From NCBI GenBank assembly GCA_028386065.3, contig JAKUCV010001034.1, positions 92,381-156,380 on the forward strand: a stretch of DNA of 64,000 bases, written 5' to 3'. Under the pieces are notes generated by a model. That model had not been told where the DNA came from. It was given only the letters and a program-made list of their open reading frames with translations, and ran no database searches. The stretch is from Turnera subulata (Eukaryota > Streptophyta > Magnoliopsida > Malpighiales > Passifloraceae). Below are positions 1-64,000 of the stretch, one piece after another; positions within the stretch are counted from its first letter, which is position 1, and each line of letters begins with the position of its first letter. A program made the position numbers and the translations under genes.

Positions 1-83
1 GTCCTAACTAGGTAACATAACAGACCATCTTAGCTATAGTAACTAACATCTATATCATCTAACACTCTCCCTCAATTTGAGGG
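1..83 (-). mobile_element. Edge of a copia-type LTR with polypurine tract (partial)
   Basis: Read on the minus strand, a purine-rich tract (RC of 65-83, ending GAGGGAGAG) is followed at position 64 by TGTTAGATG, the usual start of a plant LTR. The last codons before the tract could read ...IEGEC then stop, which resembles the C terminus of plant copia polyproteins. The LTR body runs off the left edge of the window, so neither the second LTR nor a target-site duplication can be checked. Inference from a short stretch. Confidence 0.35.
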
Positions 84-1689
84 TGGTGGAACAAACCAGA
101 CTCGAATTGGTTCGAAGTAACTGAAAAGCAGCAACCTCCAAGGATTTGATGAAAAGCAAGAAGTAAAGGTGCAGACTACTAGAAGCACGAATGGGAAAGG
201 CACGGATTTAAGGGGAACCTTAGCCCACGATGCAACCAAGAAGTTTTTCCTCTACCCTTCGTGGACCTAATGGCTGAGGAAAAAGAGGGATATCTGTTAT
301 TGCCAAAATCAGCACCTCTCGACATAGGGCAAAGAATATGCCCAAGATTCTAAGGGTAGGCCCGTTTAAGGAACCCAAATGGCTATCTTAGTCAAAATCT
401 ATGAGAAATGGCAAAAACAAAAGGCCAGGCCCAGGAAGGACTCGCCTAAGTCCCTAATCAAAGTAGGCTCTAATCTACTGGAGCCTGCAGGCAGCCATAG
501 GACACAGAAAGAAAAGTCCCGTACTACCCCCGTACTACAGCCTCAGGGGAGTTGTCAAATAGCGGACGAAGGGTGAATGAGGTCTTTGCCCCATGGAGAA
601 ATGAAACAAGCGATACTGCTCTACAAAACATCGTGGGGAGTCAGTATGCAGACGTGGTACAAGCAGACACAAAGGAAGATAGTACCCTTTGCCTACTCAA
701 CATATAGTTGCCGCAACTAGGACAGGAGATTCGTGCTCCGAAAGGAACTCCCGCGGCTATAAAAACATGAGAGGGGGGAAAGGACCACACATACAAACGC
801 ACACAACTATGCACCTCTAATTTATTTTACTTTTCATGTCATTTACTTTTATCTCTCGCAACCCTTATCTCTTTACTTTTTTCTCTCATTATCTTTAACT
901 CTTTATTTTCATGTCATTTACTTTTATCTCTCGTTACTCTTAACTCTTTACATTTATGTTATTTACTTTTATCCCTCGCAACCCTTAACTCCTTACTTTT
1001 ATCTCCCGCACCCTTAAACTCCTTTAAATTTATCGATCATTGCCCTTATCTTTTCCTAACCCTTTATCTTTCACCCCTTGTTATCCTTTGTTTCCTCCGA
1101 AGTGTGTGCAGATTTTGCCCCTGTCTTAGTTGTAATGGCTGCCTACGATAAAGAACTATAGGACCACAGAAGTTTAGTATATGAAAATCCAAAGCCGGCA
1201 GCCATTTGGGCTGCGTTTATCACTTGTAATCCGAATATCATTAATAAAATCAAGGCCTTCTATTTTGTTCTTGTGCAACGCCCAAACAAAGACGTGCAAG
1301 ATCGTCTGCTCAAAATACATCAGTTTTGGGTTTGGCATATTAAAGGATTGCCTGTTCTGTTTCCAAAATCACTTTTTGGGACAACACAAGGCCCTAAAGT
1401 GTTACAGTTAAAAAACTCAATTTCATTAACATTCCATTTTTTTTTTACTAAAAACGTTTGTCACATCACCACCAATAGAATGCACCCATGCATGTGGAGC
1501 CATCTAACATCTCTAATAAAGAATGAATACATGGTGCCACGTGCCACAACTTGGCTATAAACAGGATATAACTGGTCTAAAGGACATCAATGGCCAATTT
1601 TAAGAAAATTGAAGGACAATTTCAATGAGACAAAAATTCAAGGGACAACATAAAACTTTTTCTTGAAGTTGCGGGACATAACATAAGAA
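84..1689. other. Unassigned AT-rich stretch with LTR-like features
   Basis: No gene is recognisable. A TATAAAAA at 758-765, followed by a pyrimidine-rich tract, looks like the promoter and leader part of a plant LTR, but no paired LTR is visible. Short ORFs at 379-576 and 1181-1560 match nothing I know and have no supporting splice or promoter context. Confidence 0.4.
828..1085 (+). repeat. Degenerate pyrimidine-rich tandem repeat
   Basis: Units of the kind CATTTACTTTTATCTCTCG followed by CAACCCTTAACTC recur at about 835, 911 and 955, with further decayed copies to about 1085. The spacing is irregular (roughly 45-78 bp) and the repeats are imperfect. It lies just downstream of the TATA-like sequence at 758. 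Confidence 0.55.
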
Positions 1690-1696
1690 AACTCAC

Positions 1697-1780
1697 TTGC
1701 ATGGTGCTTGTGGTGCTCATGATCCAATCCTCTCTAGGTCGACCAAGCTTGCTATTGTCTAAGTGGAAATAGTGAACAAG
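1697..1780 (-). pseudogene. Second copy of a G3BP-like exon 2 (NTF2-domain segment)
   Basis: On the minus strand this 84-nt segment is open for 28 codons. It reads LVHYFHLDNSKLGRPRED then WIMSTTSTMQ, which matches the NTF2 domain of plant Ras-GAP SH3-binding (G3BP-like) proteins around the ...SKLGRP...TTTMQAI... region. It begins after an AG and ends at a good donor (CAA|GTGAGT). The matching exon 3 is not found below it, and a related exon 2 remnant lies at 9693-9733, so this is a duplicated fragment rather than part of a working gene. The intron-like sequence above it (1781-2060) resembles 10119-10340. Confidence 0.6.
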
Positions 1781-2110
1781 CTTTTTATGCAGAACCAGGT
1801 AATAATAGAGAACAAAGTCACAAGAAAACTAAAATAATAACCCAAAAGACCCCTTAAGAACTTAAAAAAACAGTGAAAACACACAAAAGAACAACGCCAA
1901 ATTTTTTTTTAAAAAAAGATACTAGTATGAAAAAGTTTCTAAAAATAATGACAAGATCAATAGTAGATGGAGCTTGTAATTAAATTAAAATAGACGGAAA
2001 AATGTACAAAACTCTAATCAATAACAACAGTGCTTGCATATCTAGAGACCACTCAATATGATACCACTAACATAGAATCACACAAGCTTTGAATAAAAAA
2101 GACAGATAAT

Positions 2111-2537
2111 GGGTCAGTTATATTTTTGATCCTTGTGTTTATTCATTTGGACATTTTTTATCCTTGTGTTGATTTTCTGAGATATTTTTCATTTTTTTCA
2201 GATTTTTCAAAAAGAAAATGCTGACATGTCAATTAAAAAACTGACATGTCAGTTATCTGGGCCCACATTAAACTAAAAATACGCAACTCAAATCACACCA
2301 TCCAACCCGTTTTTGCCAGTGGGTTTTGGGCTGGGTGTTTTCAAGTTAAATTTGGGCCCACATAGCTAATGTATTAGTTTTTTAATTGACACATCAGCAT
2401 TTTCTTTTCGAAAAATCGGAAAAAAATAGAAAATGTCCCGAAAAATCAACACAGGGATGAAAAATGTCCATTTTGTAACACAAGGATGAAAAATACCCAA
2501 AGAGATAAACACAAAGATCAAAAATATGATTGACCCG
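2111..2537. mobile_element. Mutator-like MITE, 427 bp, long terminal inverted repeats
   Basis: The element begins GGGTCAgTTATATTTTTGAT and ends with the inverse (ATCAAAAATATgaTTGACCC). Its arms are about 140 bp and mostly A/T-rich, meeting around 2250-2370. It is flanked by GACAGATAAT on the left and GATAGATAAT on the right, a 10-bp direct repeat with one mismatch, which fits the 9-10 bp duplications of Mutator-like elements. It encodes nothing and lies in the intron after the last recognisable G3BP-like exon (donor at 2575). The family assignment is inferred from arm length and duplication size. Confidence 0.75.
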
Positions 2538-3266
2538 ATAGATAATAGCTTTGTGCTCCATTCAAAACTTACAATAGAGGCCATTGACTTCTTAGGCACG
2601 TCCTCAACTTTGGTGTCAGATTCAGATACTGTCTGTGAATTGGCAACCACCTCTACAACATCAGGAACTTTATAGACAACGACATGCACTAGTTCTTCCT
2701 CTTTTTTCTTTTTTTCTATTCTTCCACCGATTGATCTCCATTTTCAGGGGGATTGTGCATTTTTCCTGCATTGACTTTAGTAGGCTCGGAAATATAATTT
2801 TCTCGCATCGAAGCGGGTTTTGTAAAAGCACATGTTCAAACTCCCAGTCATAAAATTATATGACATAAAAAGAGAAATATAATCTGGCATCCGACATCCA
2901 GCAACTGTCTTAAAAATGGAACACATCATTCTGAATATAATATCCTTTAGAATGCCCTGTCAAATAAGGTGCCAGGAACGAAGCTCTGAGTAAATTTCAG
3001 GCACAAATTGTCCTTTCCCTTAAAGAACCCATTCACAAAGAAAAGCAGTCTGCCGTTAAATGATTCTTGTGTATCGATTGAACTAATTTCTACAACATAA
3101 CTCCGCATAACCAAGTGAAAGTATCTTCTGCTTAATGCTTGCTCCACAAAAAATGAATGAAACATAAGGTGGCAAATCAAATCAATTCGATTACCATCCT
3201 ACCATCTCTATTTTCAGATCTATTTTTTTTTGCGAGGGAAGATTATGCCTTATAGGCTTCCATTAC

Positions 3267-6200
3267 TCAAGTGCCAAAGTTACTAGGGCTAGGATTCCCC
3301 TTTACATCCATGTCTAAGTGAAACAAAATATCCCTTGGGGGAACTAGGAGTTCGGTGACACCCCTGCTAAATGTGGGAGCTAGTTTAGCAAGGGCGTCTG
3401 CACAATGGTTAGCCTCCCGATATACGTGTTTGATCTGTACCTCCCAAGGTCTTTTCAGCAAGGTTCTGATGTCCTTAGCTAAAGTCGGCAGAAAATTATA
3501 GTCTTCAGCTTCAGATGTAGTTAAATCCACCAAAATCTGCGAGCCCACTTCTGCTTCCACCTTCCGAAATCCACGTTTCCATGCAATTTCTAGTGTAGCT
3601 TTTAAACCCCATAGCTCCGCTTGAATGATAGAACAAGTACCTATATTCACCACTACACCACCTAACCATTCACCAACGTCACCTCATATCAAACCTCCAG
3701 CTGATGCTTGTTCGAATTATGGGTTGACCGAGCCATCAGAGTTGATCTTGACTGCTCCATACCCTGGGGGTTTCCAGTGCACAAGTCTTGGGGGTACTTC
3801 CTCTCCTAGATTGGGTTTTAGGGGGTCATGCTCCTCTACCCACTTCGCCTCCTTTGCCTTTAGAAGAGCAAGGCGCTCAGGGTGATGAATTTTAGAAACA
3901 GGGGAGTTAAAAATAGAGTCATTCCTTCATTGCCATAGAAGGTTACATGCAAAGCCAAAAATATAGGGCCATTCAACTTCCTCAACCTCCACATCTTGAC
4001 TATTCAAGTTGTTGCTAACCCATTGTTTGATGGAATTGCAATCGAATCCATAAATTCTACGATCAGCCTTTAGGTTCCTCCACATGGCTGCCGCTAAGGG
4101 ACAATCCCTTAAAATGTGTAAGCTAGTTTCTTCTTGATTCATACATTTCGGGCAAAAAGGATCATTGGTCATCTTTCTCTTGGTCCTTACCGAATTGGTA
4201 AGGAGCTTGTCCTGGATTAGGAGCCACAAGAAATACTTGATCCGTTGTAGTCCTCGCCATTTCCACACCATCTCCCACTTCCTGTTGTCTTCTCCCCATA
4301 TATCTTCTTCAAGGAATTTGTAGGCTGTGTTTGTGGAAAATTTACCATTAGCTGATAAGCTCCAACAAAGGCTGTCGGGACCTTTATTCGGATCAGGAGG
4401 AGCAATTGCAACAATTTCTGACTTACATACTTCGAGTAAGAATTGGGAGAATTTATCCCAATTCCAGCATCCATTTGTCAAAGTATACTGGCTGATGCAC
4501 TCACTTTGTAGAGAGGGAGGTATAGATGATAACACAGCCTTAAGCAATGGGCCGTTAGGGGTCCACTTATCCTCCCAGAACCTCACAGAGGATCCGTCTC
4601 CAATTCTCCATATGGTACCGTCATACACTTGTTCCCACACATCACAAATAGCTCGCCATGTGTGTGAACTGTTTCTCCTTTCCAGTGTGGGAGGCATCAA
4701 CACTTGGTTCAGGCCATATTTTGCTCTCATTACTCAGACCCAAAGGGCATTGGGACATGTTATAAGGCTCCAGGCCAGTTTCATAATGAGAGCATTATTG
4801 CAAGATCTAAGTCGTCTCAGGTTTAACCCACCTCTGTTTCTAGGTTGTGTGATTTTCACCCATCCCACCAAGTGTGGTTTCCGTGTGTGATCTGAAGATC
4901 CCCAAATAAATTTGCGGCATAGCTGCTCAATCCGATCACAGACAGATGCTGGAATTTTTATGGTCTGCATTGTGTATATTAGAAGCGCAGCTAGCACAGA
5001 TTGTGTTAGTGTCATTCTGCCGGCCAAGGATAGGCTATGGGCTTGCCATCCCGAGAGTCTGTTGTGGACATTCTGGATTAGATGTTGGGTTGTTTGGGCC
5101 GATACTCGGTCATGTAGGACTGGAAAACCTAAATATCTGCCCAAATCTGTGGTGGGTTGGAACCCAAAATCTGTACTGAGACTGTTTGCAAGTTCTTCAG
5201 GCACATTTTTTGAGAAAAATATTCTTTTCTTGGCCACACTTACCTTCTGACCCGAATAGTCACAAAATAAGTTCAAGCAGTTCATGATAGTTTCAACCTG
5301 GTCAGCTCTTACCTTCGCGAAAAGAATGAGGTCGTCAGCAAAAAAGACATGGGACAGGGAAGGCCCTGTCCTATTCAGGTGTATGGGTCTCCATCTTCTG
5401 GCTGCGATGGACTCCTCAATCACTTGACTCAGTTTTTCCAAGCAGAGCACGAAGAGATATGGAGAGATAGGATCCCCTTGTCTCAGTCCCCTTGAAGGTT
5501 TGAAAGCCTCCGAAAGTTCTCTGTTCCAGTTCACCCTGAAGTGACTCGTAGTGAGGCAGGCCATGGCTGCCCTAGTGAAGTTATTTGGGAATCCCGCATC
5601 CGTCATGGTGTGCTGTATAAACTTCCATCGGACATGATCATAAGCCTTCTCGAGGTCCACTTTGATTGCCATGAATCCTCCATTAGTAGTCTTTCTCTTT
5701 ATAGAATGAACAACCTCCTAGATAAGGACTATGTTGTCAGTGATGAATCTCCCTGGTATAAAGCTAGATTGGGCCGGGGAGATGATATCCGGGAGGACCA
5801 TTTTCATTCTATTTGACAAGATCTTGGATACTACCTTGTAAGTGACGTTGTAGAGGCCGATGGGCCTGAATTGGGAGATCTGCTCAGGCTTCTCTACTTT
5901 CGGGATCAGACTAATATGGTGTCATTCGTGCCTCCTTCCCATGAATGTGTTTGCAAAAAGGACTGCACCATTCTGCAAACGCTTTGACCCACCACATTCC
6001 ATTATTGTTGGCAGAAAACAGCATGCATGCCGTCTGGACCTGGAGATTTTAGAGCTCCAATTTGTTACATTGTCTGTCTAATTTCTTCTTTAAGTACCGG
6101 AGCTTCTAACAGATTCATTCTTGCTTGCGAAATTTCAGCAAAACGACCCCAAATAGGGATCTGATATTTTTCAGGGTTGTCATCTGTGTATAAGTCCTTG

Positions 6201-7376
6201 AAGAATGAGGCAGCCATATTCCTGAGGACAGCAGGATCTGTTTGCCAGCATGTAGTAGAATCTTGGAGGGCCTGCACCTTATTCCTTTTCTTCCTCATTG
6301 TTGCTGTAGCATGGAAATATGAGGTGTTTTTGTCGCCCCATTTAATCCATTGGCATCGTGACTTTTGGAGCCAGATAAGTTCCTCCTGGGCTAGTATTTT
6401 ATCCAGTTCACTTCTTAGCTGGATTTCAAGTTCTGCTAGAAAATGGGAGGGTTTTCTCTCCAAATACCTTTGTATCCCGTCCAGTCGGGCGAGAATCTGC
6501 CTCTTCTTTGCTAGTACATTTCCAAATACAGATTGGCTCCAGTTTTGAAGGTTCTCAGTGAAGTCCAATAGAGTATCAGCCCAGTTGTCTTTGTCTACCC
6601 AATTCTGTTGCACAAATTGATCGTAAGCTTCATGAGCACTCCACACGACTTGGAATTGGAACTTCTGTTGTCTTTGGGTTCTACTCCGTGGCCCATCGAG
6701 AGTGATGAGGAGGGGTCTATGGTCAGAATTCAAAAATGGGAGAAGGAAAATCCCTGCCTGCGGGTAAGTATGCGTCCATGCTGTATTGCCTAAGACTCTG
6801 TCTAGTCTTTGTTTAAGAAGCACTCTTTGCCATATGAATGAGGGGCCAGAGAAGCCCATGTTCATGAGTCCTGTGTTGTTTAAACAATACTGGAACTCCC
6901 GGATACTACTACTATTACATCCCCCCTTGGAGACCTCTCTTCATGATACAATAGAGCATTAAAGTCCCCTGCTAGGATCCATGGTTCAATAATGGTTGGT
7001 GCCAACACTTTCAAGTTTCACCATAGAAACTATCTGGCCTATTCATGTGGGCTCCCATATAATACTATAAAGAGAAATGATCCACATGGGCTCATCACTT
7101 GCAAGTGAATGAACTGGGCATGGTTTAACAAAATGCGGGTAGAGACTAGTTCCTCCTTCCAAAGCACCCAAATGCCTCCAAAGAAACCCCTAGCCTCGAC
7201 ATGGTGTGACCATCTGAAACCTAGTCTGCGAATTACTTTGTCTGCCTTCTTCTCACTGATTCTGGGTTCAACAATGACCATAATCATTGGTCTTTATTGT
7301 TGCATAAACACTCTCAGCAATCTAGGGAATTGGGGTTTGGCTGCCCCCTGACAATTCCGTACTAAGATCGGATTCA
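3267..7376 (-). pseudogene. L1 ORF2 (endonuclease, reverse transcriptase, zf-RVT, RNase H), broken
   Basis: ORF2 starts at about 7376 (MNPILVRNCQGAA, the usual start of the AP-type endonuclease). A TAA stop falls at about 7290. The endonuclease continues to SDHRPLLITLDG near 6720, which holds the catalytic SDH. The RT region has ALKSPGPDG near 6020, GDPISPYLFVLCLEKL near 5480 and the FFADDLILF active site near 5330. A zf-RVT region at 4730-3927 carries CPKC ... H ... C. A C-terminal RNase H at 3653-3267 has AELWGLK and HVYREANHCADALAKLA. Frames change near 7040, 5870 and 4732. It would nick DNA and copy L1 RNA in the nucleus; it is inactive here. Confidence 0.9.
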
Positions 7377-9305
7377 TAAACACAAATGGGGATTAGTTGG
7401 GTGGACCTGAGTCGCGGTCCCTTCTAATTGTTCAACATCAGCTGGAGTAGCTTGGTCCATCTCTTCATCCATGATAAACTTTTGCTCTTCCTCTATCACA
7501 GGGCCAAGGTTCTTCGTCTGTCCTCTGCATTTAAACATGGGACTTACCCCTTTTTTTAGGAAAAAATTCCATTTTGGATTGTTGGGATTAGATGTGAGCA
7601 CAGAAGATGAGGGAATATCATTTAAGTTTGGATGTTTCATTTTAGAACGGGTACGGGTCAATGGTGAGGTGTTTTCAGTTTTTCTATTTGGGGAGCTTTT
7701 ACTGAGTGTCGCTACAGATTCCACCTCTTTTCTCGTGAAGATAGAGTTTAAGGGGGTGGAATCGGAAGAAACAACAGAGTAGTGGCTAAGGGTTTGGTGT
7801 TGGGGATTAGCAGAGGGTAATTCGGTGGAGGTTTGATTGGTTGCTTTTGGGGGATCTTGGTTGGGCATGGGCATGGGTGACTGGGATGTTGGCTGGTTTC
7901 GGTTGCTGGAGGGTGGATGAGGAAGAACTTGGTTGGGATTTTTTTTTTCGGACCCAGGAAGTTGAGGGGAGCTTAGATGGAGCATTGGTGATATCTGTGA
8001 GGGGCTTTGTCGGTTGAGTTCCGATAGGTAGCTTTTTCGGAGCGGAATCGCCCTGGGAAGTTGGGGATTTAACAGCTTTTGGTTTCTTGGGGGCGCTCCT
8101 AGTTCGTTGGGGTGCCTTCTCTGTAAATTTAGTCCAGGGGTTTGCCTCCCCTTCTATCTTGTTCTTCTCTAGGCCTCCGTCCATGTCTAAGTCCCTTGCC
8201 AAAATTTCAAATCTGGATCCTCCAAGTGAATCTAAGTTCCTTGAGGTGTTCATTTTCTGGGTCTGAACTTTCCTGGGTTGTGGCTTAGGCGGTCTGGATG
8301 GGGCATTCATCCATGCACCTAGCCCTGGGTCCGTGTTACTTGGGGCACAGGTGCAGAGTTCACTATTTCCTCCTCTTTATCTGCTGGTAGCGTGTGAACA
8401 CTACTTTCTGGCCGAGCAGTTGGTTCTTTTGAGGGTGGGCTAGCAGACGTTAGAGGACATCCTTGGGAGCCATGGCTCACTCGTCCACATTGATAGAAAA
8501 TCGGTGGTAAACCTTCATAGATAACCTGCTTCTCGCGGCCTTTAAACCTGATAGTACCTTTTAGAGGTTTGGTCATGTCCACCTCAACGGCTATCTTAGC
8601 AAATCTTTCTCTCTAGTATTCACGGGTAGCATGATCTATTTTGACAGATTCTCCAACCATGTCCCCCAGGGTATGAAGAGTGTTAGGGTGGTAATTATGT
8701 AGTGGGATTTCAGGGAAATGCACCCAAACTACTGCCCTATCAATGGAGTTGGTGGCAGCACAAAAATTTAGATTCCAAGGCATAACACAAAGTAAACTAC
8801 GAAACAGGGTCCATGGACCATCAACAAGACTATGTAGATAATCTTTATCATTTGAGAATTTCACGATGAATAAGTTGTTGTCCAGATCAATTACCTTGAG
8901 CATCCCTTTTGGTTGCCAAATAGCATTGAGCTTCTCTGTGATGACCCGGTAGCTAATATTCCTGCCCATCAACTTTACGATAACAGCCCTCTCCCATCTC
9001 TTTGCAAGTCTCTTCTCAAACTCCATGGACAGCTCTAGCGAAGGGATGTCTCCTTTTTTGTTGATGATTATGTCTCCGGGGCCGCACGGCACCTCTTCTT
9101 CTTCTTCTGGCCAGCTTTGGTTCTCAGGTATGGTGGCTGCAATGAGCTTGTCCTTGTAGCTTGGTGGTAGTTCTTTCGTCACCACATCGCCAGTTGGAGC
9201 GGGTGATTGATCAACTTCTCTCATTTTAGATTTTTTTGTTGTTCGGTCATCTTCATCTTCTCGCAGCAGATCCTCACCAGGTGCCACAGAGGACGAAACC
9301 CCCAT
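7374..9305 (-). pseudogene. L1 ORF1 (gag-like, DUF4283 and zinc knuckle), broken
   Basis: The reading frame starts at 9305 (MGVSSSVAPGED). Residues about 80-230 look like DUF4283, the RNA-binding region of plant L1 ORF1 (RWERAVIVKLMGRNISY ... NNLFIVKF ... DGPWTLF). An in-frame TAG interrupts it at about 8613-8615. The knuckle follows (PIFYQCGRVSHGSQGCPL), and its first cysteine is a tyrosine, so the usual CX2CX4HX4C is incomplete. A frameshift near 8315 is needed before GAWMNAPSRPPK, and another at the T run near 7940. The tail is low-complexity, rich in P, S, K and Q. The protein would coat L1 RNA; here it is inactive. Confidence 0.85.
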
Positions 9306-9833
9306 TGGCTGTGGGTTTGTACCCTAAGATTTGGGAATTTTCTAAGAGTTTCCTCTTTCTGGTTTTTTTTTTCAACACTTTTGATGCTATATTTTCAGAT
9401 CTTTACTCATTGAATCACACAAAAACTCTAGAACTCCTTACAGAGCCACACCAAATGCCTAAATATATAAACAAACATCAAAGAGGTTCCATCTATGCAA
9501 TTATTTTCCCAACCATAATGTCCTTACTGCTCCAAAACCAGATTATGGTGGCAATTATTTAGAAAAGATAAACCAATACCTAAAAGGAATTGAGGTAAGG
9601 TAAGTACATAGTGAATTTTCGATTCGCATTACACAGACCATGACTGCATAAAGTAACATAAAGAACCAATTGCGCTAACGAAGAAAACTCACTTGCATCG
9701 TGCTTGTGGTGCTCATGATCCCATGCTTGCTATTTTGCATCAAGAGCTTGTTCACTATTTCTACTTGGACAATAACAAATACTAACCACGTCCATTTGAT
9801 ACAAGGGTACTGTATTGTTGTCCAATTAGAAAT

Positions 9834-10336
9834 ATATACTATCGATATTGATGTTGTACGTTATTTTTCTTAACTTTCTCTAGCATAGTAGTATCGTTTT
9901 TTTTAAAATTTTGGTGTTTTTTCTTTATGTATTTTCACTATTTTTTTTTGTTTTGAAAATTCTTGAGAGTTCTTTTGGTTATTATTTTAGTTTGCCCGTG
10001 ACTTTGTTTGCCATTATTACATGTTCTGCCTCAAGAGCTTGTTCACTATTTCTACTTGGACAATAACAAATACTAACCACGTCCATTTGATACAAGGGTA
10101 GTGTATTGTTGTCGAATTAGAAATAGTGAACAAGCTCTTGAGGCAGAACATGTAATAATGGCAAATAAAGTCACGAGCAAACTAAAACAACAACCAAAAG
10201 AACTCACAAGAATTTTTAAAACAAAAAAAAAAGTGAAAATACATAAAGAAAAAGCACCAAAATAAAAAAAAAACGATACTACTATGCTAGAGAAAGTTAA
10301 GAAAAATAACGTACAACATCAATATCGATAGTATAT
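9834..10336. repeat. Compound inverted repeat in the G3BP-like intron 1
   Basis: Positions 9834-10053 and 10119-10336 are near-identical arms in opposite orientation (about 220 bp each, around a 65-bp spacer). In addition, 9741-9834 and 10032-10125 are a near-perfect 94-bp direct repeat. Both arms carry the exon 2 start (CTTGTTCACTATTTC) and its intron, so the locus holds exon 2 in both orientations. The related single copy lies at 1697-2060. A transcript across this could fold into a long hairpin. Confidence 0.85.
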
Positions 10337-10362
10337 GGAGCTTGTACTCCTGGTGTTGCCAT

Positions 10363-11186
10363 CTCTGAAAAAAAACACCAAATCCCTAAATTGAACCCAC
10401 TAATCACTGTGATTACAACTAACACGAACTTATGCGGGAAGATATAGCCTCATTACAATTATTTTAGGCCATTCCTAGTACAAATGTGTCATTTAACACT
10501 AGTAGAGAGAGTTAATAAAGGAAACCAACCAATGGTGAATTAGGGTGTAGATTCGAGGAAATGAGAGATAATCTGAGTCAAAATTTGGATCGAAGGCAGG
10601 GAACGAGAAAGCAAGGTTAGAGAAAGTAACGGTTGTGGAGGCTAGTGGACAGGGCACGACTTTCTCTAACCTCTCCAGTTGCAGTGGTGGTGGTGGTTGT
10701 CTAGGATTTTGCTGGATCTTGAAGAGGTGCGAGAATAAGTGAGGAGAGGGTTTTGGTGGTGTTTAATAGAAGGATTTAAGGCGAAAAATTTGTGTGACGA
10801 ACGGTGGTTTCGTACTACTACTGATGTACTACTGCTAGGAGTAATTTGATGGGTTCAATAAATTTTACCCCTGAACTTTCGGTTAAACTTCACTTATCCT
10901 GGAAAAAAAACAAGTACTTAACCAAATGGATTGTATGAGTGTGAGGGAGCAAAGCTAACTAAGACGGTGTTGAGACTCCTCGATCAAGATGTTTTTTATG
11001 TCATCAAATATGGTCTGACCATTCGTTCAAGTAAAGTTATCTCCACAAAAACTTAAGTCACATAAATCGTAGTCTGGAAAGGCAACTCGAAATCCATCCA
11101 CACTGCCCATTTGTCCTCGTTTGGCGAGAGCAAATATGTACGGATGGTCTAGAGAAAAGTCTAAATAAACAGTCTAGTTAGAGAAT
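10363..11186. other. Upstream flank of the G3BP-like remnant, no gene seen
   Basis: This would be the 5' UTR and promoter side of the G3BP-like remnant (start at 10362). A purine-rich tract lies at 10560-10790. The stretch at 10850-10930 (ACCCCTGAACTTTCGG and similar) looks like a transposon fragment. I see no reading frame worth calling. Confidence 0.4.
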
Positions 11187-11395
11187 TATTGTGAATAATA
11201 TGTTAAAATGAAGAATTTTATGGAGAAGAAGAAGTGAAGAGAAGGATGATGGGAGAAGAAGGAAAGATGGAGCCAAGAGCAAAGCTCGGTTCTTTTATTT
11301 TATTCACACACTCTCATCTGCATATTGGTACATAATTTATATTAATGTGGTAGGTGGACACAGTGACGTCCATTTACCACGTTTGTTTTATAACA
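11187..11395 (-). repeat. E1 3' LTR
   Basis: This is a 209-bp copy of 17164-17372. The outer end is TATTGTGAA, preceded by the AGAAT duplication; the inner end is TTTATAACA next to the polypurine tract. If AGAAT is the duplication, the LTR termini are TG...TA rather than TG...CA. Confidence 0.9.
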
Positions 11396-11890
11396 CTCCC
11401 CCTTGGACGTCAATGTGTATTGAGTAGAATACGCTTTGGGGAAACTGCCTCATTAAAAACCTTACCAAGAAAAATCCTGTGGGATAAAAACTTGGTGAAG
11501 GAAAAAGGAGTGCAGTGCGTATTCTACTCCCCCTCATTTTAGCCTCCGTTGATTTCTTTGATGTCGTTGTATGCCAATCGTCCTTGTCAGCTTCTGGTGA
11601 TGTGTGTGTTGTCTGATCACTTTTGATACATCGTTACTCCAACTGGACAATGTGGGTAGCTTTATTTTTGTTGTTGGAGCATCTTTCTTGTTCTCTTGCT
11701 TTTTGTAGTCCTAATGATGCAACAATTTCATGTGTAAAGTTGTGGCAGATGTCCGGCTGTGCCTTTTGTGGATCAAGTGGGGAATCGGCATCTGCAAGAA
11801 CCAACTCTTCTTTCTTCGGGCTTACAGGATTAACATGACACCACATCTTTTATACCCCGAAGATAAGAGTAAATTCATATCTTGCCAATA

Positions 11891-14037
11891 GGCTTAAGCC
11901 AAAAGCTTCAGGCTTTATTTTCTTAGCAATACATATTGCACTTCGACAGGGTACTCCAGGACCAGTCAAATAGCACGGTATTTGGAAGCTTCTTCGGGAG
12001 TTCCAATCACAAAACACATCCATACTCAAAATTATTGAAACCATATAAAGATCAATTTAGTTCAACTTTGTAATTTCCCGGGAATCAGTTGCTTCAGGCA
12101 ACTTAGATCCTTCAGGGATCATATATATATATCATAATCAAATAGATCCATACTAATAGGCTGTAATAGCATTCATTAGATGCCTTTCTAATTCTTTTCA
12201 TATAATGCCAGACTTATCAAAATAATTGCATCCACCACAGGGGAGTTTATCTCCTCACAATTAATTCCAGATCGTTCGGGTAAAAAACCTTGTGCAACCG
12301 TGCTTTCGCACAGGTACCCATTTTACGATCGATCAATTTTACACCCATCTGGTGTACGGACTACCGGTCCGAAAATTTTCTCGCTTCACAAGCGATTCCA
12401 ACACAGCCTTTAATCATATCTCTTTATTTTGGCCAATCATACAGCACCTACATTCATTAGTAGGTTCATGATCCTCTGTTTTAATATTTAGCGCTATAAA
12501 AATTCTATTCCGTCGACGGTTATTTCTCGTCGGTTCCATCTTATTTCTGACACTGTAATTGAGATCTCATCATATTCACTTATTTCAGGTACCTGAGTTA
12601 CTTCTGGAACTTTATCACTTTGTGTCAGAGAATCAACCTCTTCTGGGGAACTTTTAATTCAAACCTCTACTGGAGGCCATATTTTCTTACTGGGGCCATC
12701 TTATCACATTTGCTCCTTTTTCTCTATTGAGAATTTCTTTTTCTTTTTGGAACCGAGTATAAATTATAGATTCATTTGCATACTTATATTGTTCTTCAGG
12801 AACATCAATTTAAACAGGAGCATTTGCAGCTGGTATATGGTCACACTTAATTTAAATGTGTCTGGCAATTATATATCAATTTTTCTGCAAATGAATCATC
12901 TTTTGAACTTCCGGTTCACATGAATTCGTTTGAGGATCAAAACCAAGCATTGAATAATATTTCAATTATATCTTGATCCAGCTGCTTATTTTCTCCCCCT
13001 GATGTTGGGTATACACACATATCGAATTAACAATAAGCAAATCTTGCTATAAGTGAATCTTCAATCTTCTAGTCAATAGTTTCAATAACGTTGTAATTGA
13101 TGGAGAATACCCAACATCTATTCTCAAACTTCTTTAAGGACCAGCTTTACTATGCTGTGGTGGAGCATCTTATACTATATAACTAATGGTCCGAAGATAG
13201 GTGTTACTAGTGACCATGAACCAATTAAATGGGGAGACCTTTTGTTTGGCTTGATGCACATAAGTGTTGCTGCATGTAAAATACCATTTTCTCAAATGGT
13301 CATATTTCATCAATGGTCCTGCAATCAATTGTCAATGTTCCCCCAAAACTGTTTGGGTTTATTTCTAATGATATACATTATCCATTGAAGAAATATATCA
13401 GCATTTTCTAGACATATAGTCTAAAAACATAAGTAAGGACATATACCGCAAGTGGCTTAGTTATTAAATCAGTGCGCACAATGCCAACTTGCGTCACATA
13501 ATAGACCATCTAGTTGATGCATCGAGAAAATTACCTAGATGGTCAACACAGCGGATTTATCATTCCGCGTTCATATCCCAAATGTGCTGGTCTAGGCCAA
13601 TCCCATCTTTTGATGGTCGTATTATTAATTTCGCAGCAAACAAACACATGGAAATTCATTGATTGTAAAACTTCTGGTTTTTCAATGAATGACCAAATAA
13701 ATTTAGTGCATCATTATTGACCCGGGATGGCCCAACCGGTCATGCCAAATAAATCAAATAAACCAACTTTAAGTTGGTACCAGCTTCAGGCTGGTATATA
13801 TGTGCCAGCTTCAGGCTGCTATTTTTACTAACTTTTGATGGGTACCAGCATCAGGCTATTGTGTACCAATTTTAAGCTTATATCTGCCACTCATGTCGAA
13901 AGGATCAGAATCATTGAACAATAATTAATGTAGTGGCAGACATTTCCAAAAGCAAATCCTCAAGGATTGTAAAGCTTTGGAATTTTCTGAAAAATAATAC
14001 AATCCACCGAAAAAATCTTCTAGAACTTTTCGGGGAC
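11891..14037. repeat. E1 hairpin array, left block
   Basis: Short perfect hairpins with different arms but a 5-nt loop closed by C:G are packed here. Examples are AAAGC-TTCAG-GCTTT (11902), AGTTGC-TTCAG-GCAACT (12087), GATCC-TTCAG-GGATC (12106), TACACC-CATCT-GGTGTA (12340), CGGAC-TACCG-GTCCG (12357), CCTC-TACTG-GAGG (12664), TGTTC-TTCAG-GAACA (12790), TGAAC-TTCCG-GTTCA (12904), TAGAC-ATATA-GTCTA (13409), AAAAC-TTCTG-GTTTT (13667), ACCAAC-TTTAA-GTTGGT (13762) and TACCAGC-TTCAG-GCTGGTA (13778). Others have different loops, for example ACCATTT-TCTC-AAATGGT (13283), CCCAAA-ACTG-TTTGGG (13342) and a 10-bp stem GACCATCTAG/CTAGATGGTC (13503/13535). No coding frame is present. Confidence 0.85.
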
Positions 14038-14059
14038 ACCTGGCTGTCAATGCTCAGGC

Positions 14060-14067
14060 TATAAAAA
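14060..14067 (+). promoter_or_regulatory. TATA box of the E1 antisense ORF
   Basis: TATAAAAA followed by a G run lies 92 bp before the ORF start at 14159. The sequence between is an A-rich, CAA-containing leader without ATGs. The arrangement matches the one in front of the related ORF in E2 (TATA at 57264, ATG at 57380). Confidence 0.6.
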
Positions 14068-14158
14068 GGGGGGGAGATTGCTTAGGAAGATACAGCAAAA
14101 TTCAAAGATACAGAAAATTTAACAAAGCAAAGAAACAGAAAACTCAACCAAGACAAAA

Positions 14159-14809
14159 ATGCCTTCCCCAGCTACTGTTTTCTTTGTTGAGGGTGCCTCA
14201 TTAGGAAGAAGGAATAGGTTAGCTTATAGCATGGTGAATGAGCAGCAAGAAGAATTACCAAATGATCTGGCGAGAATTCCTCGTTTAGTGTTTGTTGATG
14301 AACTTTATTCATCTAGGTTCTTTGTAACTCCTATGGAAGAAACATTCTTCCTAGAGGACCAAAGCAATCTAAGGGCTTCCTTTTATGGCTCGGCTAACTC
14401 TATTATGTTTTTCATATCTAATAGATTGCAGGAATTTCAGCTGGAGCCTTCATGTCAGATTTTAAATCAAAGCAGTTATTATCAGGTTTCTATGATGGCT
14501 CGGAGCGTCCAAAGGGTGACTGGTTTACCACCTACATGGCCTAAGGTACGATTTCTACTATGGAATTCCAGGGGTGTAGCAAGAAGGTCCCAAGATTTTG
14601 TGCGTACCTTAAGGGATCTGAAGAATCAGTACAAGCCTAACATGGTACTGATTATTGAGACTTTGTGGCAAGTAGGAGAAAATTATGGTGTAATTCCACT
14701 CCGTTTTCCTCCAACAAATCGATTTGAGCTGCCTGGAAATAACAACATGGGTGGTATGTGGTTCTCCTGGAACGACAGTGTTAGGGTCAACATCAATAAC
14801 GAGGCCTAG
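14159..14809 (+). CDS. Antisense ORF of E1: unknown N-terminal region plus partial L1-type endonuclease start
   Basis: A 216-codon open frame lies antisense to E1. Its homologue in E2 (57380-58063) has the same 684-nt length if the terminal TAG here (14807-14809) is passed; the shared tail runs to a TAA at 14840-14842. Residues 1-115 (FFVEGASLGRRNRLAYSMVN ... PRLVFVDELYSSRFF) match no family I know. Residues about 128-210 resemble the first part of the plant L1 endonuclease: LLWNSRGVARRSQDF carries the WN, ET at 167-168 carries the catalytic Glu, and GGMWFSW corresponds to the GGIWLLW segment. The SDH end of the enzyme is absent, so nuclease activity is unlikely. The two copies are about 70% identical in protein, with many synonymous changes. 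The function is unknown. Confidence 0.7.
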   Translation: MPSPATVFFVEGASLGRRNRLAYSMVNEQQEELPNDLARIPRLVFVDELYSSRFFVTPMEETFFLEDQSNLRASFYGSANSIMFFISNRLQEFQLEPSCQILNQSSYYQVSMMARSVQRVTGLPPTWPKVRFLLWNSRGVARRSQDFVRTLRDLKNQYKPNMVLIIETLWQVGENYGVIPLRFPPTNRFELPGNNNMGGMWFSWNDSVRVNINNEA

Positions 14810-14842
14810 AGCTTTAGGGCCAATGTTGTACCCAACCGTTAA

Positions 14843-16240
14843 ATAATTTCATTCAGCTTTATGTATGAGAACAATTCCTCTATGTGGATGTTCTCAAGTA
14901 ATGATCCCTTCTGTAATAATAATATGTATGTTTTCTTTTAGCCTTGCCTTTTGTCATAATCTTCACAGTCATAATAGTTGGAATAATTTCTTCCATATCC
15001 TTGGCAACTGGCACTATACTGTCTCATTCACTTCAAGGAATGGAGCAGAATCAATTTAATGGGATCCATAACAATTTGTTTAATTGCTATAAACAAGAAA
15101 ATTTTATACTCTTCAGGAGTTTATGCTCTTCAGGAGTGTATGCATATGATCTTCTAGATCATAGTTACATTTGTATTTTTATGTATGCAACAGTATTCAC
15201 ATACAGTGTTCCTCTTCCCCTTGAATGTTGTTGCATTTTTGGGTAGGTGGAATATTTCTCTTCAGGAGCACATTAAGACCCATGCTCTTCTGGAGCGGGT
15301 TAATAAATTTTCATAGAAGTAATTTCCGTGTATTAAGTACGGAATATATCATCGCATTGTCTACAGGACAAATGTCTGGGTCATTATTCGAGGAAACGAG
15401 AATTTAATGTGCATATAACAAGAAATAAACAGTAATAAGAATAAACATAAAGTAATACGAATAAACATAATGTAAATATAACAGAAATAATAAGGCTGAA
15501 AAATTAAACATTAAAATTAAAGCAATTAACTTGCACCTCCAGAGTGAGCAAGAATAATATCATAATTTTGTGGTCATTATTTCGACCAGACATGGTTTCA
15601 TTGATATTACATTTTGTCCTGCAGGGACGCACATTTCTTCAGATAAGACTTCCGGTCTTTGCTGCATTTTTTTTCTTTTATTGAGTCTTCATGACTCTGT
15701 CATTTAGCCTTCCAGACTATTATGCATTTCAGTATTTAATGCCCATATCAAATTTCGTCAGGAAATTTTGAGGGCCCAAAATCAAATAACATAATTAAAA
15801 GGCTTAAATAAATAAACAGGGGCCTTTTTGTTAAGTACCCCCAATATAAATGACAGAAAATTAAAATTGATGAGCCTTGTATGAACCCAAGCAAAAACAT
15901 AAAGAAAATCAAGAAAGTAAATATATTGGGCCTTTTCATAGCCCAATTTGTAATAAAAAAAAGGCGGCTTAGCCGGCCAACAAATGAAACAAGGCGGCTT
16001 AGCCGGCCAACAAATAGATAAGGCGGCTTAGCCGGCCAATATTGAATACTATAATAGAGGGTATGCTTACTCGATAAATCTTTCAGCAATAATATATATA
16101 ATATATCATATTAATACATGGGCCTTTTAAAAAAATTAGCCCAATAAAAAATAAATAATTGCAAATTAAAGGCGATGGGCCTTACATGAGCCCATTTAAA
16201 ATGTAAAGAAAAGCAGTAAAATGAATACAATAGCCTTCCG
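14843..16240. repeat. E1 hairpin array, right block
   Basis: The same hairpin type continues beyond the antisense ORF: ACTC-TTCAG-GAGT (15108), TATGATC-TTCTA-GATCATA (15145), GCTC-TTCTG-GAGC (15284), TTGTC-TACAG-GACAA (15357), GTCC-TGCAG-GGAC (15616), AAGAC-TTCCG-GTCTT (15645), GAGTC-TTCAT-GACTC (15683), AATTTC-GTCAG-GAAATT (15751) and AGCC-TTCCG-GGCT (16232). No gene is visible in this stretch. Confidence 0.8.
15962..16043. repeat. Three-copy GGCGGCTTAGCCGGCC tandem repeat
   Basis: Three copies of AAGGCGGCTTAGCCGGCCAA lie at a spacing of about 27-32 bp. Each unit holds the small palindrome GGC-TTA-GCC, in keeping with the hairpin-rich character of E1. Confidence 0.85.
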
Positions 16241-16412
16241 GGCTTGCCAGGAAAATTCCGAGGCGCTGAATTTCGGCCAAACACAAAATAAGTATAATAG
16301 CCTTCCGGGCTTGGCGGGAAAATCCTGAGACGCTAAATTCCGGCCAAACACAAAATAAGTATAATAACCTTCCGGGCTTGCCGGGAAAATCCCGAGATAC
16401 CAAATTTCGGCA
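16218..16412. repeat. Three-copy repeat of about 68 bp with paired arms
   Basis: Three diverged copies begin ATAGCCTTCCGGGCTTG and run to TTTCGGCCAAACACAAAATA. Within them, AGCC-TTCCG-GGCT and CGGGA-AAA-TCCCG form short hairpins. The arms differ slightly between copies. Confidence 0.85.
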
Positions 16413-16415
16413 ATA

Positions 16416-16600
16416 TAATTTTTTTTTCTCTCTTTTTCTTTTTCTTTCTCTCCAATTTTTTTTCTCTTTTTCTTTTTCTTTCTCTCCTTTTCTTTTCTTT
16501 TTTTTTTCTTTTCTCTTGTTTCCCCCTTTTTTTTCTGTTTGTTTTTTTTTTGAAGGGTCGGGCCGTGAACAGTACCGGCCCAGTCTTTTTTTTTTTTTAC
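16416..16600. repeat. Polypyrimidine tract in E1
   Basis: Runs of T and C (TTTCTTTTTCTTTCTCTCC and similar) give long spurious frames on both strands. Immediately after it, GGGCCGTGAACAGT at 16560 is also found after a T run in the E2 LTR at 54680. Confidence 0.8.
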
Positions 16601-17163
16601 AGTGGGCCGAATAGTCACAGCCCAAGCCCATAACTATTCCCGGCCCAGGACAAAAAAAAAACACAAGCCCAAGCGAACCTGGCCCGCGACCCGTCGGGTC
16701 AGCCTGACCCATCCGGGTCGTCTTCTCCACCTCGCGGGTCGCTCGCTGTGACGAGTTGCAAGTGGCGGCGGTGACGACGAACGGCGAGGCGCGAGGGAGG
16801 AAGGAGGGGTGGCGACCCGTCTGGTGCTCGCAGTGACGCCTGTCGGTGGCTGCAGGTGCGGCAGCGGGGAGAACAAGGGAGGAGGACCCGACGGATTAAG
16901 TCGGGTCGTCGACTTGACAGTCGGGTCTTCTGCTCCTGGCGGCGAAAAACGACCGGAGAAGACGGCGTCGAGGTCGCGACGGTATGGGCGACCTGGTGGT
17001 GGTGGTGGTGTTTGAAGAAGCGGCCCGGAACTCTAAACGATGAACAGTAACGGCATGGGTGGCTTACTGTTCATCTTCTTCGTTTTTCTGCGTTTTTTTT
17101 TCTGCTCCAGTATTTTTTTCTGTCTGAAAACATGGACTGGTAGAGGCTATCGTGCTGATAACG

Positions 17164-17372
17164 TATTGTGAATAATATGTTAAAATGAAGAATTTTATGG
17201 AGAAGAAGAAGTGAAGAGAAGGATGATGGGAGAAGAAGGAAAGATGGAGCCAAGAGCAAAGCTCGGTTCTTTTATTTTATTCACACACTCTCATCTGCAT
17301 ATTGGTACATAATTTATATTAATGTGGTAGGTGGATACAGTGACGTCCATTTACTATGTTTGTTTTATAACA
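17164..17372 (-). repeat. E1 5' LTR
   Basis: This is a 209-bp copy of 11187-11395 with three differences, all in the last 50 bp of the plus-strand sequence. The outer end, at 17362-17372, is reused in the target-site duplication of the SINE that follows. Confidence 0.9.
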
Positions 17373-17379
17373 AGAATCT

Positions 17380-17705
17380 ACCACCGGGGGTGGTGGCCCA
17401 GTGGCAAGGCCTTCAACCTGCCATCTCTAAGACTCGGGTTCGAGTCCCGGCGCTTCCAGTCAAGTCCCATAGTGTGATGCGGCCGAATATGGCCTTCCAC
17501 ACGGTGGGGTGCTGGCCGTTGAGCCCGGTGATTCCCCGATATTATGACGCGTAGCAGGTGAGGGTGTCCGCTGGTGCCCCGGTTGGGCGGTCTCTCCTAT
17601 GAGGAGGGTCTAATGCCAGGATGTAACCGGTATTGACCGGGGCCTGGACCGACGGGGCGATGATGACACCACTGATGTCTTTTTTTTCTCGACAAAAAAA
17701 AAAAA
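17380..17705 (+). mobile_element. tRNA-derived SINE, 326 bp, 18-bp target-site duplication
   Basis: The head has tRNA-like promoter boxes (A: TGGCCCAGTGGCAAGG; B: GGTTCGAGTCC), and the end is CTCGAC followed by an A tail. It is flanked by GTTTTATAACAAGAATCT at 17362-17379 and 17706-17723. That duplication contains the last 11 bp of the E1 LTR and the E1 target-site copy, so the SINE inserted after E1. I cannot assign a named family. Confidence 0.92.
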
Positions 17706-17723
17706 GTTTTATAACAAGAATCT

Positions 17724-18430
17724 TTTTTTAAGTGATTTCACAGTTTTCTTTTGCCTTCAAAATGTAGAACAACTCCTCCACCAATGGAGGGCAGATACGT
17801 GGAGATAACTGGAGCTTTTAATGCATCTCCAAATTCCTAATAACGGTGCTTCTAACAATTTTGACTCTAAATAAAAAGGATTCATACGAAAGGGATGATT
17901 TTGTGAAACCTTGATTGGAGCTTGGGAAGAACATTACGTTGGAAGCAAAGAGCCAAGTAACACAACACGATAAGAGGTTCCATGCTTCTCCGTTCAGTTT
18001 TTGTAACGGACTATGAACTTGATGATATCCAGTGTTGTTGGGCTTGTTTATGTTTCGATCTTTTATGTTGTTTTTAAAGGGCTCTTTTGGGCCTGCAGCA
18101 CTGTAGCTGTAAATAAATTTTTCATCGGATTCATAGCTCGGCCTTCTTAAATTTTGGTTTGCGGAGAGTATGGCGTCGAGAAACGGTAAATTACCGTTAA
18201 ACGCAAGAAGCAGTAATAGCATCGAGTGGTAGACGTGTCCGTGAAACAGAGAGCCTGGGAGAGGGAGTGAAAGGAAAACACACAGGCACTGAGTGAGGGG
18301 TATGGAAAGGACAAAGGGGACGTAAATAAATCCCCAACAGCGAGGGCAAAAGCATCCAAAAGAAACAATACAAAAAATACTAAAATATTCATCTTATCCT
18401 CTAAGGCCACAAAAACGTTTCCTCTTCTCC
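17724..18430. other. Intergenic sequence before the glyoxalase-fold gene
   Basis: No gene is evident. The last part is promoter-proximal to the gene starting at 18587. Reading frames on the minus strand here overlap the promoter and have no exon signals. Confidence 0.4.
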
Positions 18431-18437
18431 GCTTCTC

Positions 18438-18444
18438 TATAAAA
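18438..18444 (+). promoter_or_regulatory. TATA box of the glyoxalase-fold gene
   Basis: TATAAAA lies 149 bp before the start codon at 18587. It is followed by a CT-rich leader (CTCTCTTAGGG, CTTCCTTG), typical of plant 5' UTRs. Confidence 0.6.
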
Positions 18445-18586
18445 ACACACCCCACACCTTTTCTTTTTCCCTCACACTATACTTGCTGTGTCACTCGCAA
18501 TTCGTTTTTTTTTCCCCCTCTCTTGGTTTCTCTCTCTTAGGGTTTGTCGTTTCAATTTCTCTTCCTTGTTCATTTCTCTCTCAACA

Positions 18587-19761
18587 ATGGCTGAGCAGGA
18601 AGTCCAGAACGGAAGCTCAGACAAGACCGCGGAGGAGGTGGCGTTCTCGGCCGTGAAGCTGCTGCTCACTGTGGAGGCACCCAAGGCCAGCGACGCCGTG
18701 CAGTTCTACAAGGCCGCCTTCGGTGCTGTGGAGATCTGCCGTTCCACTCAGCCCAAGCGCAAGGCAGAGCAGGAGCTCCCTCACATCATCTCCGCTCAGC
18801 TCCAGCTCGCTGGCGTCCCCGTTCTCGTCTCCGACCACGCCGACGACTCTGTTCCGTGAGTTTTTCCCCCTCTACTTCTCTCAAACAAGCAACAAACATG
18901 CTTTTTTATCTGTTTATTTTTTGTGAACAGTATTTTATTCTCTCTTCCTCCGTGTATGTGTCTTTATAGTCCCAGATCTTGTATTGTTTGAGCTCTTAGT
19001 AGCTGCAGTAAACGTTTTTTTTTTTGGTGCAGTCCTGGTTCCTGCTTTATGTGGCCCGTTTGTGGTTGCTAATATCTTATTTTGCTCTATTATTTGTTCT
19101 TGTTTGCTTTTATTTCATTTTTTATGTAACAGCAGAGAGATATGGCCCTACCTGGGGGATTTTGTAAATATCTTTTGTTTTTTTTTACTTTTTTGTCCGG
19201 TTTCTCCTGCTTCTCATGGTTCAGTGTTTGACCAATATCCAAGTCGATTAATGGCTTGCGGTTTTGTTCTGTGCTGTTTTCTGGATAAATCTGCCTTATG
19301 CAATTTTTTTTTCTTAGTGTTGGCATGTTACTGGTTTCGTTTCCGGTGCTTCTGCAACAGTTTTCTGTGCATCTGCTCTTCCTTTTAACCGTTGATTTAT
19401 GTTAATAATATATTGATACGTATTAGCAATATATCTGGTACTACTATAGTTTATCTAACTCGCTGCTATTTTTTCTATCACTCGTTGTGGTCCTTCTGCT
19501 TTGTATTGGGGTCCATTTTCCGTTTTATGCATCGAAAGAAACTAATCGATCAGTTGTCGACTGTGGCTGACCAGGGTGGGCGCTGAAGTCCCTCTTTGCC
19601 TCGAGACCCCGAATGTGGAAGCGGCTGTTGCCAAGGCTGTGGCTGCCGGAGGTGTCCTGGATGGCGAGGTTGCTGAAGGTGACGGCGCGTGCTGCGGTGC
19701 TGGGCGCGTGGCCAAGGTGAAGGATCCCTACGGTTATCTCTGGAAGATTTGCTCGCCTGTG

Positions 19762-19793
<32 letters not shown>

Positions 19794-19818
19794 GGGCCCG
19801 GCCGACGTGGAAGCTTGA
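18587..19818 (+). CDS. Glyoxalase/bleomycin-resistance-fold protein (At5g48480-like), two exons
   Basis: Exon 1 is 18587-18855 and ends CC|GTGAGT; exon 2 is 19575-19818 after ...GACCAG|. Together they give 170 residues. The protein has the two beta-alpha-beta halves of a VOC/glyoxalase-like fold. The N-terminal half has VKLLLTVEAPKASDAVQFYKAAFGAVE and QLAGVPVLVSDHA; the C-terminal half has LCLETPNVEAAVAKAVAAGG and the closing VAKVKDPYGYLWKICSP, which is typical of the family. The usual metal-binding His/Glu set is not obvious, so a glyoxalase reaction should not be assumed; plant members are mostly uncharacterised. The C terminus ends in a proline-alanine repeat. The start is the first ATG after the CT-rich leader (AACAATGGCT, good plant context). 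Confidence 0.85.
19749..19800 (+). repeat. GCTCCT hexanucleotide repeat coding for Pro-Ala
   Basis: About five CCTGCT units encode PAPAPAPAPA in the C terminus of the glyoxalase-fold protein, then GGCCCGGCC follows. Repeat length here could vary between individuals. Confidence 0.75.
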
Positions 19819-21100
19819 AGGCCTTTGATCTGATCTTAATCAGTGATCCCCAGATATCAATACCGTCTTTCGAACGAACTTTTTCAGTAGTGGTAGAGGA
19901 GAGTAATTGTCTGTTTATTTTGGTTTTAAGAATTAAAGTGCGGTGGCGGGACCCACTTATCAGGTAGGGCGGTCTAGCTGTTATTAGGATTAGGTATGGA
20001 GGAGTAGGGGTAGGTTTCTGGTGGGTGGTATTTGGGTATTTTCATTTTGACGGATGATACAGTTCCTGATGATGCCTTGCCTTCGGTTAGTTTTCTTTGC
20101 AACAAAACCTTGGGTGATATCCTTCAAACCAACAGCTGGCAGTTAAATGACTTTGTTACTACTACGTCTTTGTGTTGTTTGCTGTTTTCGCTTCTGTTTC
20201 TTTATGCATTGTTTATTTGCTGTTACATGGAGCTAGAGAAACCCTCCGAGATATGGAGGATTTACCCGCGTGGCAAACAGATAGTGGTGTTATTGGGTAA
20301 AGAATGAGCGTGGCATTGCCCACGGAGTTCCACGTCGCGCCACTGATTATTTATTGCTGCGCCCTGTATTTCGACATATTCTTCCTTCTGATTTTGTGTC
20401 TTTTTTTTTATTATTATTGTCCTTAGCTAGGTTTCGTGGAGATATGGCGGTAGTATATATTTTATTAGAACATGATACTGTGGTAGGAGTGGCGTGGCAT
20501 GTATTTATATTGGTCCGAGGCTTCTTCGAATGAAAACAAGTCTTTGGATAAAAGTAGGTTGACGACGAGACAATACCTTGATGTCTTTGTCTGTTGCCTG
20601 GTTATTGGCTTTTGGAGACGATTTTTGATTTTCCGAAATCTGTATTGGACAGACGGAGAAAAAAGGGAAATATCTTAATACCGGGCGTGGCAGGAAAAGT
20701 GGTCCAAAAATCTTGTTACGCGTGGAATGTTTTTAGCATTAGAAACGAAGGGGTGGGGTTCTCGTGAGGGTTTAGAGAACTTGCGTAGTTAGCTAGCTTA
20801 CTTTTAACCTTTGTAATGCATTCAAAATTAAATGCCATCCGCCATTTTGTAACCGGGAGATCAGTACTATTACCAATCCCACTAGATGGGTCCTGAAAAG
20901 TTTTTAGCAAGGAGCCCACTCTTCTTTCCTTTTTTTTTTTTTTTTTCCTGAAAGGAATATGAATATCATTTCAAAACCATTTCCTGGAGATAGTCCCTGG
21001 ACTGTAGTCACTAGTCAGGCCATTTGCGACAGTTCTTTATGATTTTGTTATTAATCAACGGGAACTTATATGTTTTGGGGTAGGTGTTTATGCTATGTCT

Positions 21101-21146
21101 TAATATCGTTATTATTACGTTCAAAAAATATAATATCGTTATTATT
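21101..21146 (+). mobile_element. Tail-only retroposon, 14-bp insert in a 16-bp duplication
   Basis: TAATATCGTTATTATT occurs at 21101-21116 and 21131-21146, separated only by ACGTTCAAAAAATA. This is what a retroposition event leaves when nothing but the A tail and a few bases are copied. Confidence 0.55.
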
Positions 21147-22769
21147 CACGCTCGGAATCTTTGATGTTGGAGACGATGGGCTTGAAGGCCTCATTGCGTC
21201 CATTTAATCGCTGTCATTTGTAGGTTGTCAACATGTGCATGTTTTCTTAGTCATCAGGAAAGCGAGACAATTACGATTTTATCGGGTACAAACAATTATT
21301 TGAGTTTTAAGTAAATCAATCCTTTAAACAACGTCCAATTTGATAAAGAGTACATTCCTCCATCGCTACGTTATTTGAAAACAGACTTGGATGGGGAACA
21401 CGTCGCAGTTTGAGCTCCATCTGTGGGCAGGTAATTAAGGGCTTCGCAAACCTGAAAGAGAAATGCAAATGTAAGTGATACCATTCTAGTTTTGTTATGA
21501 AAGAAACTATACAAAGATTCATTCAAGTTCATCAATTTGCTTGGGCAAGATGTGCTAGAATAACAGTTCAAATAAAAACGAGAAAGGGAATCAAGGGAAA
21601 TTGAAATAAAGATGCGAAGGCGGGAGAAGGGACGATAGGGAAAAAAAATATCAATTCTGTTTGGATAATTTTGAAGTGTTTTGGTTTTGAATCTCAGTTG
21701 TCGATTTCGGAAAAAAAGAACGGAGTGATGTTGTGTTTGGTTAGAGACGGTCCGATGGGAATACTAAGCGTGTAATCAAAGCGGAAAAGCAAACTTATGA
21801 GATAATTCCATTCGCCGTCCCAAACAAAAGCTTTGGACAATTAATTAATTAGATATTTATCTTTGATTACGGACAAAGCAAGCATGCAGCCAATGAAACT
21901 TCTTTCTTTTATTCTCCTCCAGCTCCAGTTGAAATCAAACTGATGTGGTCCAGAAGTTTAATTAAAACCACATTCGATAATCGAAAGAATCTTACTGTGT
22001 ATGTGTTTCTTATAACAATTACTGAAACTTTGTAAACAGTTTGAGTGTATGTTTGTAGCTGCACACCAAATATGGAGTGAGATGAAAGGCTGGAAAGACA
22101 AACCATATTCGATAGTAAATTATAAGTGGTTTGCTTAGAATACGGTGAATTTATCACAAACCCCCTTGAATTATTGATCCACATTTATCCTTATCTAATA
22201 ATAAATTATGCAACCGTAACGTATGAATGAAAAGAATAATTAAAGATCTCCTTATTCCGCAAGGAATTCTTTCTTTTCTTTTTTTTTTTATCGAAAAAAA
22301 GGTGTGAAGGATGGGAAAGGACTTCTCTATTAGGAAAAGACAACAAACGCAACAGTCTTCCATTTTGTACAATGAAGAGTACTCTTTTTACCTGCTACAC
22401 ACTGCATGCAGAAAAGTCACACCTACAACTGTACTAATATTTTGCCAAACTTTTAATTCAGTACAATCATAAGGTTTTGCAACCACAACTGGCAGTACTC
22501 CCAGACATGCTTTGCAACCACAATTGGCATTGTGAACAGTTGTAACATGAAATATACATGATTTGTCAATCTTACCCATAGTGCTCTGTTATTGGAAAAA
22601 ACAAAAAAAAAACTCTACCTGGCAGCTTAAATTAAATGGACTTTAAACAAGGAGTTAAGCCATATAATTGCATATGATCAAAATTAACCGCTTCTTCGCG
22701 TATGTGCTCTTCCAAGGGTCTCTATATGTGGAGTATGAATACCTATTTATTTCAGCGCTTTGCTGTTCT

Positions 22770-22819
22770 AGGTTAATTGTACGTTTAGCATTAAAAAAAA
22801 AAAAAGGTTAATTGTACGT
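22770..22819 (+). mobile_element. Tail-only retroposon, 20-bp insert in a 15-bp duplication
   Basis: AGGTTAATTGTACGT occurs at 22770-22784 and 22805-22819. Between them lies TTAGCATT plus an A run. The perfect 15-bp repeat beside an A tail points to target-primed insertion of an almost fully truncated retroposon. Confidence 0.65.
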
Positions 22820-23206
22820 AATTTCTTGCTTGCCTCTGTATTAGCGCAAAAACGAAGCTTTTATGCTTAGACCAAACAAAAACACAAAAAAATTAATGAA
22901 CAAGCTGGAGTCCGATGGATCTAAAGATCATTAGCCCATCGCTAGCAGCCGCCTAATTATTACTGGTTACCATATACTGGATTCACTTATGAGCCTATAA
23001 TCTGCTTTCCTAAGAGCCACCCAGTTTTACTTTTGGGCTGTCTCTATAGGGGGATATATTGGCCCGCTAGAAGGACCGCTTATGTGGGGCAGGGGTGGTC
23101 TAAATCCAAAATTGCATGAAAATGTGAGTTCAAGTGACGAAAAAAAAGCGCCATGGCAACCAAAATCAGGAAAGAACGAAAGAAAAATGTACAAACACAC
23201 CTTAAA

Positions 23207-23518
23207 TCAGCAATTGGCAGGAGTGGCGAGGTTACACTTGGAAGGCAAAGCCATGGCAAGATCAGGATCAATCCCAAGGGAAGGTAACAAGAAAGAATTC
23301 CTGTAAGAACAGAGGCATGTCAGGTCAGCTCCTTGAAGGGCCTGGCAGCATCCAGGTGATGGTGGGTCAGCTGGGTTTGGCTGCGTCACTGATGGCTTGC
23401 ATTCCTGTAGACCATCTTCGGTCATGTTACACAAGGTCACTGCCCTTGATCCCTCGAACAACGCAGCCATGATCAGTACAAGAGCAAACACCACCACCCT
23501 CCTCACCTTAATTCCCAT
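23207..23518 (-). CDS. DIR1-like lipid-transfer protein
   Basis: This single-exon frame of 103 residues encodes a small secreted lipid carrier of the non-specific lipid-transfer (prolamin-fold) superfamily. Residues 1-26 form a signal peptide ([20 protein letters not shown]). The mature part has the eight-cysteine pattern at C30, C40, C57-C58, C68-L-C70, C95 and C103. The CLC with a hydrophobic middle residue, the proline-rich stretch before the CC pair (PNPADPPSP) and the length fit the DIR1 branch, which carries lipid signals in systemic acquired resistance; the exact role here is inference. No intron is needed. A TATA sequence lies about 120 bp upstream (23637-23644). The nearest genes are several kb away. 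Confidence 0.88.
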
Positions 23519-23636
23519 CTTACTATATACACTATAGCAGCTTTGTGGGTATTTTAGTGTTTACTAGCAGGTGTCTATAGAGCTAGCTAGCTAGCTAGTT
23601 AACAGTCTCATATCATATCATGGCATGGATTTGCTC

Positions 23637-23644
23637 TTTATATA
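23637..23644 (-). promoter_or_regulatory. TATA box of the DIR1-like gene
   Basis: Minus-strand TATATAAA lies 119 bp before the start codon at 23518. An (AGCT)n run at 23581-23598 lies between them in the leader. Confidence 0.6.
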
Positions 23645-24456
23645 GAGGGGAGTAGTTAGGATTATGAACCACAAACTGGGGGCCCGTGAAGGAGAATTTG
23701 GCAGGATTCGGGATCACGGGGGAAAGTTTACCACTTGATTGCCTACCTTGATTTTTGGATGGACGCCAATTATTTGTGTTGCATTGGGTAGATTTTCTAT
23801 TCAGGGATGTCAGATGGAGGTAATGAATAATGTATCGTTAATGGATAGAAAGGAATAATTTGCTTGTCTTGGAATGCGGCACCCTACACATTATTACCTA
23901 ATTTTCGGTGGTTTTTTTTTTTTGTCTTCCTCGTAGTCTTTACTCTTTATATATACTTAATACTTTGCATTTTGTAGAATTTACTATTTGCAAATTGGAA
24001 CACAGCCCACCTCATATCGACAGTTGACAGCCATGAAATACCGCCCAACGGTGTTTTGTGTGTAATAGAGATGCATTTTTTTTTTTTCTCATATGTACTG
24101 AATGGTACATAGCGCCGTGACCTTAGCTTTCCTAAGTGTTGAATTGTTGGTTGTAGGTAGATTCTTGGCAAGTTTACATACAAGCTCCTTCAATTTTGTC
24201 ATTGTTGGCATGAGTCATGGAAGATGATCAATGCCATAATCATGGTACATAATTTCCTAAGTTTAAGGAAATCACATAAACAAAATCAGGCAATTGAACC
24301 GTGATCTTAGATTTATGCATTGATTGTAGGAATTTATCTCCTTGTTTCTTTGATGACTTCTACCTACATTCTGAAAAAAAAAAGAAAAAAGGGCATGATA
24401 ACCTTATTGGGCCAGGTTCTAGGTTTACTTTTTATTCTGTTCCGTGGGCTTCCTTC

Positions 24457-24509
24457 AAAGTTAGGCCTCGCACCATTATCAAAAAAAAAAAAAAAGTTAG
24501 GCCTCGCAC
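24457..24509 (+). mobile_element. Tail-only retroposon in a 17-bp duplication
   Basis: AAAGTTAGGCCTCGCAC occurs at 24457-24473 and 24493-24509. Only CATTATC plus an A run lies between. The TATC(A)n end is like that of the SINE at 45282-45392, so a near-complete 5' truncation of that family is possible. Confidence 0.7.
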
Positions 24510-25215
24510 GGTAACTGCGGGAGGTATCCATGTATTATGGCCTGCTCTTGTGTGTTTCTACTGTTTCATGAGAAAAGAAATATATATCATAGCCCAACTA
24601 CATTTTTTTTTTCTTTTCACATCCAAAGGCATTCGACCCCACAAGGTGGGTCAGGATTGGATAACGGATACCACGTAAGAGAGATTTCTCGTCTTTTACA
24701 AACAATATTTTTATGCAGAGAAAAATAATTTACAGAAACAATATGCTCTCTATTTTATCTTTTTTTTACGCAGTTATTCCAAAGTGGTTAAGAAAACAGG
24801 GCGCTTATATAGGCAAGTGATTTCTCGTAATGCATTAATTTTGTCCATCACTTTTAAAAGAAATCAATTAAGAGCCTCTCGGATATTGGAATCGAGCTCA
24901 CTTGTGCTTGAATAAACTTGTATCTTTTCCCAAGCTCTATGAGCAAACCGCGGGGTATTATGTAATCGAATTACATAACGAACATCAGTGTGCTTTTTTA
25001 GAACCTGAAAAATATCAACCTTACACAACTCTTTGGCTAGAAAAAGAGAGATTCCTGGTGGTTCTTTTAACAACTGGGATGGGATGGGATGCTTCGCAGT
25101 TGAGCTAGACATCCCCCATAGGAAATGACATTTTAATAAAAAGAGCAACCACTCGACGATGGAACCTCAATAAGTGAGTGTGATCTTCATTAAAGCACCA
25201 CCACTCACCCCTGCT

Positions 25216-25522
25216 TTGCATATTTCAACTCATCAGGACCCAAAAATAATTCAAGCACAAAGTGAGGTGACAGATCAAATGGAATTGGTTCTCCACGATG
25301 GATGCTTTCTGTGATTGGGCAGGCATTTCCCGTTTTGCTTTGCCTCCCTAGCTCTCCGAATGCTAACATTCTCTGCCCCTGAAAAATAGATCCTTAAACT
25401 TCAGATATTTTTCTCCCTCTTAACTGAAATCTAACAGAAATGCAAGCAATAAACCTTTATCATCACTATACAGCACTCCAAGCTCAATTAGGGGTGGATT
25501 TATCTCCTGAAAGAATGTTATG
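25216..25522 (-). pseudogene. Two exon-like segments of an unrecognised gene
   Basis: On the minus strand, GAGATAAATCCACCCC...GATAAAG near 25515-25460 follows TTTCTTTCAG and precedes GTTTATTG. A second segment near 25385-25216 follows TTTTTCAG, is open for 57 codons (GQRMLAFGELGRQSK ... PIPFDLSPHFVLELFLGPDE) and ends at CAGGG|GTGAGT. Joining the two changes the frame of the second segment, and no further exons are clear. It may be a decayed or captured gene piece. I do not recognise the protein. Confidence 0.3.
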
Positions 25523-25981
25523 TGGGGTCAGATAATCCCATCCCTCCAGCCTCCGTAGTTTCACTAAATATGGATGTATATGCACATTGTTTCTTGCCCA
25601 CATTACTAATCGAATTAAATCAATAATTTCAACCATAAATATATAAGAGCAAAAGTTTTGGTTGAAATTGATTGGGACAAAGGATTAATTTTTTGTACTA
25701 TTATAACTAAAATTTTTTTGCCACATTGTTTAAGGACTAGCTAGCGTTTTTGGTAGGATTAGTATTTCTTGTTGTACAGTACAGGGTTAATTAGTATTTG
25801 TCTCCAGGGTAGGGTATGGTCAAAATAATTCCTCCCATTTTCATATGATTCGTTATACAACATCTTCTTCTTTCAAGGAAGGAGGGGTGTGATTCACTTT
25901 AGCTTTTGTGTTTAGCAAGTTTTCTGGACAAGGGAGCATAATTAAGAACGATTCTGTGTCACGGGCTTAACTCCGCCGCAC

Positions 25982-25988
25982 TATAAAT
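25982..25988 (+). promoter_or_regulatory. TATA box of the small acidic protein gene
   Basis: TATAAAT lies 151 bp before the start codon at 26133. It is followed by a C/T-rich leader (TTACCACCTACTTGCTTACTTG). Confidence 0.5.
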
Positions 25989-26132
25989 AACACTTAAACG
26001 CCTGGCAAAATTTCCATTCGATACTGTCTAATCAATACCATTACCACCTACTTGCTTACTTGCCTTACTCTCTTTTCATCTATTGCTATAATTAACACCC
26101 CTTGATCTCTACCTGCACTATAATTTCATTTC

Positions 26133-26615
26133 ATGGCTTCCACCCAGGTACGTATCTCTCGCCTTACTTTGGCAAACTTAATTATTCAAAACATGTCTCA
26201 TACATCTTTTCAGTGATGAGTGCCATGCATACTAGAATTTATCCACGTTATCTTAAGCACAATAGGTTAATTTGCTTTGTATGTGTTACATTCAATTAAT
26301 TAGGTTGAGGCTGAAGAAGCGGTTAAGGAGACGATCGGCCAAGCAGAAAAACCGACAGAGGAACATTCTCCCGTGGTAGAAGAGAAAGCCGCCACAACAG
26401 CCGAGGAAGCAGAAGTGGTTGTGCATGATGATGATGATGATGATGATGACGACGATGATAATGAAGAAGGGGAGAAAACTGAGGAAGATGTGAAAGAAGA
26501 AGTAGAGGAGGATAATTATGGAGAGGAGTTTAAAGTGGCTGAGTCGCCTATTGCTGGTGAGGATCACTCAAATGCAACCTTTGATGATGAGGAAGACGAA
26601 GAAGACTTGATTTAA
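26133..26615 (+). CDS. Small acidic protein, two exons, function unknown
   Basis: Exon 1 is only 15 nt (26133-26147, MASTQ) and ends CAG|GTACGT. Exon 2 is 26304-26615 after ATTAG|. The joined frame has 108 residues. It is dominated by Glu and Asp, with a run of 11 aspartates (near residues 47-57) encoded by GAT/GAC repeats, and ends DDEEDEEDLI. There is no signal peptide, membrane segment or domain I recognise; it is probably disordered. The tiny first exon is supported by the start context, both splice sites and the frame match. It could be a histone- or nucleolar-binding acidic chaperone type, but that is a guess. AT-rich 3' sequence follows. Confidence 0.6.
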
Positions 26616-27097
26616 TGAGACCAAACAAAGAAAGCATTTCTTCTCATCAGAGGTTGCAGACTTTGCATGTAGTTTGTCATTGATTGTTGTGGTAATTTAC
26701 CCTATCTTAATTGGCTTAAAAACCAGTTATGAAGTATTTTGTTGTTTACGTTTTAATCAGTAATTAAGGTTAGCTTATGTTTGCGCTAACTGCTTGTTTG
26801 GGATTTTCTATGTACTGTTTGGCATTTCTTGTTGTTTTCTAGTTAGTCTCTTATCGTTTGGATTGGAAATTGATACGATCAATATGCCTAAGCATGGTAA
26901 GGATGATGGGTTTCCTGCAAAATGAACCTTTTGCAGGGGTCATTTCCAAGTCTAAAACATAGAGAATGAAGGAAAACACCTAAAAGAGTTTGCCTTTTTT
27001 CTTTGTGCAAACAATATAAATTACAGAGCCGCACGATCTACTTTTATACTTTTATGTTGATTTTCCATCAACAACCATAGTTGATGGATGAGATTAA
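26616..27097. other. 3' flank of the acidic protein gene
   Basis: T-rich 3' UTR-like sequence, nothing else seen up to the truncated L1 that starts near 27100. Confidence 0.4.
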
Positions 27098-28088
27098 TTG
27101 ACACTCAAAGTTAACCAGGCTGTATGTATCAAGCGGTTGCAGTCAGAACTTGTCTTAAAGGAAGAGGGATGGATATTGATAGGGTTTGCCCTATTTGTTT
27201 GCAAGCGGATGAAACACTGGAGCATATGCTTTTCTTTTGTCCCCATGCAAAAGCTATATGGTTTGCATCCACTCTATCTTACTGCCCACAAGTTTTGGGT
27301 TTTGGAAGCTTTCAGATGTGGTGGAGTCAACAATGTGATTGTGAATGGTGTGCGAGAGAGAAGGTTGATGGGGTGCTGGAGTTGATTGCTTACGTCTGTT
27401 GGTGCATTTGGAAAGCCCGGAATCGCTGCGTTTTTGAACACATACTGCCCACTCCTGCTTACACAGCCGAATTAGGTGCCTCTCTTTTTGCAGAAGTGGT
27501 GCAGTGCAACGCCCCTAATTCCCTGACAGGCCTGTTATGCCCCAGCCGGTAGTTTATACTGATGCGGATGCTAGGTGGGTTTCTCCGGTCATTGGTCATG
27601 TGAAAATTAATTGCGATGCTGCGTTTGTGGTGGGACAACAGTTTGCAAGTCTGAGTGTAATATGCAGAAACACACAGTTGGTGATATTGTGGATGGATTG
27701 TTCAAATTGTTCAAAAGTCCTAATGCTTTAACTGCAGAAGCTTTAGCGGTTAGAGAATCGGTCCTCCTAGCAATGGCTAGAGGCTTTCCACAAGCTGTTA
27801 TTGAGACTGATTCTAAGGTACTGGTTGATGCTCTATCTGCGACTTCACCTCCGAGTTGCATTCATTTCATAGTCCATGATATCAAAAACTGTATTTCTGT
27901 TTCTTCAGTTCAGATTTGTAAGATTCCTAGACCAGCTAATAATGTGGCTGATTGGGTTGCTAAGGCTACGACGCCACGGGAGTGCCCTCCTCACTAGGTT
28001 TATGCTCCCCCTCAGGCGCTTAGTCAACTTTTGTATCTGGATATGAATCCATGATGAATGAAATGATCTAATTCGGACAAAAAAAAGG
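27098..28088 (+). mobile_element. 5'-truncated L1 LINE (zf-RVT and RNase H end only)
   Basis: Only the last part of ORF2 remains. Frame 27124-27552 carries the zf-RVT domain (CPICLQADETLEHMLFFCPHAKAIW). Frames 27537-27731 and 27611-27997 carry RNase H pieces (INCDAAF, ALTAEALAVRESVLLA, ETDSKVLVDAL, RPANNVADWVAKA). At least two frameshifts separate them. The element ends in an A run at 28079-28087. The 5' junction is approximate and I found no clear target-site duplication. Extreme 5' truncation is common for LINEs. Confidence 0.85.
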
Positions 28089-30049
28089 AATGAGTTCTAC
28101 CTTGAACATGTAATTTTCTTCCTTGACAAGTTGCCTATGTTGTCTTTTTTTTTTTGTTTTTTTCTTTTTTTGGCTCATGATTTTCTTCTCTTTCTGTTTT
28201 GTTTTTTGTTTTTGTTTTTTTTTTTGCTTTTGATTTCCCTTGAAAAACTATATGGACTAAGAAGTGCAACAACCCTAGAGATTCTAATCTGCACCCGGTC
28301 TGGGTATATCTCATATCGAGCCTTTTTATCGGCCCAAAAAGAGCCCATCAAAAAGGATTTGTGCCTCGTTGACCAGTTAGTCACTCCAGCCCGGCTCCGG
28401 AGCAGGCTTCTTTTTTTTTTTTTTTTGTTTATTTTGGATAGGAGTCGGCATATTTCTTCGCATCAGAAGGTGTGTGGACTAAGACAATCATCCGTGGCAG
28501 TGTATACATCACTAAAACTGCATATCTTTTGGTTAATAAGCATTCATTCAAGAAAGTGGCAAAATAAGCAACTAGTTCCATCTCTTTCCCTCCTTCCATG
28601 ATAGAATCACATCCAATCTCACTATCAAAATCGAATCCAATTGAACACTACGCTTTTAAAAAAAAAAAAAATGTGAAGGAAAGGGCAATGCAGTGGCATC
28701 CCATTTGGATTTCCATTAATTGAAACGTCGCCCTTCACTTAATGCAAATGCTACAAACGACAAATATATGAGGAGGAATAAAGGTGAAGTCCTATTTTTG
28801 ATAATGGTATCATAGCAGAGAATGGAGGAGGGCCCTCGCAAACTATATATTCTATGTTTTTTTTTTTTTCCATGTTTCATTTTTAAGGCTCTAGTTTTCA
28901 GACTGCAACAGAATGGCTAGAATCTCCATGAAACAGGTGAATCCCTTAACTTGGGCGGTGGGACAGACACCATAAGTCCTCATATGGACTTTAATTCAGC
29001 CTTTTGCTTATCTATCTTTCTTCCTCTTAACTGAAATGTCCATTAACTACCAGTCAATTGTATATCAACAGTAGCATTACAACTAAATTACAAAATCCTT
29101 TGGCCCATTTTTCTATCATACAAATAAACAAATTTCCAAAGGGTTAGTCACTTCATTGCACATGTTCTTATGTCAGCAACCACCCAAACTTCCTCTATAT
29201 TTAATGTTTTTTTTTCTTGTTTCTGCTCCTGTCTGCTGCAGAGTACAGTGACTATAGATTGGAGCTGATGTTTCAGTTTGCTGTAGGACGTTGACCCTGT
29301 ACACTGACTTCATTTGGTAATCACTTGAATAATTTAGTCTTACTTTATGAAACCCTACCATCCTAAAGAGCCTAGGCATGATACAATATGCACAGAGCAC
29401 CATGCTTAGATGGGTACGCGTGTGGGGTTGTAAAAGATTAAAAACATTAAAAAAAAGCAACTAACCATTTACCACTGCTACGCAACCTAATAGCCTTTGC
29501 TTCAAGAGTGGAGAACCCCAAGAAAGAGATTAAAGAAACCAACCACTTTTCTATTCAATTCGTGCATTGGAATATACACCCTCTGATCAGAGGGACAAAG
29601 AAGGGCAAAGTTAAAAAAAAAAACCTGGTAGAAGTTAAAGAAAGAATATTAAAAAGCACTCGAAAGAAAGCAACCTTACCTTGTTAATTTATATCTGCCC
29701 TTATTCTGACCTTACCTCTTTGTTTTTCTGTCTGTTACTGTGAAACTTCGTTATCTGAATTGAATTGTCCATTTTTTTTCTTTTAAAAAAATTCCTTAGC
29801 CGCTACATGTCTAAATTACTTTGGATCCCCAGTAGACCTGAGGCCCTTAACTTTTTCCATGCTCATATGAGACACTCTCTCACATTCTATTGCTTGCCCT
29901 TTATAAATTGACGTTTTGCTACCCATCTTGAGCCAGCTACAACCCAAAGCCAAGAAATCCAAAGAACAAAGGGAAGGGCCAACATTCAAAATAAAACCCT
30001 CTTCAAAAAAAATTTCTCAAGACCCTGAAACTCCTGTGCTCCAACCATA
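28088..30049. other. Intergenic region before the RIN4/NOI-like gene
   Basis: T-rich runs (28144-28230, 28410-28432) give spurious frames. No exon is evident. The promoter of the next gene lies at the right end (TATAAA at 29902-29907). Confidence 0.4.
29902..29907 (+). promoter_or_regulatory. TATA box of the RIN4/NOI-like gene
   Basis: TATAAA lies 148 bp before the start codon at 30050. An A-rich leader without upstream ATG follows. Confidence 0.55.
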
Positions 30050-31611
30050 ATGGAGGTAAGCTCAGCTAGCTATAGGACCTCACTCTGTCTCTTTTTCTCT
30101 CACTCTCACAGATACAGTACTCCAGTGTTGACCTTATAGCTTCACTTGCATTTTTCCTCTTTTTCTATTTTCCCTTCTCTTGCTTTCATTAACAATGTTT
30201 CTCTGTGGGTGATGTTTAGGATTATTATTACTCGAGGAGCCATGTACCAGCTTTTGGGAGCTGGGACTGGAACAGCGACCTGCCGTTCACTCAGTGCTTC
30301 GAATCGGCCAGGCAAGCCGGGCTGCTTCGTTACACTTACTCCGAGGATCGTGATCTTTATGTTGCTGGTGATTTGTATGAGAACGATTTGGTCACACCAG
30401 CCGTGATTGTTGTTCCTCGCCGAAGGGTAAGTTACACCGTACCGTCTTTTGCACCTCACAAGTTGACAAAAAAGAAAAAAACTGTAACTGTTGGCATCAT
30501 CTTTTGCTTCTTTGTTGTTGGTTGATTTTATTACAATCCAGTGAAGAGAGTACTATTAATTAATCTTGGAGAACAACTTTTATTTGGCCATTTTCATCTA
30601 TAAAGTTGAGTGCACTTAACTTGATTCACGCTGATGCATGAAAGATAGAAAGTTATACCCGGCACGACAAACAAAAGGAAGAAGAAAAGAAGAAAAAGAT
30701 TCATCAAAAGAAGTCCACAAACTAAAGGAAGTGCTTATGCTTAGAGAAAATGCAACTTGGTTTTTCGAAATGCGTTTTTATGATGGTACTAATTGCGAAA
30801 GGGAAAGGCAAATTTAGCGAATGCTTTATGCTAGGCAGCTCCTTGATTATGTAGTAGTTCTTTTAGTGTGGGGCCCGACTGCGCTATGGTGGTACTAATG
30901 TTCAAAGGCGCATTGTTCAAAACTTTTAAACAAAAATCCTTGGTTTTGTTGGTCAAGAACTAATTCTTGGTTTGTTCTTAATTTTCTGAACTGAGGAACA
31001 AAATTGTTGGTATGTGTATGGGCAAAAGAGGGCTGCATGTATAGGCAATTAAGCAATGAATAGTCAGATGCATATAGCTATATATGCTACACCTAGAATG
31101 ATACTAGGATGGTGCTGTTGATGATAACACCTTACAATGTTATAAAATAAATAGCTGACAAATAAGGGAAACGTTGCGATAATTGATGGGTGCAGGCAAA
31201 AGTGCGTCACCCCCGTGTCAAAGAAGAAAAAAAGCAACAAAGTTGGGCGGTCAGTGACGTGAAAGAACTACCAAGGCCCGCCGCTAGTAGCCCTATCCCC
31301 AGGCCAACTCCTAAGCCTGTTGATGAAGACTTGTACAAAATCCCAGCGGAGCTCCTTTATGCAAAACCCAAAAAGGCAGGCTTTTGCACTCTTCCCTTTC
31401 CCTTCCCTAGAGGAGGATATGCATTTTTGGGTTGCTGTTTTTGCGATTAGCTTTAGTTTCTGTCGATGATGGGTTTACCTTCTCTTAATTAGTGGCTAAC
31501 ATTTATGAATTCATCAATAATTAACTGTCAAATTTTCTGTTTACTTTTTTCGTGCAGAAGAGAGGGATGGGCTTCCTTTCAAGCTGTTTGCTGCCAACTT
31601 GTGTTCCATAA
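30050..31611 (+). CDS. RIN4/NOI-family protein, four exons with one GC-AG intron
   Basis: Exons are 30050-30055 (only ATGGAG), 30220-30426, 31196-31375 and 31558-31611, giving 148 residues in frame. Exon 2 holds the NOI domain: HVPAFGSWDWNSDLPFTQCFESAR matches VPxFGxW ... F..AR, the stretch of RIN4 proteins that is cleaved by bacterial AvrRpt2 in known members. The middle is basic and proline-rich (SPIPRPTPKP). The C terminus SSCLLPTCVP has cysteines that could be acylated for plasma-membrane attachment, as in RIN4. The family works as a scaffold and guardee in immune signalling; the role of this member is inferred. The exon 3 donor is AAG|GCAGGC, a GC-AG intron. If that intron were kept, the protein would end in 26 unrelated residues. 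Confidence 0.82.
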
Positions 31612-33642
31612 GAAGATATGGTAGTTATTATGACGTACATATATATTATATTATGGATGTTTGAAGAATACACCTCTATGGCTTTTGTGTTTTTTTGGTT
31701 CTGCTTAGGACTTGTGGGGGGTTTGTTATTATGAGTAGAGACTTCCTACTACTACTTGAAGGGTTTTTTTTCAGTTCACTCTTTCTTTTTGATGGGTTAT
31801 TTTGAATATCCGAAGTATTCCACAATAGGGACAATATCAGAAAGGTTGTAAAAGGGGTAAGGGAATGTTCATGTGGGACAGTGGGGTTGATGTGTTTTCC
31901 CTTTCCATGAAAAAAGAAAAAGTGAAGAAAAAGGCTGTTCTTCAGTATTTTTCATTCTCTGCTTCACCCTCAAGCCACCATTTCTTCTGAAAATTCTATT
32001 GGGCCACTGATTGTTTGTCTAGAAACCACATTCATCGACTGACATTATTTATTGCATCATCACGTGAGCTCTCCCTTTTTGCCAGTATAGCGTAGATAAG
32101 GTCCTAGCTAGCTAGTTCATGTGTAGGGCTTGAAACTTGAAATCCAAAGAAGAAATGGAAAAAGCCTAATTAAAAAGCCAAGTTTGATTGACTTTAGGGG
32201 TAATTGAAAATTGGGCATTCGGGCCCTTCATATGATCACGGGGGTTGGCGGTGAATCTTATCAACTCCCTTTGCTTTTGCAATAAATCCGCTTTATCTTT
32301 CTTGCTTTTGAAAAGAGTACCATAAATTTCCTACTAAATTTTCTTCCCTAAATTGAAGATAGAGATAGGCGCAGGGGCGGATGAGAATGACAGGTTACCC
32401 TCACAGCGGCTTCAAGTGGAAAGAGGATTAATCATAACTAAGTGAATTTGTAAATGAATTTAAAAATCTGATAGAGGGCAAACAACGAGGAAATATATGA
32501 TCAGTGGTAGCACAAACATGAGATAGATTGAGAAAATAATGACCTACAATACTATCGGTTCAAAAAAAGAAAAAAAAATAGAGGAAAAGATAAACTACTA
32601 ATGCTGCTTCGTGCTGAGGGCCACATGATTTGTCTTCCTAGTTTCACGACTACTTTGTTTCGCAATTTAGGGAGGATATACTCTCTATGATGTCAAATAC
32701 TATTTGAGTAATGTCTGACTTTGTGATATATAGATTATGACTGCCAAATTAGTTGGAAGAACTTTTGGGATAATGAAGAACAGCTATCCACGGTTACATT
32801 CTCAAAGGCTTGGAAGAAAAAGGAAATGCAAATATCTCGACCTCTGAATATGCTGGTTCAGAACTATATTTATATTATTAAGCAAGAAAGACAATTTAAT
32901 TACTTTTTTGATGGAGAAAAAAAATATTTGATAAAAGTTATTTGCATCAGGAATCTGTGTAAACTAAGATGCATGCATGGAAAAAGAATATATTCATGGT
33001 TGTGATTTTGTAATTTACTGGCCAAACCGATTACACAATTTGAGGCCGGCGAAATTTCTGAGGGAGTAATTTGGGGAATGGATCTGACCAAACCGATTCC
33101 GAACATTGATGAGCTATTGAGCTTCGTTGAACCAAAAAAAATTTGAGATGGTGAACTTGACTATATGATTGGTATGGTTTAAAGACTTGATTTGTAATTA
33201 CTATATCTATATGTGATAATAGTGAGCCCGTGACAGCATGAGTTATATTATATGTCCCGATGCTATGCATGTTAGTGCGTGTAACTCATTAAACGCATCA
33301 AATCTTTCTCTCATTTTATTTCTTTACGACTAATAATGAAGGAAGGAGAGCTTCGAATCCTATCCATATCCTAATCTTACTGCATAATAAATCCTTAATT
33401 TCCATATCCACGCTACTTTTATCACGAAATTATTATTTTGGTATTGAGAGAAGTACGGAATGAGTAATGAGTGTAGTGTTTGAACCTTACATGGATTCTG
33501 ATATTTGAGCGATTCTCTCGCTAAACTCTATCTTTACTTCCATATAAAGAGATTTCTGTTGTTGTTCTCCTATTTCTCTGTTTAGATACTTCCGTTGCTC
33601 ATAACACAAACTAAGATTCAGAACCAGAAACATAAGACTAAG
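31612..33642. other. Intergenic region
   Basis: The left part is the 3' UTR of the RIN4/NOI-like gene. The rest is AT-rich, with no exon or element I can support. The right end holds TATAAAG at 33544, upstream of the next gene. Confidence 0.4.
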
Positions 33643-36600
33643 ATGCCTGCGGAAACTGACTTGCAGTTGCAGAACTCGGATGTTTTTGACCTAACCCCAC
33701 TATCCCTGGCTTTATGGTATGTCACGTTCTAGCTAGTTTTGCTTTTCTATAGCTTATCAAGAAAGGTTGCGTTTTAGTATTTTCTTATTGCTCTAATTTT
33801 TTTCTTGTGAGTATAAGAAATGATTTTTACACATTTCCTTTACTCGAATGTTTTGGAATCACCTAAGAATGTTGCATCTCAAAGGCGGACGTTCTAATTC
33901 GCAAAAAGATTTGATTTAATTGTTGTTTTTCCTGTTAAGGAAGTCTAGAATTTATAGGCTGTTGGCCTTCAAAAAAGTTCCAGGACCTACTACCTGTATT
34001 AGTATATACAGCTTTACAGCACATAACTTACAAGATCCTGGACCTTGGCAGTTGCTGGCCCCAACGTTTTATTAATTTTGGATGTGATTACCAACTGATG
34101 GAGTGAAAGAGTTTACTAACCGTGAAGTTTGCTTGCAAGGTGGCAGCTTAATTTTTTTTTTGTCGCCAAGCCCATTAAGGTTTCACTCATTGAATCCATT
34201 GCCCGTTTTTTTTCTTTTCTGTTTTTCTTTTCCCATCCAGTATTCGGGGCTTCGTCCCAGCTAATCCGGATTCGACACGGGTTCGAACACTTGGCTATGA
34301 TGGATAAGTCTTCCAATAAAATTTTTTTTCATAGATGAGGACTAACCTAGACCTCCACAAGTCGCTGTTTCTATTTTACAATCTCTCTCTCTCTCTAAAG
34401 TATTAGTTGGCTTCCTATTGAATGTATAAAGCAGGCTTTCAGCTTTCTCACTTCATATTTCGCGTTGGTGTTCCCTCTTCAGAGAATGAAAATTTTAACT
34501 TCCTTGTTTGTTTATGCATAGTGAAACAAACGCTAAACAAACAACCAAGTTGGCTTCACCATCTGGGAGTGATTCTTTATTGAGAGAAATCTGGAAATTA
34601 GAGGGTTTGATTACACTGCCAAATAGAAAAATACAATAGAGAAGTTTCTAGCTAAGAAGGAGGTGAGAAGAATTAGAACAATTGCCAAATATTCCTTGCC
34701 TTTCTGCAACAGGTCTGCTCCTACAAATACCCTGCTCCCGTGTCTTTCGCTAAGCCGTTATAGTAGTGACATCACACCTTAACAACATAACCTTCTAACC
34801 TTGTAGACGGTTGCTTCACTCGGTTGCTCCTCCTTGGACCCTTAATATCTTCTGATAGGTTTGGATTTACCAAAGTTTGGGCTTCCGGGTTGAACGAGTG
34901 CATATCCTCTTCCGTTATTTGGGCCTCACCTGCGACAGGTCCATCGCTAGTATTTCCAACCAAGTCTGTATTCATAACATTACTCCATTCCTGGAATTGA
35001 ACCTTGTCCTCAAGGTTCAGAGTTGGAAAACTCCTGCATAATTGGTTTTTGTTCTCCCAGGTTGCATCTTCCACAAAAAGACCAGCCCATCGCACCAACC
35101 ATTGCTCTACTGTGTGTCCTGATTCTTGAAGAAAACATTGCTGCAAAATTGTAGCTGGTTGCAGCACCAAAGTGGCAGCAGAGTCGACAAGGTGGAGTGG
35201 AGTAACTTGATGATCAGGGACTCCTTGACATCATTTAAGCATGGAAACATAAAATACGGGTGGATGCGAGCAGCTTCCGGAAGATTGAGCTTGTATGCAA
35301 CTTGTCCAACACGTTGAACCACTTGAAATGGACCAAAATAGCGGTGACCCAGATTGCTGTGACGCCTGAGTTGAATTGAGTTCTGGCGGTAAGGCTGCAA
35401 CTTAACCAAAACCCAATCACCTTCTTGAAATTCAACTTCACGTCTATGCTGATCCGCATATAGTTTCATTCGTTCCTGAGCTTGTTGCAGGTTAAGTTTC
35501 TGGGCACATAAAACTTCATCTCACTGCAGCATCTGAGCTTCAACTAAGGAATTGCCAGCAGTACCTTTTATATAGAGAACTACAGTTGGAGGAAGGCGGC
35601 CATATAGGACTTCAAATGGAGTCATCCTAGCTGATGTCTGGAAAGATGTGTTGTACCAATATTCCGCCCAAGGTAAAAATGAGAACCAAGAAGATGGAGA
35701 ATCAGCCACAAAGCACCGAAGATACATCTCCAAGCACTTATTCAAAACCTCGGTTTGGCCATCCGTTTGAGGGTGATAGGCCGTGTTAACGGATAAGACA
35801 GTGCCATGTAAATGATGCACTTCTTTCCAAAAATCATTCATGAACCGAGGATCTCTATCCGTTACAATGGACACAGGAATGCCATGTAGGCGAATGAATT
35901 CTTTGACAAAGAACTTGGCCACTTCCTCCGTGTTGAAATTTGTAGATAAGCCAATAAAATGAGCATACTTAGATAAACGGTCAACAATAACCCAAATGAC
36001 AGATTTACCTTAGGAAGGGGGAAGCCCGGTAATGAAGTCCATTGAAATGCTCTCAAAGACCAAGTTGGGAATTGGTAATGGTTGCAGCAAACCTCCGGGG
36101 CTTAAAGAAGAGTCCTTCATCTGTTGGCATATTAGACAACATGAGACCATGTGCTGGACATCCTTCCTCATCCCTTTCCAAAAAAAAATTGGAAGAGAGA
36201 CGCTGAAATGTACGATGGATTCCTACATGTCCACCAATAGGTGAGTCATGAAATTCTTTAAACAACTGAGCACGCATTGGAGAATCAGCAGGAACTACGA
36301 TTCTATCTCTAAATAAAACCATGCCATCCTTCAAGTGACACTCAGGAACCAGCAAAGGATCAAACTGGAGTTGAGTTTGATATGCCAATAGCTCAGGATG
36401 TGTCTTATTTGCCTCTCGGATTTCTTGAACAATGGACATTGTGGCCTGTGTGATAGCCATAAAAAATGCAGGTGCTCGTGACAATGAGTCGGCAGCAGCG
36501 TTGTCTTTCCCTGGGCGATAGAGTATTTCAAAATCATAGCCCAATAATTTAGTGAGCCACTTCTACTGCTCAGGAGTTTGAATGACTTGATCGGATAGAC

Positions 36601-39600
36601 GTTTGAGGGAGTGTTGATCTGTTATGATGGTGAACTTGCTGCCTAGTAAATATTGTCGCCACTTAGGCTTGAGTAATGGCATACATTTCTCGATGGTAAG
36701 CTGATGCTTTTTGCATACGAGGGCACAACTTTTGACTAAAATAAGCGATGGGATGCTTATCCTGATAGAGAATTAAGCCGATACCCACCCCAGAAGCATC
36801 AGTTTCCAATATAAAAGGCTTGGTAAAATTTGGAAGGTGCAAAACTGGAGTGTTACTGAGTAATGTTTGCAATTGTTTGAAGGCACTAGTAGCAGCATCA
36901 GTCCAGATGAAATTCTCCCTCTTTAAGAGGTCAGTAAGTGGACCAGCAACTTGGGCAAAAGAGTGAATGAATCTCCTATAATATCTGGCCAATCCTAAGA
37001 AGCCACGTAACTCTTTCATGGTGGCAGGAATAGGCCATTGCTGGACCGCCAAAATTTTTTCAGGATCCACGGCAATTCCCTTAGCTGAAATGATATGCCC
37101 TAAATAGGCAATTGATGTTTGGCCAAACAAACACTTGGTGGGTTTAGCAACAAATTGTACAGTCCGCAAAACCTGTAAAACATCCTGCACATGCAACAAA
37201 TAGTCTTCCCAAGTTGCACTGTAAATCAAGATATCGTCAAAAAAAACCAAAACAAATTTCCTCAAAAATGGCCTCAAGACATCATACATGGTAGCCTGAA
37301 AGGTAGAAGGCGCATTAGATAATCCAAATGGCATAACTAGGAACTCATAATGACCATCATGAGTGCAAAAAGCAGTCTTACCCACATCCTCTTCTTTAAT
37401 TCGAATCTGATGATAGCCAGCCAACAAGTCCAGCTTAGAGAAATAGCGGCACCATGTAATTCGTCAAATAATTCATTAACTGATAGAATAGGGAAACGAT
37501 CACGAATAGTGACCGCATTCAGTGCTTTATAGTCCACACAAAATCTCCAAGTGCCGTCTTTCTTCCGGACAAGCAAAACAGGGGAAGAAAAAGGACTGGT
37601 GCTGGGACGAATAATGCCATCCTGTAACATTTCAGCAACCATTTTTTCCATCTCTTGTTTCTGAAAGTGTGGGTATCTATATGGTCTTACATTGATAGGA
37701 GTTGTATTAGGCAGCAGAGGAATGCTGTGATCTTGTTTCCTTGAGGGAGGTAGGCCTTGGGGCTTAGTAAATACATCAACAAACTCATGCAAAATGGCAG
37801 CAAGGTCAGGGGCAGTTGATACCTGTGAATTGTCGGCACTAATCCATTCAAGGTGATAAAAAGCAGCTATGACATCCGTGGAATAGAGACGACGTAAGCC
37901 ATTAAGTTGAACCTGTTGGACTGAAGGAAGCTTGCTACGCCAAGTCACTTGCTTATCTGCCAAAGTAAACTGAAATCTAGCATGGGCATAGTCTGTCACA
38001 ACCGGTCTTAAAGTGGAAAGCCACGAGACACCTAACACCATGTCCCAGCCCTTAATTGGAAGCACATAGAAGGGCAATTCAAGCATAGTGCCTTGAATAG
38101 AGAGGGGAACCTTTCGTATCAGCCCAAAGCACACTAACTTCTCACCATTGCCCACCATAACAGAGAATGGTGTAATAGCCTCCATAAGTAAACCAAAAAA
38201 AGAAGCAATGCGGGTCTGAACAAAATTGTGGGTATTGCCCCTATCAAGTAAAATTTGAACATTATAGCCATGAATGGAACCAGTGAAACATAAAGTAGTA
38301 GCAGAACTACCCCCAGCAAGTGCATTATACGATATGGCAGACTGGTGTTGAGCCTCTTGAACCTGTAATGATTTCGCTAATTCAACATCAAACAACAATT
38401 GAGAAGGCAGGTTCGGCACAGGATCACCATCGTCTTCAATGAAGAGAAGTTGGGGCAGGGCCTTGCATTTGTGGCCCCAAGAATATTTCTCATCACAATT
38501 GTAGCATAACCCTTTAGCTCACTTTTGAGCAATTTCAGTAGGAGTCAGTTTTCGGAAGGGCAGTTTTGAAGTTGTGGAACCAGTAGTGATCGCGGTGGAA
38601 TTCACTGGAGGCACAAATGAGGAAGTCAATGAAGACTTGGGGGTGGGTAATAGAGGGGTCGAATTACCGAGCCTGGGTTTAGTGTGTCCAGCAGCCAAAG
38701 CGAACCGCTGTTTATGGACATGTGCGAGGCGAAATGCCTCCTTCAGTTCTGTAGGTTGGGCAACCAAGAGCTACGTTTTTATATCAGCTCGCAAACCTGA
38801 GATAAAACAACGAACCAAGTATTGAGGGGGTAGATACATGGTTTTATTTGTCAATGCCTCAAAGCAAGCCTGGTACTCACTAACAAAGGAAGTAATAGTG
38901 AGTTTAGAAAGCTGGCCTTCTGGAGACTCGAGATCCTTGGATCGAAACTGCTTAATGAGCGCCACTGTGAATGCTTCCCACCCCGCGAGTTGCCGGTTAT
39001 GATGCATTCATTGGAACCACTCCTCCGCCTCATCCGATAGATAGAAGGATGCAATAGTTAATCGATCCTCCATAGAGATGTGATAAAAGTCAAAATAACG
39101 GTTTGCTAGAAAAACCCAGTTCTCGAGATTGTTACCTGAGAAACGAGGAAGTTCCACATGCGCTGGTTTGTGCCGACCACAGGGACCGAACCCAGAAGAG
39201 GCCTCGGCAGAGGAGGAAACACCACCGCGAGACGGAGAAGCTTGTGTGGGCGACGCCACGGAAAGGTTATTAACCTTCCCCAACAGCTCTCGGAGAGTGG
39301 AATGGATATCATTGACGTCGCGACGAAGTTTAGCGTTGACCTCATTAGTTGCTTTGATAGAATCCTCTAAGTGTTTATAGCGAGTGCCTTCTGCCATGGC
39401 GCGAGAGGACAATGAAAGCACCAATGCAACAAACGCTAAACAAACAACCAAGTTGGCTTCACCATCTGAGAGTGATTCTTTATTGAGAGAAATCTGGAAA
39501 TATAAGGGGTTTGATTACACTGCCAAATAGAAAAATACAATAGAGAAGTTTCTAGCTAGGAGGGAGGTGATAAGAATTAGAACAATTGCCAAATATTCCT

Positions 39601-40368
39601 TGCCTTTCTGCAACAGGTCTGCTCCTACAAATACCCTGCTCCCGTGTCTTTCGCTAAGCCGTTGTAGTAGTGACATCACACCTTAACAACATAACCTTCT
39701 AACCTTGTAGACGGTTGCTTCACTCGGTTGCTCCTCCTTGGACCCTTAATATCTTTTGTTGGGTTTGGATTTACCAAAGTTTGGGCTTCCGGGTTGAACG
39801 AGTCCATATCCTCTTCCGTTATTTGGGCCTCATCTGCGACAGGTCCATCGCTAATATTTCCAACCAAGTCTGTATTCATAACACATAGCGCATCTGTCAT
39901 GCATCAGTGATACCCAAGTACTTGCACTTGTTTAGTAAAAAAAGGTAAAATTTCCCTTCTATCTCCTGAATTGGTGTCAATGATCATATTTGAACTTTGT
40001 ACTTATTTGGTTCGTTCATCATCAGGCCTAACAGTAAATGGAAGAGTCCACAGAGTCAAGATCAAGAATTGGCCAAGAAGATTGCAAAGAAGGATGCTAA
40101 AGAAAGCAAACGAACCGATAAACCCCAAAACACCTGCATCTGTTCCCCAACTAGTCATTCAGGCTCCTTTAGGTGCCATCTCCACCGAGCCACCATGGTA
40201 CCCAAGTCATCATGTGTTTTCGAGGATGCTGATGCTAGGAATGATAAAGTAAGTTCCATCTCAACGAAGATGGCCACGAATAGCAGTTTCATTGACGGTA
40301 ATTCACACTTGTCTAGATTCGGTAGGGAAGCCTCTGCTGTCAAAAGAAGATCAGGCATATCAAAATAA
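33643..40368 (+). CDS. Serine-rich-family (CLCSPT-type) protein, two exons with an LTR element in the intron
   Basis: Exon 1 is 33643-33716 ([20 protein letters not shown]...) and ends TTTATG|GTATGT. Exon 2 is 40026-40368 after CATCATCAG|GCCTAAC. The joined frame has 138 residues, and the junction codon becomes Trp. The diagnostic plant-specific motif is [18 protein letters not shown] in exon 2. An N-terminal lysine-rich stretch ([18 protein letters not shown]) precedes it. The family is annotated as serine-rich protein-like and has no settled function. The single intron is 6.3 kb, because a 5.4-kb Ty3 chromovirus (34522-39883) has inserted in antisense orientation. Both splice sites and the frame are intact, so the gene may still work if the intron is removed. 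Confidence 0.75.
34150..34340 (-). mobile_element. Possible old SINE-like insertion in the intron
   Basis: Plus-strand T runs at 34152-34161 and 34206-34213 bracket sequence containing GGGTTCGAAC (34279-34288), which resembles a tRNA B box. Target repeats are not clear. Weak call. Confidence 0.25.
34522..34979 (-). repeat. Chromovirus 3' LTR
   Basis: A 458-bp repeat of 39425-39883. It also contains the last ~69 codons of pol, which run through the LTR start and end at 34772. Confidence 0.92.
34772..38469 (-). pseudogene. Chromovirus pol (protease, RT, RNase H, integrase, chromodomain), broken
   Basis: The protease site reads [10 protein letters not shown], where the family has D-S/T-G, so the active-site residue after Asp is changed. 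RT runs from [16 protein letters not shown] through [11 protein letters not shown] to [11 protein letters not shown], with a frameshift near 37430. RNase H has [16 protein letters not shown] and PIAYFSQKL. Integrase has the H2C2 end, then [16 protein letters not shown] and [17 protein letters not shown] (DDE core). The C terminus has the chromodomain ([19 protein letters not shown] ... [12 protein letters not shown]) and runs into the 3' LTR. Several frameshifts and stops make it inactive. Confidence 0.88.
38470..39388 (-). pseudogene. Chromovirus gag with zinc knuckle, broken
   Basis: Starts [17 protein letters not shown]. The capsid part has [26 protein letters not shown] ... [10 protein letters not shown] and [16 protein letters not shown] ... 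[14 protein letters not shown], typical of plant Ty3 gag (retrotrans_gag). In-frame stops occur after WFQ (about 39008), after ADIKT (about 38771) and after IAQK (about 38519). The knuckle [14 protein letters not shown] follows. The normal role is packaging of the element RNA. Confidence 0.85.
39425..39883 (-). repeat. Chromovirus 5' LTR
   Basis: A 459-bp repeat of 34522-34979, next to a primer-binding-site-like TTGGTGCTTTCATTG just inside it and the gag ATG at 39386. Confidence 0.92.
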
Positions 40369-41176
40369 GTTGATCTGCCTTTTCCATTCTCCTAAACTAG
40401 CCAAGAGTAATAATATCTTCCAAATTGTACATGACAGAAAGTCGCATGTCTATATGTCCCCTGATCAGTTTATGTAATTTTGCAATTCCTTGTACTTACT
40501 ATAGATATAAAAATATACTATATCATTGCAAATTCAGTTTTCGCTTCTCCTTTGCCAAGACAGAATGTATGCGCAACTGGAGATTATATCAGCTTCTAGC
40601 ATGAAATTTAACGCGGCTCAAACTTGAACACCTTTTGGGAAGATAGGTTTCATGATAATAGGGCAAAGAGATGCAACAAAAAGAATGTTGTCCATGCGAT
40701 CCATCTGATCTTGCAGGTTATAACGCTAGAAGAAATATTCTACAGGGTATTGAGATTACAGACCACTACATATAACCGGGTGTTACAAAGGAACGAAAAG
40801 AACAAACACCATATTGCCGAGGAAATAATCAGGCTGTTTTTGACACATATCTCTCTCGCTGTATGTACTGTGGTACTGGTATTGGGCAAACGAGGGCGAT
40901 AGATTACGGATTAGAAAACTGATTCTAGTGCAGGTTCGAATGTCCTGCACTTACGGCAAGTGCTAATGGCCAAGTACCACTATCATCAAGCTGATGGTGT
41001 TCCTCGTGTATTAGATGCCAAGTAATCTACAAAGCAATATACTTCGAATTCTTACTATAACAGACTACCTAAGTGGGGATTTAACTATAAATATAGGAAA
41101 CAATTTTACAGTTTTTCCCTCTCTGGGGAATGCAAAGAGGAAAAGTGTAAAGATAGGTACACTAAAAGAAATTGGA
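40369..41176. other. Convergent 3' flanks
   Basis: 3' UTR-like sequence of the serine-rich gene (plus) and of the augmin gene (minus, ends at 41177). A 92-codon frame at 40624-40902 is unrecognised and has no exon signals. Confidence 0.4.
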
Positions 41177-44100
41177 TTAAGAAACTTGCAAAGCTCTGAC
41201 TCGAGCAGTCATTTCCCTGACTTGGCTCCTCAGACGTTCAGGATTGCAGAAGAAGTCCACAAAAACACGCCGTTGGAATCCAACCTCCTGGGAGTGATGC
41301 TTCACAATCTACATTCCAGAAAATTTGCAGATCAGAATCTCAAACAACAGTTTGGCAATTACTGCCTGGGGTTTACAAGTAAATAGTTGTTGGCTAACAG
41401 CCCCCATCTTTATGAAGAACTAAATAGCTTCACAGCCTGACTCAGCTATAGAGCTTAACGGCAAGACTTAGGTAAAGGGAGGGAGAAGTTCGCTGATAGT
41501 GTGGGAGGTCCATTCATGGGCAGGGAAGACCGCTGATAGTGTGGGAGATTAGAATATTGGCCTAATGCACACTGCCATGAGCTTATTTTAACAACAAGTC
41601 AATCAACTAATTAGCACTGAATTAGAAGAGTTTCACTAGATGGATATACTGCTAGCACAGACTAACTCCACCCGGTAATATTTCTAGATTTAGATAGGCC
41701 TGGTAGAAAGATGCAGGAGCATTTCAAGTTTAGCATTGTTGTTTTCCCGAATTCCTGATGGTTTCTCTATACTAAGTGCACTAACATTCCACCCCTGGAA
41801 AACCTCCAGTGCAGATGAATTGGTTCAACCATGCAAGAAAATCAACAAGATAGTGAGAGAATAAACAGGTACCTCGTTCTTCTTGCAGTGCTCAAGCGTC
41901 ACCTCTTCAACAGCAGCTGAGAGTTCAAGATTGATCTTTTCCATTTCATCGAGCTCCTTCATTAAAGGCTTCAACAGGCAACACATGTCATGAGAACAGA
42001 AGTTAAATTAGACTATCTAAATGAATCACCTAATTGAGCTATAATGAGGATATAATCCTAAAAGAGAGAAAAGAAGGGATAAAGCTCTAAATAAACTTGT
42101 ATAATCTCTTGTTGTTAAGATTGCTACTCTAATTTGAATTTGGTTTCTGCAGTGCGTCTATTTAAATTGGTTTTAATATAATTTTGTGTTGCATCTCTGC
42201 CGATCCATGTGTGCTACCAAACTGTCATTTTAGCAATGAAGTTCTACCATGCAACTAAATTAAACAAATCTGTAAGTAGAAAATAAGTATGGTAAGCAAG
42301 ATAAAATTAGAAGAACGACAACAAAATACAGAAATAGTATGAAGACCATCAATAGCGTCAACCTAAGGTGAAATCTAACAGAGACAGGTCTTTGAAAAAA
42401 ATAATAAAAATAAAAATAAAAGACCCATAAGTAGCAAAAGCAATAGCATTGATATTATACAGTGACCACTTGCATCATGCTTTACTGTTCAATTTCTCTA
42501 AATGTAGGTACCATTGCAACCTCTGAAGTCTTTCTGGCTCCAGAAAGATTAGTAATAGTTTGCAATGGTTTGCAAAACTTCTTTAAAAACAAACTATTAC
42601 AAAATTTCATTTGGAATCCAAAAGGAGGAGGTAGTAAGTAGCAACCCAAATGCATTCGGTTACCTCAAAAGAAACTAAAGAACCTGAAACATGAAAGCGA
42701 TACAGCGGATTAAAAGTAGCTTCAATGAGATCAGAAGCAAATTGCATAAATTTAAGAAGAATTCATGTGGTAAACATCCCTCCCTCCCCCCCCCCCCACC
42801 CCCCAACACTATTCATATTCTAATAGTTCCCGACGGCAGTGCATATGTACTGACGATTGACCTACAAAAGCGTAAACCAACAAAAGATGTAGATACCATT
42901 CTTCTAACACTGTTTTTTACCATCTAAAATGTGTGGCACCCCCATGGCCCCTTAATTACAGCTTACAACATCAACCTTCTCAACCAACATAAATGGACAA
43001 CCAAAAGGCAGAAAAAGAATCAGAGAAACGCATGATGCAATCTCTCAAAAAAATGTGCATGGTATTAATAGCAATCCTACCCGAGGTGTCATTAGTGGTT
43101 GTGCAGTTGTCGAAGATGCGAATAGTAATTGCTGCAAACTCTGAATAAATGTGCACCTACAAGAAATAGTGCATAAAAATTAGATATTTGACAAATTTTC
43201 TCTAGCAAAACAAGTGATATCATTTTCTCAGAGGATGATACTAAAACCTGCTATTAGCTGACATCCCAAAAGCCATCAATATCAAGAAAAAAATGGAAAA
43301 ATCTACAATTAGACTGCAAAATGATTTATTCATTCCCCAAACTAGCAAAAAAGATTCAGCCATCTCCACTAGAACCATTCTAGATTCAAAATCTGAACAA
43401 CAGGCATAACCCTATAGTTTCTTTATCACATAGGAAAACAACAATAACCATATTTAGGAACTGAGCATCAGCAAAGGTTATCACACTGCACCCTTGAAAT
43501 GCTAACTCTTAGATCTTTAAATCTTTCCATGGAATTTGGTGTATGACATCGCGCAATAACTGAAAATCCATAAGAGGCATTTCTTAAGAACTTCACCTTT
43601 GCAAATGCTATCATACTTCCTTTTTTTTTTTTTATGCTAAAATGATAACTATGCCAACCGAGAACAGAGTTATTATGGTTTTTACTCTTAGAAAAGGAAC
43701 AGAAGTGAAGTTTGCTATTGATATCATAAGTTACTCACAGCTCATTGATGCATCCATTTCTGTCCTCAGGAAGGGAATTCTCAAGATCCGACTGAAGTTT
43801 CATCAAGTCTGAATGAAGAGCAGAAATTTGCTGTACAATACCTGGAGCCGATACATATGTTGATACTCCAACTTGGGCATCTAGAGAAACAGCCAAATTG
43901 GCGAACTTTAGTCTTCTTAATATTGCAAAATAAACTCAATCAACATATACCTTCTAAATAACTAGACTATTGGTGAAAATGGATCAGAAGGCATTACTTG
44001 AGTGGATTGTTAGAAGGTCTCTAATGCCATGCAAGAGCGTATCCCGGTCATCCACAGCGCCTTGTTCTTGTATATCCGATGCAGCTTGAGTTAAAGCGAG

Positions 44101-47100
44101 GCAACGACCCTGAAATAAGGATAAAATATCAGCAGCAAAGCTTCAGCGGAGCACTGAACAAGATAAAAATCTTCAGTTCATGCAGTATTGGTTTATAACA
44201 TTTCATAATGATGGCAATATTGCAATGGAACTTAGATTAAGAAAGGTATAACAAAAGCTAAAGTCTTAAATACCACTCTTCCTTTTGTTGCTGACCGGTA
44301 CCCTTGAAGCTCTGACTCGATAACTTTAAGTAATGAATATGCTCCAAGCATATTCTTCTTTTCCAACTGACAAGCTACTTTTAACAACTGATGTCTGGTG
44401 AGCTGATTGATCAGATGATTTATAAACTGCAAGAAAAATCTAAGGTTGTGACTGCTAATAAAAACAGGTATATCTCTTAAAAAATTAATAATTATTCTGG
44501 AACAGGGTTAAAACATTGTAAAAACATTTAAATCACAGTGGTCAGCACCATTTCTGAATTGCTTCTGAACTTTTGGTGTCACTTCAGATCCACAGAGTGC
44601 ATGTATACACCCATGGCAATCATGTAAGCTCAAAGTTTTTATGTAAAAACACCCAACACCATTAGTACATTGATCAATCAATATAGATGTACTTATGGGT
44701 TTTACAGAACAAGAGAACCGTGTTTAAATGAATAGTATGCAAATTTGGTTGTAATCAGAACTCTGCTTTGACCCGGAACCACACAATGTCACTTTTTAAT
44801 CTAATACAATATTGTTTCTGGAAGAAAAAACAGAGACGAAACTTGACAACTACACATACCACTTTCTGCCGGCTAATATAGTGTTCTTGGCGCATGACCT
44901 TTAAATCATAATCACCTATAAATACATAAGGATCAAACCAGATTAAGATTACAGCAAGCACTTGTTAGAGATTGAATATTTTTCTCCTGGCCATCCTGGA
45001 ACAGATCCAATACCTTCCAAAAAGTAAGTGTCCTGCAGTTGAGCAAGCTCCCAGCACAGATCTGGAATAGTCTGAAAATTCATGCACAATCAGTAGAAAA
45101 TCAGCAGAAACAGGATTGCATTATAAAAGCCCCACAAGACGTTGAAATGTAGACGGTAAGGTCAAATATCTGCAAGTGAGTGGATGAGCAATGTATAGAG
45201 ACAAGCAACAAAGGGAATCAACATGTCTTGATTCCACTACTATTCTTTTTCCTTTGATGGTTAAACAACAATCTGATACAACGAACCAATGGGCTTGTAG
45301 CTCATTGGCACTCTTGTGTCAAAAGCACAAGAGGGGTGAGGTCTCGGGTTAGAGTCTCACTTTCCTCGACTAGTATCAAAAAAAAAAAAAAAAACAATCT
45401 GATACAATGAATCCAGTATTGATAAATAACCATTTAAACTGAGTAATAGTTTAAGGCAATATAGTATAGTTGGCCCAAAGCAGGGGAGCGTTAATCCCAC
45501 TCCCCAGGTTGTGGGCAACAAAATTTGATATTGCTAAATCATTTTATAAGTGGGATTAGCATCTCTGCGAATATCAATGCCACACAGTTTCTAGGTCTTG
45601 TTCCTGAAAACAAGTGTTTCAACCAATGCACTAAATCAAAATATTCCAGAACGAACCAACATGTATGATTGGAAAATATGGCTAAAAATGAAGATAGTTA
45701 TCATCAGGATACAAAGTCTAAGGAATCAGGACTGAGCTTCAGCTCGACAAACAACCATCAGCAAGCTCAAATTTCTCATTATCTTGTTAATTATATCACC
45801 GAACAATAAGGTTTGCCACTAAACAACTATTTCTTAGAAGACTGTGTGTACATAAAATACAGGTAGAATACACCTATACATACCTCAGATAATAACTTCT
45901 CTTCATCTTTATGAAGGTTTGAAAGTTCCTCCATCAGATCATTATTCTTTCTCCTGCTCATCATATAGAGCTTATAAAAGATAAAATGGGCTGAATCTCA
46001 ACGAATACAAGCTAGAATCTTTCTTTTCAATTGTGAAAATGCAGGCAGAATGTGACAGTTTAGTATGGCCACGGGATGACAGGGGTAGCATAAAGTCATA
46101 AGTTTTTTTGTGCATCGGGAGAAGTAGAATTCCTTTTCTGGTATTAAAACCATAAAGTGAGAGGCGTTGCAAGAAACAATGAGTAATGCTTTTAGCATAT
46201 GGTAAATTTTGTCTCAAACTCACAGAATCAGCATCTAAGTTCCATGCTAATTAGCCCGAACAGTACAATGTCATCGACTAAACTAGTTCAATCACTGTGT
46301 ATCACAATTCATCATCAATGACAGGTTAAATAGCTATTTACCTAAGAGAATAATGATCGAGATGAATGTGTGCTTCATCTGATGCTATTTGAGATTTGAT
46401 TGCCAGTAGAATAGCTTGCTGCTTAGAATTTGCTACCTGGGCTTCAACCCATTGCTTTTCACTTGTTCCAAATCTGTTAATTTAGAGAACAGTTAATGAG
46501 ATTTGGAGCTAAAGTGAACAGTATGAAGTGTCAAAGTTAATCTGAAAGAACAGAAAGAATAACAAAATTAGCTGCCTGAATTCCAATGGGTCGCAAACAT
46601 GAAGGCAAGATAATAATGAATGACCATACTACAGTACAGAGTTGCATGTTTGTGTGCAAGAGAGAAAGAGTAGAAGGAGAAGAGGATATGTATCACCCTT
46701 AACACTATCAACAACAGATGTAAATTCTTCCAGCTCGTTTCTGGGTTAAAAAGGAAACCCAGAACCATTTGAAGAGCAAATTTAAGAAAAGAGAACATAC
46801 ATAGAACGAAGCCGTTGCAATTCAGACACACGTTGGTGATGCGACTTCTCTCCATCTTCTGCATGAAAGAACCAGAGATAAATAGAACACATAGAGAATG
46901 CAGAATATCGAGCAACATACGAGTATCCCAACAATACATCTGCTTGTAAACTAATAGCAATAGCATCTTATAATTTTAGAGCTGCTGCATTTCTAGATGT
47001 AAACAGCCATGGAAAACCAGCACCAAAATCTACATTGAGAAGATAAAAATTGACAAGATAAAAATTGACAGCGAAGAGGGAATAAAATGCAGGGTAAAAG

Positions 47101-47885
47101 TGACGGGAAGAGTACCTCGTACTAAGATATTGGAGATATCATCAAGACTCATCCATGAACATTTTGACTTGCCTTCCTCAGCAACTAGTCTAAAAGGGAC
47201 CTGCTTGTTATTACATATACAAAGAATATCAGAAAAGAAAAGTGAACCAACCAGTGGACCAACTAGAATAAAAAGTAATCACACATTCCATAAACTAAAC
47301 AACTATGAACATTTTGAGAAATATGGCATAATGTTAAAAATTATCTAAAACAGAGACCCACTCATTGGATACCCATGTATACCATCCCTTTGGTCCAGAA
47401 CATCTTTTTGACTCAAGTTTCTGCATATACAGGTTCCAAGAGAAATGATATGGGCATACGGAGCTGCCTCAAAGAATAAAATTCTACATGTACGCACCGT
47501 GTCCAGCTGCTTAGAGAACCACAGATTTATTTCCTTCATACATGACGAATCTTGAAGCAAGTATGGCTGAAAATCAGAGTAAGCTAAGTAGATTCCATCC
47601 TCTGCACATGAAAAAGAAAAGTTGTTAGAATGAGAAGTGCAAAAAGAGTCGTTTGTTTAGCATGTGTTTGTGCATCCCACTTTTCATTAAGACTGGTCTG
47701 CAGTTGATGGATATTTGAATATGATCCGGTAATATTAGGCAGCACCTTCTGTAACAATAGGGCCTAAGTATTTAGGAATTTGTTTTTTTTATTGTTACTG
47801 GAGGGCACCTTACCGATACACCTGTCGCAACATGGATTGACAGCCCACTCATATATAAATAATGCATGCAACATACAAGGGCAAG

Positions 47886-47916
<31 letters not shown>

Positions 47917-49321
47917 AGCATTAAGATAGGTTTATGTTATCTCCACAGGTTAACTTAGATAGAGAACTTATGGATGATTGGCCACGCAGAAGATAAATTA
48001 AATGCCTGATATAATAGGAAGTGTAAAATAGATAGGAGAACACTACCATCTCCAGAATGATAATGAGCCAATTCCTGAGCTGTAGAAGCGATCCTTCCAA
48101 GAACTTCATTCACCTATTGACAACAAAAGATATCACTAAATAGCATTGACCAGTTTCCAAAAATTGAAGCAAACCACATTGAGAGGAGAGGGCACTCCAA
48201 CTTCTGTTGCTGTTAAAGAAATTAAGCATGGATGCTAAGTGCATACTCGTAAATTTCGTCCCGAGAGACTGTCATCTATTGCTGTAAGGTATCCACTAAC
48301 AGTAGATGTTGCAGCAACTCGAGCCCGTCTCCCCTGGATCAAAGATGATGCCTGGCCAGAGAGCATATCGAATTGAGATTGCAAATGTCTAAGCTGTCTC
48401 TGCAACTCTAACGCTTCCGCTTTGTAAGCCGCTGTTGCATCCCTGATATGAAACAAACCATTACCATCAGATATCAATGATGGCATGCATGAGTTAAGAG
48501 GATAAGATAACATAGAAGCAGCATTTTCTACTCCAAGATTCACATAAGAGGCCCAGACAGAGCATGATGTTTTGCTCTAGTGCAAAGGGGGAAAAGAAGC
48601 TCTAAGAGACTGCAACGTAACCAAAACAGAAATATTCTTATAAAAAAGCACATTTACCGTATATCTTTTAAACTTTCTTCGGCTCCGAAAACTGCCTCCT
48701 GATTATCGATCCTAGACGAAAATGCGGAAATGCTGTCATAAGCAAACTCCAAGTCTTCCCCCTGTTCATCATGCACAGCAGTCAATCCACAAGGATATTC
48801 TATCTTTCTCCCTTTTTAAGGGATAAAGATAATCAGAAATTTTTATAGCATTTCCAATTCGACTCCAATACAGCTAAACCTTCCCCTAAGTCAGTCAATA
48901 CAGGAAGTGATGTGGTTGTATCGTAGTAAAGGGAAAGGCATTCCAATTCTTACCTCTAATAGCTTGCCTTCCTCCAGAAACTGCTCATACCTGGACAGTT
49001 AAAATGTCAAATTCACAAGGCAAAATTCTAATCATTCTTAATTAAGAAATTAAAACTACAGCTAGATCTTGAGGATGCAAAGCAGGCTTAGATAGAGTGA
49101 TGTGAAGAAATGAAAGGAGAGAGAGAGAGAGAGAGAGAGACTGACTGGGCGAGTTCGGGGAGGGAGAGGACGTTGGAGGGGCGGAGGCTGGAGCAGATCC
49201 AGTCGAGGATGGGGCGCGCGTCGTCGTATTGGAACGGCCACTCGAAGCTGTCCGGGTCTAATGCCTCCGCCCCTTCGTACCCCAACTCTGCTACCAGTGT
49301 GCACAATCGAGCCCCGCTCAT
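41177..49321 (-). CDS. AUG3: AUGMIN subunit 3 (HAUS3-type), 18 exons, complete
   Basis: The gene encodes a subunit of the augmin complex, which recruits gamma-tubulin to existing microtubules in spindle and phragmoplast. Exons on the minus strand are 49321-49146, 48990-48954, 48761-48658, 48442-48247, 48113-48047, 47601-47498, 47200-47116, 46858-46801, 46473-46342, 45953-45884, 45071-45014, 44915-44860, 44426-44274, 44109-43998, 43880-43739, 43156-43081, 41968-41873 and 41308-41177. They total 1854 nt, or 617 residues, the length I recall for the Arabidopsis protein. Diagnostic stretches are [54 protein letters not shown] (here [14 protein letters not shown]), [34 protein letters not shown] and [18 protein letters not shown]. 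Much of the protein is predicted coiled coil. All frames join without stops. Intron 10 carries a SINE. Confidence 0.95.
42784..42804 (+). repeat. Poly-C run in AUG3 intron 16
   Basis: CCTCCCCCCCCCCCCAC then CCCCCC. Such runs are unusual in AT-rich plant introns and are prone to sequencing length error. Confidence 0.7.
45282..45392 (+). mobile_element. tRNA-like SINE in AUG3 intron 10
   Basis: The head contains TAGCTCATTGGCACTCT (A-box-like) and GGGTTAGAGTCTC (B-box-like), and the end is CTAGTATC followed by an A run. It is flanked by AACAATCTGATACAA at 45267-45281 and 45393-45407. At 111 bp it is short; it lies antisense to the gene and away from splice sites. Confidence 0.88.
47888..47916 (+). 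repeat. (GA)n microsatellite in AUG3 intron 5
   Basis: About 14 uninterrupted GA units. Likely length-variable. Confidence 0.9.
49113..49141 (+). repeat. (GA)n microsatellite at the start of AUG3 intron 1
   Basis: A GA run begins a few bases after the exon 1 donor (49145), so on the transcript it forms a CU-rich stretch just inside the intron. A second, shorter GA run lies in the leader at 49477-49493. Confidence 0.85.
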
Positions 49322-50738
49322 TCTCGCTCTCTTTGTTTTCTCTTTATTATTATTTTTAACTAGGTTTCGATTAGTTTGATTGTGATATGGATGCTCTTGA
49401 TTTGCGCATTCTCGATTTTGAAGCTGGTGCAAGTGCTGGTGTTTTACTTTACTCTAAAGCAGCAGGGTGGGCAAATGAGAGAGAGAGAGAGAGACCAGAG
49501 GATCTTTTTTGGCGCCGGCCGGATTGAAATGTCAAGTGGCACAAACTGATTTTCTTTTTTTTATTATTTTATTTTAAGGACGATGGTGGGTGAAGCGGAG
49601 GTGTCTACTTTATAAATTTTTTTTGTAACACTCTTGATTGTCGCACTCCTAAGACTAGTCTAAGAGGAATGGGGCGAAGAGAGGCGTGCTTTGTCTGCTT
49701 GTACCTTGAGGGACAGCACACGGTACACCGTCCTTCGAATTTTCAAATGAACACAACTTCCCCAGTAATAGTATTGTGGTACTGAAAATTTGAATACACA
49801 AAGAAAGTAGGAAGAGGGAGGTGAAGGAAAATCATGACTAATTTGTTCTAGTTTTCATATCCGTTGTAAACAAAATCGAGGATTGCCCGCTCTTGTTTGT
49901 TGATAAGAATAATATATGTCTCATAATAAAAAAAAGAAAAGAAAAGAAAAGAAAACGCATAGTAATGGTATACAAGACTAGTTCTTTCATCTACTAGCTG
50001 GTTACCGCTTTTCTTTCCTTTACACGCAACTGATAACCGTCCCTCCCACGAGTTCTGTACCATGGCGTTATTTGAAAAAAAAAAAAAAAACCTACAAGCG
50101 GAAAGGAAGGATAACTATTGTTATTCACATCAATCCTCCGCTATTGTATGGAAACAATAGTGTACCAACCCCCAGCTCATGAAAGGAGCTGCCTGCATAC
50201 TCGGCAGGGGAATTCAATACTGGTGCAAATGCACATAATCAACTAACAAAAGTATGCTTCTCATCAAACTACAGAAAGCTTACGCATCAGGTTAATGTTG
50301 CATATAAATAAAACGTCAGTATTCTTTGGAACCCAGAGCTGACGTGCAATTGACGTTTTTGACATCAGATGATGAGCTATATATCATCAACTTTCACCAA
50401 GTATGCTTGGCTGATATGCCACCAGAGAAAACATTTCAGTCGTAGTTTCACACCTCATAAGCATTCAATTCTTTGAAAAAGATGCTGTGTTAAGCCCCTA
50501 CGCTGAGATACTATGATTTAAAAAAATAATGCCTCATCCTTCTGTTTCAGAAACCACCTGCTGCCAGAATCTGGATGCATCAATTGACAATCTCAACCAG
50601 CAAGAACTTCTAGAGCCCATAACCGCAACTGCTCTTTCTGTGGATCTCCACCGTAGGTCATACTTTCCAAAGGCTTTAGGAACATCCCATTAGAATTTTG
50701 AGACAAAATTCCCTTGCCAACTCATCTGCAGGCCTTGG
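49322..50738. other. AUG3 upstream region and 3' flank of the next gene
   Basis: The part next to 49321 is the AUG3 leader and promoter, with a GA run at 49477-49493; no clear TATA box. Towards 50738 it is the 3' UTR of the minus-strand gene that ends at 50739. I see no other gene. Confidence 0.45.
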
Positions 50739-52384
50739 TCACTCCCTCTGATCACCAAAGTATCTTCGGGTGTCAAATGGTTGGCTCCTTGAGTTCAAAT
50801 AAGGAGAATCCATTGGAGTTCCACCATTCATTGGTGCAAATGCTGCAACCAGAAAACAAATGATATATAAAAACTACAGCATTTAATATGAAAATGAAAT
50901 GACGACTTGGCCATAGGCAGCAATGCACTTCTGTTCACCGGTAAGACATAGGTTGTAAGAGCTATGTAATAAAAGCTTCAGCCCAAAAATAGAAGTAGTC
51001 ATTGATGTTGAATCTATCCGAGTTAGTATACACCCTATGAATAGCCTAAACCATCGCAAGTTGAAGTTACCTTTCTCCCTCATTCTTCTTTCTCTGTCAT
51101 ATTCAAATTTGTCACGGATTTGGTTAACCTTTTCCCAGGTATCACCTTGTCTGTTCCTCCCAAATCCCCGTTCCTGCATTGAAATCGATCATTCTCAAGA
51201 TAACATAACGTATGACTAGTATATTCAACAGTAGAGGACATGAGCATGCTCGAAAGCTTATATAATTTAATTTTCCGGATTTCACCCAATGTCACTGCTC
51301 ATAATCATATATATGAATACCATGATTCCGGCATTGGAAAATGAAAAAGAGAGAATAAAACGCATGGATTTCCATAATCTTGTATACGGAGAAGCTTTTC
51401 ATAAACAGGGGGCCAAACATTAGCTGGGCTGTGACTAGAGTGACATTTCCTAACTTTGAATATCGAGAAACTGACAAGATTAATGAACTGAACTGACTTC
51501 CTCCGGGTAGCATTACGAATGTAATCCTATCAGAAAGTTATCAAATCCATACCTTCATTTGCTCAGACCGCCTGCTCCTGCAACATGGATGAAAGATGAG
51601 ACAATTAGGCACCACAGCAAAACAGATATAGGCACATAGCCTTCGTAGATTAATAGGAATACAGGAAACTTTGAACAAATATGATTCATAATGCACAAAA
51701 AAAAAAAAAAACTAACAAATGAATTGGCATACTTGTAAGGGTTAAAATCTTGATCATCATCTTCAGCAGACTCGTAATTGGCATGGTCTTGTGCAATCTT
51801 TTTGGAGTAGCCCTCGTCCCAGTACAGCCGCTCCCAGTTCTCCCTGAGTTCCTGATACAGCTCCATATATCTTTTACACCAAGGCTCGTGCTCCTGATAG
51901 CTTGGACAAAGTTAGATTAGAACAATCCACAACTAACAAAACCTAGATTTGGCAGCACAAATTGCAACAACTGCCACGGGAACAATACGGCGCAGTTTCA
52001 TACACCACAAATGGAAAGAACTAAACGCTAGTGAGTAACAATCCGTGAAGAGACAGAGAAATGACGAGAGCGCACCGCTTCTTTGATGACGAGGCGCGTG
52101 CGGCGCATGAACTGTTCGCGGAGCTGCTTGCGACGGCGGTTGGGGATGTTGTCTCTGGGGATCACAAAGCGCTCCCGCGGAGGCACGTGGTCCCCGATCT
52201 CGTGCATCTCGCCGTCGACAATCCACCACTCCGATTTCGAGTCGGTGTCCTTCGGAGGAGGGAAGGTGCGGGGCTTAGAGCGCCGCCTGTTTGGACCGGA
52301 TTCGGTTCTTACGTAGCGGAGCTGGGGGGCCGTGGACCGGAGACCAGGCCTTAAGGTTTGTAGTCGTCTTATGAGGGATGACAT
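50739..52384 (-). CDS. Conserved plant protein of unknown function, five exons, probable organelle-targeting start
   Basis: Exons on the minus strand are 52384-52076, 51893-51733, 51577-51553, 51173-51071 and 50842-50739, giving 233 residues with all frames joined. The N terminus MSSLIRRLQTLRPGLRSTAPQ is rich in Arg, Ser and Leu and lacks acidic residues, as mitochondrial presequences do. The core reads PPRERFVIPRDNIPNRRRKQ, then WERLYWDEGYSKKIAQDHAN, then an acidic patch SAEDDDQDFNPY. The C-terminal half is charged (KFEYDRERRMREK) and ends FDTRRYFGDQRE. I believe similar proteins exist across land plants, but I cannot name the function. The basic, tryptophan-containing core would suit an RNA- or ribosome-associated organelle protein; that is only a suggestion. 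Confidence 0.8.
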
Positions 52385-52957
52385 GATGGTGTGGGGGACA
52401 CGAGGTGGTGCAGAGGTCGGAGTAGGAGAGTTTGGGTGTGTGTTTGGTCTGGAAGAAAAAAGGCGGAGGTGGCTAAAACCCAGACCCGATGGCTCAGAAC
52501 TCAGAAGGGTTTTTTTTCTTCTTTATTTTTCCCAGTCCACCAGACTCAGCGGAACGGATGATTTACTATATCAATGCTGTTGTAAAATATATATATATAT
52601 AGAGAGAGAGAGAGTGAGAGATATATATTACAGTTCAATTCATTACAAAATCATCCAGGTTTTTATTTTTTCCCTTGGCTGGAATTTTAATTTAATTATT
52701 TTTTTATGGAATCAATTATATATATATATATATATATATATCAATTTGGGCTTCATATGAATGTTTATCTTTATTTAGTATTTTTTTATTTCTTTTTAAA
52801 AATAATAATAAGATGATGATAAAATAATAAGGGAGTAAGTTATTTCAATTTATATTGATTGTGTTTCCTTGGAATTTTTATCATTATTTTTCCAGTATTA
52901 TTTTATGTAATTAATTAATATTATTTTTAATTTTTATATATAAAAAAATATTAGTAT
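52385..52957. other. Promoter side of the unknown gene with AT/AG microsatellites
   Basis: Contains (AT)n then (AG)n at 52588-52628 and (TA)n at 52717-52741, and AT-rich sequence up to the E2 insertion. E2 begins 574 bp upstream of the start codon at 52384. Confidence 0.6.
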
Positions 52958-55900
52958 TGAAACGCCCCGACCCGTATTTACCGTACACAGTAAACACGTG
53001 CCGGAACTATGACGACCCAACCATACCAAGCCCAGCATACAGTGTATACGACAGATATCCGGGCTCAACAGCCCATAATAAAATAACAACAATAATAACT
53101 CAACCGGCCCAATGGCCCAATAATAGCAAAAATAATGCACAGCGGAAGACTTAACAACTCGCAAAACACTGTATGCGACACTGATGCAAACTATGGATCC
53201 GAGCCCTGTCCAAGGGATAACGTCGCAGCCTGTCTGGAATGCACCAATCCTGTACCAAAAGTAACTCATCCTACGGGATGAAAGCCCGCAGGTGAGGGGT
53301 GAGTCCGAAGTGCTCACCGACGAAGGAAAGACAATCAATATGCAACTATAATTACTCAAGTCAAAAATAGGCACAACAGCCAAACCAAAAGACTCAAATA
53401 AAAACCAATTTTCCAATTTTATCTTTCTGGGCCCTGTCACGGATAACTAGAGGTCAGACCTGGTTATCAACATATTCCGGGTGCCCGACCAAATCCAGAG
53501 AACCCAGGGATCGACATCCCAAAAATACGAACTCAGGGATAGACATCCCAAAAATAATCACGGGATAGACATCCCAAGCATAGACATGCTTATCACAAGA
53601 ACCCAGGTCAAGGCCACCACGAAACAGTCTTAAACCATCGAGTCGTACCACTACTTACCACCTGACAATTATATTACCGTCATTAAAATCAAATCGCAGG
53701 GATCGACATCCCTAACCAAAATACCGGGATAGACATCCCTACCCAAAATCCAAGGATCGACATCCTTATCACATTTTATTATTTATCCATTATTCTTATG
53801 GCCAAAGACACGAAAACAAATATCCAAAACTCAACACGGGGATAAACATCCCAAAACTACCAAATCAACATACTGGGATAAACATCCCGACAACAATCAT
53901 AACAAATGCAATCATCAACAGTGCAATAAACATCAAGCACAATAACCGAGTAATACAGGCACATATTGAAGGAAATCCATCCTCACCTTGGCCGATTACT
54001 CAACTCCGGAAACAATGACCGGTCCGACGCCGGCTCCTCGGGAAACTGCCCGATATCCAAACCTATACATCAAAACAATATATACACATAAATGCACATA
54101 ATCGGTATGCTATGATGCCAAAACTGCGAAATACCCTATCCCGGTTCATATCTCTTTTATTAACAACTTTTACAGAAAATATTATACCATACGTATATCC
54201 GAATATAATTCTGGTACCATACTTTAATTAAAACTCTCTCCAAAATATTTTCATAAAATAATATACTTTTCTAAAATAATAATTACCATAATTTTTCTGG
54301 AATTTATAATATATGTATATATTTTCCACAATATTTCCATAAAAATTATTATACTTTCAAAAATATAATTTCCAAGTATTATTATCTTTAGAAAACTCCA
54401 TTTCCAGAAAATATAACCATATAACTTATTTTCTAATAATAAATACGAATTTATTAATATACATATATATATTTCCCAAGTTATTCTCGTATGCATAATT
54501 ATTAATTATTTTCCATTTCTTATACTTTCCCAAAATTCCATAATAATCATATATATATATATATATTTCCCAAAATACTTCCATGATTTAATTTTCTAAG
54601 TATTAATCATAAATATATATATATATCAGATTTTATTTATTATTATTATTTTATTTATGTTTTTTTTTTAACTTGAACTGGGCCGTGAACAGTGCTGTCC
54701 AGCCCACTACATAGAGCCCAGGCAGGCCCACGCAGCGAGCCCAACATACAGCAGCCCAGCAGCCCAACCAAGCCCAAAGCGTCAAGCCCATCATGCCAAG
54801 ACCCAAGCCAAAGCCATACCATAAACCCCAAGCCCAACCATGAGCCCAAGTCCATAACAAACCCAAACTAAAACCCAACAAAACCCAAGCCCACATACAC
54901 TTCATGCCAGCCCATGCATGCTTGCTGCACTTGCAGCCCAAGTGCACGTGTGCAGTGCAATAAAACCAATCGTCTTCAACCTCATGCAACTGCTCACCTT
55001 GGTGCATGAGCATGGCGGCGAGACGGCGGCGACATGGTCGGAGGCGCGACGCAGGAAGAGCAAGGGCGGCAGCACGGAACAGAGGCACGGTGGCAGGGAG
55101 GGTCGGCTGCAGGCGTGAGGCGGCAGGGTCACTTCGTCAGGCTTCCTCGACTAGTCGGCATAAGCAACGAGGTGAGAAGCGGTGGCTGCAACACGAGCGG
55201 TGGCTGCTGTTCCTTCACGGTGGCGTTGAGGAGATGATGGTGGCGGTTGTCGTGGCAGCAAGGAAGGAGAAGGAAGAGCGGCGAGCTCGGGGAAGCAAGG
55301 TGGCGACGTGAGGGAAAGAGGGAGAGGAAAATGGTGGCGTGATGGGGGTGGCTAGGTGAAGATGATGGTGGTGGTCTACGCGTGTGAAGAGGGAGGGGAA
55401 ATAGTGGCGGTCGGCCGGTGAAGGTGAGGCAGCAGCAGGTGGTTGGTGTCTTGTTTGTTGTGTGGGTGAGGGTGGTTTACGGGTCTTGAGGAAAAAAAAA
55501 GAAGAGGAAGGAGAGGAAAAAGAATAAAAGGAGAAACAAGGAAGAAGAAGATAGGGAGAGTCACGGGTGAGAAGGCAGGAAGGGAAGGTGGAGCAGCAGC
55601 GGTCGGTCACGGGCGGAAGGAGGAAGACGACGGGAAAGAGGAGAAAAGAGAGAAAAAGAAAAAGAAGAAAAGAAAAGAAGAAAAGGGGAGAAGACAGGGG
55701 CATAACCATAATTTTCTGTCCCGAGTCCAAAAATATGACTTGGGCTCGGAAAATCCGATTAATTCTCCTGAGCATCGTCCAAGTCTCGAAACTGAAAACC
55801 GAGGCTCGGTTAGTTAGAAAGATTCTCTCGAGCACAGGAAAACTCTCGGTTTTGAAAAACGATGCCCGATTTACCTTGAATTAATTACCCAAGATTAATT

Positions 55901-55972
55901 CAACAGTAAATCACGGTAAAAAGACTTTTACAGTCCTGATAAAAATCCAAAAATTTTACCCGGGCTGTTACA
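52958..55972 (-). repeat. E2 3' LTR (3015 bp)
   Basis: Near-identical to 58336-61350. It contains the hairpin array at 53507-53888, an AT-rich middle (54100-54650), a G/C-rich segment with CCCA repeats (54680-54900) and a purine-rich segment (55480-55700). Long frames in it are low-complexity and not credible genes. Confidence 0.95.
53507..53888. repeat. Hairpin array in the E2 3' LTR
   Basis: Nine short hairpins share an AT-NRAC-AT core: GGGAT-CGAC-ATCCC (53507, 53699), GGGAT-AGAC-ATCCC (53536, 53562, 53726), AAGCAT-AGAC-ATGCTT (53576), AAGGAT-CGAC-ATCCTT (53752) and GGGAT-AAAC-ATCCC (53839, 53875). In two of them both arms have changed together, keeping the pairing. Confidence 0.85.
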
Positions 55973-56116
55973 GTCTACCCACCTTAAAAAGAATTTCGTC
56001 CCCGAAATTCCGTCTTATCTGTGGGTCCTACCACGATAAAGCTTCTGGCACACTCTGCCAGGTGTCCAAACTCAATGCGATATGTCGTTTATACCCTTAA
56101 GCGACATCTCGTCCTC

Positions 56117-56122
56117 TATAAG
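56117..56122 (+). promoter_or_regulatory. TATA box of the first E2 antisense ORF
   Basis: TATAAG within CCTCTATAAGAACC lies 42 bp before the ATG at 56159, which would leave a leader of roughly ten bases. Weaker match than the one at 57264. Confidence 0.4.
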
Positions 56123-56158
56123 AACCAAACCTCATGACTGGCATACTCACACACAGTC

Positions 56159-56536
56159 ATGGACTTCCCACTCCGATCTCGAACAACCTCAGACTCCGAG
56201 AACAACAGCTACATCGGTGGCACTGCCTTCCCGACAAGCTCCGATGAAGAACCTCCCAAGAAGCGGTTCAAGACAAACATCATCAGCTTGGAAGAGCACA
56301 TGGTCGTCTCCAGCAGACGGCGAAAGAAACGTGCTCCCAAGAAAGCTGAGGATAAGAAGGGCAAGGCGATAGCTGAGAGCAGCACTCCGCAGCAGACACT
56401 GACGCAGCTGAACGTCTCACTGAAGAAGATCAGCTCGGCGGTGTTGCAGATCGAACTGGCGTGCGCGGAGCTCTTCCCTCACATGAAAAACGTACAAAAG
56501 CTTGTAAAAGATCTTGAGAAGCAAGTAGCTCCATAG
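56159..56536 (+). CDS. First antisense ORF of E2: basic, coiled-coil-like protein of 125 residues
   Basis: An intact 125-codon frame antisense to the element. Residues about 40-75 contain two basic clusters (PPKKRFK; SRRRKKRAPKKAEDKKGK), like nuclear localisation signals. Residues about 80-124 form a heptad-like helix (LTQLNVSLKKISSAVL ... KNVQKLVKDLEKQV). The N terminus is Ser/Thr-rich. I recognise no family, and no related frame was found in E1. It might be a nucleic-acid-binding or partner protein for the second antisense ORF; inference only. Confidence 0.5.
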   Translation: MDFPLRSRTTSDSENNSYIGGTAFPTSSDEEPPKKRFKTNIISLEEHMVVSSRRRKKRAPKKAEDKKGKAIAESSTPQQTLTQLNVSLKKISSAVLQIELACAELFPHMKNVQKLVKDLEKQVAP

Positions 56537-57263
56537 AGTACTTCTTCTCCTGTTGTAGAACTGTTATAAAATCAATCAAATAAGTTTTCTTTTAAAGTAA
56601 AACTCTTGTTAAGTTATGAAAACCCTTGCTAACAGAAAGTTTAAAACATTTCAAAGCAAAACAAAATCAAATATAAATAAATTAAAAATTAAATCTCATT
56701 TAACAAAACCAAAATATAAAGAAGTTAAAACAAAAATATATTTCATGATCAGTGCTCGTATCGGACGTGAACATCCACGAACCCAAGAAACGTGACACGT
56801 ACAACTAAGGTGGAGTCTGTCTCCCTCGTGGGAAAGACATCCGTTAACTCGCACGGTGACGATCACGAGAGCGTCCTGTGTCCCTCAAAAGGAGCGTACC
56901 CACTTGTTCACAATTTCCGCATGAGCCAAAAACGTCTGTCAGGACAACGTATACCTCCATGATGTCCGAACAGGTGCAGGCTTGTCGCACATACGCTCTA
57001 CTCGAGGTATGGTCCCATGAGTCTAGCCTCAACGGTCACGGATGCATGTGATAAAAGATGCAAGAAATATAGTAAGACCATGAAAAGAAAGGACAAAGTA
57101 GCCAGAGCGAAAGAAAATCATGGGATGGAAAAAGGCTGAAAAACTCTGGCATTGCAGCCCGAAAAACGTATAAAGTAACAAAGCAATAAATGAAAGCAAC
57201 GGCAAATTTTCAAAAAGTCAAAATCTTGAAAATCAAAAACAGTAAACACGCTCCTCATAAGAG

Positions 57264-57270
57264 TATAAAA
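57264..57270 (+). promoter_or_regulatory. TATA box of the second E2 antisense ORF
   Basis: TATAAAA, 116 bp before the ATG at 57380, followed by an A- and CAA-rich leader without ATG. It mirrors the arrangement in E1 (14060 and 14159). Confidence 0.55.
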
Positions 57271-57379
57271 GACAGAGCGGTGAGGTGTAAATCATCAAAA
57301 GCATTTTAAAGCAACAACGTTCAGAAAAACAAAACCACAACGCTCAGAAAAAACAAAATACCCACGCTTCCAAAACACG

Positions 57380-58063
57380 ATGCCTGCTCCATCATCAGTT
57401 TTCTTCGTCGAAGGTGCCAATCTAGGCAGAAGGAACCAACTGGCCTACAGCATGGTCAACGAGCGTCCAGAAGAGCTATCGAACGAGCTCGGTAGGATGC
57501 CACGTCTGGTCTTTGTCGAAGAACTCTACTCATCGCGGTTCTTCATCACTCCCATGGAAGAGACGTTCTTCCTGGAGGACCATGGCACTCTGAGGACCTC
57601 TTACTACGGATCGACCAACTCCATCATGTTTTTCATCTCCGAAAGACTTCAGGAGTTCAACCTGGAGTCCACTTGCCATACCCTGGAGCAAGGTACCTAC
57701 TACCAGCTCTCGATGACGGCCCAAAGCATGCCCAGAGTCACTCGTCTGCCCGTAACTTGGCCAAAGGCCCGACTATTGGTGTGGAACTGTAGAGGAGTCG
57801 CAAGGCGTTCCCAGGAGTTCTCACGTACCCTGAGGGACCTGAAGAACCAATACAAACCAAACATGGTTCTTCTCACATAGACCCAGTGGCAACCTCAAGA
57901 CGATCACGGTCTCATCCCACTCCGGTTCCCTCAAGCAAACCGGTTCGAGCTTCCAGGCCAGGACAACAGGGGCGGCATGTGGTTCTCGTGGAGCGACAGC
58001 ATCCAAGTCAACATCAACAACGACCCCACTAGCTTCAGGGTCAATGTCGTTCCAAGGCGATAA
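57380..58063 (+). pseudogene. Second antisense ORF of E2: homologue of the E1 ORF, one amber stop
   Basis: A 684-nt frame (227 codons) with a single in-frame TAG at 57878-57880. The N-terminal region (FFVEGANLGRRNQLAYSMVN ... PRLVFVEELYSSRFF) matches the E1 protein. The C-terminal part (RLLVWNCRGVARRSQEF ... GGMWFSWSDS) resembles the beginning of the plant L1 endonuclease. The amber replaces the codon that is GAG (Glu167) in E1, the position of the catalytic Glu in L1 endonucleases. Read past it, the frame continues to the same tail as in E1 (NVVPRR, stop). Over 26 codons compared by eye (from PRLVF onward), about 12 differ synonymously and 2 change the residue, which indicates selection on the protein in the past. 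Confidence 0.7.
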
Positions 58064-58335
58064 ATGTATTTTTATTTTTTATAAAATATCAATGTAATAT
58101 TTCTCTTTGTAATGAAATTATTAGTATTATTAATAATATTTATATTTCTGCTTATTTATGGCATCATTTACCTCTTATGTGAATGTTCTGCGACAGCTGG
58201 CGTCCCTTGACTGGATCCATAATGCACTAACTAAAATGATATAAATAATAAACAAATGGAGCGAACTATGCAAACAAGGACAACAAACACACAAAGACTG
58301 CCCTACAAGACCTAACGCCCGCTCCGCTACCAAAA

Positions 58336-61300
58336 TGAAACGCCCCGACCAGTATTTACCGTACACAGTAAACACGTGCCGGAACTATGATGATCCAACC
58401 ATACCAAGCCCAGCATACAGTGTATACGACAGATATCCGGGCTCAACAGCCCATAATAAAATAACAACAATAATAACTCAACCGGCCCAATGGCCCAATA
58501 ATAGCAAAAATAATGCACAGCGGAAGACTTAAAAACTCACAAAACACTGTATGCGACACTGATGCAAACTATGGATCCGAGCCCTGTCCAAGGGATAACG
58601 CCACAGCCTGTCTGGAATGCACCAATCCTGTACCAAAAGTAACTCATCCTACGGGATGAAAGCCCGCAGGTGAGGGGTGAGTCCGAAGTGCTCACCGACG
58701 AAGGAAAGACAATCAATATGCAACTATAATTACTCAAGTCAAAAATAGGCACAACAGCCAAACCAAAAGACTCAAATAAAAACCAATTTTCCAATTTTAT
58801 CTTTCCGGGCCCTGTCACGGATAACTAGAGGTCAGACCTGGTTATCAACATATTCCGGGTGCCAGACCAAATCCAGAGAACCCAGGGATCGACATCCCAA
58901 AAATACGAACCCAGGGATAGACATCCTAAAAATAATCACGGGATAGACATCCCAAGCATAGACATGCTTATCACAAGAACCCAGGTCAAGGCCACCACGA
59001 AACAGTCTTAAACTATCGAGTCGTACCACTACTTACCACGTGACAATTATATTACCGTCATTAAAATCAAATCAAAAGGATCGACATCCCTAACCAAAAT
59101 ACCGGGATAGACATCCCTACCCAAAATCCAAGGATCGACATCCTTATCACATTTTATTATTTATCCATTATTCTTATGGCCAAAGACACGAAAACAAATA
59201 TCCAAAACTCAACACGGGGATAAACATCCCAAAAATACCAAATCAACATACTGGGATAAACATCCCGACAACAATCACAACAAATGCAATCATCAACAGT
59301 GCAATAAACATCAAGTACAATAACCGAGTAATACAGACACATATTGAAGGAAATCCATCCTCACCTTGGCCGATTACTCAACTCCGGAAACAATGACCGG
59401 TCCGACGCCGGCTCCTCGGGAAACTGCCCGATATCCAAACCTATACATCAAAACAATATATACACATAAATGCACATAATCGGTATGCTATGATGCCAAA
59501 ACTGCGAAATACCCCATCCCGGTTCATATCTCTTTTATTAACAACTTTTACAGAAAATATTATACCATACGTATATCCAAATATAATTCTGGTACCATAC
59601 TTTAATTAAAACTCTCTCCAAAATATTTTCATAAAATAATATACTTTTCCAAAATAATAATTACCATATTTTTTCTGGAATTTATAATATATGTATATAT
59701 TTTCCACAATATTTCCATAAAAATTATTATACTTTCCAAAATATAATTTCCAAGTATTATTATCTTTAGAAAACTCCATTTACAGAAAATATAACCATAT
59801 AACTTATTTTCTAATAATAAATACGAATTTATTAATATACATATATATATTTCCCAAGTTATTCTCGTATGCATAATTATTAATTATTTTCCATTTCTTA
59901 TACTTTCCCAAAATTCCATAATAATCATATATATATATTTCCCAAAATACTTCCATGATTTAATTTTCTAAGTATTAATCATAAATATATATATATCAAA
60001 TTTTATTTATTATTATTATTATTATTATTTTATTTATGTTTTTTTTAACTTGAACTGGGCCGTGAACACTGCTGTCCAGCCCACTACATAGAGCCCAGGC
60101 AGGCCCACGCAGCGAGCCCAACATACAACAGCCCAGCAGCCCAACCAAGCCCAAAGCGTCAAGCCCATCATGCCAAGACCCAAACCAAAGCCATACCATA
60201 AACCCCAAGCCCAACCATGAGCCCAAGTCCATAACAAACCCAAACTAAAACCCAACAAAACCCAAGCCCACATACACTTCATGTCAGCCCATGCATGCAT
60301 GCTGCACTTGCAGCCCAAGTGCATGTGTGCAGTGCAATAAAACCAATCGTCTTCAACCTCATGCAACTGCTCACCTTGGTGCATGAGCATGGCGGCGAGA
60401 CGGCGGCGACATGGTCGGAGGCGCGACGCAGGAAGAGTAAGGGCGGCAGCACGGAACAGAGGCACGGTGGCAGGAAGGGTCGGCTGCAGGCGTGAGGCGG
60501 CAGGGTCACTTCATCGGGCTTCCTCGACTAGTCGGCGTAAGCAACGAAGTGAGAAGCGGCGGCTGCAACACGTGCGGTGGCTGCTGTTCCTTCACGGTGG
60601 CGTTGAGGAGATGATGGTGGCGGTTGTCGTGGCAGCAAGGAAGGGGAAGGAAGAGCGGCGAGCTCGGGGAAGCAAGGTGGCGACGTGAGGGAAAGAGGGA
60701 GAGGAAAATGGTGGCGTGATGGGGGTGGCTAGGTGAAGATGATGGTGGTGGTCTACGCGTGTGAAGAGGGAGGGGAAATAGTGGCGGTCGGCCGGTGAAG
60801 GTGAGGCAGAAGCAGGTGGTTGGTGTCATGTTTGTTGTGTGGGTGAGGGTGGTTTACGGGTCTTGAGGAAAAAAAAAAGAAGAGGAAGGAGAGGAAAAAG
60901 AATAAAAGGAGAAACAAGGAAGAAGAAGATAGGGAGAGTCACGAGTGAGAAGGCAGGAAGGGAAGGTGGGGCAGCAGCGGTCGGTCACGGGCGGAAGGAG
61001 GAAGACGACGGGAAAGAGGAGAAAAGAGAGAAAAAGAAAAAGAAGAAAAGAAAAGAAGAAAAGGGGAGAAGACAGGGACATAACCGTAATTTTCCGTCCC
61101 GAGTCCAAAAATATGACTTGGGCTCGGAAAATCCGATTAATTCTCCTGAGCATCGTCCAAGTCTCGAAACTGAAAACCGAGGCTCGGTTAGTTAGAAAGA
61201 TTCTCCCGAGCACGGGAAAACTCTCGGTTTTGAAAAACGACGCCCGATTTACCTTGAATTAATTACCCAAGATTAATTCAACAGTAAATCACGGTAAAAA

Positions 61301-61350
61301 GACTTTTACAGTCCCGGTAAAAATCCAAAAATTTTACCCGGACTGTTACA
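58336..61350 (-). repeat. E2 5' LTR (3015 bp)
   Basis: Near-identical to 52958-55972. Its hairpin array lies at about 58885-59266. One unit here has lost arm pairing (AAGGAT with ATCCCT, near 59077), and one has a changed base (ATCCT near 58929). Confidence 0.95.
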
Positions 61351-62022
61351 AGTATATTGAGTGGCTATCAAAGAAGCATTTAAGATATTCTAATTTTCAT
61401 TTTATTCTTTTAAAAATAAATAATATTATCTACATAATATTAATTAGTACAAAGAATTGTAATTATAATATAACCAAACCCAATTTCTACGCCCATGTAT
61501 TTCAGGGGTGTATACTAGTTAATTATTATATATCAAATCGCACTGAAATTTTGGGTGATGCAGTGGTATTTATTTAGCATTATTATTTTTTATGTTCATT
61601 CAGAGTGTATATTTTCTTATATTAAAAATATTTCAAGCGATTACCAAACTAATTATAAGATTAATATTTTACCGTGACTCAGACGCATCATTATAAAACT
61701 TTGATTTGTTTTTTGAGGAATAGCTTTTTAAAATATGGCGAGATCTATATTGATTTGAACTTAGTGACAGCATGACTGCAAAATAGAATCTATAATTCGT
61801 TTCAAATACCCCCAAGTTAACTGAAAAATTCATCTTTGATGTGTGTACTCTCTCACAGTCTCCCACACATAATTGATTTGCCATCCAAAATTATTTTGTT
61901 CCAAGTTCCAACATTTAAAACTTTTAAACTTTTAAAGGGGTTACATGAGACCAAAAAAAGAATAAACTCCATTTTAAAAACATATTATCATAAGTTTGAA
62001 TTGTAATTATTATAATCTTGTA
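61351..62022. other. AT-rich sequence between E2 and an L1 end
   Basis: No exon or element is visible. AT-rich, low-complexity. Confidence 0.4.
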
Positions 62023-64000
62023 TTTTTTTTATCTGAATGAGTGAGGCTATTTTATTGCATTACTGGGACAACTATAGGGACAACAGATCCTAGTACATGA
62101 GAATGGAGTATAGTACAGGCAAACACCCATCAGGGGTTGAACAAAATGAAAAACACTAAGAGGTACCGAAAAAGCAAAATGGACAAGCCAATCAGCACAA
62201 CGATTAGCTTCCCTATAAATATGACTCATGCGAACCTGCTAATCATGTTGCAACAATGACCGAATAGCACAAAGAAGCCCTTGATGCCGCCTAAACGTTT
62301 TATCCTGCTACCGAATACAGTTTAAAACATGTGCAGCATCCACCTCTACCTCAACATGCCTATAGCCCATATTCCAAGCTTTTTGGAGTCCAATAAAAAC
62401 ACCCCATAACTCCGCATGAAGAGGGGAACAACGACCAATATGAAAACAAAAGCCTACAAGACAGGTACCAAAAGAATCGCGTACCAATCCACCAGTGGCA
62501 GCAACTCTAGTAGACATATTAAAGGCCCCATCCGTATTCAGGCGAACCCATCCATATTGGGGCTGCACCCATTTAACCAGAACTACTTGCCGGGGAGGCA
62601 CCGAGGCAGCCACATCCCACAGTTTGAGCAAGCTGCCGAAAACTCCAAAGCACAGTTTAGGATAAAACTGTTTTGGATTGAAGGGAGCTGGACCATCCTC
62701 TTGAAACACAACCGCATTCCTCCACTGCCAAATTTGCCAACACGCAATACCAAAGATTACTGCCCAAGATGAGTTCACAGCAACAACATTTAGCTGAGAG
62801 AGGTTGTCCAATAACCAGTCCGCCAAATCCGAGGAAGCAAAGAAACCTGCAGGTAACAAGCAACCAAACGAATCCCAAATAGCACGGACTCGGATGCAGT
62901 CTCTAGCCATATGCAACATAGTCTCATCCTCATGACCACAGACTGGGCAAAGAGAGGACACACACATCCCTCGACAAGCCCGATTAACATTAGTCAACAA
63001 AGCATTCTTAGACAAAAGCCATAAAAACATACGAATGCGTTCCGAACCGGACCACTTCCAAATTAAGGACCAAAAAGCAGAGAGAAGATGCTCTGAATCC
63101 GGAATAAGCAAATCATAAGCAATGCGAGAAATAAACACACCAGAAGGAGAGTAGTTCCAGAAAAAAGTATCCGGGCCAGCCTCTTGCGAGGGAACAAAAC
63201 AATTGGCAATCATCTGGCATACAGGTGTAGGGAGCAAATGCTGAAAATGATCCCAATCCAAACCTCCTAAAGGAGCATCATAATTGACAACAAAGTCGTT
63301 CTTCATCCCATCAGGCAAAGGAATGATCACATGATCAATCAATAACCCAGATTCTTCTAACCATAAATTTGTCGAAAACCGCGTGCTATAACCATCTCCA
63401 AGATTCCATTGGAGTCCATGATACACCACCCTCCAGGACTTCGCAACTCCTCGCCAGAGAGCTGAACTATTAGTAGGAATTGGAAGACTTTGCGGTGTAG
63501 TGGTAGAATCTCGCAAGTACTTTGCCCTGAGAACTCTGACCTATAAAGCTTGTGGTTGTGTAAGCAAACCCCAACCCAATTTAGCAAGTAATACCTCATT
63601 GTGTTGAGAGAGGAGGCGAAGCCCAAGGCCACCACACCCCTTAGGCAAACAAATAGTTTCCTTCTTAACTAAATGTGTTTTTCTGCAGGAAGGTGTAGAA
63701 CCCCAAATAAAACTACGGCATCTTTTCTCAATTTCCTTTATAACAGCAGCAGGTAACCAAACAGTTTGCATGATAAATATAGGGAGAGCAGCCAAGACAA
63801 ACTTAGCAGGAGTGACTCTTCCAGCCATGGACAAATGTCTACCCTGCCAAGCAGACAACCTGCCACGAACCTTCTCCAAAATATATTCATAAGTTCTGCC
63901 AGAAACACGACCCTGAATCAACGAAACTCCCAAATACCTTCCAAGATTGTCAGTCTCAACAAAACCAAAAGAAGCAATAATAGTATTTGCAAGACGACGA
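62023..64000 (-). mobile_element. L1-type LINE, 3' part, runs off the window
   Basis: A minus-strand L1 ends in an A tail (T run 62023-62030). Frame 63933-63541 is the end of the RT region (GRVSGRTYEYILEKVRGRLS, FIMQTVWLPAAVI, FIWGSTPSCRKTHLV). Frame 63516-62308 is open for 402 codons with a zf-RVT region (CPVCGHEDETMLHMARDCIRVRAIW) and RNase H (VRLNTDGAFN, HAELWGVFIGLQKAW, EVEVDAAHVL). The last RNase H piece (SHIYREANRCADWLVHF) lies at 62229-62047 after stops. ORF1, the endonuclease and most of RT are beyond the right edge. It is a different subfamily copy from the element at 3222-9389. Confidence 0.9.

What the first reader, a model, noticed from the sequence alone, without database searches (positions are those of the whole stretch)
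11891..16240. Array of short hairpins with constant C-TTCNG-G core and covarying arms in a non-autonomous LTR element (E1)
At least 22 perfect hairpins with arms of 4-7 bp and a 5-nt loop closed by a C:G pair are spread over the non-coding interior of E1, on both sides of the antisense ORF and not inside it. The loop is TTCAG, TTCCG, TTCTG or close to it in more than half, while the arms are different every time and always pair (for example AGTTGC/GCAACT, TGAAC/GTTCA, AAAAC/GTTTT, GAGTC/GACTC). By chance a 5-bp arm with a fixed spacing occurs about once per 1024 positions, so this density with a shared loop is far above expectation. Constant loop plus variable paired arms looks like selection for RNA (or single-strand DNA) structure. 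The C(UUCNG)G form is close to the very stable cUUCGg tetraloop; on the element's sense strand the loop reads CNGAA. Roles could include packaging, dimerisation or shielding of the RNA from silencing. I do not know of a description of such an array.
Basis: partly seen in the sequence, partly recalled or inferred. Interest (0 to 1): 0.88.

Follow-up and report, generated by a model that had tools for sequence, protein, structure and literature searches.

The report
Same-loop hairpin array in plant retrotransposon
A many-copy plant jumping-gene family without recognisable copying genes carries up to about twenty tiny hairpins that share one loop but have different stems, and these likely serve as repeated docking sites for a protein that captures the element's RNA.

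Summary
The array is real and is a family trait. In E1's interior, hairpins with a 5-nt loop closed by C:G and arms of at least 4 bp number 31, against 4.0 +/- 2.0 in 1000 dinucleotide shuffles (none reached 31). One pattern of 256 stands out: C-TNCNG-G has arms in 18 of 29 occurrences, all others in 45 of 1445. In E1 and 31 relatives 421 of 805 cores on the + strand have arms, against 4 of 96 on the other. At seven sites the first three stem pairs change about three times more slowly than control columns.

The family loop is T-T-C-N-R, not a true UNCG loop. Between copies, changed arms mostly wobble or break, and compensated changes are few and all double transitions.

E1 has LTRs, a target-site duplication and a conserved antisense ORF, but no recognisable gag or pol. 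Most likely mechanism (inferred): repeated docking sites for a loop-reading protein that captures the RNA, probably a helper's Gag. Strand, protein and helper are unproven.

The parts
11187..11395 (-). 3' LTR of E1 (element sense = minus strand)
   Evidence: 98.6% identical to 17164-17372; TSD AGAAT at 11182-11186 and 17373-17377
17164..17372 (-). 5' LTR of E1
   Evidence: TATA-like and AATAAA-like stretches read on the minus strand
11396..11406 (-). polypurine tract CCAAGGGGGAG next to the 3' LTR
   Evidence: read from sequence; sets the sense strand
11396..11545 (.). conserved, strongly folded 3' domain
   Evidence: fold z -3.76 (+) and -3.68 (-); 40 scored genome matches, 39 of them (all but E1 itself) at 93-95% identity, 1815 first-look candidates; alignment of E1 with 19 of 20 matching relatives
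11902..13818 (+). left block of the hairpin array (10 C-TNCNG-G hairpins)
11902..11916 (+). hairpin AAAGC-ttcag-GCTTT
12087..12103 (+). hairpin AGTTGC-ttcag-GCAACT
   Evidence: 97.4% of cells paired in 13 aligned copies
12106..12120 (+). hairpin GATCC-ttcag-GGATC; G-C to A-T double change in 3 of 13 aligned copies
12357..12371 (+). hairpin CGGAC-taccg-GTCCG
12664..12676 (+). hairpin CCTC-tactg-GAGG
12790..12804 (+). hairpin TGTTC-ttcag-GAACA
12904..12918 (+). hairpin TGAAC-ttccg-GTTCA, a hairpin in 10 of 10 copies of that alignment
13667..13681 (+). hairpin AAAAC-ttctg-GTTTT
13778..13796 (+). hairpin TACCAGC-ttcag-GCTGGTA
13806..13818 (+). hairpin CAGC-ttcag-GCTG
14159..14809 (+). antisense ORF, 216 aa, no significant Pfam or NCBIfam family; purifying selection
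   Evidence: 7804 first-look candidates in the genome, the 150 scored are 91% identical or more
14761..14773 (+). GTTC-tcctg-GAAC inside the ORF, possibly a coding coincidence
   Evidence: not tested further
15108..16311 (+). right block of the hairpin array (7 C-TNCNG-G hairpins)
15108..15120 (+). hairpin ACTC-ttcag-GAGT
15284..15296 (+). hairpin GCTC-ttctg-GAGC
15357..15371 (+). hairpin TTGTC-tacag-GACAA
15616..15628 (+). hairpin GTCC-tgcag-GGAC
15645..15659 (+). hairpin AAGAC-ttccg-GTCTT
16232..16244 (+). hairpin AGCC-ttccg-GGCT in the first 67-bp tandem unit
16299..16311 (+). hairpin AGCC-ttccg-GGCT in the second 67-bp tandem unit

Best explanation
E1 is an intact non-autonomous plant LTR element whose non-coding interior carries 17 short hairpins outside its ORF (an 18th lies inside it) with one shared loop, C(TNCNG)G in E1 and C(TTCNR)G across the relatives read, and these likely act as repeated docking sites for a loop-reading protein that captures the element's RNA, most probably the Gag of a helper element. 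Shown: the array, its single orientation, its presence in relatives, the slow change of the first three stem pairs at the seven sites tested, and the absence of recognisable gag or pol in E1. Inferred: that the single-stranded RNA form is what counts, that a protein reads the loop and the C:G closing pair while the stem only holds the loop up (so arms may differ), and that many weak sites together give avidity, as proposed for dispersed packaging signals of RNA viruses (recalled). An element with no Gag of its own would gain directly from such sites. Not known: which strand, which protein, which helper.
For: Enrichment concentrated in one loop length and one closing pair, with one pattern of 256 standing out: 18 of 29 against 45 of 1445. 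One orientation: 421 of 805 cores with arms on +, 4 of 96 on -, over E1 and 31 relatives; the five stretches left out give 6 of 30 on + and 0 of 17 on -. Sites read as double-stranded DNA would not need one orientation. 31 of 32 copies exceed all 2000 arm permutations (copies are homologous, so not independent). 27 different arms occur among the paired cores; outer flanks of 15 E1 hairpins are no more alike than background (0.283 and 0.271 vs 0.269), so duplication alone does not explain the shared core. Stem pairs 1-3 change 0.43 times per column (18 in 42) against 1.25 (2107 in 1688) in controls; place 4 does not differ (21 in 14). Against equally well kept 13-mers stem places differ 0.045 vs 0.110, resampling p 0.001 with 8 hairpin words, although 19% of the 1143 overlapping control words are as low. 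Hairpins are rarer in the ORF of the 31 relatives: 20 of 403 against 9.1% of length. Predicted pair probability in a 207-nt context is 0.65 (+) and 0.53 (-) against 0.24 and 0.23 for 139 control hairpins, which are not C-closed on + and so are often less stable. No gag or pol domain in any of E1's 22 open frames of 70 aa or more (list; searches).
Against: No helper element and no binding protein was found. Between copies, compensated changes are few (5 pair types in 7 cells, all double transitions, beside 2 double changes that do not pair) next to 46 one-sided types. Wobble types show no strand preference: +GU 13, -GU 16, and 15 vs 18, so the genomic-RNA strand is not singled out. The purine at loop position 5, which could pair with the T at position 1 as U-G or U-A, hints at the antisense strand rather than the genomic RNA. 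Individual hairpins are weak (about -3.2 kcal/mol), six of 18 have a predicted pair probability under 0.5 on + and nine on -, and local folding of the non-coding parts is only mildly better than shuffled (mean z -0.9 on +, -0.7 to -0.8 on -, vs -0.12 and -0.19 in controls).
Confidence: 0.35

Rival explanations
1. The hairpins work in the antisense (+) RNA that carries the ORF: a protein, possibly the ORF product, binds C(UUCNR)G loops to stabilise, export or control that transcript.
For: The + strand encodes a protein under purifying selection: differences by codon position 35/17/104 of 166 against E2's copy. Loop position 5 is a purine in 482 of 531 hairpins, and five arm types carry C-TTCNA-G hairpins in 10-22 copies each, as expected if U1 pairs with G or A on +. 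Energies summed over 25-nt windows around 29 cores favour + (-159.8 vs -117.0).
Against: Perfect stems have equal energy on both strands (-58.1 each). No wobble bias. A TATAAAA lies about 99 bases upstream of the E1 ORF, which would leave the left block outside the mRNA; but a TATA-like word was found there in only 5 of 31 relatives, so the transcript's start is unknown. No transcript data.
Confidence: 0.25
2. The hairpins form a general structural shield of a long non-coding RNA (against small-RNA silencing, nucleases or ribosomes), with no specific reader.
For: Spread over most of the non-coding part; more predicted structure than controls; 3-nt-loop hairpins are also about twofold up in E1.
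Against: A shield needs no particular loop, yet one loop length with one closing pair makes up the only excess of z 4 or more, and one loop pattern most of it.
Confidence: 0.15
3. The hairpins act as single-stranded DNA during reverse transcription (first-strand cDNA has the + sequence), for example as pause, transfer or protein-binding sites.
For: One orientation fits any single strand; absence of a wobble bias fits DNA as well as RNA.
Against: No ssDNA-binding partner is known to me; DNA folding was not computed.
Confidence: 0.12
4. By-product: local duplications of CTTCAGG-containing units plus template-switch correction of near-palindromes, without function.
For: Some neighbours are tandem copies (13777-13883, 15105-15143, 16218-16418); C(TTCNG) holds a CNG methylation site, and decay of such sites can mimic double transitions.
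Against: Flanks share no similarity; palindromes with other closings are near background; stem positions are slow in relatives.
Confidence: 0.1

Closest known systems
Dispersed packaging signals of single-stranded RNA viruses (recalled; a search for the term with three others found no paper)
   Same: Many short stem-loops with a common loop motif and free stem sequence, spread along the RNA
   Different: There the coat protein is known; here no protein, no binding data and an LTR element instead of a virus
LARD-type non-autonomous LTR elements of plants (recalled)
   Same: LTRs, PPT, TSD, mostly non-coding interior with conserved parts, no gag or pol
   Different: Short 209-bp LTRs, an antisense ORF, and a hairpin array that I found described in none of the searches
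Retand lineage with antisense ORFs (PMC11963269; abstract and passages seen)
   Same: Antisense ORF, tandem repeats, non-autonomous members
   Different: 97% of Retand clusters encode a TRP28 domain; E1's ORF has no Pfam match at E 0.1 and E1 has no RT to place it. The paper's main text holds the words hairpin and secondary structure zero times
UNCG / Z-turn hairpin loops, including pentaloops with one bulged base (PMC5311481, PMC5633025; passages seen)
   Same: C:G closing, U first, C third; G last in most E1 loops
   Different: A base lies between C and G, and the last position is A in 171 of 531 family hairpins
Retrozymes (PMC4918200; search listing and start of abstract only)
   Same: Non-autonomous plant retrotransposons with a functional RNA motif
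   Different: Those carry hammerhead ribozymes; no Rfam family reached its gathering score in 11000-17500

Membership tests
Non-autonomous LTR retrotransposon (LARD-like) | Two LTRs with target-site duplication | tested here: met
   98.6% identical LTRs, AGAAT on both sides
Non-autonomous LTR retrotransposon (LARD-like) | No gag or pol coding capacity | tested here: met
   No gag or pol family in any of 22 open frames of 70 aa or more (frames; Pfam)
Non-autonomous LTR retrotransposon (LARD-like) | Mobilised by a named autonomous partner | not tested
   Search with the 5' leader did not complete
Retand | TRP28 domain (PF04195) in the antisense ORF | tested here: not met
   0 Pfam families for the ORF at E 0.1
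Retand | Retand-type reverse transcriptase | not testable with these tools
   E1 has no recognisable RT
UNCG-type (Z-turn) loop | C:G closing with U first and C third | tested here: met
   T 441 and C 424 of 531 C:G-closed hairpins
UNCG-type (Z-turn) loop | Invariant last G directly after C | tested here: not met
   One extra base; last place G 311, A 171, T 37, C 12 of 531
Dispersed packaging signals | Common loop, free stems, several sites per RNA | tested here: met
Dispersed packaging signals | Binding by the capsid or Gag protein | not testable with these tools
   no helper identified
Dispersed packaging signals | Sites lie on the packaged (genomic) strand | tested here: inconclusive
   wobble types +13 / -16; loop ends lean to the antisense strand

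The most novel reading that the evidence does not exclude
A very large family of plant retroelements without gag or pol carries a repeated loop code, a dozen to twenty C(UUCNR)G hairpins with free stems, that lets it be seized by another element's proteins; a second, unrelated element with the same antisense gene (E2) has its own array with another loop (NRAC closed by T:A), so loop arrays would be a general tool by which such elements address their partners.
Probability: 0.27. Interest if true: 0.82.

Novelty: new variant of a known kind. Interest (0 to 1): 0.62.

Why it matters
How plant elements without gag or pol are chosen for packaging is, as far as I know, an open question. A loop that recurs a dozen to twenty times per element, on one strand, in many relatives, gives a concrete, testable signal: alter the loops and keep the stems, or the reverse, and measure RNA capture. 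It would also be a clear case of selection on RNA structure in a non-coding part of a plant transposon.

Tried and rejected
UNCG loop: E1 alone suggested C(UNCNG)G as a UNCG fold with one extra base; the family table (A at the last place in 171 of 531) made me drop it as the family rule.

Own promoter for the antisense ORF: E1 has TATAAAA upstream of the ATG, but 26 of 31 relatives show no TATAAA or TATATA within 130 bases; not used as support.

Strand by wobble pairs: 5 to 0 for + in E1 alone became 5 to 1 with slightly other limits, 15 to 18 and 13 to 16 with relatives; no preference.

Helper element: 10 frames of the LTR-matched loci and their flanks, chosen from the list, and 10 chosen from the list gave no gag or pol domain, save a zf-RVT domain in L023, outside the part that matches E1. 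Protein homologues of the antisense ORF: none in the protein collection, viral contigs (30, 54), prokaryote genomes (53) or PDB (55). Short motifs in viral and prokaryote collections: none. Rfam: nothing above its gathering score. One search counted pairs with a helix set two columns off by my mistake; one search is the corrected one. One search was a wrong frame, redone.

Rows dropped: a copy was left out at a site if its core could not be placed within one column, and then if it differed from CTNCNGG at more than 2 of the 5 fixed places (200 cores kept); one search used 16 sites with 1-30 copies each, only where most of a 157-nt stretch matched; one search used the 7 sites that are hairpins in at least 30% of copies, from two of three alignments; the matched control rests on 8 hairpin words. 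L016, L018, L019, L022 and L024 were not used in the 32-copy counts (second halves or partial matches; their counts are). L040, cut short, was left out of the 3'-domain alignment (19 of 20 matching relatives). Choosing sites that are intact in E1 favours conserved sites.
Full report
What was checked. E1 is an LTR element at 11187-17372: LTRs 11187-11395 and 17164-17372 are 98.6% identical and flanked by AGAAT on both sides. The sense strand is minus: a polypurine tract adjoins the left LTR, and the minus-strand LTR holds TATA-like and AATAAA-like words (read). No gag or pol family was found in any of the 22 open frames of 70 aa or more in its interior (list; searches). An ORF of 216 aa lies antisense at 14159-14809.

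The array. Perfect hairpins with a 5-nt loop, C:G closing and arms of at least 4 bp number 31 in the 5768-nt interior, against 4.0 +/- 2.0 in 1000 dinucleotide shuffles. Among loops of 3-7 nt with arms of at least 5, no other combination of length and closing base reaches z 4 in E1; 3-nt loops as a whole are about twofold up (17 vs 7.85). Scanning all 256 patterns of a closing pair with three fixed loop places, C-TNCNG-G has arms in 18 of 29 occurrences; all others together in 45 of 1445. Arms pair far better with their own partner than with re-dealt ones (77 pairs against a mean of 29.5 and a maximum of 50 in 20000). CTTCNGG occurs 21 times on + and once on - in E1; the 20 occurrences outside E1, both strands, have no such arms.

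Family evidence. The window lies in an unnamed 518.7-Mb assembly. Sixteen stretches found by the LTR and twenty found by the antisense ORF were read. In E1 and 31 relatives, 421 of 805 + cores have at least three further pairs, against 4 of 96 on -. The relatives have 2-19 such hairpins each, median 14; some stretches hold only part of an element. Each of 31 of the 32 copies beats all 2000 permutations, the exception being L023, of which little matches E1. Five stretches left out of that count give 6 of 30 on + and 0 of 17 on -. LTR pairs of six relatives are 91.7-98.0% identical. The ORF has 7804 first-look candidates in the genome; the 150 scored are at least 91% identical. First-look candidates are not confirmed copies.

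Selection. On parsimony over trees of three alignments (22, 28 and 28 rows; 7 sites, in two of them), stem places 1-3 changed 18 times in 42 columns, controls 2107 times in 1688 columns; place 4 is like controls (21 in 14). Against 13-mers equally well kept, stem places differ 0.045 vs 0.110. So a stem of the closing pair plus three seems constrained. The first loop place hardly changes (1 change in 7 columns); the fifth and the closing G change most (15 and 10 in 7 columns).

Against. Between copies, changed arm cells are mostly wobbles or mismatches (39 + 52 + 40 of 1315). The five compensated pair types are all double transitions, which always keep pairing and could arise by decay of methylated sites; two further double changes do not pair. 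One site shows G-C to A-T in 3 of 13 aligned copies, with 6 of 500 shuffles reaching the covariation score, but sliding the partners by three columns also gives one pair with such a change. Covariation is thus strong only between different hairpins of an element.

Loop. Over 531 hairpins of the 32 copies with C:G closing and at least four further pairs, the loop is T441, T419, C424, free, G311/A171. Five arm types carry TTCNA loops in 10-22 copies each, so the A is not just private decay. U1 with R5 could pair on the + strand. This leans to the + strand, but stem wobbles show no bias and perfect stems are equally stable on both strands.

Antisense ORF. E2, a second LTR element in the window (direct repeats within about 52958-55791 and 58336-61169), holds a related ORF at 57380-58065, 72% identical in protein over 215 residues, with a stop after 166 codons (seen). 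Differences by codon place are 35/17/104 of 166, so the protein has been under purifying selection. It has no significant Pfam, NCBIfam or PDB match. Hairpins are rarer in it: 20 of 403 against 9.1% of length.

Mechanism. A constant loop on free stems, in one orientation, repeated along a non-coding RNA, is what one expects if a protein reads the loop and the stem only presents it. For an element without gag or pol, the protein whose binding pays most is a helper's Gag. This step is inferred. The antisense-RNA rival stands at 0.25 because of the loop ends and the conserved ORF.

Literature. Ten paper searches were made. Those aimed at hairpins in LTR elements listed no paper whose title or abstract start describes such an array (the last listed none at all); most subscription journals are not held, so absence here is weak. 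PMC11963269 (abstract, passages) describes antisense ORFs and tandem repeats in Retand; the word hairpin does not occur in its main text. PMC5311481, PMC5633025 and PMC11381356 were seen as passages only.

Noticed in passing
53507-53888, and mostly the same in the other LTR of E2 at about 58885-59266: A second hairpin array with another constant loop: nine hairpins of the form (arm)AT-NRAC-AT(arm), arms GGG/CCC, AAGC/GCTT, AGGG/CCCT, AAGG/CCTT, all in one orientation, in the roughly 3-kb LTR of an element that shares with E1 only the antisense ORF; a few arms are broken in the other LTR.
   Followed up: partly
57380-58065: Antisense ORF of E2 homologous to that of E1 although nothing else of E1 matches E2 by blastn: the gene seems to have moved between element types.
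   Followed up: partly
14540-14806: The end of the antisense ORF looks by eye like the start of a LINE endonuclease domain (recalled resemblance); tblastn against the LINE region of the window gives only E 0.16 and Pfam nothing.
   Followed up: partly
56159-56533: A second antisense ORF of 125 aa in E2, upstream of the homologous one, without a significant family.
   Followed up: no
11396-11545: 150-nt folded domain next to the polypurine tract with a 13-bp outer stem in E1, 93-95% identical in the scored genome matches while the longer interior matches are mostly 75-90%: possibly a cis-acting signal in its own right.
   Followed up: partly
16218-16418 and 15957-16039: Tandem repeats of 67 and 30 bp; the first holds a C-TTCCG-G hairpin in two of three units, the second a GGC-TTA-GCC palindrome.
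   Followed up: no
17387-17458: tRNA-like sequence with a low-scoring Rfam tRNA match (23 vs 29 bits) just beyond E1, perhaps a SINE.
   Followed up: no
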